From Bulleidia extructa W1219 (GTDB lineage: Bacteria; Bacillota_I; Bacilli_A; Erysipelotrichales; Erysipelotrichaceae): DNA of 64,000 nucleotides. How positions within the stretch are numbered: position 1 is the stretch's first letter; each line of letters opens with the position of its first letter. The notes under the pieces are model-generated. The model was not told the DNA's origin and did not search any database. It saw only the letters and a program-made list of their open reading frames with translations. Positions 1 to 64,000 of this stretch are shown piece by piece. Position numbers and translations under genes: made by a program. Where the stretch lies: NCBI RefSeq assembly GCF_000177375.1, contig NZ_ADFR01000016.1:62001-126000 (forward strand). The letters are read 5' to 3'.

Positions 1-27
1 TATCACAATTGTGTTAGTATGAAATAC

Positions 28-882
28 ATGAATAAACAACAAAAATGGCTTTTCGGAATAGTTGGAATGTTATTGATTATTTTGCTTGGAGTGATTCATT
101 CCTTTTGGATCAGCCCCCAACGCTTTGAACTTAGAAAAGAAACATTAAGTTCTCCACAAATTCCTAAATCTTTAGACAATCTTAAAATTTTATATTTCAG
201 TGATCTCCATTATGGAGAATTCATGAATCAAAAACGACTTCATACATTAGTGGATAAAATTAATTCCTTACAACCAGATGTTGTTTTATTTGGCGGAGAC
301 ATCTATAGTACTATCGCAAAAATAAACGCTCAATCAAATAAAGAGATCCAAAATGCTTTTTCTTCCATTCGAGCTAAATATGGGAAATTTGCTGTTCTAG
401 GTGATCAAGATGAAATGAATGAAGAACACTTAAAAGCATCTCGCTCTATTTTAAACAAAAGCAATTTTGAGATTCTTCAAAATCAATCCATCACAATTCA
501 TAAAGATCAAGAAGACTCTATTGAATTGGTTGGTTTAGCCAATGGGATCACCACCCCTGTCGACTCTAAAAAAGCCTATGAAAATCTAGTTCCTATGCAT
601 TATGTTCTAGCTTTTTCCCACACGCCAGACTCAGCGAAACAAGTTCCGGCTGATTTAACCGACTATTATTTAGCTGGTCATAGTTTAGGAGGTCAAGTTT
701 ATTATTTATTTGGTTCTTTAACAAGACCTGCTATGGCCAAAGAGATTTTCCGCGGTAAATCTTCTATCAAAGGGAAATTTGATGTGGATGTCACAAATGG
801 TGTTGGAACCATCAAGAAAGATGCCCGTTTCTTAACCCCTGCCGAAGTGGTGCTGTATACGTTAAAAAAAATTCCTAAATAA
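28..882 (+). CDS. Membrane-anchored metallophosphoesterase-like protein, degenerate active site
   Basis: 284 aa. One N-terminal membrane segment (about residues 7-27) precedes a calcineurin-like phosphoesterase fold of the YkuE/YaeI type. Motif I (D59-L-H61), motif II (G-D91) and a later H198 are present. The usual GNHD motif reads G-D-Q-D (125-128), and the usual GHxH reads G-H-S-L (217-220), so several metal ligands and the catalytic His are missing. It may be inactive, have changed metal use or have become a binding protein. I chose ATG 28 over ATG 19 because a -10-like TAGTAT at 15-20 sits 7 nt before ATG 28 and there is no Shine-Dalgarno site. A perfect palindrome CACAATTGTG (4-13) lies just upstream. 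Fold confident, activity doubtful. Confidence 0.75.
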   Translation: MNKQQKWLFGIVGMLLIILLGVIHSFWISPQRFELRKETLSSPQIPKSLDNLKILYFSDLHYGEFMNQKRLHTLVDKINSLQPDVVLFGGDIYSTIAKINAQSNKEIQNAFSSIRAKYGKFAVLGDQDEMNEEHLKASRSILNKSNFEILQNQSITIHKDQEDSIELVGLANGITTPVDSKKAYENLVPMHYVLAFSHTPDSAKQVPADLTDYYLAGHSLGGQVYYLFGSLTRPAMAKEIFRGKSSIKGKFDVDVTNGVGTIKKDARFLTPAEVVLYTLKKIPK

Positions 883-922
883 CCAAACCGATGGCCGAAA
901 ATAATAGCTAGTTTCATCAATC

Positions 923-972
923 AAAAAAGGCAACTTCCTTGAAAAATTCTCATTGAAATAGCCTTTTTTAAT
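923..972. terminator. Bidirectional terminator between convergent genes
   Basis: AAAAAAGGC (923-931) pairs with GCCTTTTTT (961-969) around a roughly 29-nt loop. A-tract and T-tract on the two sides let it serve both the metallophosphoesterase gene and the convergent small gene at 1014-1259. Confidence 0.6.
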
Positions 973-1013
973 ATAATCATAGACATCATCTCATCTACTA
1001 TTCACCTGAAACA

Positions 1014-1259
1014 CTAGACTTCCTCTTCTTTTAACTCTCTAAAATTTGAAAGATGATATCCAAAATAACATTTACCCGATTTGCCTATAAATATCCCATG
1101 TTCAGGCATGTTGACTATTTCTTCCAAATATATCATAGGCAGATCGTTTTTAAACGGATAATCACTGGTCATGTTTTTCATAGTTACTAAAGTCTTTTCT
1201 CTTAACTTGTTCATTCCATCGCCTTTCTTAACTCCAAATCGCTGAAACTCTTTCTCCAT
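1014..1259 (-). CDS. Small conserved-looking protein of unknown function
   Basis: 81 aa, not recognised. It is soluble, without a signal peptide or membrane segment, rich in Lys and Glu, and ends in an acidic tail. The start is placed at ATG 1259 because a GGGAGGG Shine-Dalgarno lies about 8 nt upstream inside the end of the ABC gene; an ATG at 1277 would put that site inside the coding region. It begins 2 nt past the stop of the CydC-like ABC subunit, so it is probably the third gene of that operon and may serve the transporter. That link is positional only. Confidence 0.6.
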   Translation of the reverse strand: MEKEFQRFGVKKGDGMNKLREKTLVTMKNMTSDYPFKNDLPMIYLEEIVNMPEHGIFIGKSGKCYFGYHLSNFRELKEEEV

Positions 1260-1260
1260 C

Positions 1261-2964
1261 TTAAGAAACCCTCCCATTCCTCATTTCATACAGTTCATCT
1301 GCCAATGACATTGTTGAACTTCTATGAGAAACAAGCACAATGGTTTTTCCCGTCTTGGCTTCGGATAAAGATTTTAGAATAATACCTTCATTTAAGATAT
1401 CCAAATTACTCGTCGGTTCATCCAAAAGAATCAGATCACCATCTTGTAAAAAAGCTCTTGCTAAGCCAATTCGCTGTTTCTCGCCATCTGAAAGAGAATC
1501 TCCCAACTCTGCCACGTTTGTTTCATAACCATCAGGAAGACTCATGATAAAGTCGTGAATACTCGCTTTTTTAGCCGCATTTTTCACTTCTTCCATCGTT
1601 GCTTTCTGTTTAGCTATCTTGATATTTTCAGCTATCGTATCACGAAACATCATCGTATCTTGCGTCACATAACTCGAAAAATGTCGTAAATCATCAGTAT
1701 TGATTTCTTTTATATTTTTATGAGAAATATAAATAGACCCTTGGTTGACATCCCAAAAGCGCATCAGTAATTTTAAAAGTGTCGATTTTCCAGAACCACT
1801 AACCCCATGAATTCCCAAAACTTTCCCCTTAGGAATCTGCATGGAAATATTTTGAAGAATCATATCCTTTTCATAGGAAAAATAAACCTTTTCAACCTCG
1901 GCACCTTCAAAATCAATCGGTTTTCTACCACTCACTTCTTCAATAACCGGTTTTTCTTCCAATAACGAAAGAACTCTTTCTCCACAAGCTAGCGTTTGAT
2001 TTAAGTTATTGGATAATGAAGATAAAGCAATAGTAGGTCCAAAAGAAGACATCATCGCTAGTGTAGCGATCAAGACTTGTGAAAAATCAACGTTTCCTGT
2101 TTGGTACAACCAAAGCATCATGAAAAACATCCCCCACGAAAAAATCTGGATAATCAGATTTGTTACCGCTTTTTGTGAACCTTCAAATGAGCTTAATTTT
2201 TTCTGATTTTCAGACAATTGTATCGATTTCTGATCCATGATCGTTTGTTGAATTGTCCCTTGATTGTATTGTTGAATTTCATCTAAACCATACATACTAT
2301 TCAATACAAAATCATTCAGTTTTCCTACTTCATTTCTAAATTTTATTCCCGTACCATAACTGCGTTTTTCATTCCAAATAGGCAATATAATCCCTACTAT
2401 TCCATAAGCAAATAAAGCCAGCAAGCCAGCCAACCAATGTTGTTGACCAATAAAAAGAATCATCATCATAGAAGTGAGAAACGCTATCGCTATTGGCGAA
2501 ATAGTATGCGCAAAAAAGACTTCCAATAATTCAATATCGCTTGTGATAATCGTAATCAGATTTCCTTTTTCTTTTCCTTCCAGTTTAGCAGGACAAAGTT
2601 TACGAAGAACCGAAAACACCTTATGACGAATAATAGCCAATACACGAAAAGCGATATAGTGATTACAGTATTGTTCCCCATAATGAAGAATTCCTCTTGC
2701 TACAGCCATCACCAGTAAAAGAGTGAACAAATATTGCCAAGAAGATAAAAACCAAAACGTTACCTTTCCAGATGCTGCCATTCCTTCAACAACGCCAAGC
2801 CCTTTAAGAATGCCATAACCACCAACGATCGTCAGAAAAATTGCGCATAAAAAACCAAGAACCCCTAATAGAATCCCTAAAAGCATCACCCCCGTTAGTG
2901 GTTTTACCAAAATGATAAGCTTTCTCATAATGGCTACAGCCGATCTTCTTCTATCTGTATTCAT
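1261..2964 (-). CDS. ABC exporter subunit, CydC-like (fused permease-ATPase)
   Basis: 567 aa. An N-terminal six-helix exporter domain (about 15-320) is followed by a nucleotide-binding domain. Walker A is GVSGSGKST, the signature is LSDGE instead of LSGGQ, and Walker B is ILLDEPTSNLD. It should pair with the upstream subunit (2961-4700) as a heterodimer at the cytoplasmic membrane. CydDC-type pairs export thiols or support haem handling, but no cytochrome bd gene is seen here, so the cargo is unknown. The start ATG 2964 overlaps the upstream stop (ATGA) and has GAGG 6 nt before it, which points to translational coupling. Confidence 0.8.
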   Translation of the reverse strand: MNTDRRRSAVAIMRKLIILVKPLTGVMLLGILLGVLGFLCAIFLTIVGGYGILKGLGVVEGMAASGKVTFWFLSSWQYLFTLLLVMAVARGILHYGEQYCNHYIAFRVLAIIRHKVFSVLRKLCPAKLEGKEKGNLITIITSDIELLEVFFAHTISPIAIAFLTSMMMILFIGQQHWLAGLLALFAYGIVGIILPIWNEKRSYGTGIKFRNEVGKLNDFVLNSMYGLDEIQQYNQGTIQQTIMDQKSIQLSENQKKLSSFEGSQKAVTNLIIQIFSWGMFFMMLWLYQTGNVDFSQVLIATLAMMSSFGPTIALSSLSNNLNQTLACGERVLSLLEEKPVIEEVSGRKPIDFEGAEVEKVYFSYEKDMILQNISMQIPKGKVLGIHGVSGSGKSTLLKLLMRFWDVNQGSIYISHKNIKEINTDDLRHFSSYVTQDTMMFRDTIAENIKIAKQKATMEEVKNAAKKASIHDFIMSLPDGYETNVAELGDSLSDGEKQRIGLARAFLQDGDLILLDEPTSNLDILNEGIILKSLSEAKTGKTIVLVSHRSSTMSLADELYEMRNGRVS

Positions 2965-4700
2965 AGTGCCTCTTTTCCATGTGAATATCTTTCGAGATTC
3001 ATTTGTTTGGTGAATAAATTTTGATAAACACCTCTTGTTTCCATCAATTCATGATGTGTTCCCGATTCCACGATTGTTCCATTTTGTAATAAATAAATAC
3101 AATCGCTATCTACTACATTGGCTAATCTGTGTGAAATTAAAATCACCGTTTTTTCTTTTGAAAGATTTCGAATTACTTGCATAATGATTTCTTCACTCGA
3201 CGCATCTATATTTGAAGTCGCTTCATCAAAGATGTACATCGGCGTATTATGCAACAAGGCTCTTGCCAATGCCAATCGTTGTTTCTGACCACCGGAAAAA
3301 TTGGAACCATTGGTTTCTATTCGGGTATTCAAACCATCCTGAGAGCTGACAAAAGCCAACAGATTCACTTTCTTTAACGCATCTTCCATCTGTTCGTCCG
3401 TTGCTAAAGCATTCCCCATTAAAAGATTCTCTTTGACCGTTCCTTCAAAAAGCCAGCTATTGTGACTAACCATCGTTATGTGACTCATAATGGACTGACT
3501 GGATAAATCACCATGTTCATCCTGATTGATTTTGATCACGCCATGATACTTTGGATTCAAACCCATTAAAATACCGGCTATAGTTGATTTTCCGGATCCG
3601 GATACCCCCACAATCGAAACAAAGGATTTTGGCTGTATATCCATATCAATACCATGCAATATTTCCCGCTTATCATCGTATGAAAAAGAGAGATTTTTTA
3701 TCTGAATTTGAAGTTTGTCACCTGTAATTTCTTTGGTTCCTCTTGTTTGTTCCGGAAGATCCAAAAGTGCAAAAATACGATCGCTGGCTTTGATACCATT
3801 CATTCCAATATGGAATAAACTGCCTAGCAAACGCATTGGCAAGAAAAATTCAGCCGCCAAAAACAAAATCATTAAAACACCGGTCAACGAAATTTCTCCT
3901 TTAGAAAATAGAACAAGAGCACTAATCATACCCACCGTTGCTCCTCCATAAGCAATAATATCCATCATAGAGGTACTGTTTAACTGCATCATCAAGACTT
4001 TCATAGTGATTTTACGAAATTTCTCCGACTCTTTATCCATATCATCAGCCGCAGTTTGATCAGCCTGATAAATTTTCAAAGTGGTCATTCCTTGCAATTT
4101 TTCAAGAAAGCTATCACCTAATCCATAATAAATTTCAAAGTAGTGACTGAGCAATTTTTTAGCAATGATCATAACCAGCATAATGACTATCGGAATCAAA
4201 AAAACTGCCACCAAAAGATACCAAGCCGTCTTAACACTGATTTGAGATATCACAATAAATAAAATAACCGGAGCGAATAGGGCATAGAAGAATTGACTAA
4301 GATATCGACTAAAATAAGTTTCCAATTGTTCAACACCCTCTCCGACCATTTGCACAATTTCTGATGTACGAATCTGTTCACGATACGAAGGCCCTAGTCG
4401 CAATAATTTCTCATAGATTTGACCTCGTAACACCCTTTTAACATCTACGCTGGCATAGAAACTAGCACGAGTATACAAAAGATCACAAATATAACGGATT
4501 GTCACTCCCAAAAAAATGCTCATTGCCACTTGGATCATATCGGCGTTAGTCAGTGTATGATGCCATACCAGACTAATTAAGTTCGTGACATTCCAAGCAA
4601 TCATAATTTGTACCAACAAAGATACCAACTGCCAAATAATCTGATAGATAATATATTTTCCCGACCCCTTTAAAAGGCGCAATAACCTTGTCTTAATCAT
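2961..4700 (-). CDS. ABC exporter subunit, CydD-like (fused permease-ATPase)
   Basis: 579 aa. The membrane domain carries the GEGVEQLETYFSRYL stretch typical of CydD-like exporters, followed by an ATPase with Walker A GVSGSGKST, signature FSGGQ and Walker B YIFDEATSNID. It is the likely partner of the 1261-2964 subunit, with which it overlaps by 4 nt. The start is set at ATG 4700 because AAAGGGG lies about 9 nt upstream; an ATG at 4772 has no convincing ribosome site. A sigma-A promoter at 4797-4825 drives the three-gene operon. Substrate is not predictable from sequence. Confidence 0.8.
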   Translation of the reverse strand: MIKTRLLRLLKGSGKYIIYQIIWQLVSLLVQIMIAWNVTNLISLVWHHTLTNADMIQVAMSIFLGVTIRYICDLLYTRASFYASVDVKRVLRGQIYEKLLRLGPSYREQIRTSEIVQMVGEGVEQLETYFSRYLSQFFYALFAPVILFIVISQISVKTAWYLLVAVFLIPIVIMLVMIIAKKLLSHYFEIYYGLGDSFLEKLQGMTTLKIYQADQTAADDMDKESEKFRKITMKVLMMQLNSTSMMDIIAYGGATVGMISALVLFSKGEISLTGVLMILFLAAEFFLPMRLLGSLFHIGMNGIKASDRIFALLDLPEQTRGTKEITGDKLQIQIKNLSFSYDDKREILHGIDMDIQPKSFVSIVGVSGSGKSTIAGILMGLNPKYHGVIKINQDEHGDLSSQSIMSHITMVSHNSWLFEGTVKENLLMGNALATDEQMEDALKKVNLLAFVSSQDGLNTRIETNGSNFSGGQKQRLALARALLHNTPMYIFDEATSNIDASSEEIIMQVIRNLSKEKTVILISHRLANVVDSDCIYLLQNGTIVESGTHHELMETRGVYQNLFTKQMNLERYSHGKEAL

Positions 4701-4796
4701 ACATTCATTCCCCTTTTCATCACCACTATAAAGCCATTCAATATCCCATATCTCATTGAATTTCCTATTCATGTTAGTCGATATTTATTCCCTGTC

Positions 4797-4825
4797 ATAT
4801 TAACATGGTCAAAATTCTCTAACAA
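4797..4825 (-). promoter_or_regulatory. Sigma-A promoter of the CydDC-like operon
   Basis: Reading the minus strand, -35 TTGTTA (4820-4825), a 17-nt spacer and an extended -10 TGTTAATAT (hexamer 4797-4802). It predicts a leader of about 90 nt to ATG 4700. Confidence 0.65.
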
Positions 4826-5044
4826 GAAATTCAATTCAAATAAGATCATCAGAAAATTGAATCATACTTATGATTTTTATATATAAGTACGTTTTTATCA
4901 CAAATCAAAAATCATCTTTTACAAAGATGGAATCTTGCATCATTAACCGGAATTTTTGACCACCTATAATAGCTCAAATACTCTCCATCCCCGTTATAAA
5001 AATAATCAACTTCCAAAGTCATTCCTCTTTTTATTCAGGGTATA
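4826..5044. other. AT-rich spacer without recognisable gene
   Basis: Between the CydDC-like promoter and the terminator of the next gene I see only AT-rich sequence with short inverted repeats and no start codon with a ribosome site followed by a usable reading frame. No RNA gene was recognised. Confidence 0.4.
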
Positions 5045-5067
5045 GAAAAAGACGCTTGACACGTCCT
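5043..5067 (-). terminator. Terminator of the orphan ABC ATPase gene
   Basis: On the minus strand AAGGACG and CGTCTTT pair around a 7-nt loop and are followed by a T-tract, directly after the stop codon at 5067. Confidence 0.6.
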
Positions 5068-5777
5068 TATGAATATTCTTTATCGTCACTTAGCGCAGCA
5101 ATAATTTTATCCTTAAATTCTTTACTGTTCAGTCCTGCTTTTTCCACCATTTCCAGTTCGCCATGATGAAGTAATACAATCTCATCACAAAGATCAAGAG
5201 CCAAATCCATGATATGTGTTGAGATAATCGTGATTCGACCTTGTTTTAAAGACTGAAGTAATTGTTTCATTCGTTCAGCAATCACAACATCCAGTGAAGT
5301 AAAAGATTCATCCAACAACAAAATCTCTGATCGAGAAATAATATTCGTCAACATTTGCATTTTGTTTTTCATACCGTGGGAGTAAAATTCTAACGGCCTA
5401 TCTCTATCTTCCGGTTCAATACTCATATACTCAAAATAATCATCAATGCTTTTAAGGTTAGATGGTGCATTTTTATTCGTATTCAAAAAGAAATTTAAAA
5501 ATTCTCTTCCCGTCAAAAACTCCGGTACAATAGGCGTAGATAACACATATCCAATATGATCTGCTGTGACTTCTTGATGAACTCCATCCATGTCCATATA
5601 GAAATCTCCATTATCAGTCTCTACATCTCTATTCAAACAATTAAAAAATGTCGTTTTGCCAATTCCATTCCTTCCAAGTAAACCATAAATTTTCCCTTCT
5701 TCAAAGGTGAAATCTATATTTTTCAAAACTTTCTTATTTTCAAAACTTTTTGATAATTGTTCAATGATAAGTCTCAT
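5067..5777 (-). CDS. ABC transporter ATPase, orphan paralogue
   Basis: 236 aa cytoplasmic ATPase. Walker A is GRNGIGKTT. The signature region reads YSHGMKNKMQ rather than LSGGQ, and Walker B ends LLLDESFTSLD, with Ser in place of the nearly invariant Pro of DEP. It is a close paralogue of the ATPase at 8036-8743 (both begin with LIIEQL.KSF.NKKVLKNI) but has no permease gene of its own next to it. It may swap into the complex of the 6463-8043 permease or be a decaying copy. ATG 5777 has GAGGGG about 6 nt upstream. A promoter at 5796-5824 gives it independent expression. Confidence 0.8.
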   Translation of the reverse strand: MRLIIEQLSKSFENKKVLKNIDFTFEEGKIYGLLGRNGIGKTTFFNCLNRDVETDNGDFYMDMDGVHQEVTADHIGYVLSTPIVPEFLTGREFLNFFLNTNKNAPSNLKSIDDYFEYMSIEPEDRDRPLEFYSHGMKNKMQMLTNIISRSEILLLDESFTSLDVVIAERMKQLLQSLKQGRITIISTHIMDLALDLCDEIVLLHHGELEMVEKAGLNSKEFKDKIIAALSDDKEYS

Positions 5778-5795
5778 AACATCCCCTCAACTATA

Positions 5796-5824
5796 ATTCT
5801 AGAATACCCGCTCAAATTAATCAA
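5796..5824 (-). promoter_or_regulatory. Promoter of the orphan ABC ATPase
   Basis: Minus strand: -35 TTGATT (5819-5824), 17-nt spacer, -10 TAGAAT (5796-5801), about 18 nt before the start codon. Confidence 0.6.
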
Positions 5825-5855
5825 ATCGTTTCAAGCTAAGAATCAACACGCTTGA

Positions 5856-5894
5856 CATAAAAAGACGATAAAAATTTAATTTTTCTACCGTCTA
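5856..5894 (-). terminator. Terminator of the 5908-6372 gene
   Basis: Minus strand hairpin with GACG (5890-5893) paired to CGTC (5864-5867), an A/T-rich inner stem, and a T-tract after it. Confidence 0.65.
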
Positions 5895-5907
5895 CCCTAT
5901 TTTACGA

Positions 5908-6372
5908 TTATAAACCTTTTTTAAAAAATTTCCTGAACTCTGCAACTTCAGAATTAGATTGTGTAACAGAAACCGAATATTTAGCCCCTCTATTGAGACC
6001 CGGCTCATAAGTAACCGGTACAAAATGAAACGAATATTCCGCATTAAATACTTTGCAATACCCCAAATAACCTTCTGTATGACTACCATTATCTCGATTA
6101 AATATGACCGCATCACCATGATTTTTCAAATCTGGTTCAACTGGAATAACCACAACTTCTCCCTCTTTATATCCCACAATAAAATTACTATGTTTTGTAA
6201 TTTTCACCACAATAGCATCTGTAAAATCTTCCGAGTGACAATAAATCAACTTATACTCATCGCCATTAGGAACACTATTATTAAAGATTTCTCTCATTCT
6301 TGCCTTGTTTTTTCTATTTTCTTCATCCGTCGCTCCCAAAAACGCTTTCTTAGCTAAATCCATTAATCCCAT
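5908..6372 (-). CDS. Hypothetical 'RMRE' protein, paralogue of 9662-10186
   Basis: 154 aa, family not recognised, no signal peptide or membrane segment, so probably cytoplasmic. It shares a spaced pattern with the 174-aa protein at 9662-10186: both start MGL, then have K.RMRE.F, Y...Y.(Y/H)SED, VGY.E and V.PDL in the same order. The rest of the two C-terminal halves diverges. The ribosome site GGAG precedes ATG 6372. A perfect -10 TATAAT at 6417-6422 suggests its own transcript. It lies between two ABC ATPase genes, so a role beside the transporter is possible, but that is inference from position only. Confidence 0.6.
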   Translation of the reverse strand: MGLMDLAKKAFLGATDEENRKNKARMREIFNNSVPNGDEYKLIYCHSEDFTDAIVVKITKHSNFIVGYKEGEVVVIPVEPDLKNHGDAVIFNRDNGSHTEGYLGYCKVFNAEYSFHFVPVTYEPGLNRGAKYSVSVTQSNSEVAEFRKFFKKGL

Positions 6373-6416
6373 TTTCGTTCTCCTTTTATTTTATTAATAA
6401 AATTCTAGTTGTTTAC

Positions 6417-6422
6417 ATTATA
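6417..6422 (-). promoter_or_regulatory. -10 box before the 5908-6372 gene
   Basis: Exact TATAAT on the minus strand about 44 nt before ATG 6372. No good -35 hexamer at 16-18 nt spacing. Confidence 0.45.
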
Positions 6423-6462
6423 CCTTAAATCTTTTTACATCCATAGACTTGCCAGCTATTTT

Positions 6463-8043
6463 TTATTTTCTAATTTTAAATGTCTTTGGAGCGAAACGAT
6501 ACACCAAAAAACTGGCCATCATACTATAAAGGACACAAAATACAATCGTCATCAATCCAAACATTAAAAATGATAGACGGAAAACTCTCACATGGAAAGA
6601 CACTAAGTAAGTTAGTAACATGACCAGTTGATAAATTCCGCTTTTTAATTCTGTTTCAGCATTGTATGGCTGGAGTAAATAATAAATAGTCAGATAATGA
6701 ATGGAAAAAAATAAGCTTATACAAAGAATTGAAACGATCATTATAGCATCATTCAAGAAATCACTTTTCCCCTTGATAACATAAAGAATCAATGATAATC
6801 CAATTCCAATAATCAAAGCAGGAACCGCATTGATTTTCATGATTTCCCGTAAACGAATCTGGAATAGTCGTAACACCAATTTGGGCTGTTTATAAAAAGA
6901 ATACGTCAATAAACTATGATCACAATTCATAAATAACACTTGTGTAAAACGAGCACCACGATTGATAGAATACATAACAAGCACCAAAGAAGAAAAATTC
7001 GTCATAATAACACGATACATAGTTGGTTTTAAATCAGGACGAAGAAAAATAACCATCAAAATAGCAAAGATGAAAAGGATACAACCATACGAAACCTTTT
7101 TAGTGGAATTCCAAAGTATCTTTTTGTGTCTTTTAATAAACAATTCATTTAAATATTCAAAGCCTATACGATGACTATGAATGGAAGTGTCTGCCGATAT
7201 TTTCTTCTCATTTTCCTTCTTAATCAACTTTGCCATCGCTTTAGAATCCATTTGTGTGACCATTTTTGATAATAATTCCTGATTAACAGCACGATAGTCT
7301 TGAAAGGTGAATACTTTTATCAAACCGATCATTCCTAAAGGAAGACAAATCAAAAACAGCCAGATAGAAATAACCTCCGGCAAAGCGACGCCCATCATCG
7401 GTAGCCCATATGCAAAAGCCACTAACAAAGTAGCGCCAATCATCGCGTTTTTAAAGAACTTATTTTCATTATAATCATACCCTTTTTTCTCATATTCAGA
7501 TAAAATCAAGGCCGTCACTGAAAGTTTCATACCCGCTATACAAAACGGTAAAAGCAAACACAACCATAAAGGTATTCCTTTTCCTATCCCAAAGAAAATC
7601 GTAAAAGGCAAAAAACCAATTACAATCTTTAAAAGAGCATAAAAATAATTAACCAATGTATATTCCTTTGCGTCCATTCTCATAAGAATCATGGCATAGT
7701 ATTTATCCTTTGTCGGATTAAAAAGACGTGTATTCATCAAGCTGCCAATCATCGTTAAAAAAAGCAAGATATGTAAAAAAGTCATACTTTTAGGTAATCC
7801 CTTATTATAAAGAAATCCCATACCACCAACCATGATTAGAAAATAAAGGAATTTCCATAAAAAAGTGGAAACAATTTCCCATAAAACAGATAACAGATTC
7901 GCGAAAATTTTAAATCCTTTTACTTGGTACACCATTTCCGGAAGTATTTTTTTCAAAAAAGGAATTTGCTTAAGAAAAAATAAAATACCATTGACACGAT
8001 AGGTGTTTTTCAAAGAAAAAGAAATCCTAAGTGTCTTATTCAT
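6463..8043 (-). CDS. Large ABC transporter permease, partner of 8036-8743 ATPase
   Basis: 526 aa, with about ten to twelve hydrophobic segments spread over the length and a charged loop near residues 260-310. No periplasmic or peptidase domain is visible. The start is set at ATG 8043, with GAGGAAG upstream, rather than a GTG at 8055. It overlaps the 3' end of the ATPase gene by 8 nt, so the two are almost certainly co-translated as an ABC-2-like exporter. Substrate unknown; self-immunity or peptide export systems often have this ATPase-permease layout, but nothing in the sequence decides this. Confidence 0.75.
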   Translation of the reverse strand: MNKTLRISFSLKNTYRVNGILFFLKQIPFLKKILPEMVYQVKGFKIFANLLSVLWEIVSTFLWKFLYFLIMVGGMGFLYNKGLPKSMTFLHILLFLTMIGSLMNTRLFNPTKDKYYAMILMRMDAKEYTLVNYFYALLKIVIGFLPFTIFFGIGKGIPLWLCLLLPFCIAGMKLSVTALILSEYEKKGYDYNENKFFKNAMIGATLLVAFAYGLPMMGVALPEVISIWLFLICLPLGMIGLIKVFTFQDYRAVNQELLSKMVTQMDSKAMAKLIKKENEKKISADTSIHSHRIGFEYLNELFIKRHKKILWNSTKKVSYGCILFIFAILMVIFLRPDLKPTMYRVIMTNFSSLVLVMYSINRGARFTQVLFMNCDHSLLTYSFYKQPKLVLRLFQIRLREIMKINAVPALIIGIGLSLILYVIKGKSDFLNDAIMIVSILCISLFFSIHYLTIYYLLQPYNAETELKSGIYQLVMLLTYLVSFHVRVFRLSFLMFGLMTIVFCVLYSMMASFLVYRFAPKTFKIRK

Positions 8044-8743
8044 GGTCTTCCTCACTCAATGCTCTAATGATTTTATCCTTGAACTCTTGACTATCTAAGT
8101 TTATTTTCTCAACCACTTCCAATAGACCATGATGAAGTAATATGATTTCATCACAAAGATCAAGGGCCAGATCCATAATATGCGTTGAAAAGATAATGAT
8201 TCGATTTTTCTTTAAAGAACGTAACGATTGTTTCATACTTTCTGCTGCAACAACATCCAATGAAGTCAAGGGTTCATCCAGTAATAAAACATCCGGTTCA
8301 GTCATCATGTTAATTAACATTTGCATTTTATTTTTCATACCGTGTGAGTAGTCCTTTAACAATTTATCCCTATCTTCCATCTCAATGCCTATATCATCAA
8401 AATACGCATCGATACTTTTAAGATGGGTCATTGACTTTTCATTGATGTCAATAAAAAACTTTAAAAACTCCCTACCGGTTAAAAATTCCGGGACAGCTGG
8501 CGTGGATAAAACATACCCCATGCGATCCGCCGTCAAGTCTTGACAAACCCCATCTATTTCCAAATAGAATTTTCCACTATCCACCTTCATATCCTGATTC
8601 AAACAATTGAATAAAGTTGTTTTACCGGCTCCATTTCTTCCCAGTAAGCCGTAAATTTTGCCTTCTTCAAAGGTAAAACTGATATTCTTTAAAACTTTTT
8701 TATTTCCAAAACTTTTTAACAATTGTTCAATGATCAATTTCAT
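8036..8743 (-). CDS. ABC transporter ATPase of the 6463-8043 permease
   Basis: 235 aa. Walker A GRNGAGKTT, atypical signature YSHGMKNKMQ, Walker B LLLDEPLTSLD, and a switch His in FSTHIMDLA. Unlike its orphan paralogue at 5067-5777 it keeps the normal Pro in DEP. The start is set at ATG 8743, which has GAGGAG upstream and matches the N-terminus of the paralogue; an upstream ATG at 8779 would add 12 residues without a ribosome site. It feeds energy to the permease encoded just downstream. Confidence 0.82.
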   Translation of the reverse strand: MKLIIEQLLKSFGNKKVLKNISFTFEEGKIYGLLGRNGAGKTTLFNCLNQDMKVDSGKFYLEIDGVCQDLTADRMGYVLSTPAVPEFLTGREFLKFFIDINEKSMTHLKSIDAYFDDIGIEMEDRDKLLKDYSHGMKNKMQMLINMMTEPDVLLLDEPLTSLDVVAAESMKQSLRSLKKNRIIIFSTHIMDLALDLCDEIILLHHGLLEVVEKINLDSQEFKDKIIRALSEEDHE

Positions 8744-8815
8744 CCGATCTCCTCTATTATCTTTAAGAACACTATTCAATCCGAAACGAAAAACATCAAA
8801 AATATTAAATATGTC

Positions 8816-9310
8816 TTATTTTACCAATCCATGTAGATCTTGTGCCAGTTCTTTCAATATTGATAAATCCCGTTCTCGACAAAATCCAAAGATATTGCTG
8901 ATATCTCTTCCTATAAAAGTTGTTTTCTCTTTTGATCCATAAATGGTCAATTTCAATTGTTTCGAGTTTTCTTGGATCGAAATATCCTCTAAATTATCTT
9001 TATATTGAAATTCACCATCCATCCACACACTTATTTGTTTATTTTCAAGTTGAACTTTAAAATCATGACCACATTTCTTTTTAATCCAAATGGCGACCGG
9101 TGCCCCTATCACAAAAGCAGGAACCAAAATAATCAACTCCAGATAAATATTAGAGCTTGCCATGCCTGTTATATTCTTATGCGGAAAAACAAACTCAAAA
9201 ACGATTAAAATCATGGCTACCGGAACCATGAAGGCAGCAGGATAACTTAGTCCCATCACTCGATCATCTTTTGGAGTGCCTGCTCTAAATTGATATATTT
9301 TCATGACCAC
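8816..9310 (-). CDS. Membrane protein with two N-terminal helices and PH-like domain
   Basis: 164 aa, not recognised as a named family. Two hydrophobic helices (about 23-42 and 52-72) are followed by about 90 residues of alternating beta-strand pattern on the cytoplasmic side, which recalls small bacterial PH-like domains. The start is GTG 9310 because GAGG lies 6 nt upstream; ATG 9304 is the alternative. It is the first gene ahead of the ATPase-permease pair and may belong with them. Confidence 0.55.
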   Translation of the reverse strand: MVMKIYQFRAGTPKDDRVMGLSYPAAFMVPVAMILIVFEFVFPHKNITGMASSNIYLELIILVPAFVIGAPVAIWIKKKCGHDFKVQLENKQISVWMDGEFQYKDNLEDISIQENSKQLKLTIYGSKEKTTFIGRDISNIFGFCRERDLSILKELAQDLHGLVK

Positions 9311-9340
9311 TTTCTACCTCAACATTCTTTCTATCAGCCA

Positions 9341-9381
9341 AAATAATAAAGGCTTATGCAACTCTAGATTCACATAAGCCT
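9341..9381 (-). terminator. Terminator of the 9429-9653 gene
   Basis: Minus strand AGGCTTATG (9373-9381) pairs with CATAAGCCT (9350-9358) in a 9-bp stem, followed by TTATTATTTT. Confidence 0.7.
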
Positions 9382-9428
9382 AGTCTACTTTTCTCTACTC
9401 TGACGGCCTCATCAATGGTTGTAACAAT

Positions 9429-9653
9429 CTACTTCCACTTTGATTCTATCATCGCTTGTACTTGTCCTAACGGAATATTGAACAAAATACCATACAGACA
9501 CATTCCTATTAACAAAACCGCTATCGCAACGGAAATTCCATAAACAAGCGGATTATGTAGTTTAGCTTTCCTGACTATTACATTGATCAACGTATAAGCC
9601 AGAAAAGCAGCCGATACAACTAATACAACATAATTCGGCACCATGCTGCTCAT
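9429..9653 (-). CDS. Small two-helix membrane protein, unknown
   Basis: 74 aa with two predicted membrane helices (about 6-25 and 37-58) joined by a short basic loop and ending in a basic tail. I do not recognise the family. AGGAT about 8 nt before ATG 9653 is a moderate ribosome site. It lies 8 nt after the stop of the RMRE-type gene 9662-10186 and is probably co-transcribed with it; a terminator follows. Confidence 0.55.
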   Translation of the reverse strand: MSSMVPNYVVLVVSAAFLAYTLINVIVRKAKLHNPLVYGISVAIAVLLIGMCLYGILFNIPLGQVQAMIESKWK

Positions 9654-9661
9654 ACGATATC

Positions 9662-10186
9662 CTACCTTCCGCTACAAAAATGATTCCAGAATTCAACCCA
9701 ACTACTATGTTCATCTCTTTGATCCACATACGCAAAGGTTTCTTCGTCATACCAATCGTTATTCAATATTTCATCCACATATTTAGGAACAAAGAAATTA
9801 AAGAACTCCTTTTTAAACGAGTTTCCATACTGCAAATAATACGCCCCCGTCATCTTAATAAAATTCACTCTCTTAACATCTTGAGGTTTGTATGTATACG
9901 GTTCACCAGCTTGACTTAAATCTGGACTTACTTCCAGAAAAACCAAACTCAAGTCACTTTCTCTATACCCAATCACAAAACTTCTAAATTTACATGAAAA
10001 TGTTCGAATAACTACCAAACTAGCTCTTTGTATATCTTCTGAATACGCATAAACAATCTGATAGCTTGATCCATCTTCTACATGGCTATCAAATAATTCT
10101 CGCATCCGCTTTTTATTGCCATCATTTCTGGAATTGTCTACTTCCACTTTACTTTTACTTCCACCAAATAAACCAAATAATCCCAT
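9662..10186 (-). CDS. Hypothetical 'RMRE' protein, longer paralogue
   Basis: 174 aa, cytoplasmic, unknown function. The N-terminus is MGLFGLFGG followed by KKRMRELF, then YAYSED, VIGYRE and VSPDL, all in the same order as in the 154-aa protein at 5908-6372. Its own C-terminus is longer and aromatic (several Tyr, Phe and Trp). GGAGAT precedes ATG 10186. An extended -10 and a 14-nt palindrome upstream (10234-10273) suggest regulated transcription. The repeated family plus the duplicated ATPase suggests that this whole block grew by duplication. Confidence 0.6.
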   Translation of the reverse strand: MGLFGLFGGSKSKVEVDNSRNDGNKKRMRELFDSHVEDGSSYQIVYAYSEDIQRASLVVIRTFSCKFRSFVIGYRESDLSLVFLEVSPDLSQAGEPYTYKPQDVKRVNFIKMTGAYYLQYGNSFKKEFFNFFVPKYVDEILNNDWYDEETFAYVDQRDEHSSWVEFWNHFCSGR

Positions 10187-10233
10187 TTCATTATCTCCAA
10201 TCTTTTTAGGGAAATTTCCCTTAACTGGTTTCT

Positions 10234-10273
10234 ATTGTAACATAACAAATATTTAATACATATACATGTATAT
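10234..10273 (-). promoter_or_regulatory. Extended -10 with adjacent palindrome (operator candidate)
   Basis: Minus strand extended -10 TGTTACAAT (hexamer 10234-10239). The perfect 14-nt palindrome ATATACATGTATAT (10260-10273) overlaps where the -35 box would be, a placement usual for repressor or activator sites. Confidence 0.45.
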
Positions 10274-10299
10274 ATAATTTCCAATTTTTACTGATTTTT

Positions 10300-10327
10300 T
10301 AAAAAGGCAGCTATACACTACCTTTTT
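10300..10327 (-). terminator. Terminator overlapping the end of 10311-11150
   Basis: Minus strand AAAAAGGTAG pairs with CTGCCTTTTT (one G-T pair) around the stop codon at 10311-10313, followed by a further T-tract. Confidence 0.65.
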
Positions 10328-11150
10328 TTAATAATTCATTCATTAAATCCATATACGCATAACCATCTCCATTGTGGCGATAGCCAATACCGATAAAGTC
10401 AGATTGCTTTGGTAAGCTATATTGAAACAAGCTAACAATCCCTTTTTCTTTTTCTATAAAGCCATTTCTTTCCAATACAGTTAGTGTCAAAATCCCTTCT
10501 TGTTCCACCAATTTTTTCAACATTCTTTTCCCTTTTTGATACACCTCAAACCTAGGAAAACAAAGGCGAACCCCATCTTCAATCACTTGCAAATGACAAT
10601 CCAAGAAATAAGATTGAAAAACATCCAAGTCAATGGTTCGATCCAAATAAACATCCCAAACTCCCTCTTGCTGATAAGAAATTCCTTTCGTGAAAGGAAA
10701 TTCTAATTCAGTTTGAACAATAGTGGTCTTTTGAATACCAAATTCCAGCAAGGCTTGACCAGGATTTCCTTCTGTCAAAAGAACCATTATTTTTTTAGCG
10801 GTCGGTATATTCTCTTGGAAATACTGATCTAATTTTTCAAAAACAGGAAATAAGCTCTCTTGATGAATAATGAACACCATTGATTCTTTTTGAAATTGAC
10901 TTGGTCGATACGTCCAAAGACAGCCATAAATTCCTTTTTTATAGTCCATATAAACTTTTTGTAAAGGCCAGCGAATCGACAATTCTTTTTGCAAACGATC
11001 TAAAGAAGAGGATTTTAAAACCTCTCCTTTCGCTACTTCCGGAACAAAAGAAATTGAAAGTTGAAAGCGAGATTTCCATAGCCCTACCAAAGCATAGAAA
11101 AAGATACCGATAAACACAATCAAACAACCCCAAATCCAATATTGATTCAT
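10311..11150 (-). CDS. Membrane-anchored protein of unknown function
   Basis: 279 aa. One hydrophobic helix (about 5-24) with a basic residue before it anchors a large extracytoplasmic or cytoplasmic domain of mixed alpha/beta character. No catalytic motif is recognised; a C-terminal stretch with GIGYRHNGDGYAY is distinctive. The start is ATG 11150 with a purine-rich AAAGGAAAAGAAAG upstream; an upstream start would overlap trmN6. It follows trmN6 by 14 nt and is probably in the same operon (dnaE-trmN6-this gene). Confidence 0.55.
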   Translation of the reverse strand: MNQYWIWGCLIVFIGIFFYALVGLWKSRFQLSISFVPEVAKGEVLKSSSLDRLQKELSIRWPLQKVYMDYKKGIYGCLWTYRPSQFQKESMVFIIHQESLFPVFEKLDQYFQENIPTAKKIMVLLTEGNPGQALLEFGIQKTTIVQTELEFPFTKGISYQQEGVWDVYLDRTIDLDVFQSYFLDCHLQVIEDGVRLCFPRFEVYQKGKRMLKKLVEQEGILTLTVLERNGFIEKEKGIVSLFQYSLPKQSDFIGIGYRHNGDGYAYMDLMNELLKKGSV

Positions 11151-11164
11151 CTTTCTTTTCCTTT

Positions 11165-11827
11165 CTATCTTTGATCTAAATAAATCGCTTTTTCTACCAA
11201 ACAATCTTTTCTTTGTCCCCACTTGAATTCCATCAAAACCGTCTTAGCCTTGGAATGGACATGAGCATACGCTAAACCCATGCGCACACAAGATAATCCC
11301 TGTTCATGAGCTTCTTCTATCATACTACCTATCTTTTCCGCTTTTTGCACGATATAAAACCGACCATTCCCTTTCAAAAGACGATGAACAGCTTCCATTA
11401 AATCTCTCAAAGGCAAATATTTTTCCCGTCTGGCTGTATCCAAATAAAGATTATTATTTTTAATATCGCCAGAAAAATATGGAGGATTACACACAATAAC
11501 ATCCACCAATTCCGCTTTGTATTCTTGAATTCTGGAACAAACAAATTGGAAGTTTACTCGATTGTAGATAGCATTTTCCTTAGCACTTTCTAACACTTCA
11601 GAAAACACATCTACTCCAATTCCTATAATATCGGCCTTCTCTTTTGCGTAATATAATAAAGCCCCTTGGTTACAACCAATATCCAATACCGTTTCTCCAT
11701 CATAGACTTCCAAAAAACGACCCAATAATTCCGTATCACCATTAAAATGATACCAATCCTTACCTTGTGCAAGGCTATATCGAGTTCCATTCAAGTAATC
11801 TCTTTTAATGCTGATCTTGGTACTCAT
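11165..11827 (-). CDS. trmN6: tRNA1(Val) (adenine-N6)-methyltransferase-like
   Basis: 220 aa Rossmann-fold SAM methyltransferase. The SAM-binding motif VLDIGCNQGAL and the catalytic NPPY motif (NPPYFSG) mark an N6-adenine methyltransferase of the YfiC/YabB type, which modifies A37 of tRNA in the anticodon loop. The first residues are weakly conserved, and the only ribosome site is an AAAGGGAA somewhat far (about 12 nt) from ATG 11827. It follows dnaE by 25 nt. tRNA target assigned by family resemblance. Confidence 0.75.
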   Translation of the reverse strand: MSTKISIKRDYLNGTRYSLAQGKDWYHFNGDTELLGRFLEVYDGETVLDIGCNQGALLYYAKEKADIIGIGVDVFSEVLESAKENAIYNRVNFQFVCSRIQEYKAELVDVIVCNPPYFSGDIKNNNLYLDTARREKYLPLRDLMEAVHRLLKGNGRFYIVQKAEKIGSMIEEAHEQGLSCVRMGLAYAHVHSKAKTVLMEFKWGQRKDCLVEKAIYLDQR

Positions 11828-11852
11828 ATAACCGTTGTTCCCTTTCCTAACC

Positions 11853-14800
11853 TCATCCTACTCTCTCCAATTTCACTAACTCGATTGATTGTCGATTGGT
11901 GATCCTTCCTTTCATTCGAATCACTTGACCAACTTGTAATTTTCCTTTCAAGGTTTCATATAGTTGACTAAATATCAACACTTCTAACTGTCCACTTTCG
12001 TCTTCGATTCGAACAAAGGCCATATAATGCCCATTTTTATCCTGGTGTTCTTTGATTTGTGTGACCGTTGCTAACCCTATCTGATCAGGTTGATAAGACC
12101 AAGTTTTTAAAAATGGTAAGCACCAGTGGTTTTTTTGACGCACTAAAGCCGAAGGATCTAATTGAAGACTATATGAAAGAACAGATTGCTCATATTGTCG
12201 TTTCATATTCAAACTTTCTTTTTCATCTTGCAAAACAGGGCTGGAAACCAACTCGAAATTCAAATATTTCTTTCCTTGTTGATGGACAACACATAAAGAA
12301 GCATAGCGAAAAGCATCCTCTAATTGATGAATCAGTGCACTCCGACTATATCCAAAAAAGTCCAAAGCCCCTACTTTGATACATTCAAGTACTTGTTCTG
12401 AATGGATTCCCAATAAAGATAATCTGGCGACACATTGAAAATAATTTTCATAAGGACCGTTTTCTTTAAAATCTTTTTGAATCGCTTCAATTGTTTCATA
12501 ACGTAAAGAAGGAATTGCCATGAGCCCCAGTTGAATGCCTTCCTTATCCATTCGACAATACGCTTCTTGACAACGTAAGTCAAAAGAATAAAAAGGAATT
12601 TTTTGAAGACGCATTTCTTTTAAAATCGTAGCCATCAACGAATTCGATTTCAAAGATTGATTCAACAAGACACTATAAAAGGTTAATGGATCATGAGCTT
12701 TGATATACAACATTTGATACGCCAATAATCCATAAGCCACCCCATGTGATAAATTAAAGCCAAAACCGCTTATAAATTCTTGAATCACACGCCATAAATT
12801 CGGATGAATCGCTGTGAACTTTTCTTCCAATCCTTTAATCAACTCAGGTTCTTTACAACCGTTTTTTCGAATGGTCTCTGCTTGGGCAAAGTTCATTCCT
12901 GTCACCTCTACCAATAATCGCATGACCTGTTCTTGAAAGATAAAAACACCATGAGTATTCTTCACAAGCTCTTGAATCGACTTCGGATACTCTGATCTCT
13001 TATTTTCAACGTATTGAGGAATGTGTTGAACCGCTTGCGGACGAGCAATCCCTAAAACATTAACCAATTCCATAAAGGAATTTGGTTTTAACCGTGGCAA
13101 TTGTTGTCGCAAAAAAGGAGCATCCAGCTGGAATAAACCAGCTGTCAATCCACGATTTAATAAAGCATAACTATCCTGATCCTCTAAATCTAAGTGAGGA
13201 GTATCTATCTTTAAGTTGGTTTGATGTAACAGTTCTTTCAAAAAATCCAAGTTGGACAGAGACAAAAAATCCATCTTAATCAAACCATGTGTTTCTAACG
13301 TATCTTTATCCCACTGAATCTTTAAAAATCCATTGCTTTCCATAACCGGTACAACATCCAATAAACTCTTTTCACTAAGTACAATACCGGCCGGATGAAT
13401 GGAATCTGATGTGTATAAACCCTCTAATTTCTGAGCCATCGCAAAAACCTCTTGGCAAGCTTTCGACTGTTTCACAGCATTTTGTAAGGCGATATCCCGT
13501 TCTTGCAACACCCTTAAATTGTCTACCTTATATTTAGCTCTTGCTTTTTTGACAGCCAAACTTAACGATCTGGCTTCCCTTTCCTTAAGAGTATAACACT
13601 GGCAAAGCGCTTGAATGACTTCTACACTCGCTAAGGAATGAAAGGTTGAAATTAAAGCCACATGTTCATATCCGTAAATCTTTTGTAAATAATTGAGTAA
13701 TAGAGGTCGATCTTGGCTGGCAATATCTATATCTATATCCGGCATCTTTGTTCGATTCGGATTTAAAAACCGTTCAAATAATAAACCATATTTCAAAGGA
13801 TCAATCTGACTGATCCCCATCGCATAAGCCATCAATGATCCCACCGCCGATCCTCTGCCTGGTCCTATTAGTAAGTTTTGTTTACGAGCATAACGAATGG
13901 CTTCATACACTATCAAAAAATAACGTTCAAACCGTTTTTCACAGACGATGTTAAATTCCATTTGAATCCGTGTTAAATAGGCTTTAGGAATCTCTTTGGT
14001 CTGAAGGCGTTTTTGAAGCCCTAAGAAAACCAATTGTTTTAAATAAGTCTTTTCATCTTTATCTTTTAGAAAAAACGGCTTTGGCAATTGAGTTTGAAAT
14101 AAAGTTAAATTCACATGACATTCTCCAGCTAAACTGGAGGCTCTTTCTTGTTCTTCATCATCATAATATTGATGAATCTCTTCATCCGAATAGAAATAGC
14201 GACCAACTAAAACGGGCACACCGGGATCATGAATGGTTTTCTTTTTTCCCAATAACTCCAAAACATGAAAATCTTTTGCTTCAGAGGATGTTAAGTATTT
14301 TACTTTAGAAATAGCGACGGTAGGAATATTTTTAGATCGGCAAACTTGCTTTAAAAGAACATTACATTCCCTAAATTTTTGATTTTCATTATACGAAATA
14401 GCCACATCAAAAAAACGTAAGTCTTCCTGAAACTGGGTCAGTTGTATTTCTAAGATCTCTCTTTGCCCCTTTAACAACGCCTCATCAAATAACCCTCCTT
14501 CTCCATACACGATGATATGAATATGACCGGAATGATTTTTTAATTGATCATAAGAGACAGATCCTGTTTGACTGATTTGATAGGAATACCGAATCAATTC
14601 TTGATAACCTTGATTATCTTTTGCCAAGATTAAAAAAGGAACTGTCGAATTTTCTATCTGAACATCCATTTCCATTCCGAAAATGGCTTGAATTCCCTCT
14701 TTAGCACAAAGTTTTGAAAATCGATCATGTCCTGACAAAACATTATGATCACTAAGAACAAGACTCTGATATCCAAGCTTTTTAGCGTATCGGACATAGT

Positions 14801-14864
14801 CTTCTAAGCGTATAGTTGACTGGTAAAAACTATATTCGGATGTCACAAGCAAATGACTAAACAT
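11853..14864 (-). CDS. dnaE: DNA polymerase III alpha subunit (DnaE type)
   Basis: 1003 aa. An N-terminal PHP domain (HLLVTSEYS, LSDHNVLSGH) is followed by the C-family polymerase palm with GPGRGSAVGS and the metal-binding PDIDID, fingers, a helix-hairpin-helix region and a C-terminal OB fold (LATVTQIKEH onward). No 3'-5' exonuclease insert is seen, so it is DnaE and not PolC. In Gram-positives DnaE extends RNA primers before PolC takes over. The start is ATG 14864, because the family begins MF.HL.V.SEYS. TATAAT lies 6 nt before that ATG with no Shine-Dalgarno, which suggests a leaderless mRNA. Confidence 0.92.
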   Translation of the reverse strand: MFSHLLVTSEYSFYQSTIRLEDYVRYAKKLGYQSLVLSDHNVLSGHDRFSKLCAKEGIQAIFGMEMDVQIENSTVPFLILAKDNQGYQELIRYSYQISQTGSVSYDQLKNHSGHIHIIVYGEGGLFDEALLKGQREILEIQLTQFQEDLRFFDVAISYNENQKFRECNVLLKQVCRSKNIPTVAISKVKYLTSSEAKDFHVLELLGKKKTIHDPGVPVLVGRYFYSDEEIHQYYDDEEQERASSLAGECHVNLTLFQTQLPKPFFLKDKDEKTYLKQLVFLGLQKRLQTKEIPKAYLTRIQMEFNIVCEKRFERYFLIVYEAIRYARKQNLLIGPGRGSAVGSLMAYAMGISQIDPLKYGLLFERFLNPNRTKMPDIDIDIASQDRPLLLNYLQKIYGYEHVALISTFHSLASVEVIQALCQCYTLKEREARSLSLAVKKARAKYKVDNLRVLQERDIALQNAVKQSKACQEVFAMAQKLEGLYTSDSIHPAGIVLSEKSLLDVVPVMESNGFLKIQWDKDTLETHGLIKMDFLSLSNLDFLKELLHQTNLKIDTPHLDLEDQDSYALLNRGLTAGLFQLDAPFLRQQLPRLKPNSFMELVNVLGIARPQAVQHIPQYVENKRSEYPKSIQELVKNTHGVFIFQEQVMRLLVEVTGMNFAQAETIRKNGCKEPELIKGLEEKFTAIHPNLWRVIQEFISGFGFNLSHGVAYGLLAYQMLYIKAHDPLTFYSVLLNQSLKSNSLMATILKEMRLQKIPFYSFDLRCQEAYCRMDKEGIQLGLMAIPSLRYETIEAIQKDFKENGPYENYFQCVARLSLLGIHSEQVLECIKVGALDFFGYSRSALIHQLEDAFRYASLCVVHQQGKKYLNFELVSSPVLQDEKESLNMKRQYEQSVLSYSLQLDPSALVRQKNHWCLPFLKTWSYQPDQIGLATVTQIKEHQDKNGHYMAFVRIEDESGQLEVLIFSQLYETLKGKLQVGQVIRMKGRITNRQSIELVKLERVG

Positions 14865-14870
14865 ATTCTT

Positions 14871-14876
14871 ATTATA
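14871..14876 (-). promoter_or_regulatory. -10 box of dnaE, leaderless geometry
   Basis: Exact TATAAT on the minus strand, 6 nt before ATG 14864. A -35-like ATGAAA lies 18 nt further upstream. The predicted transcript would start at or next to the start codon. Confidence 0.6.
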
Positions 14877-14976
14877 AACGAAAAAAGACTTTCTTTTCAT
14901 TTTACTTTATGTCTTATTTTTAGTAACATTTATTTGAATCATTTCTACGATTTAAACACATATGGAGGGGCGTCTT

Positions 14977-17475
14977 ATGAATAAACCAAACATCAAAAAA
15001 CCGATCTTATACTATGCCAATTGTGTTCTCATTGGCGTTTTAATTTTATACGCTTTGGTTGGTGGCTTTGCACTTGTTAAAGGAAGCCAATTGTTAAAAG
15101 GAATGCCCTCATTAAACGTCGATGACTTCCGCTCTTCCGATTCTACTAAAATTTATGATGCGAATCATAAACTCATTACAGAAGTTGGTAACTACTATCG
15201 GCAAAACATCTCTTATAAAGATATGCCTCAGGTTTTGGTAGATGCTTTTTTATCTGTTGAAGACTCTCGTTTCTTTGCCCATAACGGTTTTGACACACCT
15301 CGCTTTACCAAGTCTGTTATAGAAACATTGCTTCATCATAATATGCAAGGGGGATCCACCTTCACCATGCAGCTGGTAAAAAATACGTACTTTTCTACGG
15401 AAGATAAAGAAAGAACAGCCACTCTATCTTATAAAGCCCAACAAATCGTCTTAGCCATGAATTTAGAAAAGAAACTATCAAAAGAAAAAATCTTTGAGCT
15501 ATATTTAAACAAATTAAACTTTGGTGATCGTATTCGTGGGGTACAAAAAGCCTCTCAATACTACTTCGCAAAAGATGCGAAAAACTTATCCCTATCGGAA
15601 GCTGCACTATTAGCCGGTATCATCAATTTACCGAATCGATATAATCCTTATCGTTATTTAGATTATGCAACATCTCGTCGTAATGAAGTTTTAGATTTGA
15701 TGGAATACCATGGCTATATTACAGCCCGTGAAAATCAATTAGCGAAAAATATTAAACTTGAAAATCTTTTAAAAGGCAGTCAACATTTAAAAACTGAAAG
15801 TACACAATATAGTTCTTTTGTGGATGTAGCCTTGAATGAGGCACAAGAATTAACCGGAAAAGATCCTGTTTCTTATGGCATGGAGATTCATACAACATTA
15901 GTTCCTAAAATTCAAGAACGCATTGAAAAAATTCAAAATGAGAAATACTTTCGATTTCCAGATAAAAACATTCAGGTTTCTTTAGTGGCCATTAACAACA
16001 AAAATGGTGAAATTGCAGGTATTGGTGGTGGTCGAAATTATGGTGGTGGTGCTCGTTTATTGAATCGAGCCATTTCTAACTACAAGCAACCGGGTTCTTC
16101 CATCAAACCAATCATCGATTATGCCCCTGCTTTTGAACATCTAGGCTATTCCACCGATGAAGTTCTCTTAGATCAACCAATGACCTTCCCTTCTGAATCC
16201 CGTGTTCTACATAACGCTGACGATGACAATTACTATCGTGGGGATGTGGATATTAAAACCGCCTTAGCTCATTCCTTAAATATCCCGGCTATCCGATCTT
16301 TTGAAGCGGTGACCGCTAAAATTGGTTCCGATAAATATATCGATTATCTGCGAAGTCTTGGTTTCAAGAAAGCTCGCTATGGCAATTTTCACCCTTCCAT
16401 TGCGATTGGTGGTAATTTATTTACAACAACTGTCACGGAAGTGGCGGGAGCTCATGCGGCCATGGTTAATCTCGGTAAATATAATCAGCCGCATTCCATT
16501 CGTAAAATCATTTATAACCGAAAAGAATACCTTCCACCAAATCAAAACAAACAAGTCATTTCTAGTGGTTCGGCTTATTTAACAGATGTCTTGATGGCTC
16601 ATAATGTGACGTCCGGTGTTTACAACTATATGCAAGTTCTACGACGTCCTTATCCTGTTTATGCTAAGACCGGTACCACCGACTGGGGAACGTCCGGTTT
16701 GCAATACGGCATTCCAGAAGGAGCTGCTAAAGACAGTTGGATGATTGCTTCCACCTCCAATTACACTAATGCCGTTTGGATGGGCTACGATTTTGCAAAA
16801 AAAGGAGAAGGAACTTATCTTCATCAATGGAAGAGACTATTAAACATTCCTGGTCGCATCAATAACTTAATGCTAGATGTGGAAGAACAAATTCCGGGAG
16901 TTCAATTAAAAGGTGTTCAAAAACCAGATGATGTTGTCAATGTGAGATATTCGAAAGGAACCTATCCTCATATTGGAATTGACTCTCAAAACAATCATAA
17001 CCCTATCACTTCCATGGTGTCTAAAAAAGGATTGGAAAACGTTCCAACCGTCTATGCTGGTGATTACCAAAAAGATCGCAATCATTTAGCCTTCTTCCAC
17101 GCGTCTATCTCCAACGGTTTGATTTATGCCAATTGGGGAGCCCAAAATGTTTGCAGTGGATCAAGGGATATCTCTCTCCATGATCGTTTTAATCATATTT
17201 CAAAATCCGGAAAATGTATCGCTCATAATGGCTGGTTACCTTCTTTGAGAAATACGCAGTTCTATATGGATCTTTATCAAAATGATCAATACGTGACTAC
17301 CGTCCAATCCAAGCGAAATACTTGGCAAGGTCTTCCCGCCTATTTCAAGGGAACTGTGAAAGCCTGTGGATGGATGGTGAGAAACGGTTCTAAGTCTGAA
17401 AAAATATGTACAACTGCCGGTTACTATGATCCGGAAGATACCAAAAAGAAGGATCAATCTCTAGAAAAGAAATAA
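14977..17475 (+). CDS. Class A penicillin-binding protein (transglycosylase-transpeptidase)
   Basis: 832 aa peptidoglycan synthase on the outer face of the membrane. One N-terminal helix (about 15-37) is followed by a GT51 transglycosylase domain (VEDSRFFAHNGFD, QGGSTFTMQLVKN) and a transpeptidase domain with SxxK (SSIK), SxN (SLN) and KTG (KTGTTDWG). The start is ATG 14977, since the GGAGGGG site at 14964-14970 would otherwise be inside the gene. The C-terminus ends in a short Lys-rich tail. It is divergent from dnaE and ends in a strong terminator. Confidence 0.93.
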   Translation: MNKPNIKKPILYYANCVLIGVLILYALVGGFALVKGSQLLKGMPSLNVDDFRSSDSTKIYDANHKLITEVGNYYRQNISYKDMPQVLVDAFLSVEDSRFFAHNGFDTPRFTKSVIETLLHHNMQGGSTFTMQLVKNTYFSTEDKERTATLSYKAQQIVLAMNLEKKLSKEKIFELYLNKLNFGDRIRGVQKASQYYFAKDAKNLSLSEAALLAGIINLPNRYNPYRYLDYATSRRNEVLDLMEYHGYITARENQLAKNIKLENLLKGSQHLKTESTQYSSFVDVALNEAQELTGKDPVSYGMEIHTTLVPKIQERIEKIQNEKYFRFPDKNIQVSLVAINNKNGEIAGIGGGRNYGGGARLLNRAISNYKQPGSSIKPIIDYAPAFEHLGYSTDEVLLDQPMTFPSESRVLHNADDDNYYRGDVDIKTALAHSLNIPAIRSFEAVTAKIGSDKYIDYLRSLGFKKARYGNFHPSIAIGGNLFTTTVTEVAGAHAAMVNLGKYNQPHSIRKIIYNRKEYLPPNQNKQVISSGSAYLTDVLMAHNVTSGVYNYMQVLRRPYPVYAKTGTTDWGTSGLQYGIPEGAAKDSWMIASTSNYTNAVWMGYDFAKKGEGTYLHQWKRLLNIPGRINNLMLDVEEQIPGVQLKGVQKPDDVVNVRYSKGTYPHIGIDSQNNHNPITSMVSKKGLENVPTVYAGDYQKDRNHLAFFHASISNGLIYANWGAQNVCSGSRDISLHDRFNHISKSGKCIAHNGWLPSLRNTQFYMDLYQNDQYVTTVQSKRNTWQGLPAYFKGTVKACGWMVRNGSKSEKICTTAGYYDPEDTKKKDQSLEKK

Positions 17476-17527
17476 AGGAACATCGTGATGAACAGATGTT
17501 AAGAACGTTCATCACTAGTTCCTTTTT
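17476..17527 (+). terminator. Terminator of the class A PBP gene
   Basis: AGGAAC (17476-17481) pairs with GTTCCT, with a long inner stem GTGATGAAC/GTTCATCAC, followed by a T-tract. Confidence 0.8.
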
Positions 17528-17529
17528 AT

Positions 17530-17844
17530 TCACTTTTCTTGTATATAAACAAAACTCACCACATATTCACCATCATGAGAGATTGAAATTTCAATTTCAG
17601 GATGATTTTTGACATAAGGAGAGCCATTTTCCTTATGTAAAATTTCATACGATAGATATTGCTGATCCTGCGTTGCCTTAAAAATAGCTTCTTTAGCACA
17701 AAAATGCGTTGCTAAATAGACCTTTTTTTGTTCATCATTCCGTAAACAACGGTACTCTTCCCATTCATCCCCCGTTAAAATAGAGGACGCCAAAGATTCT
17801 TTTAAAGAGATTCGATTGATCTTGAAGATATCTGTTCCAATCAT
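17530..17844 (-). CDS. acpS: Holo-[acyl-carrier-protein] synthase
   Basis: 104 aa. It transfers 4'-phosphopantetheine from CoA to the conserved Ser of acyl carrier proteins. The family motifs GTDIFKI near the start and FCAKEAIFKA in the middle are present. It lies 65 nt downstream of the ACP gene of the dlt-like cluster, a likely substrate along with the fatty-acid ACP. A strong hairpin terminator separates the two genes, and acpS has its own TATAAT placed 6 nt before ATG with no ribosome site, so it is probably transcribed alone as a leaderless mRNA. Confidence 0.9.
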   Translation of the reverse strand: MIGTDIFKINRISLKESLASSILTGDEWEEYRCLRNDEQKKVYLATHFCAKEAIFKATQDQQYLSYEILHKENGSPYVKNHPEIEISISHDGEYVVSFVYIQEK

Positions 17845-17850
17845 AGATTT

Positions 17851-17856
17851 ATTATA
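17851..17856 (-). promoter_or_regulatory. -10 box of acpS, leaderless geometry
   Basis: Exact TATAAT on the minus strand, 6 nt before ATG 17844. No Shine-Dalgarno in between; the -35 region is weak (T-rich). Confidence 0.55.
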
Positions 17857-17872
17857 ATAAAAATTTGGGACA

Positions 17873-17904
17873 TAAAAAACATGATCTCTCTAGAATCATG
17901 TTTC
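17873..17904 (-). terminator. Terminator after the dlt-like ACP gene
   Basis: Minus strand ACATGAT (17895-17901) pairs with ATCATGT (17879-17885), extended by A-T pairs, and a T6 tract follows. It ends the 23144-17910 operon before acpS. Confidence 0.8.
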
Positions 17905-17909
17905 TAAGA

Positions 17910-18140
17910 TTATTCACTCTTTAATCGATTCACCAAAGCCAATAAAGCCTTAGCAGAATTGAAGTTTTCATTCACAATTTCCGTTGCCGGAATTGAAATA
18001 TCATAATGATCATTCAAAGCACTGATGGTTTGAAGAATATCAAAAGAATCAAACACTTGATGATCAATCAAAAATTCTTCTGTTTCATAATCCACATCAT
18101 CACGCACTTCTTCTTTTAATAAATTAATCAATTCTTCCAT
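17910..18140 (-). CDS. Acyl carrier protein, DltC-like
   Basis: 76 aa four-helix carrier protein. The phosphopantetheine attachment site is Ser32 in FDSFDILQ, followed by the usual acidic helix II. The length and helix pattern fit DltC-type carriers used to hold an activated amino acid as a thioester. AAGGAGA lies before ATG 18140, which is 2 nt after the decarboxylase stop. In this operon it would receive an acyl group from the adenylating enzyme (19249-20730) and hand it to the MBOAT membrane acyltransferase; acpS next door would activate it. It is not in a fatty-acid gene context. Confidence 0.85.
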   Translation of the reverse strand: MEELINLLKEEVRDDVDYETEEFLIDHQVFDSFDILQTISALNDHYDISIPATEIVNENFNSAKALLALVNRLKSE

Positions 18141-18142
18141 TT

Positions 18143-19252
18143 TTATCTCCTTGTGTTTAAAATATACGTTTCTTCTTGATCTCGCAATAATTCCAACTTA
18201 TTGCCACTCAATTTATAGACGGAAGGCAATTTTCTGGATAAGAATAATCCAATCCCTTCTGTTACACCATAAGCTCCACAATTATGAAATACAAGTACAT
18301 CTCCAATCTTTAATTTTGGCAAAGTCACTTTACGAACCAAAACATCTGCCGTTGTACAAAGAGAACCCGCCAAACAATAGTCTGCCATTTCTTCATTCTG
18401 TGGACTTTCTAGAAGAGGAACTTTCATTCCCATCATTTGACCATAGTAATTTAAATGATGAATGCCACCATCTAAAATAGCCACATAGCTGTCGTTTAAT
18501 TTTTTGATATCTTGCACTTGACTATAATAAGATCCACAGTTATATACCATAAAACGACCCATCTCCACCATGACTTCTCTTTTTAAAGAGGATAGACTAT
18601 CTTGAATCGCTTTCAAAGGAGCTAAATCCTCTGAAAAATCATCACCCACAAATAATGGAACCGGTAATCCCGGTCCATACTCCAAGGCTAACGAAAGACG
18701 ATACTTTTTTTCCCACAACTTTAATTGAGCGTCCAACTGCTCTAATTCACTAATCTGATGTTGACTCTTTTTACGTTGAGTTCCTGCAAAATAGTGAATA
18801 CCGATGATTTCAATTTGTGGATCCGGATGCTCAAAAAGATATTCTGTATCTTCTACGCTCATCCCAAATTGATTGCCGGACGTTAAACGAATATAAGCTT
18901 TCACTTTTTCATGACTATTTTTTAAAACCTCTTGGAGACGTTCAAAATGAACGATACTTTCAAAGCTAAATAAACGAACCCCATAATCAAAAGCTTCTTG
19001 AATATCCTCCACCGTTTTATTCACACCGGACATCAATATTTTAAAAGCCGGCACTTTTCGATCTATACAAATTTTCATTTCACCAGGAGAGCAAACTTCC
19101 AACTGGTCAACCGTTTCAAACAATGATTCCACCAGGAACGGATTAGCTTTAATAGAATAACATAACCCCCATTTCCCATCTGCAATCTTTTTAATATCAC
19201 AAATACGCTTTAAAAGTACATTTTCATCCATCACATAATACGGTGTTTTCAT
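18143..19252 (-). CDS. Type III PLP-dependent amino acid decarboxylase in a dlt-like operon
   Basis: 369 aa, alanine-racemase fold (DAP/ornithine decarboxylase class). PLP lysine K35 sits in CYSIKANP. H153 (GIHYFAGTQ), the phosphate-binding GPGLP (193-197), E-M-G-R (230-233), the catalytic C299 and D303 (CTTAD), and Y328 (CGAY) are all in place, so it should be an active decarboxylase and not a racemase. It is shorter than LysA. Placement between an adenylating enzyme and an ACP recalls BtrK of butirosin synthesis, which decarboxylates an ACP-bound glutamyl group. Substrate unproven; free diamino acids or meso-DAP are alternatives. ATG 19252 overlaps the upstream stop and has AAGGAG before it. 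Confidence 0.85.
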   Translation of the reverse strand: MKTPYYVMDENVLLKRICDIKKIADGKWGLCYSIKANPFLVESLFETVDQLEVCSPGEMKICIDRKVPAFKILMSGVNKTVEDIQEAFDYGVRLFSFESIVHFERLQEVLKNSHEKVKAYIRLTSGNQFGMSVEDTEYLFEHPDPQIEIIGIHYFAGTQRKKSQHQISELEQLDAQLKLWEKKYRLSLALEYGPGLPVPLFVGDDFSEDLAPLKAIQDSLSSLKREVMVEMGRFMVYNCGSYYSQVQDIKKLNDSYVAILDGGIHHLNYYGQMMGMKVPLLESPQNEEMADYCLAGSLCTTADVLVRKVTLPKLKIGDVLVFHNCGAYGVTEGIGLFLSRKLPSVYKLSGNKLELLRDQEETYILNTRR

Positions 19253-20730
19253 ACAAAATCTCCTTTCAAAGCTTGCCGATCAATTTTACCATTTTTAGTC
19301 ATTGGTAAATGAGGCCAAAAATGAATATGATTGGGAATCATGTAGCTTGGTAACTTTTTCTTTAAAAAATCAGCCATTTCTTCTTTCGTTAACGTTCCTT
19401 CAAAATGAGCTTCTATCTTACTTCGTTTAGCATCATATAATACGCAAGCTCTTTCACAAGCCAAATGCTCTTGCATGACAATTTCAATCTCACCCAGCTC
19501 AATTCGGTGTCCTAAATGCTTGATTTGAAAATCTTTACGACCTTGGAAAAAAAGCTTCCCTGTTTCGTCATAATAAGCTTGATCACCCGTTCGATACATC
19601 CTTATTTCCACTTCTTTTACAAAAGGATTCAGCGGAAAAGAAGTCGCTGTTTTTTCCGGAAGATTCCAATAGCCAAGCGCTAAGCAATCTCCGCTCACGC
19701 AAATCTCACCTATGCGATTGGGTTCTTTTACTAATTGATCATTTTCATCCAGCAAGAATACCCATTCGTTATCAAAGGCTTTTCCAATACTGATATGATC
19801 CAAATCTCCTTTTTGATCAATGATTTCATAGGTGCAATTGCAAGTAATCTCAGTAGGGCCATATAAATTCACATACCGAACTTGTGGTAAAAACTTCATC
19901 CACTTTCTTAGATGTTTCACCGGCATAACCTCACCAGAGAATAAGATAGAATGAATTCTATCCGGCAAACGATACGATAAGCCGTTCATGATTGACACAA
20001 AACACAAAGCGGAAACCGCCCAAACTAATACTGTTGCTTCTTTTTCTACCAACAAATCCATCAAATCTGTCGGATTGGAGAAAAATTCTCGTGGAATCAA
20101 AATCACCGAAGCCCCTAAGTACATAGCCGAATACAAATCCTTCACTGAAACATCAAAATCCAGCGGAGCTTGATTCGCAAAAACATCGTCTTCCTGAAAT
20201 TGAAACGTCTTACAAAAGGTAGGGATAAAATCAAGAACTGATCGATGACTAACCGCTACTCCTTTTGGTTGACCTGTACTGCCGGAAGTAAAATTGATAT
20301 ATAACGGTGCATTGGAATAACAATGAGTTTTTAGCTCTACTTCCTCTGTTGATAAAAGAATATCTTCTTCCAGTAAATACTCAAAAGAAGAAACTAGTTT
20401 TTCATATCCTTGTTTCACAATCAAGCAACTTGGCTGAAGCTGTTCTAACATTTTTGATAACCGCTCTTCACTTTGTCTAGTATCTAAAACACAATAGCAC
20501 GCACCACAATAAGCACACGCCATCATCCAAGAAACCAGCTCAATGGACTTATCCATCAATAAAGCAACTGGCCGATACATTTGACTTCTATCTTTTAAAA
20601 ATGAAGCCTTCTTTTGTGTCAAACGCCAAAACTCAGAATACGTTATTTGGCTGTTTTTTTCCATCAAAAAAATATTATTAGGAACCCGCTTTACTGTGTT
20701 TTCTAAAATATCAATTACCGTTTTCATCAT
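19249..20730 (-). CDS. DltA-like amino acid adenylating enzyme
   Basis: 493 aa, AMP-forming adenylation domain without a carrier or condensation domain. Core motifs: TSGSTGQPKG (148-157), FDVSV with D193 for the amino group, NLYGPTE (288-294), YRTGD (379-383) and catalytic K482 (NGKIDRQ). The residue that gives DltA its D-Ala preference, Cys in FCGE, is Ser265 here (FSGEVMP), and CNCTY follows the GPTE motif. So it activates an amino acid onto the operon's ACP, but D-alanine is not assured. It starts directly after the MBOAT stop codon (TAAATG) and overlaps the decarboxylase by 4 nt. Confidence 0.85.
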   Translation of the reverse strand: MMKTVIDILENTVKRVPNNIFLMEKNSQITYSEFWRLTQKKASFLKDRSQMYRPVALLMDKSIELVSWMMACAYCGACYCVLDTRQSEERLSKMLEQLQPSCLIVKQGYEKLVSSFEYLLEEDILLSTEEVELKTHCYSNAPLYINFTSGSTGQPKGVAVSHRSVLDFIPTFCKTFQFQEDDVFANQAPLDFDVSVKDLYSAMYLGASVILIPREFFSNPTDLMDLLVEKEATVLVWAVSALCFVSIMNGLSYRLPDRIHSILFSGEVMPVKHLRKWMKFLPQVRYVNLYGPTEITCNCTYEIIDQKGDLDHISIGKAFDNEWVFLLDENDQLVKEPNRIGEICVSGDCLALGYWNLPEKTATSFPLNPFVKEVEIRMYRTGDQAYYDETGKLFFQGRKDFQIKHLGHRIELGEIEIVMQEHLACERACVLYDAKRSKIEAHFEGTLTKEEMADFLKKKLPSYMIPNHIHFWPHLPMTKNGKIDRQALKGDFV

Positions 20731-22257
20731 TTAAAACCCCGCATACATCATCGCCACATGATCAAATCCTGGCCCATAAGTCGCAAATAAAATATACGCG
20801 ACAACTAAACCATACATCACTAAAACCTGAATAGATCCATGAGAACTAAAGAAGCTTTGTTTCCAATCCCAACCTTTTTCTTTTGCGATATTGAAAAGAC
20901 TCACTAAAACAAAACCAATCCCGACCACCAACCACTCTGCCTTAGTAATAGAAACGATCGATAAGAAAGCTGATAATTCTTGTCCTCTAAAATTAGAGAA
21001 AATACTTTTGACCATCATCCCAAAAGCACTTAAATTCGGTGATAAAAATAACGCTTCCCCAAGACAAACAATTATAATCAATTTGATAAAGCGAAGAGTC
21101 TTAACACCAAATGAATCAGAAGAGACTCCTGTTTTTTGATAAAAAGACTGCATTGGTTTTTCCAGCAATAAATCCAATAAAATAAAGATAAAATAGTACA
21201 ACCCATATAAAATATAGGTCGATTGCGGACCATGCCAAAGTCCATTTGCCAACCAAACAAAGAATAAAGCAATGATCGGACCAACTAAGCGAGCCACTGA
21301 CTTATTGATGTGCTTTTTTGTCCATTTACTCATTTTCTGAACCGGCTTTGCTAAAGAAATCGGATAAAAGATGTAATCACGGAAAAAATGACCCAATGTC
21401 ATATGCCAACGGCGCCAAAACTCCGAGGCATCTTTCGCAAAAAATGGTTGATTAAAGTTTTCCGGTAATGTAATTCCCAATAATTTAGCCGAACCAATTG
21501 CCATATCTACTGAACCGGAAAAATCCATATAAATTTGTAAAGTACACAACCCAATTCCCAATAATGAAATGGAACCGATATGTGTATAAGATTTAAAAAT
21601 AAGAGCCACCACCGGAGCGATTCCATCCGCAATGACTGATTTTTTCAATAGCCCCCAAAAAATACGGATAAATCCCTCTTTCAAATCATTGAAGCTAGCC
21701 CCGTCTGCTTTCCTAATTTGAGGAACCACCTCTTTAAAACGTGTGATAGGTCCCAAAACAATGGTTGGAAAAAAGCTCGTATATACTAAAACATCCACTA
21801 AACTCGGATTTTTTATCTTATTTGTTTTCACATCCACTATCAAAGAGATCAATTGCAAGGAATAATAACTAATTCCTAGCGGTAAAATTAACCTTTTTAC
21901 TTGTAAATTAGAAGAAAAGAAAGAATTAAAAATTTCAATGAAAAAATTCCAGTATTTCAGTTTGAATAATACCACTAATAAAAAGACGATACTAAAAAAG
22001 GTAACTACATTCTTTTTCCTTTTCTTGATACATTTATCTTTTTCTTTCAATTCTATCTTATCTAATAACCAACAAGACATATAGACAAAAATAGACGAAG
22101 CTAAGTAAATAACCACTAATTTCCGTGACCAGTTAAAATAAAAGGCCATATTGATTAATAAAAGAGCATATTTTCGAAAACGTTTTGGCACGATGTGATA
22201 GAAAAGAACGGCTAAAGGAAGAAAACCGGCAATGTATAAAATACGAGTATAACTCAT
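20731..22257 (-). CDS. MBOAT membrane acyltransferase (DltB/AlgI-like)
   Basis: 508 aa polytopic membrane protein. The family signatures ENFNQPFFAKDASEFWRRWH (about 266-285), FFRDYIFYPI and the invariant catalytic His H342 in NGLWHG are all intact. Its length is nearer AlgI/PatA than the roughly 400-aa DltB. It would take an acyl group from the ACP in the cytoplasm and pass it across the membrane for esterification of a cell-surface polymer. ATG 22257 overlaps the SGNH gene's stop (ATGA) and has AGAGGT upstream. Confidence 0.88.
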   Translation of the reverse strand: MSYTRILYIAGFLPLAVLFYHIVPKRFRKYALLLINMAFYFNWSRKLVVIYLASSIFVYMSCWLLDKIELKEKDKCIKKRKKNVVTFFSIVFLLVVLFKLKYWNFFIEIFNSFFSSNLQVKRLILPLGISYYSLQLISLIVDVKTNKIKNPSLVDVLVYTSFFPTIVLGPITRFKEVVPQIRKADGASFNDLKEGFIRIFWGLLKKSVIADGIAPVVALIFKSYTHIGSISLLGIGLCTLQIYMDFSGSVDMAIGSAKLLGITLPENFNQPFFAKDASEFWRRWHMTLGHFFRDYIFYPISLAKPVQKMSKWTKKHINKSVARLVGPIIALFFVWLANGLWHGPQSTYILYGLYYFIFILLDLLLEKPMQSFYQKTGVSSDSFGVKTLRFIKLIIIVCLGEALFLSPNLSAFGMMVKSIFSNFRGQELSAFLSIVSITKAEWLVVGIGFVLVSLFNIAKEKGWDWKQSFFSSHGSIQVLVMYGLVVAYILFATYGPGFDHVAMMYAGF

Positions 22258-23144
22258 TGTTGTTGACCTCTTTCTAATTCTTTAACCAAGTAGGAGCCTA
22301 ACGCTTTTCTGATTTTTTCTTCACCAAAGTCATTTAAATGATCACCACCATCACGATAATCTTTCTCAAAATCAATCTTCACCTGTTTTAATTTCAAATT
22401 ATAATCGATATAGCGAATGCCATTTTGATTTGCCCACTTTTCAACTTCATCATGTCTCTTTTGATTCCAATTCACAGGACTTGGAACACTGACCAACACT
22501 AACTTCACACCAGAATCATGGCATAGCTTTTTAATCTTATCCAAGTACTTTAAATTAAAACGATTTAAATACGTAATATTATATGGATTTAAAGGGTTAA
22601 AAGGAATTTTCTTTTGTTTCATATAATCCATTCTCTTTCGATACGCTTCTATCGTTTTATCCGGATAATACCCCAAATGAGGATCTTCTTTCCCCTTTAA
22701 ATCAAACCGATACATCGCATGATAATTCATAATTGGAAAAAGGTTCATTAAATCAAAACGATTATATTTATTGGTAGCATTAAACAGAGCGTGTGCCTCT
22801 AAAACGATGATTTTCGGCTTTTGCGTTTTTAATGCTTCACGAATCATAACATAGCTATCCAAGGTCATTTGGCCGGTTGTTGATAAATTATAGTTTTTAA
22901 TTCCGAATTCTTTTTCATATCCCTTTGGATTAAATCCTGTCCAAGCCAAACTATCCCCTACAAAAAGAACTTCTTTTGAAAACGGCTTTTCTTGTTGATA
23001 TGTCGATAATTTTGGTTGTACATATTGATAATGGTATCCATATTTTTCTAAACTACCAAATGGAAGTCCTATTACATAAACAACCACCACTAATCCTAAG
23101 AAAAATAAACCTATCTTTACAAATAATTGAACTATTTTTTTCAT
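22254..23144 (-). CDS. Membrane-anchored SGNH-family protein, DltD/AlgJ-like
   Basis: 296 aa. One N-terminal helix (about 5-27) anchors an extracytoplasmic SGNH-hydrolase fold. The nucleophile Ser65 lies in VGDSLAWTG, and the C-terminal DGGDHLND (D265, H269) supplies the catalytic acid and His. DltD and AlgJ/AlgX act with MBOAT proteins in transferring acyl groups to surface polymers, and this gene is first in the operon, just ahead of the MBOAT gene. TAGAAT lies 8 nt before ATG 23144 with no Shine-Dalgarno, so the operon mRNA is probably leaderless. Confidence 0.78.
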   Translation of the reverse strand: MKKIVQLFVKIGLFFLGLVVVVYVIGLPFGSLEKYGYHYQYVQPKLSTYQQEKPFSKEVLFVGDSLAWTGFNPKGYEKEFGIKNYNLSTTGQMTLDSYVMIREALKTQKPKIIVLEAHALFNATNKYNRFDLMNLFPIMNYHAMYRFDLKGKEDPHLGYYPDKTIEAYRKRMDYMKQKKIPFNPLNPYNITYLNRFNLKYLDKIKKLCHDSGVKLVLVSVPSPVNWNQKRHDEVEKWANQNGIRYIDYNLKLKQVKIDFEKDYRDGGDHLNDFGEEKIRKALGSYLVKELERGQQQ

Positions 23145-23152
23145 GTCGATTC

Positions 23153-23158
23153 ATTCTA
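23153..23158 (-). promoter_or_regulatory. -10 box of the dlt-like operon, leaderless geometry
   Basis: Minus strand extended -10 TGTTAGAAT, hexamer 8 nt before ATG 23144. No convincing -35 box and no ribosome site. Confidence 0.5.
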
Positions 23159-23214
23159 ACATAAAAACAGTCATGAAATAAATACTTCCGCATGAGGTTA
23201 TTTTTCTTCAACCA

Positions 23215-23240
23215 AATAAAAAAGGAACTTCAGTTCCCTT
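23215..23240 (-). terminator. Terminator of gpsA
   Basis: Minus strand GGAACT and AGTTCC form a tight hairpin followed by a T6 tract, right after the gpsA stop codon. It isolates the dlt-like operon from gpsA. Confidence 0.7.
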
Positions 23241-23242
23241 CA

Positions 23243-24229
23243 TTACTCCTCTTTTAACTCTCTAGCCATCAAATCTATCATAGCTTGACTTGGCTTTTTT
23301 CCTTCATACAAAACCGCATACACTTCATTTGTGATAGGCATATCAATGTGATGTTTTTTTGCTTCTAGATAAACAATCTTACAAGCATACATACCCTCTA
23401 CTGTTTTTTGATTATTTTCTAAAAATTTCTTTGCACTATCCTCCCGACCAATTTCATAACCTGCCATAAAGTTACGAGAATGTCGAGAGGTACAAGTCAC
23501 GATCAAATCTCCAACACCATCTAAACCTAAAAATGTTTCCGGTTTACTACCAAAATAGATTCCATAACGACTGATTTCCGCTAATCCGCGTGTCATTAGA
23601 GCCGCTCTAGCATTGTCTCCTTGTCCTAAACCATCTAGGATTCCTGAAGCAATGGCCATCACATTTTTTAAAGCCACGCCAATCTCGGCTCCAATCAAAT
23701 CATAATTTCGATATACTCGGAAGTAATGATTTGAAAAAACTTCTTGAACAATTCTTGAGGCTTCTTCATCTTCACTTACTGCATTAATTGATGTCAACAA
23801 ACGAAGGACCACTTCTTCAGCATGGCTTGGTCCTATCAAGCTGACAATTCTTGCTTGCTTGTTTTGAAAAGCTTTTTGAAGAACAACAGACAAACGTTCA
23901 TGGCTTATAGGATGGAACCCTTTCGCCACATTAACAATAATCACACCCTCTTCTAAATAAGGGCTAACTTGTTTAGCCACGGATTCTAGAGCAATAGAAG
24001 GTACCGCCATCAAAACAATTTGGCTACCTTTTACCACTTGAATATCTGTACTGGCTTTAATGCTAGGGTTTAATGCCGCAGTAAAAAACTTAGAATTATG
24101 ATGATTATTTTGAATATCCTCTACTTCTGTAATTTCTTTACCCCACATTTGAACCTCATGGCCGTTATCCGCCAACACCTGTGCTAATCCGGATCCCCAA
24201 GATCCTGTTCCAAGAATGGAAATTTTCAT
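23243..24229 (-). CDS. gpsA: Glycerol-3-phosphate dehydrogenase [NAD(P)+]
   Basis: 328 aa cytosolic enzyme making sn-glycerol-3-phosphate from DHAP for phospholipid and teichoic acid synthesis. The N-terminal nucleotide-binding GTGSWGSGLA, the substrate region VNVAKGF and GLGQGDNARAALMTRGLAE, and a helical C-terminal domain identify it. Its start overlaps the der stop by 4 nt, the usual der-gpsA pairing. A hairpin terminator follows. Confidence 0.93.
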   Translation of the reverse strand: MKISILGTGSWGSGLAQVLADNGHEVQMWGKEITEVEDIQNNHHNSKFFTAALNPSIKASTDIQVVKGSQIVLMAVPSIALESVAKQVSPYLEEGVIIVNVAKGFHPISHERLSVVLQKAFQNKQARIVSLIGPSHAEEVVLRLLTSINAVSEDEEASRIVQEVFSNHYFRVYRNYDLIGAEIGVALKNVMAIASGILDGLGQGDNARAALMTRGLAEISRYGIYFGSKPETFLGLDGVGDLIVTCTSRHSRNFMAGYEIGREDSAKKFLENNQKTVEGMYACKIVYLEAKKHHIDMPITNEVYAVLYEGKKPSQAMIDLMARELKEE

Positions 24230-25539
24230 TCTGACACCTTCTTTCGAGCAATGATACGAATTGGCGTCCCTTCCAATGGGAACGCATTTCTTAATGTATT
24301 TTCTAAAAAACGTTCATAGCTAAAATGCAATAATTTAGGATCGTTACAAGACAACATAAAGGTTGGTGGCTGAATACCAACTTGTGTGGCGTAATAAATG
24401 CGAAATCTTTTTCCATTATGAGTGGGGGATGGAGTCGTGATTTGAGCATCTCCCACCACCTCATTTAAAACATTCGTTGGAATTCTTCTTTTAGCATTTT
24501 CCAAAATCATATCGACTATTGGTAAAATTCGATTCACCCTTTGATGTGTTTTGGCTGACACAAATACAATCGGAGCATAACTTAAGTATAAAAAATGATC
24601 CCTTACCTTTTGGGTAAACTCATTCATCGTTCTATCATCTTTTTCAACAATGTCCCATTTATTCACCACAATAATAATTGGTTTATTCATCTCAACAGCG
24701 TAGCCGGCCACATGCTTATCCTGTTCACGAATACCAGCTTCTCCATCCATCACAAACAAAACCACATCACAGCGTTCAATGGCTCTCATGGCTCTTAAAA
24801 CCGAATATTTTTCAATGGATTCATATATTTTTCCACGCTTACGAATACCTGCTGTATCCACAATAATGTATGGCTTACCTTCATGTGTAAATGGTGTGTC
24901 AATAGCATCTCTGGTTGTTCCTTGAATATTGGAAACAATAGCTCTTTCCTCATTTAAAATGGCATTGACCAAAGAGGATTTTCCAACATTCGGTTCTCCA
25001 ATCACAGCCATCTTAACCCCTTTTGTCTCAGGAATATCCATTCTTTTTGGCATCAATTCAAAACAACGATCTAAAACATCTCCTACACCGACTCCATGAA
25101 TTCCCGAACAGGCCATCGGATCTCCTAGGCCAAGCTCATAAAATTCATAAATATTGACCATACGACTTTGATCATCAATTCGATTCACCGCTAAAACAAC
25201 CGGTTTTTTATTTTTCTGCAATAAACCGGCAATAAAACGATCGTCCTCCATCACCCCCATTTGTCCATCACAAACCATCAGGATGACATCTGCTTCTTCC
25301 ATTGCAATATCCACTTGCGCTCGGATCTCTGTTTGGAATGGCTGATTGGCTAATTGAATGCCGCCTGTATCAATCACCCGAAAAGAATTTCCTGCCCACT
25401 CTGCACTACCATACAAGCGATCTCGCGTAACACCCGGTATATCTTCTACAATAGACATCCTTTCACCAACCAAACGATTAAAAATCGTACTCTTTCCTAC
25501 ATTTGGTCGACCGACAATGGCTACCACCATTTCTTTCAT
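24226..25539 (-). CDS. der: GTPase Der (EngA), ribosome biogenesis
   Basis: 437 aa double-GTPase needed for 50S subunit maturation. Two G domains each carry a P-loop (GRPNVGKST near the start, GEPNVGKSS about residue 180), DTGG/DTAG switch motifs and NRID/NKWD guanine-specificity motifs; a KH-like domain ends the protein. ATG 25539 is chosen because AAGGAG lies about 8 nt upstream; an upstream in-frame ATG at 25590 would overlap cmk without a ribosome site. Confidence 0.95.
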   Translation of the reverse strand: MKEMVVAIVGRPNVGKSTIFNRLVGERMSIVEDIPGVTRDRLYGSAEWAGNSFRVIDTGGIQLANQPFQTEIRAQVDIAMEEADVILMVCDGQMGVMEDDRFIAGLLQKNKKPVVLAVNRIDDQSRMVNIYEFYELGLGDPMACSGIHGVGVGDVLDRCFELMPKRMDIPETKGVKMAVIGEPNVGKSSLVNAILNEERAIVSNIQGTTRDAIDTPFTHEGKPYIIVDTAGIRKRGKIYESIEKYSVLRAMRAIERCDVVLFVMDGEAGIREQDKHVAGYAVEMNKPIIIVVNKWDIVEKDDRTMNEFTQKVRDHFLYLSYAPIVFVSAKTHQRVNRILPIVDMILENAKRRIPTNVLNEVVGDAQITTPSPTHNGKRFRIYYATQVGIQPPTFMLSCNDPKLLHFSYERFLENTLRNAFPLEGTPIRIIARKKVSE

Positions 25540-25552
25540 ACTCGACTCCTTT

Positions 25553-26197
25553 CTAGAGATACGAACAAACTTTCTCGACCACTTCTTCAATAGTCATATC
25601 CGAACAATCAATACGCACCGCATCCCTAGCTTGCTTCAAAGGAGAGGCACTTCTTGTTTCATCCTGTCGATCCCTTTCTTCCATAGCCTTCACGACTTCT
25701 TCCAATGTGATAGAAGAATTCTTTTGTTGCTCTTCTAAAAAACGTCGTTTCGCTCTTGCCTTGACACTGGCCACTAAGAAGATCTTCAGTTTAGCATCCG
25801 GCAACACTACCGTACCAATATCACGACCATCCATGATAAAACCCTTTTCTTTCGCCAAAAACTGTTGTCGAGCCACCATTTCTTGACGCACCTTCGCCCA
25901 CTTAGAAATATTTGAAGCCCCAATAGAAACTTCAGGTTCACGAATGATTTTAGTCACCTCTTCACCATCTAAAAAGACCCGATCACTCTCCAAGCGAATC
26001 TCTGTTTCATTCAAACATTTTACTAAATCCTTTTCATTTTGCTGTGAAATACCTTGCCGAATGGCTTTTAAAGCCAAACAACGGTACATAGCTCCTGTAT
26101 CTAAATGCGTCATACCCAAATTTTTTGCAAGTTGTTTAGAAATGGTGCTTTTGCCCGCAGCACTAGGCCCATCAATCGCAATATTATATCGTTCCAT
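25553..26197 (-). CDS. cmk: Cytidylate kinase
   Basis: 214 aa. It phosphorylates CMP and dCMP. The P-loop GPSAAGKST is at residues 9-17, LDTGAMYR binds substrate, and DGRDIGTVVLPDA is the family signature. GGAGGC precedes ATG 26197, whose first base overlaps the stop of the upstream gene (TAATG). The cmk-der-gpsA order is common in Firmicutes. Confidence 0.94.
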   Translation of the reverse strand: MERYNIAIDGPSAAGKSTISKQLAKNLGMTHLDTGAMYRCLALKAIRQGISQQNEKDLVKCLNETEIRLESDRVFLDGEEVTKIIREPEVSIGASNISKWAKVRQEMVARQQFLAKEKGFIMDGRDIGTVVLPDAKLKIFLVASVKARAKRRFLEEQQKNSSITLEEVVKAMEERDRQDETRSASPLKQARDAVRIDCSDMTIEEVVEKVCSYL

Positions 26198-27036
26198 TAA
26201 TGCTTGCCTCCAAAAATACTCATAAATACAAAAGTCAATATAATCACCAAAGCCACAATTAAAATAACTAATACAATATTTAAAATACGGTTAGTTCTTC
26301 TCACTTTCGTATTCAAAGAAGCCACATCATCTCCATAATTTTCTAATTGAGCTCGCATGGAAGTTGTCTCATTTAAAAGTTGTTGATGCGTAGATTGTTC
26401 TTCTTGTCGATTCATCTCCGGGATTTCCATTGAATATTGTGAATCCTCGGTTGAAGAAGCCACTCTTCCAGCCATGATATCCTGTACTTCTTTCATGATA
26501 TCAGCCTTTGTTAAATTTTGAGTCGATTCACTAGATGAATTTACTTTTTGAAAAGGGATATCAGTCGTACTGCTATCTTCTAATGGTTCATAGTGCCGCT
26601 GTTGCTTTGGAAAAGGACGTGTCACTAACTTCTCTTCTTTCTTTAAAGAAGTCAAAATATCCAAAGAAGTCTCTTCGCTGGCCGCCTGACCATGTTCAAC
26701 ATTATAGCGTTTAGCTTCCTTAAGATATTGATTGATATATTCATTATCTAAAGGAGAAGCTTCAACATGACTCAAAGCTTCTAACGGAGATAAATCTGAC
26801 TGTTCAATCCGACTTGGTTGACGCGGTGTTGCAACCATCTCTTTGGCATGATTCGCTTTTTTGATCTCTGTATTTTTTTCACTAGGCACTTTAAAATTAC
26901 TTTGATCGATACGATTTAAACGACGAGCCAACCGTGATAATTCTTCACTTTGAATCGGGGTATCCAGAAGTGATTCTTGTTCTTGCATACTACTTCTTAA
27001 TTCTTTGTATTTTTTTGTACGGGAAAATTCTGACAT
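26197..27036 (-). CDS. Tail-anchored protein with long disordered cytoplasmic region, unknown
   Basis: 279 aa, not recognised. About 245 polar residues, rich in Glu, Ser and Gln and probably disordered, lead to a short heptad-like stretch (about 215-245) and one C-terminal membrane helix (about 251-275) with a short KH tail. This is the layout of tail-anchored scaffolds, some of which work at the division site or the cell envelope. The conserved-looking stretch DNEYINQYLKEAKRYNVEHG (about 97-116) could bind a partner. GGAG precedes ATG 27036 and TATAAT lies 21 nt upstream of it. It leads the cmk-der-gpsA operon. Confidence 0.6.
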   Translation of the reverse strand: MSEFSRTKKYKELRSSMQEQESLLDTPIQSEELSRLARRLNRIDQSNFKVPSEKNTEIKKANHAKEMVATPRQPSRIEQSDLSPLEALSHVEASPLDNEYINQYLKEAKRYNVEHGQAASEETSLDILTSLKKEEKLVTRPFPKQQRHYEPLEDSSTTDIPFQKVNSSSESTQNLTKADIMKEVQDIMAGRVASSTEDSQYSMEIPEMNRQEEQSTHQQLLNETTSMRAQLENYGDDVASLNTKVRRTNRILNIVLVILIVALVIILTFVFMSIFGGKH

Positions 27037-27057
27037 ATTAACTCTCCAATCGTCAAA

Positions 27058-27063
27058 ATTATA
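27058..27063 (-). promoter_or_regulatory. -10 box of the 27036-23243 operon
   Basis: Exact TATAAT on the minus strand 21 nt before ATG 27036 and right after the ribU terminator hairpin; -35 is unclear because that region is the hairpin. Confidence 0.5.
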
Positions 27064-27066
27064 CCA

Positions 27067-27090
27067 TAAAGAAAAGAGCCTTTCGGCTCT
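27067..27090 (-). terminator. Terminator of ribU
   Basis: Minus strand AGAGCC and GGCTCT with a GAAA tetraloop, followed by TTTCTTT, three bases after the ribU stop. Confidence 0.75.
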
Positions 27091-27092
27091 AA

Positions 27093-27713
27093 TTAACGAT
27101 GTAATAGCGGACTGATTGATTTATACAATAATAAAGTGCAAATAGAAACGATGATTCCTTTGATTAAATTAAAAGGAAGTACTGATAAAAGCACAAATCC
27201 CAAAGAATCTTGGATGAGTGGAATAATGGCTTGCCCGGCCTTTACAATTGAAGAAATACTCGTATGAAAGAAATATGCATACGCAGGTAATAATAAGAAA
27301 TAATTCGCAATTACTCCTGTGGTCGCCATGACTATAGTTCCTACACCCAATCCAATGAAAGCATTCTTTTTTGTTTTCTGTTTTTTATAAATGAACATAG
27401 CTGGCAAAACAAAAGAAAGACCAATTAAAAAATTCGCCAATTCTCCTACAAAAGCGGTTACCGTTCCTTTGAAAAGAAGATGTAAAACAATCTTTAAAGC
27501 TTCTATACAAACGGCCGCAAAGGGGCCCAAACTAAATCCGCCAATCAAAACAGCCACTTCACTTAAATCAAATTTATAGAAAGGCGGTGCAATGAATGGT
27601 AATGGAAATTCAATAGACATTAAAACAAAAGCCAAGGCTCCCATAATCGCCATCAGCGCCACACGTTTGATGGTAGAAACTTTTCTTTCTACTGTTTGAA
27701 CATTTTCTGACAT
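27093..27713 (-). CDS. ribU: Riboflavin ECF transporter S component
   Basis: 206 aa with about six membrane helices. The stretch IEFPLPFIAPPFYKFDLSE is characteristic of RibU, the riboflavin-binding S subunit that docks onto the shared EcfAA'T module, whose genes are not in this window. The FMN riboswitch upstream (27770-27882) is direct support for a flavin role. GAAGGAG lies 7 nt before ATG 27713. Cells with RibU take up riboflavin instead of, or in addition to, making it. Confidence 0.93.
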   Translation of the reverse strand: MSENVQTVERKVSTIKRVALMAIMGALAFVLMSIEFPLPFIAPPFYKFDLSEVAVLIGGFSLGPFAAVCIEALKIVLHLLFKGTVTAFVGELANFLIGLSFVLPAMFIYKKQKTKKNAFIGLGVGTIVMATTGVIANYFLLLPAYAYFFHTSISSIVKAGQAIIPLIQDSLGFVLLSVLPFNLIKGIIVSICTLLLYKSISPLLHR

Positions 27714-27733
27714 AGGTTTCTCCTTCCCTCTTA

Positions 27734-27760
27734 CAAAAAAAGAGGTTCTAAGTAACCTCA
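27734..27760 (-). terminator. Regulatory terminator of the FMN riboswitch
   Basis: Minus strand GAGGTT (27754-27759) pairs with AACCTC (27742-27747), followed by T7, between the riboswitch and the ribU ribosome site. It should form when FMN is bound. Confidence 0.75.
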
Positions 27761-27769
27761 GGAAAGATA

Positions 27770-27882
27770 ATAAAAGACTCTTTCATCCAGACTCTACTGT
27801 CGCCTTCGGAATCACACCGAATCATGCCATAGGCTCGCGGGGTATACCGCCGGTAGGGAATTTCACCCTGCCCTGAGTTACA
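27770..27882 (-). ncRNA. FMN riboswitch (RFN element)
   Basis: Minus strand has the conserved RFN blocks in order: GGGCAGGGTGAAATTCCC, ACCGGCGGTA, GCGAGC, GGTGTGATTCCGA, CGACAGT and AGTCTGGATGAAAGA. It lies directly upstream of ribU, with a downstream intrinsic terminator. FMN binding is expected to switch off ribU transcription. A TATAAT (27888-27893) just upstream gives the promoter. Confidence 0.95.
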
Positions 27883-27887
27883 CTTTA

Positions 27888-27893
27888 ATTATA
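27888..27893 (-). promoter_or_regulatory. -10 box of the FMN riboswitch-ribU transcript
   Basis: Exact TATAAT on the minus strand, about 6 nt before the riboswitch. A weak TTGCAT -35 lies 16 nt further up. Confidence 0.55.
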
Positions 27894-27942
27894 GAAAAAT
27901 TCGACCAACATGCAAGAAAAAAGAATTCATTCTCTGAATTCT

Positions 27943-28500
27943 TTACGCACGTCCACAATATTTACCATCCGATGTACTGACGACAATCATTTCTCCATTT
28001 TGAATAAATAAAGGAACCCTAATACTAAGCCCTGTTTCAACAACCGCATTCTTCGTAGCCGAAGTAGCTGTATCTCCTTTCACCGCTTGCTCGCATTCAG
28101 TTATCTGCAAAGTCACTTTATCCGGCAAAGAAACCCCCAAAATTTCACTACCATAAGTTGTTACAATAACAGAATCATTTTCTTTCATAAACTGCATTTC
28201 CCAAGTCAATCGTTCTTTAGGAATTTCTATTTGATCATAAGTATCATTATCCATAAAAATCAAATGACTGCCATCGTCATACAAATATTGCATATTCTTT
28301 TTTTCAATTTCAGCTTGTTCAATCTTGTCGCCTCCCGTAAAAGAAAGCTCATTAATAACACCGGTCCGCATATTCCGAACCTTCACTTTAACAATCATTT
28401 GACGCATGGCTGTTTTATTGTGATCAACATTGATGACTGTATACAAATTGCCCTCATAAGAAATAGACATATTCGGTTTTAAATCATTAACTATTATCAT
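27943..28500 (-). CDS. efp: Elongation factor P with atypical tip loop
   Basis: 185 aa, three beta-barrel domains, the standard EF-P length. It relieves ribosome stalling at polyproline stretches. Aligning the first domain with Bacillus EF-P by eye, the tip loop HVKPGKG is replaced by HNKTAMR, so the position normally carrying the modified Lys (B. subtilis K32) is Met32. The C-terminal domain ends in the usual G.Y..RA. The start is ATG 28500 with AAAGGTGG upstream. A promoter lies inside comGG (28525-28553). Confidence 0.9.
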   Translation of the reverse strand: MIIVNDLKPNMSISYEGNLYTVINVDHNKTAMRQMIVKVKVRNMRTGVINELSFTGGDKIEQAEIEKKNMQYLYDDGSHLIFMDNDTYDQIEIPKERLTWEMQFMKENDSVIVTTYGSEILGVSLPDKVTLQITECEQAVKGDTATSATKNAVVETGLSIRVPLFIQNGEMIVVSTSDGKYCGRA

Positions 28501-28524
28501 TCTTCTTACCACCTTTTCTATGTT

Positions 28525-28553
28525 ATTCTACCCAATTCAAAAGGACTTATCAA
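28525..28553 (-). promoter_or_regulatory. Promoter of efp inside the end of comGG
   Basis: Minus strand -35 TTGATA (28548-28553), 17-nt spacer, -10 TAGAAT (28525-28530), 24 nt before ATG 28500. It lets efp be expressed without the competence operon. Confidence 0.6.
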
Positions 28554-28854
28554 CTTGAAAATGATATTCAATGACTTCCTTATTCACCAAATCCACTTTA
28601 ATTTCCATCTTCTTTTTTTGAGGATAATAAATTTCTTTAATGATTTTATTTTCTTTAACACTTCCTTTTTTCAGATCACACTCAACTTGTCGAATGATTT
28701 TTCTTTCTTCTAAATAAAACGCAAAATCTTTCTTTAGATTTTCTTGAATCATCATTTCCTTTTTCTTAAAATCTAATTGTTCACCAAGATAATACCCATA
28801 AAACAAAAACAATGCCAAAAAATAGATGGATATGAATCCCTTCTTATGGCACAT
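28537..28854 (-). CDS. comGG: ComGG-like minor pseudopilin
   Basis: 105 aa. It has a short N-terminus ending KKGFISIYFL, a hydrophobic helix and a polar C-terminal domain, as expected for the last comG product. Sequence in this family is poorly conserved, so the call leans on position as seventh and last gene of the operon. The start is ATG 28854 with AAAGGTGG upstream; it overlaps comGF by 11 nt. The Glu5 of typical pilins is absent, as is common for ComGG. Confidence 0.65.
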   Translation of the reverse strand: MCHKKGFISIYFLALFLFYGYYLGEQLDFKKKEMMIQENLKKDFAFYLEERKIIRQVECDLKKGSVKENKIIKEIYYPQKKKMEIKVDLVNKEVIEYHFQVDKSF

Positions 28855-29233
28855 AGATTCCCACCTTTCTTTCCCCATAATTGGAACGATAGACCAAATA
28901 AATCTTTTTTTCGAATTCTTCAAAAGAAACAAACTGGATTTTTTCTAAAAAAATTTGTGTCCCCGGTTGTAAAATTAACTTTTCATTGACCAATAATAAA
29001 ACCTTTTCCTGTTGACCAAGACGATAATGAAGTTGATGATTTTCAAGGGAAAGATCTTTTGCCAGCATCAACTCTCTTCTTAATTGGGCCAAAGCAATTT
29101 CATCTTGCCAAAGAGAATATGTTTCCCTTCTTTTCTGTGTTCTTAAGAAAGAAGGAATCACCGATACTAAGCTCACTAAAACGAGAATGGACAATAAGAC
29201 ATCGATGATGAGACTTCCTCTTTGACTTCGCAT
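28844..29233 (-). CDS. comGF: ComGF-like minor pseudopilin
   Basis: 129 aa. Its prepilin-like N-terminus RGSLIIDVLLSILVLVSLVSV has Asp in place of the usual Glu5, followed by an amphipathic region and beta-strands. It is the sixth comG gene, overlapping comGE by 58 nt and comGG by 11 nt. AGGAG lies about 11 nt before ATG 29233. Assignment rests on N-terminal architecture plus operon position. Confidence 0.7.
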   Translation of the reverse strand: MRSQRGSLIIDVLLSILVLVSLVSVIPSFLRTQKRRETYSLWQDEIALAQLRRELMLAKDLSLENHQLHYRLGQQEKVLLLVNEKLILQPGTQIFLEKIQFVSFEEFEKKIYLVYRSNYGERKVGIYVP

Positions 29234-29421
29234 GATGAACTCTTCTCCTTTTCAAAACCTCTTTGAATCCATTTTTGATAGTTCTCTAGTCCTGCATCTT
29301 TTTGAAGATAAAATAACACCTGATACCCTAAGCTGACTAACATCATAAAAATAAACACACAAATTAGAGCTTCCATTAGAAAAAATCCAGATTTACTCCC
29401 ACCGTAATCGCCCTTGTGCAA
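29176..29421 (-). CDS. comGE: ComGE-like minor pseudopilin
   Basis: 81 aa prepilin. The cleavage site SG^FFLMEAL has Glu at +5, followed by a hydrophobic helix and a short soluble domain with two Cys. A TTG start at 29421 fits best, with AGGTGGTGA about 8 nt upstream; there is no ATG before the prepilin motif. It overlaps the comGD end by 29 nt. Confidence 0.7.
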   Translation of the reverse strand: MHKGDYGGSKSGFFLMEALICVFIFMMLVSLGYQVLFYLQKDAGLENYQKWIQRGFEKEKSSSCEVKEEVSSSMSYCPFSF

Positions 29422-29728
29422 TTCGAATCACCACCTTTTGTTTCAAGGATTCTATCCATTTGCTTTGACCATGATCAACATACCCATTTGCATAAAAGAA
29501 GATTCCTTCATACTCTTCAGTTCTTTTATTGGCCATCGCTGTACTTTGAGTCAATAAGTAATTCAAAGACCACCCTTGTTTAGATACAAAACCACGAAAT
29601 AAAGGCATAGGGGTCCACACAAATAAAATAGATAATACCAATAAAATAACCAACAATTCCATGAAGCTAAATGCCTCAACGTATCTTTGCTTGACCATTT
29701 TGAATAATGAGATGTTTTGATCCATCAC
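29393..29728 (-). CDS. comGD: ComGD-like minor pseudopilin
   Basis: 111 aa. The prepilin motif EA^FSFMELL with Glu5 and a following hydrophobic helix mark a type IV-like pseudopilin that joins the competence pilus and DNA uptake machine. The start is uncertain: ATG 29728, 29725 or 29698 (MVKQRY) are possible, none with a good ribosome site, so translation is probably coupled to comGC, which it overlaps by 53 nt. Confidence 0.75.
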   Translation of the reverse strand: MMDQNISLFKMVKQRYVEAFSFMELLVILLVLSILFVWTPMPLFRGFVSKQGWSLNYLLTQSTAMANKRTEEYEGIFFYANGYVDHGQSKWIESLKQKVVIRIAQGRLRWE

Positions 29729-29978
29729 AAGTTAATTGCGATTCACTTAAAAGTCCTTCCGAAACCAATTCATTCACTGAATTGGGCAAACGATCATGAG
29801 CCAATTTGTACTGTAAGATAGCTGAATCTCCTATTTTTTCTAGCGCTTGGCATCCTTTATGATTGACAATCGTTAAGGTTTTTTGAATATTCGGAACCAC
29901 CAATAAAAATAAAACTGAAATAATTAAAATCACAATGACCATTTCCAATAATGTAAATCCACGAACTTTCTTTTCCAT
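29676..29978 (-). CDS. comGC: Major competence pseudopilin ComGC
   Basis: 100 aa. Classic prepilin signature RG^FTLLEMVIVILIISVLFLL with Glu5, cleaved by the ComC peptidase (not in this window). Two Cys in the soluble part (C60 region and C92 region) could make the internal disulphide known in ComGC. The start is ATG 29978 with AAAGGAGG upstream. It builds the pseudopilus that pulls DNA through the cell wall. Confidence 0.9.
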   Translation of the reverse strand: MEKKVRGFTLLEMVIVILIISVLFLLVVPNIQKTLTIVNHKGCQALEKIGDSAILQYKLAHDRLPNSVNELVSEGLLSESQLTCDGSKHLIIQNGQAKIR

Positions 29979-29992
29979 TCTCTTTCCTCCTT

Positions 29993-30946
29993 TCAAAATT
30001 GCTGAAGAAACCGCATCGGATAAAGAATCACTTGATACATGAGCACCAATAAATAGGCAATCTGTCCATAAGCAAAACACTGTAAAATCATTGAAAAACG
30101 CTTTAAGCGTTGATTTTGTTTATCACTTGCAATGACCAAATATCTCTCTAGTAAAAGAATAGTATCTTTAAAAAAATAAGAAAGTTGAAAGAAACGCTGT
30201 AAATTAGGCTCCACAATCCGATGAGAATAAATAGCTTGAAAAGAAATACCAAGACACAATAAACGGTTAAATTCACCAGCTATATAACGAACCATAGGTT
30301 TTTCCTGAATGTGACTTAATAGCCGAAAACTTTCTTGACTGGATTGTTGAAGTTTTAAACATTCTAAATAATATTCCACAAATTCTATTGAACCTTTCTG
30401 GACAAAATAACTTCTTGGATATACCTTACTCAACACACGATACAAAACAATCTGCACTTTCTTTATTTTCAAAAAAGTCACTAAACCGATCAATCCAAAT
30501 GATAAAAATCCCATCATGATCCAAGAAAGCCTTAAACTTCTTTCCACCTCTTTTAAAGACTGATGTTCAATCGCAAATGAATCAATGACCCTTGTCATTG
30601 TGGGAAGAATGAAGTAAGAAAACGCAAAACTACCGATACTGACTAAAAGAACCAGCAAGAAAGGATAAGTTAATTTCTTTTCCATTGCTTTTTTCTTTTG
30701 TTGTTCCATTTGCGTCAAACAAATAGCTAATTGTAAAGATTTTGAAAAAGACAAAAGCGATAAAAATCCCTCTAAATGAACCCATAATTTTTTGGGACAA
30801 ACTTGATGAAAAGCCACCTCTAAAGCTTCCCCTTCTTCTAATTGCCTCTTCAAATACTCAATAGCTTTTTCATTTCTTTTTTCTTCAATCAGTGTTAAAG
30901 CATCCTTTAAAGGAATATCTTGTTTTAATAGTTGATTCAAATACAA
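29993..30946 (-). CDS. comGB: Competence pilus membrane platform ComGB
   Basis: 317 aa type II secretion F-domain protein. Two repeats of a cytoplasmic helical domain are each followed by membrane helices (about 106-130, 155-175 and a C-terminal one near 290-310). It is the inner-membrane platform on which ComGA assembles the pseudopilus. The best start is a TTG at 30946, 7 nt after the comGA stop, with a weak GAAG ribosome site. Confidence 0.87.
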   Translation of the reverse strand: MYLNQLLKQDIPLKDALTLIEEKRNEKAIEYLKRQLEEGEALEVAFHQVCPKKLWVHLEGFLSLLSFSKSLQLAICLTQMEQQKKKAMEKKLTYPFLLVLLVSIGSFAFSYFILPTMTRVIDSFAIEHQSLKEVERSLRLSWIMMGFLSFGLIGLVTFLKIKKVQIVLYRVLSKVYPRSYFVQKGSIEFVEYYLECLKLQQSSQESFRLLSHIQEKPMVRYIAGEFNRLLCLGISFQAIYSHRIVEPNLQRFFQLSYFFKDTILLLERYLVIASDKQNQRLKRFSMILQCFAYGQIAYLLVLMYQVILYPMRFLQQF

Positions 30947-30953
30947 ACAATCT

Positions 30954-31901
30954 TCAAAAGAAATAGACTTCCTCCGATTGTTTAATCTGCTTTTCCAAAG
31001 GGATAAATTCCGGGGAATGTTTTTGATTTTGAAAATAATACCTCAACTCCTTTTCATCCATCATTTCATAAACAGATTGTTTATGACCATCTTCTTCAAT
31101 CAACTCTTGATAAGAAATGCCCACTAACACTTCTTTCAATTGATTTAAAGAAACACCTAAATCCACCATTCGACTGATGGCTAAAGAAGAACTGGCAGAA
31201 TGAATTGAACTAAATACCAAATGGCCGGTTAAAGCACAACGATACGCCATTTTTGCGGCAATACTATCTCTAATTTCACCAATGAGAATAATATCCGGAT
31301 CATGTCTAAGCAACTGTTTGATGCCTTCTTCATAACTCAGCTGTTCTTTAGATACTTGTAACTGAACCATATTCTCTTGATAAACTTCAATAGGATCTTC
31401 CAAACTAAAGACCTTTTTTCCCTCAATTTGGTGTAAAAGACTATACATAGTGGTTGTCTTCCCACTTCCTGTTAAGCCACTGAATAACACAAAGCCACTT
31501 TTCATTTGAATCATCTTCTTCATCCATCTTTGATTGTTCTGAAAAGGAGTCAATTCTTCAATGGAAAAGTGATGACTTTGATTAAGAATCCTTAAAACCG
31601 CTGATTGCTTGTGGTGACTTTGGATCAAAGCAAAGCGACAACTTAAGTTCTGTTCTCCGATTTGAATTTCGAAAGAACCACTTTGAGGTACATAAGCTCT
31701 TGAAACATCTAAATTAGATAAATACATCAAATAATGAAACAAGCGTTCATCCTCCGGTCTTGTTCGTACCTTCTCAATTCCCTGCATGGTGCGTAATTCC
31801 ATCTGAATGACTTTACCATCTTGTTTAATAAAGTGAATATCACTTGCTTTTCGAAATAGAGCTTCTTTTAACCACTCTTCTAATCTTTCCTTCATATCCA
31901 T
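30954..31901 (-). CDS. comGA: Competence pilus assembly ATPase ComGA
   Basis: 315 aa GspE/PilB-type traffic ATPase. Walker A GLTGSGKTT (about 147-155), the Asp box, Walker B DPDIILIGEIRD and the His box GHLVFSSIHSAS are all present. It powers pseudopilus assembly at the cytoplasmic face. The start is not certain: GTG 31907, ATG 31901 or ATG 31895 are possible, with only GGGAA as ribosome site. It leads the seven-gene comG operon. Confidence 0.92.
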   Translation of the reverse strand: MDMKERLEEWLKEALFRKASDIHFIKQDGKVIQMELRTMQGIEKVRTRPEDERLFHYLMYLSNLDVSRAYVPQSGSFEIQIGEQNLSCRFALIQSHHKQSAVLRILNQSHHFSIEELTPFQNNQRWMKKMIQMKSGFVLFSGLTGSGKTTTMYSLLHQIEGKKVFSLEDPIEVYQENMVQLQVSKEQLSYEEGIKQLLRHDPDIILIGEIRDSIAAKMAYRCALTGHLVFSSIHSASSSLAISRMVDLGVSLNQLKEVLVGISYQELIEEDGHKQSVYEMMDEKELRYYFQNQKHSPEFIPLEKQIKQSEEVYFF

Positions 31902-31935
31902 GCACACTTATATTCCCTAATAGAAGAAACATCCA

Positions 31936-31962
31936 TAAAAAAAGATGAGATTTCTCATCTTA
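31936..31962 (-). terminator. Terminator of the glyoxalase II-like gene
   Basis: Minus strand AAGATGAG and CTCATCTT form a perfect 8-bp stem with a 4-nt loop and a T7 tail. It overlaps the stop of the 31955 gene and separates it from comGA. Confidence 0.85.
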
Positions 31963-32545
31963 AGAAAATATTGGTTTGAAGCTCATAAGCCAAGCTAGTC
32001 ACTTGATCATGTCCCGGATACACTTTTAGCCCGGGATTTAAGTTTTTTAATTTTTGTAAGCTTTGCATCAAATCTCTTTCATTTCCGCCATATAAATCAC
32101 TTCGTCCTATAGTTCCTCTAAATAAGGTATCTCCTGAAAACAAGCAATCTTTCAACAATAAGCACGTTGAGCCCATGGAATGTCCTGGTGTATACAAAAC
32201 TTCGGCTTGGAAATGTCCTATTTGAATCATTCCTTCTTCAACAGCTAAAAAAGGATGATAAATAGGCGCTCCTGACGGAATCAAAAGATTTGGATCAACC
32301 AAATCACGATCACCTTCATGCATATACAATGGAGTATTTGGATAAGCATCCATCAAATCATCTACTGCAACCGTATGATCACTATGCCCATGTGTTAAAT
32401 AGATACCGACCACTTGAAAACCAAGCAAATAAGATTGAATGGCGGAAAAAGAATTTCCCGGATCAATGATTAAGGCTTCTTTTTCTTCCAAACAAATATA
32501 AGTATTCTCTTGAAACTTTCCTTGATTTAAACAAATCACTTTCAT
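31955..32545 (-). CDS. Metallo-beta-lactamase fold hydrolase, glyoxalase II-like (YqgX type)
   Basis: 196 aa. Zinc-binding THGHSDH, then PGHSMGS, GDTLF and the final GHD are all in place, so it should be an active binuclear metal hydrolase of the YqgX/glyoxalase II-like group that cleaves thioesters such as lactoyl-thiols or persulfides. The true substrate is unknown. YqgX-like genes often lie beside comGA in Firmicutes, as here. ATG 32545 has no ribosome site; a -10-like TATTAC lies 6 nt upstream. Confidence 0.8.
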   Translation of the reverse strand: MKVICLNQGKFQENTYICLEEKEALIIDPGNSFSAIQSYLLGFQVVGIYLTHGHSDHTVAVDDLMDAYPNTPLYMHEGDRDLVDPNLLIPSGAPIYHPFLAVEEGMIQIGHFQAEVLYTPGHSMGSTCLLLKDCLFSGDTLFRGTIGRSDLYGGNERDLMQSLQKLKNLNPGLKVYPGHDQVTSLAYELQTNIFLR

Positions 32546-32554
32546 ATAGACGTA

Positions 32555-32580
32555 ATAAAAAAATAGTCCGATGACTATTT
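32555..32580 (-). terminator. Terminator of rpmG
   Basis: Minus strand AAATAGTC (32573-32580) pairs with GACTATTT (32561-32568), loop ATCG, followed by a T-tract. The rpmG stop codon lies inside the stem. Confidence 0.75.
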
Positions 32581-32727
32581 CTTCTCCTTATGTAGAGTCA
32601 TTTTTCTAAGACGCTTGCTATATTTCATAACTTCTAACTTTTCAGGATGCTTGCGCTTATTTCTTGTCGTGATATAGTCCTCTTCCCCACATTCTGTGCA
32701 GACTAAGATAACATTTTCTCTTGCCAT
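32575..32727 (-). CDS. rpmG: Ribosomal protein L33
   Basis: 50 aa. The pattern [30 protein letters not shown] is L33. The first zinc pair (C10, C13) is kept, but the second pair, normally in KYCPRC or similar, is lost (KYSKRL), so it is a hybrid of zinc and non-zinc forms. AGGAGGTG precedes ATG 32727. It has its own extended -10 promoter and terminator. A second L33 copy may exist elsewhere, as is common in Firmicutes. Confidence 0.93.
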
Positions 32728-32754
32728 GATCCACCTCCTGGTCTTTGCTAAAAG

Positions 32755-32784
32755 ATTATATCATAGTTTTCTATCAGTGGACAA
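32755..32784 (-). promoter_or_regulatory. Promoter of rpmG
   Basis: Minus strand -35 TTGTCC (32779-32784), 18-nt spacer, extended -10 TGATATAAT (hexamer 32755-32760), 27 nt before ATG 32727. Confidence 0.65.
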
Positions 32785-32825
32785 ATAAATGAAATAGTGA
32801 AAAAATATTTTTGAGGAGGATCTAG

Positions 32826-33902
32826 ATGAAACGAAGTGAAACAAGACCAATCTATGTTGGATCCGTACAAATCGGCGGCCAAAATAGGTGCGTTTTACAA
32901 TCGATGACAAATGTTTCTACTCATGATGTAGAAGCCAGTGTCAAACAAATCAATGAATTAGCCAAAGCTGGATGTGAGATTGTCCGTTTAGCTGTTTTAA
33001 ATGAAAAAGATGCCGAAAAAATCGGTGAAATCAAAAATCGAACCAGCGTTCCCTTAGTCGCAGATATTCACTTTAATCATAAACTTGCCCTAACTTGTCT
33101 AGACTTAGGAATTGATGCTATTCGTATCAATCCAGGAAATATTGGCGGAAAAGAAAATGTGGAAGCTGTTGTCAAAAAATGTCAAAAAAGAAATGTGCCC
33201 ATTCGTATTGGAATCAACTCCGGCTCCCTTGAAAGAGAACTCTTGGTAAAGTATGGCGGTCCTTGTGCCGATGCCATGTTAGAAAGTGCTGATAAACATA
33301 TCAAAATTCTAGAAGATCTGGGTTTTGAAGACATTTGTTTATCGTTTAAATCTTCCAATGTAGCTTTAACTATTGAAGTCTATGAAAAAGCCTCCCAGAA
33401 ATACCCCTATCCATTGCACTTGGGGGTCACAGAAGCAGGCGGATTTAGGGATTCTTCTATTAAATCCTCGGCTGCTTTAGGAGCTCTTCTCTATCAGGGA
33501 ATCGGTGATACCATGCGTATATCCGTTTCTGCTGCTCCTGTTGAAGAACTTTATATTGGCAAACAACTCTTAAGGAGCTTTAAATTGATAGAAGACGTCC
33601 CTGATTTAATTGCTTGTCCAACTTGTGGTCGTATCCAATATGATATGTTACCACTGGTAAAAGAAATGGAAGATTATCTTCAAGACCTTCATTCCAATAT
33701 CACTGTTGCTGTTATGGGATGTCCGGTTAATGGTATCCAAGAAGCCTCAAGAGCTGATATTGGTGTAGCAGGTGGTGTCAAACACGGCCTTATCTTCCGC
33801 AAAGGAAAAGTCATCCGTAAAGTTCCCCAAGAAGTCCTTCGAGATACCCTTATTGAAGAAATCAATAAATTAGTACAAGAAAAGCTTAGTCAATCAAACT
33901 AA
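32826..33902 (+). CDS. ispG: 4-hydroxy-3-methylbut-2-en-1-yl diphosphate synthase (flavodoxin)
   Basis: 358 aa, GcpE. It turns MEcPP into HMBPP in the non-mevalonate isoprenoid pathway. A TIM barrel (SMTNVSTHDVEA, RINPGNIGG) is followed by a [4Fe-4S] domain with CPTCGR and a later GCPVNG Cys. GAGGAGG lies 6 nt before ATG 32826. Together with ispH at 35325 it shows that this organism uses the MEP route. Confidence 0.95.
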   Translation: MKRSETRPIYVGSVQIGGQNRCVLQSMTNVSTHDVEASVKQINELAKAGCEIVRLAVLNEKDAEKIGEIKNRTSVPLVADIHFNHKLALTCLDLGIDAIRINPGNIGGKENVEAVVKKCQKRNVPIRIGINSGSLERELLVKYGGPCADAMLESADKHIKILEDLGFEDICLSFKSSNVALTIEVYEKASQKYPYPLHLGVTEAGGFRDSSIKSSAALGALLYQGIGDTMRISVSAAPVEELYIGKQLLRSFKLIEDVPDLIACPTCGRIQYDMLPLVKEMEDYLQDLHSNITVAVMGCPVNGIQEASRADIGVAGGVKHGLIFRKGKVIRKVPQEVLRDTLIEEINKLVQEKLSQSN

Positions 33903-33910
33903 GCTTTTTT
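33882..33910. terminator. Bidirectional terminator overlapping ispG and helicase stops
   Basis: AAGCTTAGT (33882-33890) pairs with ACTAAGCTT (33898-33906), with T-tract on the right and A-tract on the left. It overlaps the last ispG codons and the stop of the convergent helicase gene. Confidence 0.8.
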
Positions 33911-35269
33911 ACTACCTTCTTTTAATTCTTTAGCTCTTTGTTTATAGCGGGCTTTTTTCTCTTCTTTAATCTTTGAACGAATAAAGTCTCTTCTTTTTTG
34001 ACGATAAAGTTTATCAATTTCTGCTTCTCTTTTTTTCTTATAACCGGGTTTTACCTTAGTGTTTTTCTTAGTCATCATTTTAGAAATCTGAATCTGCATT
34101 TCTGTATCTTTTTTAGAATGACGTTTCCCATATGGGCGAAGTTCTTGCCAGTTATGACGATGATAACGACGATGTTTAAATGAAATACCCTGTTTCATTA
34201 AAGAACGAATGGCTTCATCATCACTTTCATGATATAAGGCATAACAAGTTCCTTGAACACCAGCTCTTCCCGTGCGGCCAGCACGATGAATATAATATTC
34301 CAACTCATTTGGAAAGCCACATGAAATAACAAAACCAACTTCCCCAATATCCATACCACGTGCTGCCAAATCAGTCGCAATCACATACTCATATTGAGAT
34401 TGAGATATTTGTTTCATGGCTTGTTTCCGTTGGCGAGAATTCAAATCACCATGTAATTCTGTCAACTTCACACCATGGTCCCGCAACTCTTGTGAAATTT
34501 CATGTGCTTCTTTACGAGAATTCGCAAAAATTAAGCAAACATACGGATTGAATCCGGGCATAATCTTTAAAATAGTTTCCGCATAACTGCGGTGATAACA
34601 TGGAATCAACACATGATCAATATTCTTATTATTCGATTGGCGCTTACCAATTTCCACCGTCATTGGATGACGCATATATTTTTTAATAAATGGTTTCAAT
34701 TGATTTGGCAAAGTAGCTGAAAATGACAACATTTGTACGTCTTCCATTCGTGAAACCATCGCGTCAATATCCGCCAGAAAACCAAATTCCAGTGTCATAT
34801 CCGCCTCATCCACTACTAAAATTCTAGCTTTATCCAAACGCAAGGAATGATCTTCTAAAAATAAATCTTTTAAACGCCCTGGTGTACCAATCACTACATG
34901 AGGCTGTTGATGTTGAAATTTCTTGCTGTCTCTTACTCTTTCTTTGCCACCAACCACAGCACTGATTCGAATCTTAGGAAGATAATTTTCTACTTCTTTA
35001 GCCATTTCATAAATTTGATAAGCCAATTCCCTTGTCGGAGCTGTCACCACAGCTTGCACCTGATCAAGACTGACATCAATTTTTTCAAAAATAGGTACCA
35101 AGAAGGCATGCGTTTTACCGGATCCGGTTTCCGATAAACCGATCATCTCCTTTCCTTGTATAATCAAAGGGATCATTTCTTCTTGAATCGCTGTCATCTC
35201 TTTAAAATGTTTATCTTTTAACCATTGTTTCAATGGTTCTTGAATGTGTAAATCTTCAAACTTTTTCAT
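33899..35269 (-). CDS. DEAD-box RNA helicase
   Basis: 456 aa. Q motif region, motif I SETGSGKT, Ia PTRELA, II VVDEADM (DEAD), III SAT, V ATDLAARGMDIG and VI HRAGRTGR are all present, followed by a strongly basic C-terminal tail (about 380-456). Such CshA/CshB-type helicases unwind RNA in ribosome assembly, mRNA decay or cold adaptation. The start is ATG 35269 with AGGTGAT upstream. It is divergent from ispH and convergent with ispG. The exact orthologue (cshA or cshB) cannot be told from sequence alone. Confidence 0.9.
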   Translation of the reverse strand: MKKFEDLHIQEPLKQWLKDKHFKEMTAIQEEMIPLIIQGKEMIGLSETGSGKTHAFLVPIFEKIDVSLDQVQAVVTAPTRELAYQIYEMAKEVENYLPKIRISAVVGGKERVRDSKKFQHQQPHVVIGTPGRLKDLFLEDHSLRLDKARILVVDEADMTLEFGFLADIDAMVSRMEDVQMLSFSATLPNQLKPFIKKYMRHPMTVEIGKRQSNNKNIDHVLIPCYHRSYAETILKIMPGFNPYVCLIFANSRKEAHEISQELRDHGVKLTELHGDLNSRQRKQAMKQISQSQYEYVIATDLAARGMDIGEVGFVISCGFPNELEYYIHRAGRTGRAGVQGTCYALYHESDDEAIRSLMKQGISFKHRRYHRHNWQELRPYGKRHSKKDTEMQIQISKMMTKKNTKVKPGYKKKREAEIDKLYRQKRRDFIRSKIKEEKKARYKQRAKELKEGSKKA

Positions 35270-35324
35270 ATAATCACCTATAATAAGTATAAAGGGAACC
35301 CACCAAATAAGAAAGGAATAACGC

Positions 35325-36227
35325 ATGGAAATTATTTCTGTTCAACCAAGGGGCTATTGCCATGGTGTCGTAAGAGCCATTCGTTTAGCTCAAAAAACCA
35401 GAGAAACATACCCGCACACAACAATGACGATTTTAGGTATGCTGGTTCATAACCAACACGTGGTAGATGAGTTAGCCAAAAACGGGATTCATACCATTGA
35501 AGATCATCATCAAGATCGCCTTTCTTTACTAGATAAAATCCAAGAAGGAATTGTTGTTTTTACAGCTCATGGTGTTTCACCTGCCGTTTATGAAAAAGCC
35601 AAAGAAAAAGGCTTGCAGATTGTAGATGCCACCTGCCCCGATGTTTTAAAAACGCATGAATTGATTCGAAATCATCCTGGCGATGTGATTTATTTAGGTA
35701 AGAAAAACCATCCTGAAGCAGAAGGTACTATCGGTTTATCTTCTCGTGTTCATTTAGTTTCTTGTGTTGAAGACTTAAATACTCTACAATCCTTCCCCCT
35801 TCAAGACCCCATCATCACCAATCAAACTACCCTATCCCTTTTAGACTTACAAGACTTAATTACGGCCTGTTTAAAGCAATACCCAAACGCCAAAGTGGTT
35901 CGTGAAATATGTCCAGCCACCCGCTTACGCCAAGAAGCTATTTTAAATTTAGAGACTGATGTTTTATACGTCGTTGGCGATGTTCGTTCCAATAACAGCA
36001 ACCAATTAGTTAACATTGCTAGAAAAAAAGGCATCTCCTTTGTAAAAATGATTTCTTCAGTACACGATTTACAAGAACACGAAATTATCGAAAAAAAAAG
36101 AATCGCTGTGACCAGTGGCAGCAGTACTCCTAACACCTTGACCAATCAAGTGATTTCTTTCTTACAAGACTACGCAAAAACAGGTAGTTTTGTACTACCT
36201 GTTTCCTTAGATCGACAACTGCTTTAA
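35325..36227 (+). CDS. ispH: 4-hydroxy-3-methylbut-2-enyl diphosphate reductase
   Basis: 300 aa. It reduces HMBPP to IPP and DMAPP, the last MEP step. Iron-sulfur ligands are the Cys in PRGYCHGV, the Cys in ATCPDV and the Cys in REICPATR. AAGGA precedes ATG 35325. The last 20 codons overlap the 3' end of the convergent rsuA-like gene, and the same DNA contains an 11-bp hairpin that acts as that gene's terminator (36178-36204). Confidence 0.95.
   Translation: MEIISVQPRGYCHGVVRAIRLAQKTRETYPHTTMTILGMLVHNQHVVDELAKNGIHTIEDHHQDRLSLLDKIQEGIVVFTAHGVSPAVYEKAKEKGLQIVDATCPDVLKTHELIRNHPGDVIYLGKKNHPEAEGTIGLSSRVHLVSCVEDLNTLQSFPLQDPIITNQTTLSLLDLQDLITACLKQYPNAKVVREICPATRLRQEAILNLETDVLYVVGDVRSNNSNQLVNIARKKGISFVKMISSVHDLQEHEIIEKKRIAVTSGSSTPNTLTNQVISFLQDYAKTGSFVLPVSLDRQLL
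36173..36204 (-). terminator. Terminator of rsuA located inside ispH coding sequence
   Basis: Minus strand AAACAGGTAGT (36194-36204) pairs perfectly with ACTACCTGTTT (36178-36188) around 5 nt, followed by TTTTTGCG. It starts 2 nt after the rsuA stop and lies within the ispH C-terminal codons. Confidence 0.75.
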
Positions 36228-36902
36228 ATCTCCAATTTCTTCTTCACTCAAGGGGCGATATTCCCCTTTTTTTAATGTTTCATCCAATATCAGATTTTTC
36301 ATTCGAATTCGTTTTAAATAAGTAACTTTATTGTCAATGGCCAAAAAGATATTTTTGATCTCGTGATATTTTCCTTCTTGTAAGATAATGGTGCATTGAA
36401 GATCATCTAAGATTTTGAGCTTAGCCCCTTTATAAGTAATATTTTTATACCTAATTCCCCGTTCGATACAAAGTACATCCTCTTGACTCAATGGCAATTG
36501 ATGTTCCACATAATATTCTTTTTCCACATGCTTTTTAGGAGAAAGCAGATTATGAGCTAATCGTCCATCATTCGTCATCAACAGTAAACCTTCTGTGTCT
36601 TTATCCAATCGACCACATGGAAATAGTCCTTTATAATTCGGAACCAATTCTAATACCGTCGGATCATACCTTCCCTCCGTTGCAGAGATATAGCCAGCCG
36701 GTTTATATAACATCAAGTATTGATACTTTGCGTATTGAAGTATTTCATCATCAATTCGAATCACATCTTGATTGGGATCCACCATCATACTAGAGGCTAA
36801 TGCTATTTTCCCATTAACACTGACTCTTCCATTTTTAACCATATTTTTAACTTGTGTTCGGCTACCCACACTGGCATTCGCTAAAACTCGATCCAAACGC
36901 AT
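36207..36902 (-). CDS. rsuA: 16S rRNA pseudouridine synthase (RsuA family)
   Basis: 231 aa. An S4 RNA-binding domain at the N-terminus (MRLDRVLANASVGSR) precedes a catalytic domain with GRLDKDTEGLLL, whose first Asp is the pseudouridine synthase nucleophile. RsuA makes U516 pseudouridine in 16S rRNA; RluB/E relatives are the alternative. The start is ATG 36902, whose A overlaps the flippase stop (TAATG), with AAGGAGAG upstream. Confidence 0.88.
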   Translation of the reverse strand: MRLDRVLANASVGSRTQVKNMVKNGRVSVNGKIALASSMMVDPNQDVIRIDDEILQYAKYQYLMLYKPAGYISATEGRYDPTVLELVPNYKGLFPCGRLDKDTEGLLLMTNDGRLAHNLLSPKKHVEKEYYVEHQLPLSQEDVLCIERGIRYKNITYKGAKLKILDDLQCTIILQEGKYHEIKNIFLAIDNKVTYLKRIRMKNLILDETLKKGEYRPLSEEEIGDLKQLSI

Positions 36903-38548
36903 TAAGCTCTCCTTATCATACGACTTAAAATCGTCCTCAAGGAACGATGAAATGTTACTTGAGAGATTCTTGTCCATTCTGTCAAAGCAAAATAGATCAT
37001 GATAGCAACGATAGAAACCCCACTAAATAAGATCAAAGAAACAGCTCTTGAATAATGGGAAAAATCCACTCCCAACATTTGAACCGCATAGTAAGGAAGA
37101 TTCATCATCATAGAAATCACTAAAATTTTAATAAAACGACGCAATAAAATCTTCCAGTGCAGGTTGGAATAAGAAGAAATCTTATGAAAAGCCAAAAAGA
37201 AAATCGTAAAACCTGATACATAACTGGAAATAATCGCCCCAGAATAGCCAAATAAGGCTGTAAAAGGGTAAAAAGAAATCAACTTCACCAAAAAACCAAT
37301 GGCCAGATATCCAATACAAGACTTTCGGAAACGTATGGTCAATAAAATAGAAGTGATTAGAGGTGTCAAAGTTGATGAAAAAGCCAAAATACCAGCTTGC
37401 CTTAAAGCCACTTGACCATACATCAATTCACTTCCCCCATACATAATGTAATAGACTGCCCGTGATTGAAAGAATAAAACAGAACTTACCGGAATCGCAA
37501 AAAAGAACGTTACGTCAAAGGCGTCCATCAAATATTTACGCAATTCTCTTAGATTTTGATTTTCTAACGCTGCCGTTACAAAAGGAATGATACCGGCACT
37601 AAAGCCACTAGCTACCACTTGTGGAATAGAGGTTAACTTATCACAGTTCGTTTGAATAATCGAATAAATTAATGTGGCTGTATGATGATTCATTCCCAAA
37701 CTTTGATTCACAGATACAAACAAATTGGTATTCACCAGAATTTGCGAATTTCCCAAAATAGCTGTCACAAAAAACGGAATCGCATACATCAAAAATTCTT
37801 TTAAAACAATCTGATATGAAACGGCTTCTCTTTTCTGTTTTTTCGCTAATCGAACCAATTTTTTATTTCTTTTAGTATCAAAATAAGCAAAATAGAAAAT
37901 AGCTAAAATAGCCCCTAAGCTCGTTCCAATCACCGACGCATAAGCTCCAAAGCTTGGATGCATTTTAAAAACATAGACCCCTATCATGGAAGCTACCAAA
38001 ATAAACGCAACCCTTCCTACCTGTTCCAACACTTGTGATCCAGCATAGGCTCTCATTTCTTTTAAACCTTGATAATATCCACGATAGCTATATAAAATAG
38101 GAACGATAAATAACGCCAACGCCAATAAAGCAAAAACATTTTGCATGGTACCCAATTCCCACGCACTCAGATTGTGTCCTCCCAAGGCTCGGGAAGCTAA
38201 AGGTCCGGACATCAACAAGAAAAACATCGCCATCACAAAGCCAGAAGTCATCAGAATTCCCGTTCCTAATCGGCGAACTAACAAAACGGTCTTATAATCT
38301 TCTTTGGCATAATACTTCGCCACTAACGCTGCAATAGCGAAAGGAATACCGGAACCGGAAATCTGTAATAATAAAGCATAATAATCATAAGAAGCCGAAA
38401 AGAATACCATATTCTGTTGGCCCACAATTTCTTTAAAAGGAATAATGTAAAACAGGCCTATCAACTTAGCGATAAAAATACCCGCCGTGGAAGTTAGAGA
38501 ACCAGCCAAAAACGACTGACCGACTTCCTTTTTCATTTTTTCACTCAT
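36902..38548 (-). CDS. Polysaccharide/lipid II flippase, MurJ/SpoVB-like (MOP superfamily)
   Basis: 548 aa with about 14 membrane helices. N-terminal SFLAGSLTSTAGIFIAKLIGLFY is the SpoVB/MurJ-type beginning, and charged residues within the helices (for example RLGTG, SRAVYYI) fit a lipid-linked glycan flippase. It probably moves lipid II or a teichoic acid precursor across the membrane. The start is ATG 38548; the GAGGAG ribosome site overlaps an ATG at 38563. It lies between a lipoprotein gene and rsuA in one operon. Confidence 0.82.
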   Translation of the reverse strand: MSEKMKKEVGQSFLAGSLTSTAGIFIAKLIGLFYIIPFKEIVGQQNMVFFSASYDYYALLLQISGSGIPFAIAALVAKYYAKEDYKTVLLVRRLGTGILMTSGFVMAMFFLLMSGPLASRALGGHNLSAWELGTMQNVFALLALALFIVPILYSYRGYYQGLKEMRAYAGSQVLEQVGRVAFILVASMIGVYVFKMHPSFGAYASVIGTSLGAILAIFYFAYFDTKRNKKLVRLAKKQKREAVSYQIVLKEFLMYAIPFFVTAILGNSQILVNTNLFVSVNQSLGMNHHTATLIYSIIQTNCDKLTSIPQVVASGFSAGIIPFVTAALENQNLRELRKYLMDAFDVTFFFAIPVSSVLFFQSRAVYYIMYGGSELMYGQVALRQAGILAFSSTLTPLITSILLTIRFRKSCIGYLAIGFLVKLISFYPFTALFGYSGAIISSYVSGFTIFFLAFHKISSYSNLHWKILLRRFIKILVISMMMNLPYYAVQMLGVDFSHYSRAVSLILFSGVSIVAIMIYFALTEWTRISQVTFHRSLRTILSRMIRRA

Positions 38549-38559
38549 TCTCAAACTCC

Positions 38560-39051
38560 TCATTGAATATCTAGATGAATAAATTCTCTTTGAACTTCAC
38601 CGGAATGATCTTTAAATTCCACCAAAACTTCAACTTTTATTTTTTTCTCTTTCGATTCCCCGGAAAGAACAATTCCCTTTACATAACCCCGTTCTTTATT
38701 AATCTGATGAGGAATTAAAGAACTTGGCCGATCAAAAATTCCGGAACTTGGCATCATCTTGGGATTTTGTTGATATGGTATATCATTCTCTACCACCATC
38801 ACCACCACTTGATTCATTTCCACTTTGGCTTGATCTATAAAAATATAATAAACATAACCATGATTCTTCTTCACCATTTCACTGGAAATTGAAAAAAAAG
38901 TTGATTTTTGTTTAAAGTTTGTATGACTTTCCACCATGTTGTAATGAAGTTTATAAGACTCCATCTTTAAATTTGTTGTTTCATCTTTATAGCAAGCTTG
39001 TAAACAACTAATGAGCATCAAGCCAACCAACCAGCTTATCTTTTTACGCAT
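38560..39051 (-). CDS. Lipoprotein of unknown function
   Basis: 163 aa. The signal peptide MRKKISWLVGLMLISCLQAC has a lipobox LQAC with Cys20 as the lipid-modified residue. The mature part, about 143 aa, looks like a beta-rich Ig-like fold and is not recognised. TATAAT lies 7 nt before ATG 39051 with no Shine-Dalgarno, so the mRNA is probably leaderless. It leads the flippase-rsuA operon and may act with the flippase at the cell surface. Confidence 0.75.
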   Translation of the reverse strand: MRKKISWLVGLMLISCLQACYKDETTNLKMESYKLHYNMVESHTNFKQKSTFFSISSEMVKKNHGYVYYIFIDQAKVEMNQVVVMVVENDIPYQQNPKMMPSSGIFDRPSSLIPHQINKERGYVKGIVLSGESKEKKIKVEVLVEFKDHSGEVQREFIHLDIQ

Positions 39052-39058
39052 ATATAAA

Positions 39059-39064
39059 ATTATA
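39059..39064 (-). promoter_or_regulatory. -10 box of the lipoprotein operon, leaderless geometry
   Basis: Exact TATAAT on the minus strand, 7 nt before ATG 39051, immediately after the upstream terminator's T-tract. No clear -35. Confidence 0.55.
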
Positions 39065-39068
39065 CCTT

Positions 39069-39095
39069 AAAAAAGACCAATGATCGCATTGGTCT
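39069..39095 (-). terminator. Terminator of the 39239-39670 gene
   Basis: Minus strand AGACCAATG (39087-39095) pairs with CATTGGTCT (39074-39082), loop CGAT, followed by T5-6. Confidence 0.8.
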
Positions 39096-39238
39096 ACTTA
39101 AATTCAACCATATAATTCTAGGATGATCAAACATATGCGACGAAAACCATCCGATTTTGGCATAGAACAAACCATTTGTATCATCAGATGGCAAACAGTA
39201 AACTCTCTGTTTACTCAAACCGTTCACAAAGTCTTATG

Positions 39239-39670
39239 TCATATCATCCACAACCCTTTATGAATTTTAATACCGTACTTCTTTGTTTCTTTCTGGAGAT
39301 TGCTCACCAATTGATCTGTTTTCTTAGTTTTTCCAAACATCACAGTGGCTCTTTTTCCATTTCCATGTTTTTTCTCAATCAGAAGAATATATCTTTTTCC
39401 CCTGCCTATCCTACCGCGAAAATAGTGAGTTTCAATACTCTTTATCTCTCTTAACGGGATGATTCGTTTGCCAAAAAACATAGCATTATGAATATAAAGA
39501 TTTCCATTTTCGATATGATAAGGTAAAAAGAAACTTCCTCCACTTTTCCAAACAGCAAACCCTCTGCGAAGGCATAACAGTATTATCATGGCTATTAGTA
39601 AAATATTCACATTTTTAAAAAGATCAATTGCCCATACCTTTTCAAATCCTATCCAAAAATATCTAAACAT
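39239..39670 (-). CDS. Single-span membrane protein with PH-like domain
   Basis: 143 aa. One membrane helix (about 19-38) precedes about 90 residues of beta-strand pattern (PYHIENGNLYIHNAMFFGKR, IPLREIKSIE) and a C-terminal helix, which resembles small bacterial PH domains. Function unknown. AGGAG lies about 11 nt before ATG 39670. It stands alone between tyrS and the lipoprotein operon with its own terminator. Confidence 0.6.
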   Translation of the reverse strand: MFRYFWIGFEKVWAIDLFKNVNILLIAMIILLCLRRGFAVWKSGGSFFLPYHIENGNLYIHNAMFFGKRIIPLREIKSIETHYFRGRIGRGKRYILLIEKKHGNGKRATVMFGKTKKTDQLVSNLQKETKKYGIKIHKGLWMI

Positions 39671-39768
39671 CTTCTCATTCTCCTACCTAATATCCTTATA
39701 TTCTATATTTCCTCTGTTATGCTCATCATAAAAAGCCTTTTTTCTGATACTATGGTTTGTCCTTAAAC

Positions 39769-41082
39769 TCATCTCATCAGATGGCTTTCTATTTTTGAGT
39801 TTTTTGTCACATATCTGTTATCCTCTAACAGTCTACTGAAATTCAACAATATAATAATTCTTTTTCCTTTTTTCAAAATCATAAATTCCTGATCAATAGC
39901 TTCTTCTTTGACTAAGACACCATCAATGGCTTGAATTTTAATACCATTGATTGAAATCGAACCTTGTTGAATCAACTGTCTGGCGTTTGATTTTGACTGA
40001 CAGACTCCTGCCAAAACCAAAGCATCCAAAATACCAATTCCACTATCGACCAAAACTTTCTTAGCATCGCTTAGGCCCTCTTTTAATTCTGCCGGACTTA
40101 AACTCATAAAATCACCGGAAAATAAAGTTTCCGAAATACGCAAAGCTTTCTCTAACCCTTTTTGACCATGCACATAAGTCGTCAATTCACAAGCCAACGC
40201 TTTTTGGGCTTCTCTTCTTTCCGGTTCTGTTTCTACTAAATGAGCTAATCGTTCAATTTCTTCCGGTGTTTTTAAACTCAATCGCTTCAAATAGTCTACG
40301 ATAGAATCATCTGGTGTATTCAGCCAAAATTGATAAAACTCATAGGCGCTGGTGCGATTTGGATCCAACCAAATGTTCCTACCTTCGCTCTTACCGAATT
40401 TTGAACCATCACTTTTGGTAATAAGTGGTGATGTAATTCCAAAAACTTCTGTGTGATTTCCCTCTAATTTCTTAATCAGATCCATACCGGAAGTTAAATT
40501 GCCCCATTGATCAGAACCACCAATCTGAACCCGACAATCATATTCCTTAAATAAATGATAAAAATCAATAGCTTGTAGAATCGTATATGAAAACTCCAAA
40601 TAAGATAAGCCCGTATCTACCCTTCTTTTGATTGTGTCTTTTTGCAACATATACGCAATATTGAATTGTTTTCCAAAATCACGCAAAAAATCTAAAGTCG
40701 TCATCTTTTCCAACCAATCGTTATTATTCACCATCACAGCCGCATTATCACCACTAAACTCAATAAACATTGCTAATTGGTGCTTAATACATTCTACATT
40801 ATGCAAAACCTCTTCATGTTGAAGTAATTTTCTTTCAGTGGTCGGACGTGGATCGCCAATCATCCCCGTAAAACCACCTGCTAAAGCTAAGACACGATGA
40901 CCCACTTTTTGATAACGACGCAACAGCATGATTTGTTGAAGATGACCCACGTGCAAAGAATCGGCTGTTGGGTCAAATCCGCAGTAAACCGTTGTTGGCT
41001 TTTCTAATCGTTTCTGTAAAGCTTCTAAATCCGTATAATCTTTGACTAATCCTCGCCATTGTAACTCTTCTAAAAAATTCAT
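39769..41082 (-). CDS. tyrS: Tyrosyl-tRNA synthetase, C-terminus frameshifted
   Basis: 437 aa as read. Class I synthetase: CGFDPTADSLHVGH (HIGH motif), the Tyr-binding region with YLEFSYT, KFGKS (KMSKS) and a C-terminal S4 domain. After LKKGKR the reading frame goes on for about 20 odd residues. Adding one A in the poly-A tract at 39861-39873 restores KNYYIVEFQ and a stop at 39833-39835, the normal TyrS end. So there is a one-base loss there or a sequencing error; function is probably kept. The start is ATG 41082 with AAAGGAG. A tyrosine T-box precedes it. Confidence 0.92.
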   Translation of the reverse strand: MNFLEELQWRGLVKDYTDLEALQKRLEKPTTVYCGFDPTADSLHVGHLQQIMLLRRYQKVGHRVLALAGGFTGMIGDPRPTTERKLLQHEEVLHNVECIKHQLAMFIEFSGDNAAVMVNNNDWLEKMTTLDFLRDFGKQFNIAYMLQKDTIKRRVDTGLSYLEFSYTILQAIDFYHLFKEYDCRVQIGGSDQWGNLTSGMDLIKKLEGNHTEVFGITSPLITKSDGSKFGKSEGRNIWLDPNRTSAYEFYQFWLNTPDDSIVDYLKRLSLKTPEEIERLAHLVETEPERREAQKALACELTTYVHGQKGLEKALRISETLFSGDFMSLSPAELKEGLSDAKKVLVDSGIGILDALVLAGVCQSKSNARQLIQQGSISINGIKIQAIDGVLVKEEAIDQEFMILKKGKRIIILLNFSRLLEDNRYVTKNSKIESHLMR

Positions 41083-41103
41083 ATTTCTCCTTTCAAGGCA
41101 CAT

Positions 41104-41318
41104 AAAAAGCGCCCTTTCTATCTAAGGACGCTCTTTGCGCGGTACCACCTTAGTTCATAGACTTCCCTATGCCCTCTATCCCCTTTAACGCAAGGTCACG
41201 GTCTGCCTTTTGAGACAAACAGCTCCAAGGTGTATTTCCGATCTTTCCAAACAAGCTTTTTCACCAAACAAGCTCTCTCTACCGTTCTTTCAGATGGTAC
41301 TTCTTCTTTTCAACGCTT
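41104..41318 (-). ncRNA. T-box leader, tyrosine-specific
   Basis: Minus strand T-box core AAGGTGGTACCGCG (41138-41151), followed by the terminator stem AGCGTCC/GGGCGCT with T5 (about 41104-41132). Upstream stem I contains a TAC specifier at 41297-41299 after GAAG, matching Tyr, and an AGAGAG stretch. Its TGGT bulge would pair with an ACCA tRNA end. Uncharged tRNA-Tyr should permit tyrS transcription. Confidence 0.93.
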
Positions 41319-41324
41319 TAAGAC

Positions 41325-41353
41325 ATTCTAACAAAGCAAAGATTTCTTTTCAA
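41325..41353 (-). promoter_or_regulatory. Promoter of the T-box-tyrS transcript
   Basis: Minus strand -35 TTGAAA (41348-41353), 17-nt spacer, extended -10 TGTTAGAAT (hexamer 41325-41330), starting 4 nt after the ccpA stop. Confidence 0.7.
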
Positions 41354-41356
41354 TGC

Positions 41357-42355
41357 CTATTCCTTCGTAGATTGACGAGAAGTGAATAAATAACTCAATT
41401 CAATTGAATCTTCGCGATCTTCATTTTCATCTTTTTGTAACATTTTTGTCATCATACGCATGGACACAGCCCCTAAATCATAAGACGGAATGGAAAAAGA
41501 AGACACTTGTGGACGCATAATAGTATTGTATTTAGTATCTAACACACAAACCACTTCCATCTCTTCCGGAACAGAAATATCATTTTCTCTGGCTGCATTG
41601 ATAATAGCCATAGCTTGTGAATCCCGATAGCCGACCATCAAATCATAGCGGTGCGTTTTTAACCAATCTTTTAAGAATCCATAAGAAGTTCTTGTCCCTG
41701 TCGGAAGATTCAACTGTCCTTTGAATTCTTTGCCTTTTGATTCATAAGCTTTTTTAGCCCCTTTTAAAATATACTGATATTGTTGTGGGTTCTTACGATC
41801 TTCTAAAATAGCAATCTTATCCTTACCTTCTTCCAAATATTTCATGACTAATTCATAGATGGCCTTTTCGATATTGACATAAACCGAACAAACATCCTTA
41901 GCTTCAATCTTATTGCCAATTACAACAACAGGGATATTATAACGATTCAAAGTAGCCATATCATTCGCTCTTAATTTATCATCAAAGATCACCACTCCAT
42001 CCACATGAGATTTAATGATATCTTCCACCACAGAATTCAAATCCGTAATGCCCTCAGTGATTGTATGTAACATAATGTTGTAATTATAAATTTTAGCCAC
42101 ATCAATTAAACCATTGATAATCTGACCCGTATACGTAAACGAAGCTTCCGGAACCACCAAGCCAATGGTGGTTGTTTTTTGTAAAGCCAATCCTTGTGCT
42201 ATCGCATTTGGTTTATACCCTAACTTTTCAACCGCATTTTCAACTCTTTCACGAGTTGGTGCTTTTACGACATTTGATCCATTGATAACACGAGACACCG
42301 TTGCTAAAGACACGTTCGCTTCACGAGCGACATCATAAATTGTTACACGTTTCAT
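41357..42355 (-). CDS. ccpA: LacI-family regulator, CcpA-like
   Basis: 332 aa. The helix-turn-helix TIYDVAREANVSLATVSRVING and hinge helix PNAIAQGLALQKT are nearly those of CcpA, followed by a periplasmic-binding-protein fold (GLVVPEASFTYTGQIINGL). With HPr-Ser-P, CcpA binds cre sites for carbon catabolite control. A cre-like site lies over the promoter of this operon (43258-43271), consistent with autoregulation. GGAG lies 7 nt before ATG 42355. A specific sugar-operon LacI paralogue is the alternative, but no sugar genes are near. Confidence 0.85.
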   Translation of the reverse strand: MKRVTIYDVAREANVSLATVSRVINGSNVVKAPTRERVENAVEKLGYKPNAIAQGLALQKTTTIGLVVPEASFTYTGQIINGLIDVAKIYNYNIMLHTITEGITDLNSVVEDIIKSHVDGVVIFDDKLRANDMATLNRYNIPVVVIGNKIEAKDVCSVYVNIEKAIYELVMKYLEEGKDKIAILEDRKNPQQYQYILKGAKKAYESKGKEFKGQLNLPTGTRTSYGFLKDWLKTHRYDLMVGYRDSQAMAIINAARENDISVPEEMEVVCVLDTKYNTIMRPQVSSFSIPSYDLGAVSMRMMTKMLQKDENEDREDSIELSYLFTSRQSTKE

Positions 42356-42364
42356 TTCCAGCTC

Positions 42365-42901
42365 CTATTTCTTTTCATTCATTTTATCCTGAACTTTATG
42401 CCAAATCATTTCTCCGGTTTCCTTGGCTTTAGCTATTCCATCTTGAACAAAATCACTCTGGATAAATTCTTTTGTCTTATCCACGGCTAATTGAACCCCT
42501 TCTTGAACTTTCGGTAAAATCGTTTTCTCAAATTGTTCTTTTCCTTCTTTGACTTTCAAAGATAAATTTTCCCATCGTTCGCAAGATTGTACTTCCTTCT
42601 GATCATTTGATAAACGCTGTTGGCTCTTACGAGCATGTTCTTTCACATAAGATAGAACCTTTTGAGTTTGGTCATGGTCTTCGATTTTTTCACCTAAATC
42701 TTCGACTTGATTGATAGCTTCTTCTTTGAGATCCTTTGTGCTTTGCTTCAATTCATCCACAAAAGAATCCTCTTTAGGGGCCTCTTCCATCACACTTTCC
42801 ACTTCTTCCTCTTCTAATTTCTGTAATTTCTTTTTTAAATCTTCCACTGTTTTCTCAATATTTTCAAAGGAATCATCATAGTTTTCATTCTTGTTGGTCA
42901 T
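42365..42901 (-). CDS. Helical, highly charged protein, YtxH-like
   Basis: 178 aa, almost all predicted helix, rich in Lys and Glu with long heptad runs, no signal or membrane segment. A coiled coil near residues 14-40 and an apolipophorin-like C-terminal half (KVQEGVQLAVDKTKEFIQ) recall YtxH-type stress proteins. Its partner gene upstream is a DUF948-like membrane protein; such pairs are found together, next to ccpA, in several Firmicutes. GAGGTAAA precedes ATG 42901. Confidence 0.65.
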   Translation of the reverse strand: MTNKNENYDDSFENIEKTVEDLKKKLQKLEEEEVESVMEEAPKEDSFVDELKQSTKDLKEEAINQVEDLGEKIEDHDQTQKVLSYVKEHARKSQQRLSNDQKEVQSCERWENLSLKVKEGKEQFEKTILPKVQEGVQLAVDKTKEFIQSDFVQDGIAKAKETGEMIWHKVQDKMNEKK

Positions 42902-43223
42902 TTGAATTTACCTCCTCTTTTTTCTTTTTTAAATTATCACTGACTGTTTTGCTTGCCTTTGATATCGCTGAAGAAACTTTATCATGAATGGAATCTAAAC
43001 TTTTACAATATTTCACCGTGGTATCCAAAGGAGCTTGTGCTTTTTCAAGACTTTTATCTACCAACTTCATCGTCGGTTCCAATTGAATCACCGTTTTATT
43101 GATAGATTCTAATAAGGTAATCAATCGCTTTAAAACCATACAGAGAAACAACAAAACCACAACTCCTAAAATCGGTAGTAATTTTGCGCATACCAGTTGT
43201 AAATCATTTAATAATGCATCCAT
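42885..43223 (-). CDS. DUF948-like membrane protein
   Basis: 112 aa. One N-terminal membrane helix (about 13-33) is followed by an amphipathic helical region with repeated (V/I)...L..SLxxA patterns, typical of the DUF948/YtxG group. Function unknown; often paired with a YtxH-like protein as here (17-nt overlap). GAGGTAAG lies before ATG 43223. The operon is DUF948-YtxH-like-ccpA, driven by a promoter with an overlapping cre-like site. Confidence 0.7.
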   Translation of the reverse strand: MDALLNDLQLVCAKLLPILGVVVLLFLCMVLKRLITLLESINKTVIQLEPTMKLVDKSLEKAQAPLDTTVKYCKSLDSIHDKVSSAISKASKTVSDNLKKKKEEVNSNDQQE

Positions 43224-43243
43224 ATAGCTTACCTCTAATTACC

Positions 43244-43272
43244 ATTATAATAAGACTTGTAAACACTTTCAA
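43244..43272 (-). promoter_or_regulatory. Promoter of the DUF948-YtxH-ccpA operon with overlapping cre-like site
   Basis: Minus strand -35 TTGAAA (43267-43272), 17-nt spacer, -10 TATAAT (43244-43249). The plus-strand 14-mer TGTAAACACTTTCA (43258-43271) differs at one position from the cre form TGTAAACGCTTTCA and covers the -35 box and part of the spacer, a repression geometry. Confidence 0.65.
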
Positions 43273-43314
43273 TTATATGTAATGAAAATCATTAAAACAT
43301 TTTCAAAACCACAT

Positions 43315-43338
43315 CAAAAAAAGAGGATCACTCCTCTA
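43315..43338 (-). terminator. Terminator of the 43336-44037 gene
   Basis: Minus strand AGAGGA and TCCTCT with a 4-nt loop and a T7 tail; the first stem base overlaps the stop codon. Confidence 0.75.
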
Positions 43339-44037
43339 TTTCTTCGTCTTTTCAATCACAGTGGTTGAATCTTCTGCATCTTCTAATTCATCATCAAATA
43401 AATTCAGTTGAGGAAAACCATCATTTTCAGCTTCATACATAGTATCTTCACTAGATGCTTTGCCATAAACTTGATCACGAGCACTCAAAATGTCATCTAA
43501 AGAAAATTCAGGGATTTCATCATCCATTACCCCATCATTCATAAACGTTTCCGAAGATTCTTCTTTTACTTCTTCCTTTACATCGTAAATAGGATTGTTT
43601 TCTTCCGTACCCCACATAGGCGAAAGTATGGTTGTCACATTTTCCATATGTTTCTTTTTTTCTCTTTCATTTAACTTTGAAGTGGTTGATTTCAAAGCAT
43701 TAACATCCTTTTCATCCGCTCCGAAAATAGGACTAATCACCGGTTGAAATTGATAATCAAAGGATTTTGCCATAACTGATTTACGACTTTCTTTTTTCAC
43801 ACGCTTAGCAACAGAACTACTCGACTTTCCAGCATCATCAATTGTAATATTTGGAAAAGATGGTTTAGGAGCTTCCACTACTTTTTCCTCTGGTACTGAA
43901 TCGATTGCCTTTTCTTCTACCGGAACAACAGGTATCACAGGTTCTTCCACTACTTTTTCTTCTTTTTCAACCCTCTCTTTTTCCGTTTCTTCTGGTATTT
44001 CATCTTCAAACAATAAATTTTGTATTTTCTTAATCAT
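43336..44037 (-). CDS. Acidic disordered protein with two SPxxG motifs, unknown
   Basis: 233 aa, no signal or membrane helix, low-complexity Glu/Val/Pro-rich N-terminal half (about 10-65), strongly acidic C-terminus. Two short similar motifs stand out, VISPIFGADEK (about 101-111) and ILSPMWGTEEN (about 140-150), each with SP-aromatic-G-x-E/D, like repeated docking sites. Function unknown; a cytoskeletal or divisome adaptor is speculation. The start is probably ATG 44037 (AAGGA upstream); a TTG at 44049 is possible. A TTTACA-17-TAGAAT promoter precedes it. Confidence 0.6.
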   Translation of the reverse strand: MIKKIQNLLFEDEIPEETEKERVEKEEKVVEEPVIPVVPVEEKAIDSVPEEKVVEAPKPSFPNITIDDAGKSSSSVAKRVKKESRKSVMAKSFDYQFQPVISPIFGADEKDVNALKSTTSKLNEREKKKHMENVTTILSPMWGTEENNPIYDVKEEVKEESSETFMNDGVMDDEIPEFSLDDILSARDQVYGKASSEDTMYEAENDGFPQLNLFDDELEDAEDSTTVIEKTKK

Positions 44038-44069
44038 AGAATCCTTCAATCCTTCCTATGTACTTTATT

Positions 44070-44098
44070 ATTCTAGTCTATATTTAAAAACTTGTAAA
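44070..44098 (-). promoter_or_regulatory. Promoter of the 43336-44037 gene
   Basis: Minus strand -35 TTTACA (44093-44098), 17-nt spacer, -10 TAGAAT (44070-44075). It lies 9 nt before the preceding gene's end. Confidence 0.65.
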
Positions 44099-44106
44099 AG
44101 AGAAAA

Positions 44107-44739
44107 TCAATCTCCTTCCTGTTGATCAATATTCTTTTCTTTTTCCTCAATTGAATCATTTCTAAATAAATCTTCAATACGCCCTTCTTTCGGTAATTTT
44201 TTTTCGAAAAGAGGAATAATGTCGGCTATGTATTTTTTTCGATTTGATTTGATCAATTTCTTTCGTAAAGCATTTTCATCTTTTTGTAAGCTTTGAGAAA
44301 TTTGAACCATGGCCTTTATAATCGCCTTTAATTCCACCTTTTCACAAACACTGGTTCCAATAAAAGCAGGACTTTCATATACTAAATAATATTTTTTATT
44401 GGACAGTTCTTCATAAAAAACACGATAACTTTGTAGACGATGATAGACATCCATATAATTTCCTTCAAAATTGGGCTTTTTAATCCATGATTTTGGATGC
44501 TCAAATAAAATGGATGAAAGATTTAATGTCATTTGAAACTTGGTTCCTTGATGATCTAAAACATAGCTATAATCCGTTGATTCAAAACGCCCAATCGAAC
44601 TGGGAATATAAAAATGATAGGAACTTCGAAAAACATTACTACCTGAGCTTGTTAAGGAAGGTATATCCCGGCTTAAATGGATGTCCGAAGAACAAGCCGC
44701 CATCATGCAAGCCATAAAAAGCAGGATTATTTTTTTCAT
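44107..44739 (-). CDS. Lipoprotein of unknown function
   Basis: 210 aa. The signal peptide MKKIILLFMACMMAAC ends in a lipobox MAAC (Cys16). The mature part starts with Ser/Thr-rich linker, then a beta-rich domain and a charged helical tail. Not recognised. The ATG lies 9 nt past the trmB stop; no real ribosome site is present, and a TAAAAT 6 nt before the ATG overlaps the trmB stop, so it may be leaderless or coupled to trmB. Confidence 0.7.
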   Translation of the reverse strand: MKKIILLFMACMMAACSSDIHLSRDIPSLTSSGSNVFRSSYHFYIPSSIGRFESTDYSYVLDHQGTKFQMTLNLSSILFEHPKSWIKKPNFEGNYMDVYHRLQSYRVFYEELSNKKYYLVYESPAFIGTSVCEKVELKAIIKAMVQISQSLQKDENALRKKLIKSNRKKYIADIIPLFEKKLPKEGRIEDLFRNDSIEEKEKNIDQQEGD

Positions 44740-44748
44740 ACTTCTATT

Positions 44749-45399
44749 TTACCGTATTTTTTGAACAACACAGCGATAAATTGGTTGTCCCAGATCCATA
44801 AAGCGTCGTTCATATTCTGTAATGGCATCTTCCGGATGTTCCTTTCTTCGGTAATCTACAGAAACCTCTACTAATCTAAAGCCGGCTGCATTAAAATAAA
44901 CTAAACTGTCTTCAAATAGACCTTTATTATCAGTTTTCATAATTATTTCACCATCATCCGCTAAAATCACCCGATAACGTTCTAAAAACTTTTGAGAACT
45001 TAATCTTCGTTTGTGCGTATATTTTTTTGGCCAAGGATCGGAAAAATTCAAGTGTAAATAGTGAATTTCTTTAGCTTCAAACCACTTTAGAACTTGATCA
45101 GCATCGCCTAAGACAAAAATTTTATTATAAAAAGATTCCGAATTTTCTTCATAACTATATCGGGCTGCCATCGCAATAGCTGGCGCTTCTTTTTCAATCC
45201 CAACCCATGCGTCTTCAGGATATAAAGCTGCCATTTGATTCAAATAGTTTCCCTTCCCTGTTCCAATTTCTAAATGAAGTTTTTTACCATGAAGTTTTCG
45301 CTTCCAATTTCCTTTTAAAAACTCAGGATCTTGTAAAATCAGATCCGGATGGTCTTCAATCCAGGGAATAGCCCATTTTTTGGTTCTCATTCTTGCCAT
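44749..45399 (-). CDS. trmB: tRNA (guanine-N7-)-methyltransferase
   Basis: 216 aa. It methylates G46 in the tRNA variable loop. SAM-binding LHLEIGTGKGNYL, the family motif NFSDPWPKKYTHKRRL and C-terminal TEYERRF are diagnostic. AGGAATG precedes ATG 45399. It is 27 nt downstream of pnp, past a terminator hairpin, so may depend on read-through or a weak own promoter. Confidence 0.93.
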   Translation of the reverse strand: MARMRTKKWAIPWIEDHPDLILQDPEFLKGNWKRKLHGKKLHLEIGTGKGNYLNQMAALYPEDAWVGIEKEAPAIAMAARYSYEENSESFYNKIFVLGDADQVLKWFEAKEIHYLHLNFSDPWPKKYTHKRRLSSQKFLERYRVILADDGEIIMKTDNKGLFEDSLVYFNAAGFRLVEVSVDYRRKEHPEDAITEYERRFMDLGQPIYRCVVQKIR

Positions 45400-45411
45400 A
45401 TCATCATTCCT

Positions 45412-45438
45412 AATAAAAGAGAAGGTTAAGCCTTCTCT
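45412..45438 (-). terminator. Terminator wrapped around the pnp stop codon
   Basis: Minus strand AGAGAAGG (45431-45438) pairs with CCTTCTCT (45418-45425); the pnp TAA lies in the loop. A T-rich tract follows. Confidence 0.75.
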
Positions 45439-47624
45439 TCTTTCTTCTTTCTAAAGACACGCGTTTCACCCTCTATTTTTTGAGGTTTAAAAGACTTACG
45501 TGGTGTTTCCACATACCCTTCGGGCTTTTCCAAAAGCTCTTTAGCAGAAACCTTCACTTTGCCGGTTTCATCCACTTGAATGACTTTCACCCGAATATGA
45601 TCACCCACACGAACTTTATCCTTAATGTTTTCAACCCGTTCCCAAGATAATTGAGATACATGTAATAAAGCATCCACACTACCAAATAAGTTCACAAACG
45701 CAAAGCTTTCTCTCACATCGGTGACACAAGCCTCATATATTTCACCAACCTTGGCTTCTTTGATTAAGTTTTCAATCATTTCTTTCGCTTTGTCAATCAT
45801 TTCTCGATCCATGTGATAAATGACACAAGATCCATCATCTTCAATATCAATCTTGACATCTTGACAAGATTCAATGATCTTGTCAATCATTTCACCACCC
45901 TTACCAATCACAATGCGGATCTTATCCACAGGAATGATCAGACGATCCATCTTAGGAGCCCACTTTGATACATCAGGTCTAGGTTCAGCAATACAAGCTT
46001 CCATATTATCCAATATTTGCATACGACCCTTGTGAGCTTGAGCTAAAGCCTCTCGTAAAATATCTTGTGAAATCCCTGTTACTTTAATATCCATTTGTAA
46101 GGCAGTAATCCCTTCTCGTGTACCGGCTACCTTAAAGTCCATATCGCCATAATGGTCTTCCATACCTTGAATATCCGTCAATACGGAGTAAGTATCTCCG
46201 ACTGTGATTAGACCCATTGCGACACCGGCAACCATGGCTTTAATAGGGACACCAGCCGCCATTAAAGACATGGTCCCAGCACAAATAGAGGCTTGTGAAG
46301 AAGATCCATTGGATTCCAAAACTTCCGCAGAAGTACGAATAGCATAAGGAAATTCCTCCTCACTTGGTAACACTTGTGCTAAAGCTCTTTCTCCTAAAGC
46401 ACCATGACCGATTTCACGACGACCAGGAGAACCCATACGACCCACTTCTCCCACAGAAAATGGTGGAAAGTTATATTGGTGCATAAATCTTTTTTCTTCT
46501 TCCATGCCTAAATCATCCATCATTTGAGCATCACTTAAGGGACCTAGTGTTGTCACCGAAAGAACTTGAGTTTCCCCACGGGTAAATAAAGCAGAACCAT
46601 GTACACGAGGCAATAAATCGACTTGACTATCCAACGAACGTAACTCATCTAAAGCCCTGCCATCCGGCCGAATCTTATCTTGTGAAATCAGGCGGCGAAC
46701 TTCATTTGCTTCAATTTCAACACCATACTCACGAGCTTGTTTCATCGCTTTATTTTGATCCGCTTCTGATTCATATGCCCACTCAGAGACCCCTTGAACC
46801 ATTTCTTCAATAAGAGCATCAATAGTGGCATAACGTTCTAACTTAGCTTTAATGGAAACGGCTTCTCGAATCCGTTTTGCACCCTTTTCATCAATATACG
46901 CCTTAATCTTTGAATCAATCTCGTAAAGAGTCACTTCCATCTTTTCCTTAGCACAGCTTGCAATCACTTCTTCTTGAATTTCACAAAGCTTCTGAATCGC
47001 TTCATGACCAAATTGCAAAGCAGCCAACATCGTTTCTTCCGAAACCTCTTTTGCTCCGGCTTCCACCATGTTGATAGCTTGTTTTGTACCTGCCACTGTC
47101 AAGTGAAGATCTCCTTTGGCATTCTCTTCTACACTAGGATTAATTAAAAACTCACCATTGACACGAACCACTTGAACCCCAGCTACTGGCCCATTAAAAG
47201 GAATATCCGATATGCAAAGAGCTAAAGAAGAACCAAATAACGAAGCCATTTCACTACTGGCATCCGGATCATTGGATAAGACCGTATTCACCACTTGCAC
47301 TTCATTACGGAACCCTTCCGCAAACAACGGACGAATAGGACGATCAATCAGACGCGCTGTTAATGTTGCATGTTCACTTGGTCGACCTTCTCTTCTTAAG
47401 AAACCGCCAGGAATCTTACCTGCCGCATACATTTTTTCCTGATATAAAACTGTTAACGGGAAAAAATCCGTATCCTTTGCTTGAGAACTAGCGGTTGCTG
47501 TGGAAAGAATCGTTGTATCGTTATAGCGAACAACGACAGATCCACCCGCTTGTTTAGCAATTTCACCATTTTCTACTGTAATTGTCTTTCCAAAAAAAGA
47601 CCAACTTTTCTTAAACTTTTCCAT
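45426..47624 (-). CDS. pnp: Polyribonucleotide nucleotidyltransferase (PNPase)
   Basis: 732 aa 3'-5' phosphorolytic exoribonuclease. Two RNase PH domains are separated by a helical domain; the second has the FTRGETQ and GRREIGHG active-site motifs. A KH domain ([13 protein letters not shown], about 559-571) and an S1 domain ([12 protein letters not shown] to VKVSAKE) follow, with a basic tail. The start is ATG 47624 with GGAGAAAAG upstream. The rpsO gene is not adjacent, unlike the common rpsO-pnp order; the FtsX-type ABC pair lies between them. Confidence 0.95.
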
Positions 47625-47685
47625 CTTTTCTCCATTTTTCAATTACTGTAATAGTACCACAACCAGCCCTATTTTCATACTTTCC

Positions 47686-47714
47686 CTAAAAAGTGCCCTT
47701 CATTGGTACACTTT
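47686..47714 (-). terminator. Probable terminator after the FtsX-type ABC operon
   Basis: Minus strand AAAGTG and CACTTT with inner CC/GG pairs and a T5 tail, about 150 nt after the small frame at 47864-47995. Confidence 0.5.
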
Positions 47715-47863
47715 CATTTATAAACATCCCTCCAAAGACTCGTTTAATCAGAATCTCCTTTCTTTTTTATTATGTTAGATTTGCCTTTTAAAATCGTATC
47801 AGCCTTCTTTTTTCTTCATATAACCCTTGCTTGTTTTTACATATTCCACCATAAACAATCTTT

Positions 47864-47995
47864 TCAGTAAATGATTTCATGTGTATTTGACTCTTCTCCT
47901 AAACCGCAGAAAAAGTCAAACATCTTTCTAACATCACTCGCTCCATCTGCATAAAAACATTCATCTTGATATTCTAAACCATCCATGTCATTCAT
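47864..47995 (-). CDS. Small 43-aa frame coupled to the ABC permease, possibly a gene remnant
   Basis: 43 aa, acidic, with two Cys (beginning MNDMDGLEYQDECFYADG). Its ATG overlaps the permease stop (ATGA), and a purine-rich stretch precedes it, so it can be translated by coupling. Just after its stop a second frame (MKSFTEKIVYGGICKNKQGL, about 47773-47882) continues in another register, so both could be pieces of one decayed gene. Not recognised. The 47625-47863 stretch otherwise holds only that piece, a terminator and the weak pnp promoter. Confidence 0.3.
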   Translation of the reverse strand: MNDMDGLEYQDECFYADGASDVRKMFDFFCGLGEESNTHEIIY

Positions 47996-50900
47996 TCCAA
48001 ACTCTTCAAGCTTTCCACCATGTCAATACGATGAATATACCGTTTCATCCACTTAGTCACTAATAAACCAAATAAAGTGGTCCATAGGAAAGAATATACG
48101 AAACTGGGCCATTGAATCCATATTGGAAAAACCAAGTTTTCAACTTGAATGGTTGTCATAATAATCCGATGCAATACCACCCCTATAGGAAGTCCCACAA
48201 AAGAGGCTAATCCCGTCAATAAAATATTTTCTTGGAAAACGTAGCGTTCAATTTCTCTTTTCCGAAAACCCAGTACTTTTAAAGTCGCAATTTCTCGCAT
48301 TCTTTCTGAAATATTTAAACTAATTAAATTTTGCAAGACCACAAAAGCCAGCAACATAGAAGACACAATTAAAACCCAAACAATAGCATTTAACCCCTGA
48401 ATCATTTGATTAAAATTTTCAATCAGTGGTCTAAAAAACTCAATTTTTTTCACATCTGTTCTGGCTAGGATCTTTTTTTCTAAATGAGCGATTGAAACGT
48501 TATCCTTAACCTTTACAAAGATACTATTTTCAACCAGTTTCTCTTGGAAGATTTTTTGATAAGTCCTTGGATTCATCCAAACCGCATTTTGCGTATAATA
48601 AACCGCAATCTTTCGAACAGGTACGGAAAACTTTTTACCCACTTGATTTTCAATTGCGATAATATCTCCTTCTTGAATATGAAATTGTTCCGCTACTTTC
48701 TCGCTTATAATCACACCATCTTGTTCAAAAGATATTTTTTGTTTATGCAAATCTTCTAGTTGATATAAAGATGATAAGTTGGATCCCGAGAATAAACTAA
48801 CACTTTTCTCCTGTTGGTTAAAACTCAGATTAGTGGTGTAATAAAGTCCCTCTTTCACATAATCTATATCTCGATTTTTTTCTAAGTCTTTCTTTAAATT
48901 AGATATCTGACCTTTTGCTTCAACAATACCATCATAATGAAGAATTTTTGTAAATTGAAGATGAACTAAAGAAGTAATCGAATCCCGAATCCCAAAACCC
49001 ATCACCATCAAAGCAGAACACCCTGCTATACCAATTATCGTCATAAAGAATCGTTTCTTGTAGCGAATAAGATTACGAAAAGTCACTTTATGTAAAAAAC
49101 TAAATCGTCTCCAAAGACAAGAAATTCTTTCCAATAAAATGATTTTTCCAACCTTCGGTGCCTTTGGACGCATTAATGAAGCCGGCACTTCTTTAGTATC
49201 CTTATGAATCGCCATCCAAGTGGTTAAGTACATCACAAGCAAAAAACCAATCAATGTCCAAACGATAAACATCCATGGAATTTCCATTTGTAAGGAAGGA
49301 AGAATAAACATCATTTTCCAAGCTTCATAAATAATCAATGGAAAACTAAGCATGCCCAACAAAACACCCAAAACCAATCCTAGTCCCGTTGCACTTAATG
49401 AATAACAAGCGTACTTCTGAAGCAATTGTTTACGTTGATAGCCAAGAGCTCGAAAAATTCCCAGTTCACTTCGATCTTCTTCCACTAAACGCGTCATTGT
49501 TGTCAAACAAACCAGCATCGCCACTAAAACAAAGAAAACAGGGAAGATACGAGCAATGGCTTTCATTTGATCCACCGTATTTTGAAATGTAGCGGAAGCA
49601 TAATGACGAAGACGGTCTAAATACGTCCATTCTCCATTTTCCAGCTGATCAATTTCTTTTTTAGCTTCTATTAATTGATACCTGACTTCTTTTAGTTTTC
49701 TCTCTCCTTCATTGACCTTTTCATAGCTATCTTTTTCAACTAACTGGAGTTGTTTCTGACCGAATCGAAGTTTTTCATAACCGCGCTTCCATTCATTTTC
49801 CTTTTGTTGTAAAACTTTTTTAGCATCTTCCAATTGTCTTCTTCTCAAGTCAAGCTGGGCTATTATCTTTTTTTCTTTTTTTTGAATTTGTTGGAAAACT
49901 TGTTCTAAGGCTTGCTGACCTATTTGTATCTGTTTTATACCTTGAGCAACTTTCTTTAAACCATCTTTCACTCGACTCAATCCTTGTTCAGTTTGATCAA
50001 TGGCTTGTTTCAGACTTTCTTTTTTCTCACTAGCATTATTTCCCTTCAGTGTTTTTAATCCTTGTAAAGCTTTCTGATCTTGCTGAATCAACCCGGATAA
50101 ATAAATTCGTAAAGCCGCTACATTTTTTTGCACATCGAAACCATAACGCTCACTATGAATCCCCGGAATCGTATAGACAGCCGTTTCATCCGGATAACTT
50201 CCCCAAATGGCCTGTTCAGAAGAAATCAATGCAATTAATTGTTCTAAAGTCACCAATTTTTCCAAGACCGGCTTTAATGATTCCAGTTGATTTTTTTGCT
50301 TTTCTAAAAAATCTTTTTGTGTCAATAAAGCATATTTTTGTTGTGATAAAGATTGGAATTGGGCATTTAAAGAAGCCTTCTGTTCTTCAATTTTTTGATA
50401 AGAAGCCTGAATTTGATCCTTGACCGATTTCTCAGATTGTTGAAAAAGATTTTCGTTACTAGATAACTCTTGCTTACCTTTATCTAACAAAGACTTTCCT
50501 TTTCTTAATTCTTTTTCCTTCTGAATCAATACCTGCCTTGATGTTTGTAACTTCTGCTGAACTTCCATTTTCCTTTTAGAAAATTTTGCCCATTCTCTTT
50601 GATAGTTATCCCATCCTGATTGATAATCTTGTAGTGCTTTATCTTTTACACGCTGACCTTCTTCTTTACCTAACTCCATGAGTTTTGGTTTTAAGCTTTC
50701 CTGAATTTTCTTTAATTGATCTTGGTACTCTTTGGAAAACTCATCTGCTCCAAAGTTTCCTTTAAATAATAGATTGACTTCACGATAGCGATTTGCTTTA
50801 AATCCTTCTTCCGGTAAATAAAGATAAGTCGAAATAGCCTGATTTTGCAAAGTGGAATTTTCTTTGGTTTGATTCAGATATAAAGGTGTATTGACCAAAC

Positions 50901-51408
50901 CGACCACCTTAAAACGACGTTTTTTCAAAATAGAATCTTTCTTTTTGATCGTTAAAACATCTCCCAAAGAAAATCCGGGCATAATACCAGAGCCCTTTTC
51001 TGCCAGTATTTCTTGATCATTCTTAGGCAAGCGACCTTCTACCAAAGCAAAACGATTGATTGTTTTTTTCGGATGATAAGAATGAATACGAGTGATTCTC
51101 GTCGTATGAGAACTCATCACCTGAGCATCTTCAAAATAAGCCGCTTCACTTTTTTGAACTTCTTTTTGACGAGCAATTTTATCTAAGTCTTCTTGTTCAA
51201 AACCATAATTGGAATAGATAGTTGCCTGTTTTAAGTTGTACTTTTGATTATACAAAGAAACCGAATGAGCCATAATACCGGCCGAAGAAGAAACACCCAC
51301 GAAGAAAGCTACCCCTATCGCTACAATAGCAACGAGGTTGATATAACGCCCTTTCGTCTTACAAATTAGGCGTCCTAATGATTTCCAAAAGGTTTTATCT
51401 TTTACCAT
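47992..51408 (-). CDS. Large FtsX-type ABC permease with extracytoplasmic coiled coil
   Basis: 1138 aa. An N-terminal helix (about 20-42) leads into a MacPB-like domain, then a very long coiled coil (about 240-600, Gln/Lys/Leu rich). After that come an FtsX domain with three helices (about 640-770), a further helix (about 815-835), a second extracytoplasmic domain and a second FtsX domain (about 1015-1125). This bipartite permease should form a complex with the ATPase at 51402-52103, with which it overlaps by 7 nt. It may sense or move cell-wall material or peptides; no sensor kinase is nearby. GGAGG precedes ATG 51408. Confidence 0.82.
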   Translation of the reverse strand: MVKDKTFWKSLGRLICKTKGRYINLVAIVAIGVAFFVGVSSSAGIMAHSVSLYNQKYNLKQATIYSNYGFEQEDLDKIARQKEVQKSEAAYFEDAQVMSSHTTRITRIHSYHPKKTINRFALVEGRLPKNDQEILAEKGSGIMPGFSLGDVLTIKKKDSILKKRRFKVVGLVNTPLYLNQTKENSTLQNQAISTYLYLPEEGFKANRYREVNLLFKGNFGADEFSKEYQDQLKKIQESLKPKLMELGKEEGQRVKDKALQDYQSGWDNYQREWAKFSKRKMEVQQKLQTSRQVLIQKEKELRKGKSLLDKGKQELSSNENLFQQSEKSVKDQIQASYQKIEEQKASLNAQFQSLSQQKYALLTQKDFLEKQKNQLESLKPVLEKLVTLEQLIALISSEQAIWGSYPDETAVYTIPGIHSERYGFDVQKNVAALRIYLSGLIQQDQKALQGLKTLKGNNASEKKESLKQAIDQTEQGLSRVKDGLKKVAQGIKQIQIGQQALEQVFQQIQKKEKKIIAQLDLRRRQLEDAKKVLQQKENEWKRGYEKLRFGQKQLQLVEKDSYEKVNEGERKLKEVRYQLIEAKKEIDQLENGEWTYLDRLRHYASATFQNTVDQMKAIARIFPVFFVLVAMLVCLTTMTRLVEEDRSELGIFRALGYQRKQLLQKYACYSLSATGLGLVLGVLLGMLSFPLIIYEAWKMMFILPSLQMEIPWMFIVWTLIGFLLVMYLTTWMAIHKDTKEVPASLMRPKAPKVGKIILLERISCLWRRFSFLHKVTFRNLIRYKKRFFMTIIGIAGCSALMVMGFGIRDSITSLVHLQFTKILHYDGIVEAKGQISNLKKDLEKNRDIDYVKEGLYYTTNLSFNQQEKSVSLFSGSNLSSLYQLEDLHKQKISFEQDGVIISEKVAEQFHIQEGDIIAIENQVGKKFSVPVRKIAVYYTQNAVWMNPRTYQKIFQEKLVENSIFVKVKDNVSIAHLEKKILARTDVKKIEFFRPLIENFNQMIQGLNAIVWVLIVSSMLLAFVVLQNLISLNISERMREIATLKVLGFRKREIERYVFQENILLTGLASFVGLPIGVVLHRIIMTTIQVENLVFPIWIQWPSFVYSFLWTTLFGLLVTKWMKRYIHRIDMVESLKSLE

Positions 51409-52103
51409 TCAATTTCCTCCACAGACAGTGGATGTGTGTTTTCTGTATAAGATTGAATCAAGCCGTCTTTTACCCGAATCACAATATCCGCCATTGGACA
51501 AATGGCTTGATTATGAGTGATGATGATGACTGTTTTATGAAATTGGCGGGACATATCCTGCAATAATTGCAGAATTTGTTTTCCTGTCTTATCGTCCAAC
51601 GCTCCCGTCGGTTCATCACACAATAACAAATCCGGATTTTTAACAATAGCCCTTGCAATGGCAACCCGTTGTTGCTCACCACCGGATAATTGTGCCGGAA
51701 AGTGTCCTTTCCGATCTTTCAAACCCACCAAGTCCAATATTTCTTCCGCCTTCAAAGGATGCGTTGATATTTCCGAGGCTAATTCAATATTTTCTAAAGC
51801 TGTCAAATTACCAATCAAATTATAAAATTGAAATACAAAACCAACTTGCAAACGGCGATAATCAGTTAACTCTTTTTCATCCATCTTATGAATGGATTGA
51901 TTACGAACATATACTTCTCCCGAACTTACCTGATCCATCCCGCCAAGAATATTTAATATGGTCGATTTTCCCGCTCCACTATTGCCGACAATAACCGCCA
52001 CTTTGCCTTCTTCAATTGAAAAGTTAATGCCAGCTAAAGCAGGAATTTTTACTTCTCCCATGGTATAAGTCTTCTTAACCTCTTTTAATTCAATCATTTT
52101 CAT
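51402..52103 (-). CDS. ABC ATPase of the FtsX-type system (MacB/LolD-like)
   Basis: 233 aa. Walker A GNSGAGKST, signature LSGGEQQRVAIARAI, Walker B LLLCDEPTGALD and switch His THNQ are canonical for the LolD/MacB ATPases that partner FtsX-type permeases. TATAAT (52110-52115) lies 6 nt before ATG 52103, and there is no Shine-Dalgarno, so the operon mRNA is probably leaderless. ATG 52097 is a second possible start. Confidence 0.9.
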   Translation of the reverse strand: MKMIELKEVKKTYTMGEVKIPALAGINFSIEEGKVAVIVGNSGAGKSTILNILGGMDQVSSGEVYVRNQSIHKMDEKELTDYRRLQVGFVFQFYNLIGNLTALENIELASEISTHPLKAEEILDLVGLKDRKGHFPAQLSGGEQQRVAIARAIVKNPDLLLCDEPTGALDDKTGKQILQLLQDMSRQFHKTVIIITHNQAICPMADIVIRVKDGLIQSYTENTHPLSVEEIEW

Positions 52104-52109
52104 AATTTT

Positions 52110-52115
52110 ATTATA
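52110..52115 (-). promoter_or_regulatory. -10 box of the FtsX-type ABC operon, leaderless geometry
   Basis: Exact TATAAT on the minus strand, 6 nt before ATG 52103, with TTGTGC as -35 at 17-nt spacing. Confidence 0.6.
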
Positions 52116-52178
52116 GGACAGGGTATCAGAAAGCACAAAAAAACCACCATAGAAATAAAGTGAAAACCATTCATTCCA

Positions 52179-52223
52179 TAAAAAAATGAACCTACTGAGT
52201 TGTTGTCCAACTTTTCAGGTTCA
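52179..52223 (-). terminator. Terminator of rpsO
   Basis: Minus strand TGAACCT (52217-52223) pairs with AGGTTCA (52187-52193), inner stem AGTTG/CAACT, followed by T7. Confidence 0.75.
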
Positions 52224-52246
52224 CTTCAAAATGACATTTTTTGAAA

Positions 52247-52513
52247 TTATTTTCTTAAGCCTAAAGCCTTCACTAAATCACGATAACGGTTTACATCGTT
52301 CTTCTTTAAGTATTCCAACATATTTTTACGACGACCAACCATCTTTAAAAGACCACGGTTAGAAGAATAATCCTTCTTGTTTACCTTCATATGTTCTGTC
52401 AAAGCATTAATTTGATTGGTTAATAAAGCGACTTGAACCTCTACAGAACCGGTGTCCCCTTCTTTACGTCCAAACTCTTTTGTGATTTCAGCAATCTTTT
52501 CTTTCGTTAACAT
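52247..52513 (-). CDS. rpsO: Ribosomal protein S15
   Basis: 88 aa, complete S15 ([40 protein letters not shown]). It binds the central domain of 16S rRNA. GAGGAG lies before ATG 52513. A 73-nt leader with a strong hairpin (52551-52583) is a candidate for S15 self-repression. Confidence 0.97.
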
Positions 52514-52550
52514 GTATTCTCCTCTTTCTTTCTTATTCTTCTAAACCGAG

Positions 52551-52583
52551 TTTATCGTCGAGGATTCAGTAAACCCAGTCCAA
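52551..52583 (-). promoter_or_regulatory. Hairpin leader of rpsO, candidate S15 autoregulatory element
   Basis: Minus strand CTGGGTTTA pairs with TAAACTCGG in a 9-bp stem containing G-U pairs next to G-C pairs, the feature S15 recognises in rRNA. It lies between the promoter and the ribosome site. Confidence 0.45.
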
Positions 52584-52593
52584 AAGCCTATTC

Positions 52594-52622
52594 ATAATAT
52601 CCTAAAGATTAAAGAAAATCAA
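52594..52622 (-). promoter_or_regulatory. Promoter of rpsO, inside the end of hemW
   Basis: Minus strand -35 TTGATT (52617-52622), 17-nt spacer, -10 TATTAT (52594-52599); the -35 lies in the last hemW codons. Confidence 0.6.
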
Positions 52623-53700
52623 CTAATATTGATTGCAAAATTGGAAATCCTTTCTTTGTACATCGAACATACGTTCCTTCTAAAACCAAATTACCGTTTG
52701 ATAGATGCTTCTGAAATGCCTTATCATAATATTCCACCATATTTTCCTGGTATTTCTCTTTCCAATCTAAAAGATCAATTCCTTCTTTTAGACGCAAGCC
52801 CATCATAATAGATTCAAATTGTTCATCTTCTTTACCTAAAGGGATTTTTTTATATTCTAAAGGGTTCTTTAAATATTCTCTCAAGTTTTTTGATTTATCA
52901 TAGCGTTCATGATTTTCTTTCCCACTGGCTCCACAAGATAAACCAATAAAATCCTCATAATGCCAATACATCTGGTTATGTCTTGATTCAAACCCCTTTT
53001 TAGCAAAATTGGAGATTTCATAATGGTCATATCCTTGACTTGGTAAATAAGCACAAATCCATTCATACATATCCGCTTCCAGATCAGCTTCTAAAGGTTT
53101 CAATCCCTTTCGGGCAAACAAAGTATTTGGTTCAATCGTTAGTGAATACAACGAAAGATGTTTCGGTTCTAAAGCAAGGGCATCATTGACCGATTGTTGA
53201 AACAGTTCCATCGTTTGTCCTGGCAAAGAGTATAGTAGATCCAAAGAATAGTTGGTTATACCGACTTTTTTTAAAAACTCAATCATTTCTTGCACTTCTG
53301 TATAATCATGTTGGCGATCCATGAGTTTTAATAAGCGTTTATCAGAACTCTGAAAACCGATAGAAGCCCGATTGATCCCATGTCTATGACAGATTTTTGC
53401 TTTCTCTAATGTCATTACTTCAGGATTGATTTCAATCGTATATTCCTTAATCTTTTGACAATAAGGATCTAATAAAATCAATAATTTTTCTAATTCATCT
53501 TCCTGAAGACTAACTGGCGTCCCTCCTCCTAAATAAATGGTTTCCAGATTTTCAGGCACTTTTTTATCTTCTATTTCTATTTTTAAAGCCTCTAACCATT
53601 GATTCACCAAAGAAGAACAATACCCCACATGTGCAAAATCACAATAGGCACAAATATGAGCACAAAAAGGCACGTGGAGATATAAAGCTTTACTTGTCAT
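52609..53700 (-). CDS. hemW: Heme chaperone HemW (radical SAM)
   Basis: 363 aa. The radical SAM cluster motif is [10 protein letters not shown], with GGGTP and the HemW C-terminal domain following; it lacks the extra Cys of HemN. HemW binds haem and hands it to membrane haem proteins. The start is ATG 53700, overlapping the lepA end; a weak GGAT ribosome site suggests coupling. Confidence 0.9.
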
Positions 53701-55495
53701 GATCCATGGATAGAACAGCCATGAAAGCTTCTTGTGGAATTTCAACCGATCCCACCGCCTTCATTCTCTTCTTCCCTTCTTTTTGTTTTTCGAGAAGTTT
53801 CTTTTTACGAGAAATATCTCCCCCATAACACTTAGCTAAAACATTCTTACGCAAAGCTTTAATATTCGTTCGTGCAATAACTTTACCACCAATGGCAGCT
53901 TGAATTGGAATTTCAAATTGTTGTTGAGGAAGTAGCGTTTTTAATTTAATGGCAATGGCATTGCCTCGTTTAAAGGCAGAACCACGGTGCACAATGATAG
54001 ATAAGGCATCCACTGCTTCATGATTTAACAAAATATCCATCTTAACTAATTCTTCTGCTCGATAGCCTATCATTTCATAATCTAAAGACGCATATCCTTT
54101 TGAACATGATTTTAAACGATCAAAGAAATCAAAAATAATTTCCGATAGAGGTAATTCATAGTGAATTTCATTTCTACCCACATCAATTATTTCCATATTT
54201 TTATAAATACCGCGTTTGTTTTGACAAAGCTCCATTACCGATCCGATATAAACATCCGGTACCATGATTTTAGCTAAGACATACGGTTCTTCAATGCGAT
54301 TGATCTTAGAAGGTTCGGGCATATGAGCCGGATTATCCACCGCTAACATAGTGCCATCCGTCTGATACACATGGTAAATAACTGAAGGAGCTGTCACAAT
54401 CAAATCTAAGTTATATTCTCTTTCCAAGCGTTCTTGAATGACATCCATATGCAATAAACCCAAGAAGCCACAACGAAAACCAAACCCTAAGGCTTGTGAA
54501 GTTTCCGGTTCATAACGAAGTGAAGCATCATTGAGTTGTAATTTATCTAACGCCTCCTGTAAATCCGTATAACAATCCGCATCCGTTGGATAAAGACCAC
54601 AATACACCATTGGATTCATCACGCGATAACCACTTAAAGCCTCTTTGGCTGGTTGATGAACATGTGTCATTGTATCTCCCACACGCACATCTTGAATGGA
54701 TTTAATAGAAGCCGCAATCCAACCGACATCTCCACATTCTAATTTACTAACTTTTACTTCTCTTGGTGTTCGAATTCCACACTCCAAAACTTCATATTCC
54801 GCCTCGGTTGCCATAAATCGAATTTTATCTCCCACTTTAATAGAACCTTCCCAAACACGAATCAAAGGAATCACGCCCCGATAAGCATCATAGAAAGAAT
54901 CAAACACCAACGCTTGTAGTGGCTTTTTCTCATCCCCTTGAGGACTTGGAATCAAGGCAACAATTTGTTCTAAAACTTGATCCACATGAAAACCGGAACG
55001 AGCTGAAATCAAAGGCGCATTTGAACAATCCAAACCAATGATTTCTTCAATTTCTTTCTTTGTTTTTTCAGGGTCGGCATTGTTCATATCAACTTTATTA
55101 ATGACCGGTAGAATTTCCAAATCATTATCTAAAGCCAGATAAGTATTGGCCAAGGTTTGCGCTTGCACACCTTGTGTACTATCCACCACCAAAACAGCCC
55201 CTTCACAAGCCGCTAAAGAACGGGATACTTCATAACTGAAATCAACATGACCCGGAGTATCAATTAAGTTAAAGATATACTCCTGTCCATCTTTTGCTCT
55301 ATATTTCAATTGAACAGCATTGAGTTTGATGGTGATGCCTCTTTCTCTTTCCAGATCCATATCATCCAATAGTTGCGATTTCATTTCCCGTTGTGAAACC
55401 GTATCCGTCATTTCTAAAATACGATCCGCTAATGTGCTTTTTCCATGATCAATATGAGCAATAATGCAAAAATTTCGAATTTTTCTTTGATCCAT
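53690..55495 (-). CDS. lepA: Elongation factor 4 (back-translocase)
   Basis: 601 aa GTPase. G1 AHIDHGKST, the switch [21 protein letters not shown] and NKVD are all intact, followed by EF-G-like domains II, III, V and the LepA C-terminal domain. The start is ATG 55495 with AGGAG upstream. The lepA-hemW pair, overlapping here by 11 nt, is typical of Firmicutes. Confidence 0.96.
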
Positions 55496-55502
55496 ATAAC
55501 TC

Positions 55503-56432
55503 CTATTCAAAACAATGACCAACCCAAGAACGACCAAGGCCATTCATGACGGATTTGGCATCCATTGCTTTCTTCCCTTCCGGTTGTAATTCGTTGACGA
55601 TCAGATAGCCTCCTTGACAAGCGATCTTCAATCCTTTTCCCTCTAAACCAATCACTTCGCCAACCGCTTTTGAATGATGAACTATTTCTTTCCGACAAGA
55701 AATGAATTTCACTCGTTTTCCTTGAATGACACCATAAGCCATTGGCCAATCATATAAAGCTCGTATATGGTTGTACAACTGTACGATATCTTCTCTTTGA
55801 AAATGAACCATTTCCTCTTCTTTCGTCACATTTAAGCCTAAAATAACTTGCGATTCATCCTGAACAATAGCCTCTAATTTCCCTTCAAAATACAACGGTA
55901 AATCCTCACGAATGATTTTTTTAGCCACCTCTATCAGACGACGATTCAATTCGTAAAAACGCTCATCTTCACCAATCTCAATCACTCGCTGAGCATAGAT
56001 ATCACCAGCATCCATTTTTTTAACCATTTTCATCAAAGAAACCGCTGTTTCTTTTTCACCATTCATGATGGCATGATGAATGGGAGCTCCCCCTCGATAC
56101 TTAGGTAATAAGGATGGATGAATATTCAAACATCCATATTTAGGATATTCTAAAATGGTTTGTGGAATAAATTGTCCATAAGCACAAGACAAAATAAAGT
56201 CCGGTTGATAAGATAATACCTCCTCAACAGCCTCTTTTAACTTTTCTGGTTGAAGGCAAGGAATATGATGATCCTTTGCAAATTCATGAGTCGGTGTTAA
56301 AGTGAATATTTTTTTACGACCAACAAAATTGTCAGGTTGAGAGACGACCGCTACAATATTGTACTCTTCTTGATAAAGTGTTTCTAACATTTCTCTTGCA
56401 AATTCAGGTGTGCCAAAAAATAGGATATTCAT
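55503..56432 (-). CDS. fmt: Methionyl-tRNA formyltransferase
   Basis: 309 aa. It formylates initiator Met-t[11 protein letters not shown] at the start, the folate/active-site [20 protein letters not shown] and a C-terminal OB-like domain (VKFISCRKE to LQPEGKKAM) identify it. AAAGGAG lies 8 nt before ATG 56432. It is 7 nt upstream of lepA in the same operon. Leaderless mRNAs in this genome would depend on formyl-Met initiation. Confidence 0.95.
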
Positions 56433-56547
56433 TCAAAATCTCCTTTCTCAATGGCTTTATTCTATCATAGTTTTTTCAGATAAATATTTGCAATTTAGTT
56501 GTGCTTTTGATATTATAGAACAGCTTATAAAGACAGGAGGTGTCACC

Positions 56548-56808
56548 ATGGCGAATATCAAATCACAAAAGAAACGTGCTTTAACGAACCTTAAAAAACA
56601 AAACGCATTAGCTGGTCAAAAAACCGAATTGAAAACAGCTATTAAGAAAGTTTTAATGGCGGTTGAAGCTAAGGATAAAGCGGCTGCTACTGAAGCTTAT
56701 AACCTAGCAAATAAGTCTTTAGACGAAGCTCTTGTTTCTCATATTAAGAAAAAGAACTATGTAGCCCGTCAAAAGTCTCGTTTGTCTAAATTAGTTAACG
56801 GTCTTTAA
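56548..56808 (+). CDS. rpsT: Ribosomal protein S20
   Basis: 86 aa basic helical S20 (MANIKSQKKRALTNLKK, with the C-terminal VARQKSRLSKLVNGL). The start is ATG 56548 with AGGAGG (56535-56540) upstream. It is divergent from fmt and has its own terminator. Confidence 0.96.
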   Translation: MANIKSQKKRALTNLKKQNALAGQKTELKTAIKKVLMAVEAKDKAAATEAYNLANKSLDEALVSHIKKKNYVARQKSRLSKLVNGL

Positions 56809-56810
56809 TC

Positions 56811-56836
56811 AAAAAAGCGATCAATCGCTTTTTTAT
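56811..56836 (+). terminator. Terminator of rpsT
   Basis: AAAAAAGCGAT (56811-56821) pairs with ATCGCTTTTTT (56824-56834) in an 11-bp stem with a two-base spacer. Confidence 0.8.
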
Positions 56837-56965
56837 TTTATTAAAAAGAAAACTTTAAAACTTATTTCAATTTGTAAGCACACTTAAAACAAGTCCGATA
56901 GTTATCATATTATCTCTAAAATTTTATTTTTACATTCTTTAATAACCTTTTTATTTTCTTTTAAC

Positions 56966-56993
56966 ATTAAAAAAGCGGTATATCTACCGCTTT
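56966..56993 (-). terminator. Terminator of the frameshifted 57046-57272 gene
   Basis: Minus strand AAAGCGGTA (56985-56993) pairs with TACCGCTTT (56972-56980), loop of 4, followed by T-tract. The 56837-56965 stretch holds only AT-rich sequence. Confidence 0.7.
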
Positions 56994-57045
56994 AATAACT
57001 TTAAAATTCACTTTGTCTTACTATCTGATTTTTAACTTTTCTATT

Positions 57046-57272
57046 TTAAATTGATTTTTTCTCTTCTTTTTTTGATTTATCTTTAGACTTTTGTTCACTT
57101 GCCGTTTGCTGTGAATCATTTGATTTTTTATCATCCGATTTCGATTCGCCCGATAAGCTACTTATAATAGCAATAACTAAAACCACCATGAGAACAACAA
57201 ACCACGGTCTTTTATAGACCGGTTTTTTTCGACAAAAACTCTTCCATTTTCATCTACTACTTTTTTAGACAT
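57046..57272 (-). pseudogene. Small membrane protein gene broken by a one-base poly-A deletion
   Basis: With one more A in the 7-A tract at 57213-57219, it would read 75 aa: MSKKVVDENGRVFVEKK, then PVYKRPWFVVLMVVLVIAII, one membrane helix, and a Ser/Lys/Glu tail. As given, the frame stops after 31 aa at 57177-57179. GGGAG lies 9 nt before ATG 57272, and a TATAAT is upstream. The intact form resembles small single-span proteins common in Firmicutes with a Lys-rich, disordered C-terminus. Sequencing error, phase-variable tract or true decay cannot be told apart here. Confidence 0.6.
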
Positions 57273-57426
57273 CAATTTTCTCCCTCAACATTCTTTAATT
57301 GGATTATATATATTGTCAATCTTAAAAATGTGCTTTCCATTTTTAAGTTTCTACTCATTGATTTTTGTACAGATAATATATTTCTCAAAATCGTTATGAT
57401 TGACATATTTTATTTTTTCTATCACA

Positions 57427-57456
57427 TAAAAAACATACACTAAAATAGTGTATGTT
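57427..57456 (-). terminator. Terminator of trmK
   Basis: Minus strand AACATACACT (57447-57456) pairs with AGTGTATGTT (57432-57441) in a perfect 10-bp stem, followed by T6. Confidence 0.85.
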
Positions 57457-57464
57457 CATTAAAA

Positions 57465-58112
57465 TCATCTGATATATTCTTTATAGTAATCAATACGTTT
57501 CTTAAATTTTTCGTCCTGAGTCAAAGGCAAAATCTTTTCAGCTTTCTTAATTTCTCTACAAAACCATTTTATCGCTATCGGATCTTTTTTCATTTTTAAA
57601 TAAGGTCCAATAAAAATATCTTCTTCTTGATATTCTGTCTTTCCTGTATAGAAAGCAGAAATTGAAAGATAATAAAACTTTCGTTCTTGAACAACCCACT
57701 CTTCTTGAATCAAAAATCCATGTTCAAACAACCATTTTCGCAACTCCTCATACCCACGATTGACCTGTAAAATAATTTGCTGATAAGATTTCGCTTTTTC
57801 TAATTCACTTTCGAGAATATGAATAGCTGTCTTCCCACCCATACCGGCAATAATAATTCCTTGAGTGTCATTTGGTACTTTTTCGATTCCATCACTTAAA
57901 ATTGTTTGAATTTCATGTTCATAACCGAAACACCTAATATGATCTTTCGCAATAGATAAAGGACCCTTTGCAATATCACAAGCATATACTTTTTTAGCGA
58001 TACCTTCTTTCATTAAATCAATGGATAAAAAAGCATGATCACAACCAATATCAGCTATGACCAAGCCCTTTTGTACATGACGTTTTATCGCTTCTAAACG
58101 CGCTGAAATCAT
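57465..58112 (-). CDS. trmK: tRNA (adenine(22)-N1)-methyltransferase
   Basis: 215 aa SAM methyltransferase (YqfN type). [15 protein letters not shown] and [14 protein letters not shown] are the family signatures, and Q-rich [12 protein letters not shown] follows. It methylates A22 of tRNA in Gram-positives. ATG 58112 overlaps the rpoD stop by 4 nt (ATGA). The rpoD-trmK order is conserved in Firmicutes. Confidence 0.92.
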
Positions 58113-59350
58113 TTGTCAAAAAAATCCTTCAAACGTTTTGAGCGATTTGGATGCTTCAACTTACGAAGAGCCTTAGCTTCGATTTGACGAATACGTTCAC
58201 GTGTCACATTAAATTCACGGCCAACTTCTTCCAACGTTCTCGTACGACCATCATATAAGCCAAAGCGTAAACGAAGAACCTTCTCTTCTCTTTCCGTCAA
58301 ACCGGAAAGGACATCATTAATCTCATCCTTCAATAATTGATTCGAAGCATATTGATCAGGACTTAAAGCATCCTTATCTTCAATAAAATCTCCTAAGTGA
58401 GAATCGTCTTCTTCTCCAATTGGTGTTTCTAAAGAAACAGGATCTAAGGCAATCTTTTTGATTTCACGTACTTTGTCAGCTGAAATCCCCTCTAAACAAG
58501 CCGAAATTTCTTCCGGAGTAGGTTCCCGACTCAACTCTTGAACCAAACTTCTTTCCACACGAGTCAACTTGTTGATCGTCTCTACCATATGAACAGGAAT
58601 ACGAATAGTTCTAGCTTGATCCGCAATAGCTCGTGTAATCGCTTGACGAATCCACCAAGTAGCATAAGTCGAAAACTTAAAGCCCTTTGTATAGTCAAAC
58701 TTTTCAACAGCCTTAACAAGACCCATATTACCCTCTTGAATCAAATCCAAAAACTGCATACCTCGACCCACATACTTCTTAGCAATGGATACCACCAAGC
58801 GTAAATTGGAAGAGATTAGAACATTACGGGCTTCTTCATCCCCTTGTTCAATTTTTTTGGCAATTTCAATCTCTTCACTTGCTTTCAATAAAGGAACACG
58901 ACCAATTTCTTTTAAATACATCTTGACTGAATCACCAGAGGTGGCCGAAATATCCCCATGTATCGCATTCACATGGTCAAAATAATGATCTTTATCTTCC
59001 TTTTCATCATCCGATTTATCTAAATCGTCCAAATCCTCATCAGAATCTTCATCACGATCAACTACGAGATCCTGATCCTCTTCTTCCTCAAAAGTTTCCA
59101 ACTCCTCTTCGGAAGTGACTTCCATCTTCTGTTCATTAAACCAGTCCCATAATTCATCCATTTCATCATCACTCAGATCCAAATGTTCCAAAGAAGCCAT
59201 AACATCCTTTTGGAGTAAGCCACCATCCTTTTGGTAAGCAACTTTATATTCCTCTTTTAAATCATCCAGTGTTTTTAAAGTGACATTTTTTCCAATTCCT
59301 TTAACAGAATTAATCTTCTCTTTAGTTTCAGCTTTCTTTTTTGTTGGCAT
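58109..59350 (-). CDS. rpoD: Primary sigma factor RpoD (SigA)
   Basis: 413 aa. After a basic then acidic N-terminal part (about 80-125 very Asp/Glu-rich), region 1.2 begins near [16 protein letters not shown]. Region 2 ([29 protein letters not shown]), region 3 and region 4 with the [22 protein letters not shown] follow. It recognises the TTGACA/TATAAT-type promoters seen across this window. GGGAG precedes ATG 59350. It lies after dnaG in the dnaG-rpoD macromolecular synthesis operon. Confidence 0.96.
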
Positions 59351-59486
59351 TGTTATCTCCCATCTAAATCCATCAGTACTCTGTGGGCTACTATCTTTCC
59401 ATACAGGTTTTCATTGAAAACACTATCTATTTTTCATTCCACTTTCGCCTATTTTACCACAATCTATTCTAATACGGTAAATAGCT

Positions 59487-61223
59487 TTAGAATTTCTTTT
59501 GTTCGGAAGACTTCAAACGACCTAATTCTCGTTTCACTTCACTATATTTTTGTAACAAAAGCTTTCTGGTCGCCTCATCTAAACTAGGATTGGAAAGACT
59601 ATCATATAGTTGTTTCACTTGATCATCCAATTGTTTCATTTTAATTCGATCAAATAAAGCTCTCAACTCTTCTTCTTGATAGTCTTTCACATTCATCTCA
59701 ATCAATCTCGTCCAACAAGTTCTTTCTTCATCACTTTGGGCAGATTCCAACAATTCAATTGGTTGAATTTCTTGCCTTCGATGCAAGCGATTCACTAAAG
59801 TTAAAGCCACATTATTTCTCGTAGCATCTGTCAAAAAACCCAATTCTTCATCAAAGATCTGAATGGCTTTGGGATATTGAATCATGATAGCTAAAATCTC
59901 GTATTCCGCCACTTCTACCCCATCTACCTTTGTTTTGATAGAAGTTGATTTCGTTCTGGTTTTATTAACAGATACCTTAAAATTCAAGCCTAGTTTTTCT
60001 TCTAAAAGATGCTGAAAGTAACGTCGATCCACTTCATCCTTTAAGTTTTGAATTTCAAAGGCTATTTCTTGTCCAACTTTTTTTCGTTCGGAATAATTAG
60101 ATAAATTAGCACTCTTTAATTGATAATCCATGAAAAATTCCATAAAACTTTCTTCCTGTTTTAAAAACTTTTCAAGTGCTTCCTGACCTTTTTGACGATA
60201 AATCTCATCCGGGTCAAGATGATCTATATTCTTAACAATTCGACATTCTAAGCCGATTGATTGTGCCAATTTAGCCACTTTATACGAAGCATTCTGTCCA
60301 GCATGATCACCATCATAAGCAATCACTAACACCGGTGCCATTGTAGCTAACAATCGTATTTGATCATCCGTACAAGCTGTCCCTAATGTACAGACTACAT
60401 TTTCAATTCCGGCTTGTGTTAAGGCGATCACATCCATGACCCCTTCACATAAATACACTTTCCCCGCTCTTCTAGCGGGCGTTTTAGCTCGATGGTAATT
60501 GTAAATCACATTTCCTTTATGAAAGACTAAAGTATTATCGGTATTGATATACTTAGATTCCGATTTCGGATCCATACTTCTAGCTGTATAGCCAATACTT
60601 TGTCCTTGTCGATCATGGATAGCAAACGTAATACGATTTTGAAACACATCTTCAAAATGCCCATGATAATAACGAATCAAATTAGCTTGACTCATTTCTT
60701 CTTCTTGATATCCTTTTGCTTTCAAATAAGGATATAACTTTTGATAAGGATTATAACCAACACCAAATTTCAAAGCAGTTTCTTCATCAATTCCTCTAGA
60801 GTCTAAATATTCCTTGGCTTTAGCGCCATCCGTCGTCTTTAAAATATAAGAAAAATAACTTGTGGCATCGCTGAGCACTTCTTTTATCCTTTTTACCTGC
60901 GGATCCTCCACCACTTCTTTTTTAGGAACACTTTGGACATGAACTCCAACTAATTCTCCGACCTTTTCAACAGCTTCCGGAAAAGAGACTTTCTCAAAGT
61001 CTTGCACAAATTGAAAAACAGATCCGCCTGCTTGACAAACAAAACAATGATAAATTTGTTTATCTGGTGCAATTTTTAAAGAAGGATCATGATCATTATG
61101 AAAAGGGCAAACAGCCACATAGCCATTTCCCTTCTCACTTACGGGTATATAATGTCGAATCACATCTACAATATTCGCTTTCGTTCGAATATCATTGATG
61201 ATATTTTTGGGAATATTCGCCAT
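59487..61223 (-). CDS. dnaG: DNA primase
   Basis: 578 aa. A CHC2 zinc finger (VCPFHNDHDPSL then HCFVCQAGG), the TOPRIM domain with EGVMDV and AYDGDHAG, and a C-terminal helicase-binding domain are seen. It makes RNA primers for replication. AAGGAG lies 5 nt before ATG 61223. It is followed by rpoD and preceded, 8 nt away, by glyQS. Confidence 0.96.
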   Translation of the reverse strand: MANIPKNIINDIRTKANIVDVIRHYIPVSEKGNGYVAVCPFHNDHDPSLKIAPDKQIYHCFVCQAGGSVFQFVQDFEKVSFPEAVEKVGELVGVHVQSVPKKEVVEDPQVKRIKEVLSDATSYFSYILKTTDGAKAKEYLDSRGIDEETALKFGVGYNPYQKLYPYLKAKGYQEEEMSQANLIRYYHGHFEDVFQNRITFAIHDRQGQSIGYTARSMDPKSESKYINTDNTLVFHKGNVIYNYHRAKTPARRAGKVYLCEGVMDVIALTQAGIENVVCTLGTACTDDQIRLLATMAPVLVIAYDGDHAGQNASYKVAKLAQSIGLECRIVKNIDHLDPDEIYRQKGQEALEKFLKQEESFMEFFMDYQLKSANLSNYSERKKVGQEIAFEIQNLKDEVDRRYFQHLLEEKLGLNFKVSVNKTRTKSTSIKTKVDGVEVAEYEILAIMIQYPKAIQIFDEELGFLTDATRNNVALTLVNRLHRRQEIQPIELLESAQSDEERTCWTRLIEMNVKDYQEEELRALFDRIKMKQLDDQVKQLYDSLSNPSLDEATRKLLLQKYSEVKRELGRLKSSEQKKF

Positions 61224-61231
61224 AGAACTCC

Positions 61232-62614
61232 TTAAAATTCAATTTCTTTTTGAACCTTTTGTAAAGCTTCCTCAACGCTCATTCTTTCCTGAGCCATAGA
61301 ATCACGATAACGAAGTGTCACCATATTATTTTCTAAACTTTCATCATCAATAGTAATGCAGAATGGAGTCCCAATTTCATCTTGGCGACGATAACGTTTA
61401 CCAATTGAGCCTGATCCATCACTTTGAACCGCAAAATGTTTTGCGAACAAGTGACGAACTTCTTCTGCCTTTTCACCATGAAGCTTAGCTCGTAATGGTA
61501 AGACAGCCACTTTAACAGGAGCCAACACCGGAGAAAAACGCATGACCACACGTGTATCACCATTTTCCAATTCTTCTTCATCGTAAGCATCAGTAAAGAA
61601 CATGAAAAACAAACGTTCCACTCCAACAGCCGGTTCAATCACGTATGGCAAATATTTTTCATTAGTGATTGGATCTAAGTAAGTCAAATCCTTACCAGAG
61701 GCCTTTTCATGTTGACCTAAATCATAATTGGTCCGATTGGCAATACCCCAAAGTTCACCCCACCCCCAAGGAAATTGATACTCAATATCAGTGGTCGCTT
61801 TGGAATAGAAAGACAACTCTTCTTTAGCATGATCACGGAACCGTAAATTTTCAGCATGACCCCCTAAAGAAAGAATCCAATCCATACAAAAATGACGCCA
61901 ATAAGAAAACCATTGATCATCCTCACCAGGCTTCACAAAATATTCCATTTCCATCTGCTCAAACTCACGAGTACGGAAAATAAAGTTACCCGGTGTGATT
62001 TCATTACGGAAAGATTTACCGATTTGTCCAATCCCAAAAGGAAGTTTTTTACGATATGCTCTTTGAATGTTCTTAAATTGCACAAACATTCCTTGCGCTG
62101 TTTCCGGTCGCAAATAAATGGTATTCTTAGAATCTTCTAAGATCCCTTGGAAAGTTTTAAACATCAAATTAAATTGACGAATAGGAGTAAAGTCATGGCT
62201 ACCACATTCAGGGCAGGCCATCTGATGTTCTCTAATGTAGTTTTCCATCTCTTCATTCGACCAACCCTCCGGACTCACTTCTCCATTTGTGGCTTCTTCA
62301 ATCAAATGATCCGCTCTATGCCTTGTCTTACAGTTTTTGCAATCCATTAAAGGATCGGAAAATCCGCTTAAATGTCCAGAAGCTTGCCACACCTTTGGAT
62401 TCATCAGAATAGCAGCTTGCAATTCTACATTATTCGCATCTTCTTGAATGAATTTCTTTTGCCAAGCTCGTTTAATAGCATCTTTTAATAGCACTCCATT
62501 CGGCCCGAAATCCCAAGTATTGCTTAATCCACCATAAATTTCCGAACCTTGGAAAACAAAACCGGTTTCTTTGGCATGAGCCACAATCAAATCAAAACTT
62601 TTTTCTCTTTTCAT
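61232..62614 (-). CDS. glyQS: Glycyl-tRNA synthetase, single-chain type
   Basis: 460 aa class II synthetase. Motif 1 to 3 regions FGIGQIGKSFRNEITPGNFIFR, TREFEQMEMEYF and GVERLFF are present, and a Zn-binding insert (CKNCKTRH, CPECG) is seen. This is the dimeric GlyRS of the archaeal/eukaryal/Gram-positive type, not the tetrameric bacterial type. GAAGG is close to ATG 62614, with GGAAAA further up. It follows recO by 47 nt. Confidence 0.95.
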   Translation of the reverse strand: MKREKSFDLIVAHAKETGFVFQGSEIYGGLSNTWDFGPNGVLLKDAIKRAWQKKFIQEDANNVELQAAILMNPKVWQASGHLSGFSDPLMDCKNCKTRHRADHLIEEATNGEVSPEGWSNEEMENYIREHQMACPECGSHDFTPIRQFNLMFKTFQGILEDSKNTIYLRPETAQGMFVQFKNIQRAYRKKLPFGIGQIGKSFRNEITPGNFIFRTREFEQMEMEYFVKPGEDDQWFSYWRHFCMDWILSLGGHAENLRFRDHAKEELSFYSKATTDIEYQFPWGWGELWGIANRTNYDLGQHEKASGKDLTYLDPITNEKYLPYVIEPAVGVERLFFMFFTDAYDEEELENGDTRVVMRFSPVLAPVKVAVLPLRAKLHGEKAEEVRHLFAKHFAVQSDGSGSIGKRYRRQDEIGTPFCITIDDESLENNMVTLRYRDSMAQERMSVEEALQKVQKEIEF

Positions 62615-62661
62615 CCTTCAATTTTCCTTCTAATATGCCTTTTGATTGTACCATATTCTAC

Positions 62662-63396
62662 TTACATAAATAAATGTTCATAAAAATCAAAGGACTTTAA
62701 AGACAAACCGGCATGTTGTCTAAACAGATCCAAAGCAAAATGAATCTCTTGATGACCAAAATCAATCTTATTTTTCAATAAATCATAATGTTCTAATCGA
62801 GCCTTAAAAGCCATCCGTAATGTTTTTAACTGATTGACTTTCATCATCGGATTTCTCAACTCTTGAGCATGATCAGCACAAAGAAATCCTCCCTCTTTCG
62901 AACTAAAAGATACCACTTCTTGCTTACCACAATGAACACAAGCATCCATGTTCGGTTCAAAACCAAATTCTTGTAATAAAGTACTTAAACTTAATACAAA
63001 AATCATGTTCGCTTTCTCATTACTTTCCCATAAATCAAAGCTTTTTTCTATCAATATATAAAGATTAGAAGTATCTTCATTTAAAACAACCAATCGATCC
63101 ACAATATCAACCAATACACTGGCCATAGATGAAATCTGTAGATCACTATACACATGACGATAAAAGCATAAAGGCTTCGCTCTTTTTAATACCTGAAGTT
63201 CTTTCCCTTCCCGATGGTCATATTCCACTTCCACTTTTGTGAACAGTTGTAAAGCTGCCGCATTCTTAGAATTGATGTTTCGGATTCCCTTTGCTATAAA
63301 ACTAATTTTCCCTTCTTTTGTCAGAAGAGAAACAATGACCGCTTTCTCTTGATAAGGGACTTCTTTTAAAACAAAACCAACTGTCTGATCATTCAT
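62662..63396 (-). CDS. recO: DNA repair protein RecO
   Basis: 244 aa. An N-terminal OB fold (TVGFVLKEVPYQEKAVIVSLLTKEGK, SFIAKGIRN) is followed by a helical domain with a Zn-binding region (CVHCGK, then CADH). It helps RecF/RecR load RecA. ATG 63396 overlaps the era stop by 8 nt, with GGGG as a weak ribosome site. era-recO-glyQS-dnaG-rpoD is a common order. Confidence 0.92.
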   Translation of the reverse strand: MNDQTVGFVLKEVPYQEKAVIVSLLTKEGKISFIAKGIRNINSKNAAALQLFTKVEVEYDHREGKELQVLKRAKPLCFYRHVYSDLQISSMASVLVDIVDRLVVLNEDTSNLYILIEKSFDLWESNEKANMIFVLSLSTLLQEFGFEPNMDACVHCGKQEVVSFSSKEGGFLCADHAQELRNPMMKVNQLKTLRMAFKARLEHYDLLKNKIDFGHQEIHFALDLFRQHAGLSLKSFDFYEHLFM

Positions 63397-64000
63397 CACG
63401 ATTCGCCCCGGCATAACCCATTTGAGAAATACGTGCATCCTTAGAACGCCATTCCTCTTCCACTCGAACAAACAATTCCAAAAACACTCTTTTACCTAAT
63501 AAAATTTCCATATCCTCTCGAGCCAAAGACCCAATTTTCTTTAACATGGATCCCTCTTTACCAATTAAAATCGGTTTTTGTGACGGCCGATCCACCAAAA
63601 TAGTTGCCTGAATATAACAGGCATTCTTTTTGACTTCCCGATTTTCGATGTATACAGCACAAGCGTGAGGAACTTCATCTTCTGTTTTGCGAAGAATCTT
63701 TTCTCGAATCATTTCCGCTAAGCGAAAATCCAAAGCATTATCACTAATGAGATCACAAGGATATAAATAACCTCCTTCTGGCAAATAGTTCAAAGTAGTC
63801 TTAATCAAATCCTCTAATTTTAAATGGAACTTAGCCGATAAGGGAAAATACTCCGCAAACGGATACCGTTTTGCCCACTCTTCTAATAGAGCGATCACTT
63901 TCTTTTTGGACAACCGATCCACTTTATTCAAAATTAAAAAGACCGGTTTTTTTAAATTTGAAATATGTTCTAAAACAAAAGCATCTCCTTTTGCGAAAGG
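63389..64000 (-). CDS. era: GTPase Era, 5' part cut by the window edge
   Basis: At least 203 aa; the start is beyond 64000. The frame is open to the edge (PFAKGDAFVLEHISNLKKPVFL) and includes the G4 motif NKVD, the G5 SAK, and the C-terminal KH domain with IGKEGSMLKKIG. Era assists 30S maturation by binding the 3' end of 16S rRNA. The 5' loss is only due to the window. Confidence 0.93.
   Translation of the reverse strand, partial: PFAKGDAFVLEHISNLKKPVFLILNKVDRLSKKKVIALLEEWAKRYPFAEYFPLSAKFHLKLEDLIKTTLNYLPEGGYLYPCDLISDNALDFRLAEMIREKILRKTEDEVPHACAVYIENREVKKNACYIQATILVDRPSQKPILIGKEGSMLKKIGSLAREDMEILLGKRVFLELFVRVEEEWRSKDARISQMGYAGANRDE

Follow-up and report, generated by a model that had tools for sequence, protein, structure and literature searches.

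D-alanylation sets the surface charge of Gram-positive bacteria, their tolerance of cationic peptides and immune signalling. In the biosynthesis of the antibiotic butirosin, BtrK acts on ACP-bound Glu and gives GABA-ACP. The vicenistatin ligase VinN loads 3-methyl-Asp on the carrier protein VinL, where VinO then removes a carboxylate; FlvN, a ligase from the same kind of pathway, recognises Asp (PMC11284099). Among surface acylation systems, PatA acetylates the tyrosine of a C-terminal hexapeptide from which PatB takes the group, and DltX is the separate provider of the shuttle motif in the Dlt system (PMC12148441). The window analysed here, that is the whole stretch of 64,000 nucleotides from Bulleidia extructa W1219, contains a locus which combines elements of these systems and probably encodes surface acylation of the Dlt type, with a decarboxylation step on the carrier.

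Organisation and distribution of the gene set

Six genes were verified on the minus strand, tightly packed in the order SGNH–MBOAT–AMP ligase–type III PLP decarboxylase–ACP–acpS. The SGNH and MBOAT genes overlap by 4 nt, as do those of the AMP ligase and the decarboxylase, while the MBOAT and ligase genes abut and the gap between decarboxylase and ACP is 2 nt. The gene order and the 4-nt overlaps given in the original prediction, and its decarboxylase motif residues K35, C299 and D303, are all present, and Pfam and NCBIfam confirmed the families that it had named for the AlgI/DltB-type MBOAT, the DltA-like ligase and the DltC-like ACP. A terminator-like hairpin (23241-23220; a consensus match only) is located between the operon and gpsA. 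Elsewhere in the window there is an FMN riboswitch (27771-27884, minus strand) upstream of an ORF for a RibU-like transporter (27093-27713), and a T-box leader (41121-41322, minus strand).

A search for the decarboxylase in 149 related genomes gave a sharp split between orthologues (E <1e-60) and LysA-like proteins (E about 1e-10 to 1e-18), with an orthologue in 26 genomes, the window's own included; several related genomes encode both an orthologue and a separate LysA-like protein. An AMP ligase is adjacent in 26 of 26 loci, with an ACP in 24 and an MBOAT nearby in 24. The outer flanks of the 26 loci are largely unrelated, and at least three gene orders occur, SGNH-MBOAT-AMP-DC-ACP, AMP-DC-ACP-MBOAT-SGNH and MBOAT-SGNH-AMP-DC-ACP (DC, decarboxylase). 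Three decarboxylase orthologues (G238:C8, G278:C1 and G479:C1) have one in-frame stop each, from assembly error or decay. In an even draw of 392 genomes across the phylum, the orthologue was found in 15.

A profile scan of named genomes returned at least 582 relatives of the decarboxylase. The best 80 of these include proteins from Eubacterium ramulus, Butyrivibrio, Lachnospira multipara, Ruminococcus albus and Gemmiger formicilis, and also from Slackia exigua, Olsenella, Tractidigestivibacter and a Treponema MAG; the window's relatives among the matches listed are records of the Erysipelotrichaceae/Solobacterium type. Fifty named-genome loci among the matches listed have at least 5 kb on each side (Lachnospiraceae, Ruminococcus, Butyrivibrio, Gemmiger, Slackia and Olsenella), and counting genes within about 7 kb gave a ligase in 47, an ACP in 45, an MBOAT in 39 and an SGNH gene in 34 of them, about one fifth being without MBOAT. 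The neighbourhood comparison proposed with the original prediction thus found the five-gene set retained while flanks and order change, both in the 26 genomes and in the 50 loci. Chance grouping is excluded, since the gene set is conserved across families and phyla.

The trio of ligase, decarboxylase and ACP is also found in other company. In L134, L135 and L115 it belongs to polysaccharide or sugar-nucleotide clusters, where a hexapeptide-family or an Acyl_transf_3 protein takes the place of MBOAT and SGNH. L134 and L135 have it among sugar-nucleotide genes (the neighbours in L135 are genes for a DegT aminotransferase, a UDP-GlcNAc 2-epimerase and a hexapeptide-family protein), and in L115 it adjoins the Acyl_transf_3 protein. 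Because a minority of loci pair it with such genes, the trio has the look of a portable unit that supplies aminoacyl-ACP to envelope glycans. The Treponema sp. CETP13 MAG (L089) has the trio and an SGNH gene, by true transfer or mis-binning; spirochaetes are a group without teichoic acids.

Proposed loading and decarboxylation of an amino acid

The AMP ligase (19249-20730) is a stand-alone, DltA-like amino-acid adenylation protein by Pfam and NCBIfam. Its pocket residues are D193 V194 K197 V236 L263 S265 L289 C297 N298 K482. When pocket positions were placed in GrsA numbering by our own alignment, 91 of 96 ligases shared the code D V K [IVT] x S [LV] C N K, from which individual ligases deviate at the fourth position, and the remaining 5 had I A R.. 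S Q A S K. The latter, of the R. albus type (L105, L113, L117 and L124, Ruminococcus type, and L049), accompany the same decarboxylase family in the order AMP-ACP-DC in 5 of 5 cases. Position 239 (GrsA numbering) is basic in all 96 ligases. D235 together with K239 is the pattern of acidic-amino-acid ligases, the Glu code being DAKDLGVVDK. The near-invariant pocket (Asp193, Lys197) differs from that of DltA and would suit an acidic amino acid. The ligase was assigned neither to DltA nor to the VinN type, since it scores 269 bits against the DltA equivalog TIGR01734 (cut-off 559.85) and has DVK..CN where a VinN-like comparator has DYY..KR; these comparators came from L140 and L141, and VinN itself was not among them. 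The exosortase-A model TIGR03098 gave 184 against a cut-off of 592. A structural model of the ligase (pLDDT 88), being without ligand, cannot separate Asp from Glu.

The decarboxylase (18143-19252) is a type III PLP enzyme of the BtrK/VinO kind, with both Orn/DAP/Arg decarboxylase domains identified by Pfam/NCBIfam and with K35, C299 and D303 invariant among 26 aligned family members. The best PDB match of its profile is BtrK (E 1e-58), followed by SbnH (entry 6knh, which we take to be SbnH) and then LysA, so that the BtrK parallel of the original prediction turned out to concern the nearest solved structure. The signatures of the decarboxylase are GSLCTTAD and DGGIHH..YYGQMMGM; GSLCTTAD and DGGIHHLNYYGQMMGM align to GPLCTPED and DGGMHHHAASTFRGRSM of BtrK, GxLCTxxD and DGG(I/M)(H/N)H..GxxM being common to both. 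Signatures of similar type occur in a VinO-like protein on a Streptomyces plasmid, whose neighbours are a VinN-like ligase, glutamate mutase genes and a type I PKS. In L141, a Streptomyces plasmid, the trio of ligase, decarboxylase and ACP is part of a biosynthetic cluster that also encodes a TrpB-like enzyme and two acyl-CoA dehydrogenases. Assignment to the exosortase-A decarboxylase family TIGR03099 was rejected, as the score (145.5 bits) is far under the cut-off of 478.

The ACP (17910-18140), a DltC-like acyl or aminoacyl carrier protein, has an invariant Ser32 in its DSFD motif and reaches the PP-binding cut-off; the DltC model matches it with E 3.5e-7, which is under DltC's own cut-off. 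AcpS (17530-17844), of the ACPS family, is the only phosphopantetheinyl transferase found in the genome and likely activates this ACP as well as the fatty-acid ACP.

From these features we infer the substrate, regiochemistry and product of the pathway as well as its acceptor. From the pocket code one can predict that the amino acid is acidic but not which of its carboxylates is activated. A PLP decarboxylase only removes a carboxylate beside a free amine, and a thioester at the alpha-carboxylate would block the reaction; activation of the side chain is therefore the coherent reading, for which VinN and VinO are a precedent. AcpS would turn the ACP into its holo form, and the ligase would take an acidic amino acid, most likely Asp and failing that Glu, activate it at the side-chain carboxylate and load it on the ACP, with Asp193 holding the amine and Lys197 the free alpha-carboxylate. 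The decarboxylase would then strip the alpha-carboxylate of the tethered amino acid, converting Asp to beta-alanyl-ACP or Glu to GABA-ACP. By analogy we weakly rank Asp to beta-alanine above Glu to GABA, because of the VinN and FlvN precedent and because GABA thioesters are prone to cyclise. Of the two orders left open in the original prediction, loading followed by decarboxylation is the one to which the ligase pocket points.

The reverse order, in which free beta-alanine or GABA is made first and is then the substrate of the ligase, would lead to an identical decoration, and IdnL3, a PLP decarboxylase of incednine synthesis, reportedly uses beta-glutamate, apparently at a stage ahead of loading (PMC11284099). 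We consider it unlikely here, as an omega-amino acid, which has no second carboxylate, would hardly call for the conserved basic residue at position 239, and the decarboxylase signatures group with BtrK and the VinO-like protein.

Proposed membrane transfer and possible acceptor

The MBOAT (20731-22257; Pfam/NCBIfam) is the only one that a family search found in the whole genome. His285 and His342 are invariant, and the protein ends in MMYAGF, in which Tyr505 and Phe508 are invariant and Met replaces the first Phe of FxYxxF. The form [FM]xYxxF, or one close to it, ends 57 of 60 MBOATs of the named loci. There is no separate DltX gene in the operon, which has no room for one, and the DltB equivalog TIGR04091 scores 165.5 bits at a cut-off of 375. 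Judged from these residues, MMYAGF resembles an acyl-shuttle motif of the PatA/DltX type that is fused to the MBOAT and would be joined to a carrier-protein donor.

The SGNH protein (22254-23144) has an N-terminal membrane helix and is matched by Pfam only below cut-off. Its AlphaFold model (mean pLDDT 89) matches SGNH hydrolases and PatB, and Ser65, Asp262 and His269 are invariant in an alignment of 18 members; the SGNH-like assignment of the original prediction is thus weak by Pfam and carried by a confident model. The modelled fold suggests a DltD/PatB-like role in the last acyl transfer to the polymer. Taken together, the pair has the features of an MBOAT–SGNH acyltransferase, namely the conserved MBOAT His with the C-terminal motif, and an SGNH fold with Ser and His.

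In the proposed mechanism, the MBOAT would carry the acyl group across the membrane and attach it to the tyrosine in its C-terminal MMYAGF motif. The SGNH protein would then esterify a hydroxyl group of an envelope glycopolymer with it, so that the amine stays free and strongly basic. An ester of the beta-alanine or GABA type, if formed, would exceed the D-alanyl ester in basicity and stability. A glycerol-phosphate polymer is a possible acceptor, because the genome encodes one sulfatase-family protein of LtaS-like layout. The surface-amine reading of the original prediction is supported as far as sequence goes, with amino acid and acceptor deduced.

The trio could also feed some other acceptor, such as a sugar amino group or a small molecule, rather than form an O-ester on an envelope polymer, and its position among sugar-nucleotide genes in L134 and L135 and beside an Acyl_transf_3 protein in L115 would fit such a role. 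For the window this is decidedly improbable, since here, as in most loci, the trio is paired with a shuttle-motif MBOAT and an SGNH protein, which is the pair used for polymer O-acylation (PMC12148441).

Competing pathways and comparison with known systems

The shuttle-tyrosine motif of the MBOAT, the lack of a canonical dlt operon and the presence of sister cassettes without decarboxylase go beyond the original prediction. None of the 26 genomes with the module has a canonical DltA passing the TIGR01734 cut-off, which two control genomes do, and among the 149 related genomes DltA is above cut-off in only 1. A canonical dlt operon elsewhere in the window's genome was rejected, as it has only one MBOAT and one DltA-like protein.

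Dlt-like cassettes of ligase, ACP, MBOAT and SGNH protein without decarboxylase occur in related genomes as well. Most of their ligases have other pocket codes, namely SMSYLALDIK and near variants, DAKCAGLGMK, DAKLTALVDK or DAKTTSLGVK; SMSYLALDIK was found in L152-L156, L158, L160-L163 and L165, with near variants in L155, L158 and L163. Asp235, the residue that binds the amine, is missing from this code and position 330 is an Asp, which would suit an amino acid whose amine is distal. Two genomes (G034 and G116) carry both kinds of cassette, the decarboxylase-free one having a different ligase code. In the ligase tree, 25 decarboxylase-bearing cassettes are in one clade (SH-aLRT 96). Two further genomes, G016 (L151) and G044 (L169), have a cassette with the DVK..SLCNK ligase and no decarboxylase found genome-wide; this may be due to loss, a missing contig or an ancestral state, and the ligase code may predate the decarboxylase. 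The table of ligase code against decarboxylase (25/1/2/18) gives a Fisher p of 1e-9, which overstates the evidence because the link amounts to only one or two events on the ligase tree, and a pairs test had too few independent events. The link is supportive and not decisive.

These cassettes bear on whether the ligase loads Asp or Glu via the alpha-carboxylate, the decarboxylase being an independent enzyme that shares the operon. D235 and K239 also suit ordinary alpha-activation of acidic amino acids, and DAK-coded cassettes without decarboxylase exist. We regard this as very unlikely, as the decarboxylase adjoins this ligase in nearly all loci and in several gene orders, and the R. albus type keeps the decarboxylase with a different ligase.

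In LysA of related genomes, GKCCESGD and DGGM.D..NIRP stand in place of the decarboxylase signatures. A diaminopimelate decarboxylase making lysine, for growth or for lysyl decoration, can hardly be encoded here: the LysA equivalog model does match (E 7e-41) and the decarboxylase is the single PF00278 protein found in the genome, but the score is 140 bits at a cut-off of 297.9, the LysA substrate motifs (RP, CES) are absent, no dapA-family gene was found by a family search that was positive in all control genomes, and several relatives encode separate LysA-like proteins. Lysine synthesis was rejected on the same motifs, score and lack of dapA, which also answers the concern, raised with the original prediction, that the enzyme might act only on meso-DAP; statements on the window's own genome are from family searches of a 97.9% complete assembly. 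Since BtrK is the best match, the signatures are shared, and neither dapA nor a second PF00278 protein was found, the decarboxylase is by its sequence an enzyme for carrier-bound or conjugated amino acids and not for lysine. The gene set and its conservation, the active-site residues, the family placement and the absence of competing dlt and lysine pathways are direct observations.

In a wider sense, we lean towards the view that in gut Firmicutes and Coriobacteriia an ACP-fed MBOAT with a fused tyrosine motif serves to esterify a wall polymer not with D-alanine but with beta-alanine or GABA, produced by decarboxylation on the carrier, and that this is a widespread and undescribed system. A literature search, with many subscription papers outside it, found no decarboxylase in a Dlt or MBOAT operon and no beta-alanine or GABA on teichoic acid. 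If the view is correct, many gut and rumen bacteria that seem to be without D-alanylation use a decarboxylated amine instead, and a carrier protein supplies an MBOAT to which the shuttle motif is fused. The chemistry of antibiotic starters, loading followed by decarboxylation on an ACP, would then meet that of the cell wall.

Several known systems share parts of this design. The exosortase-A ligase, decarboxylase and ACP (TIGR03098/TIGR03099) are of similar families, but the operon scores far below their cut-offs. BtrK of the BtrI/BtrJ/BtrK system is the closest solved decarboxylase, and that system serves antibiotic side-chain synthesis, with BtrJ being a different type of ligase. VinN/VinL/VinO (vicenistatin) and FlvN (fluvirucin B2) have a parallel loading logic, with Asp or 3-methyl-Asp loaded on a stand-alone ACP; however, they supply polyketide starters in actinomycetes, with another ligase lineage and pocket and with neither MBOAT nor SGNH protein. 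The Dlt system (DltX-A-B-C-D) likewise has an AMP ligase, a stand-alone carrier, an MBOAT and an SGNH protein in one operon, and its MBOAT uses a carrier-bound donor, as it would here. In contrast to Dlt, the present operon has an extra decarboxylase, a ligase with DVK..SLCNK where the DltA-like code is DLM..C, and the DltX motif fused to the MBOAT in place of a separate DltX, and it does not reach the DltA and DltB equivalog cut-offs. PatA/PatB and AlgI-type systems have, as here, an MBOAT with a C-terminal FxYxxF shuttle motif and an SGNH partner, but they use acyl-CoA donors (PMC12148441), whereas in the present operon the ligase, the decarboxylase and the ACP would make the donor.
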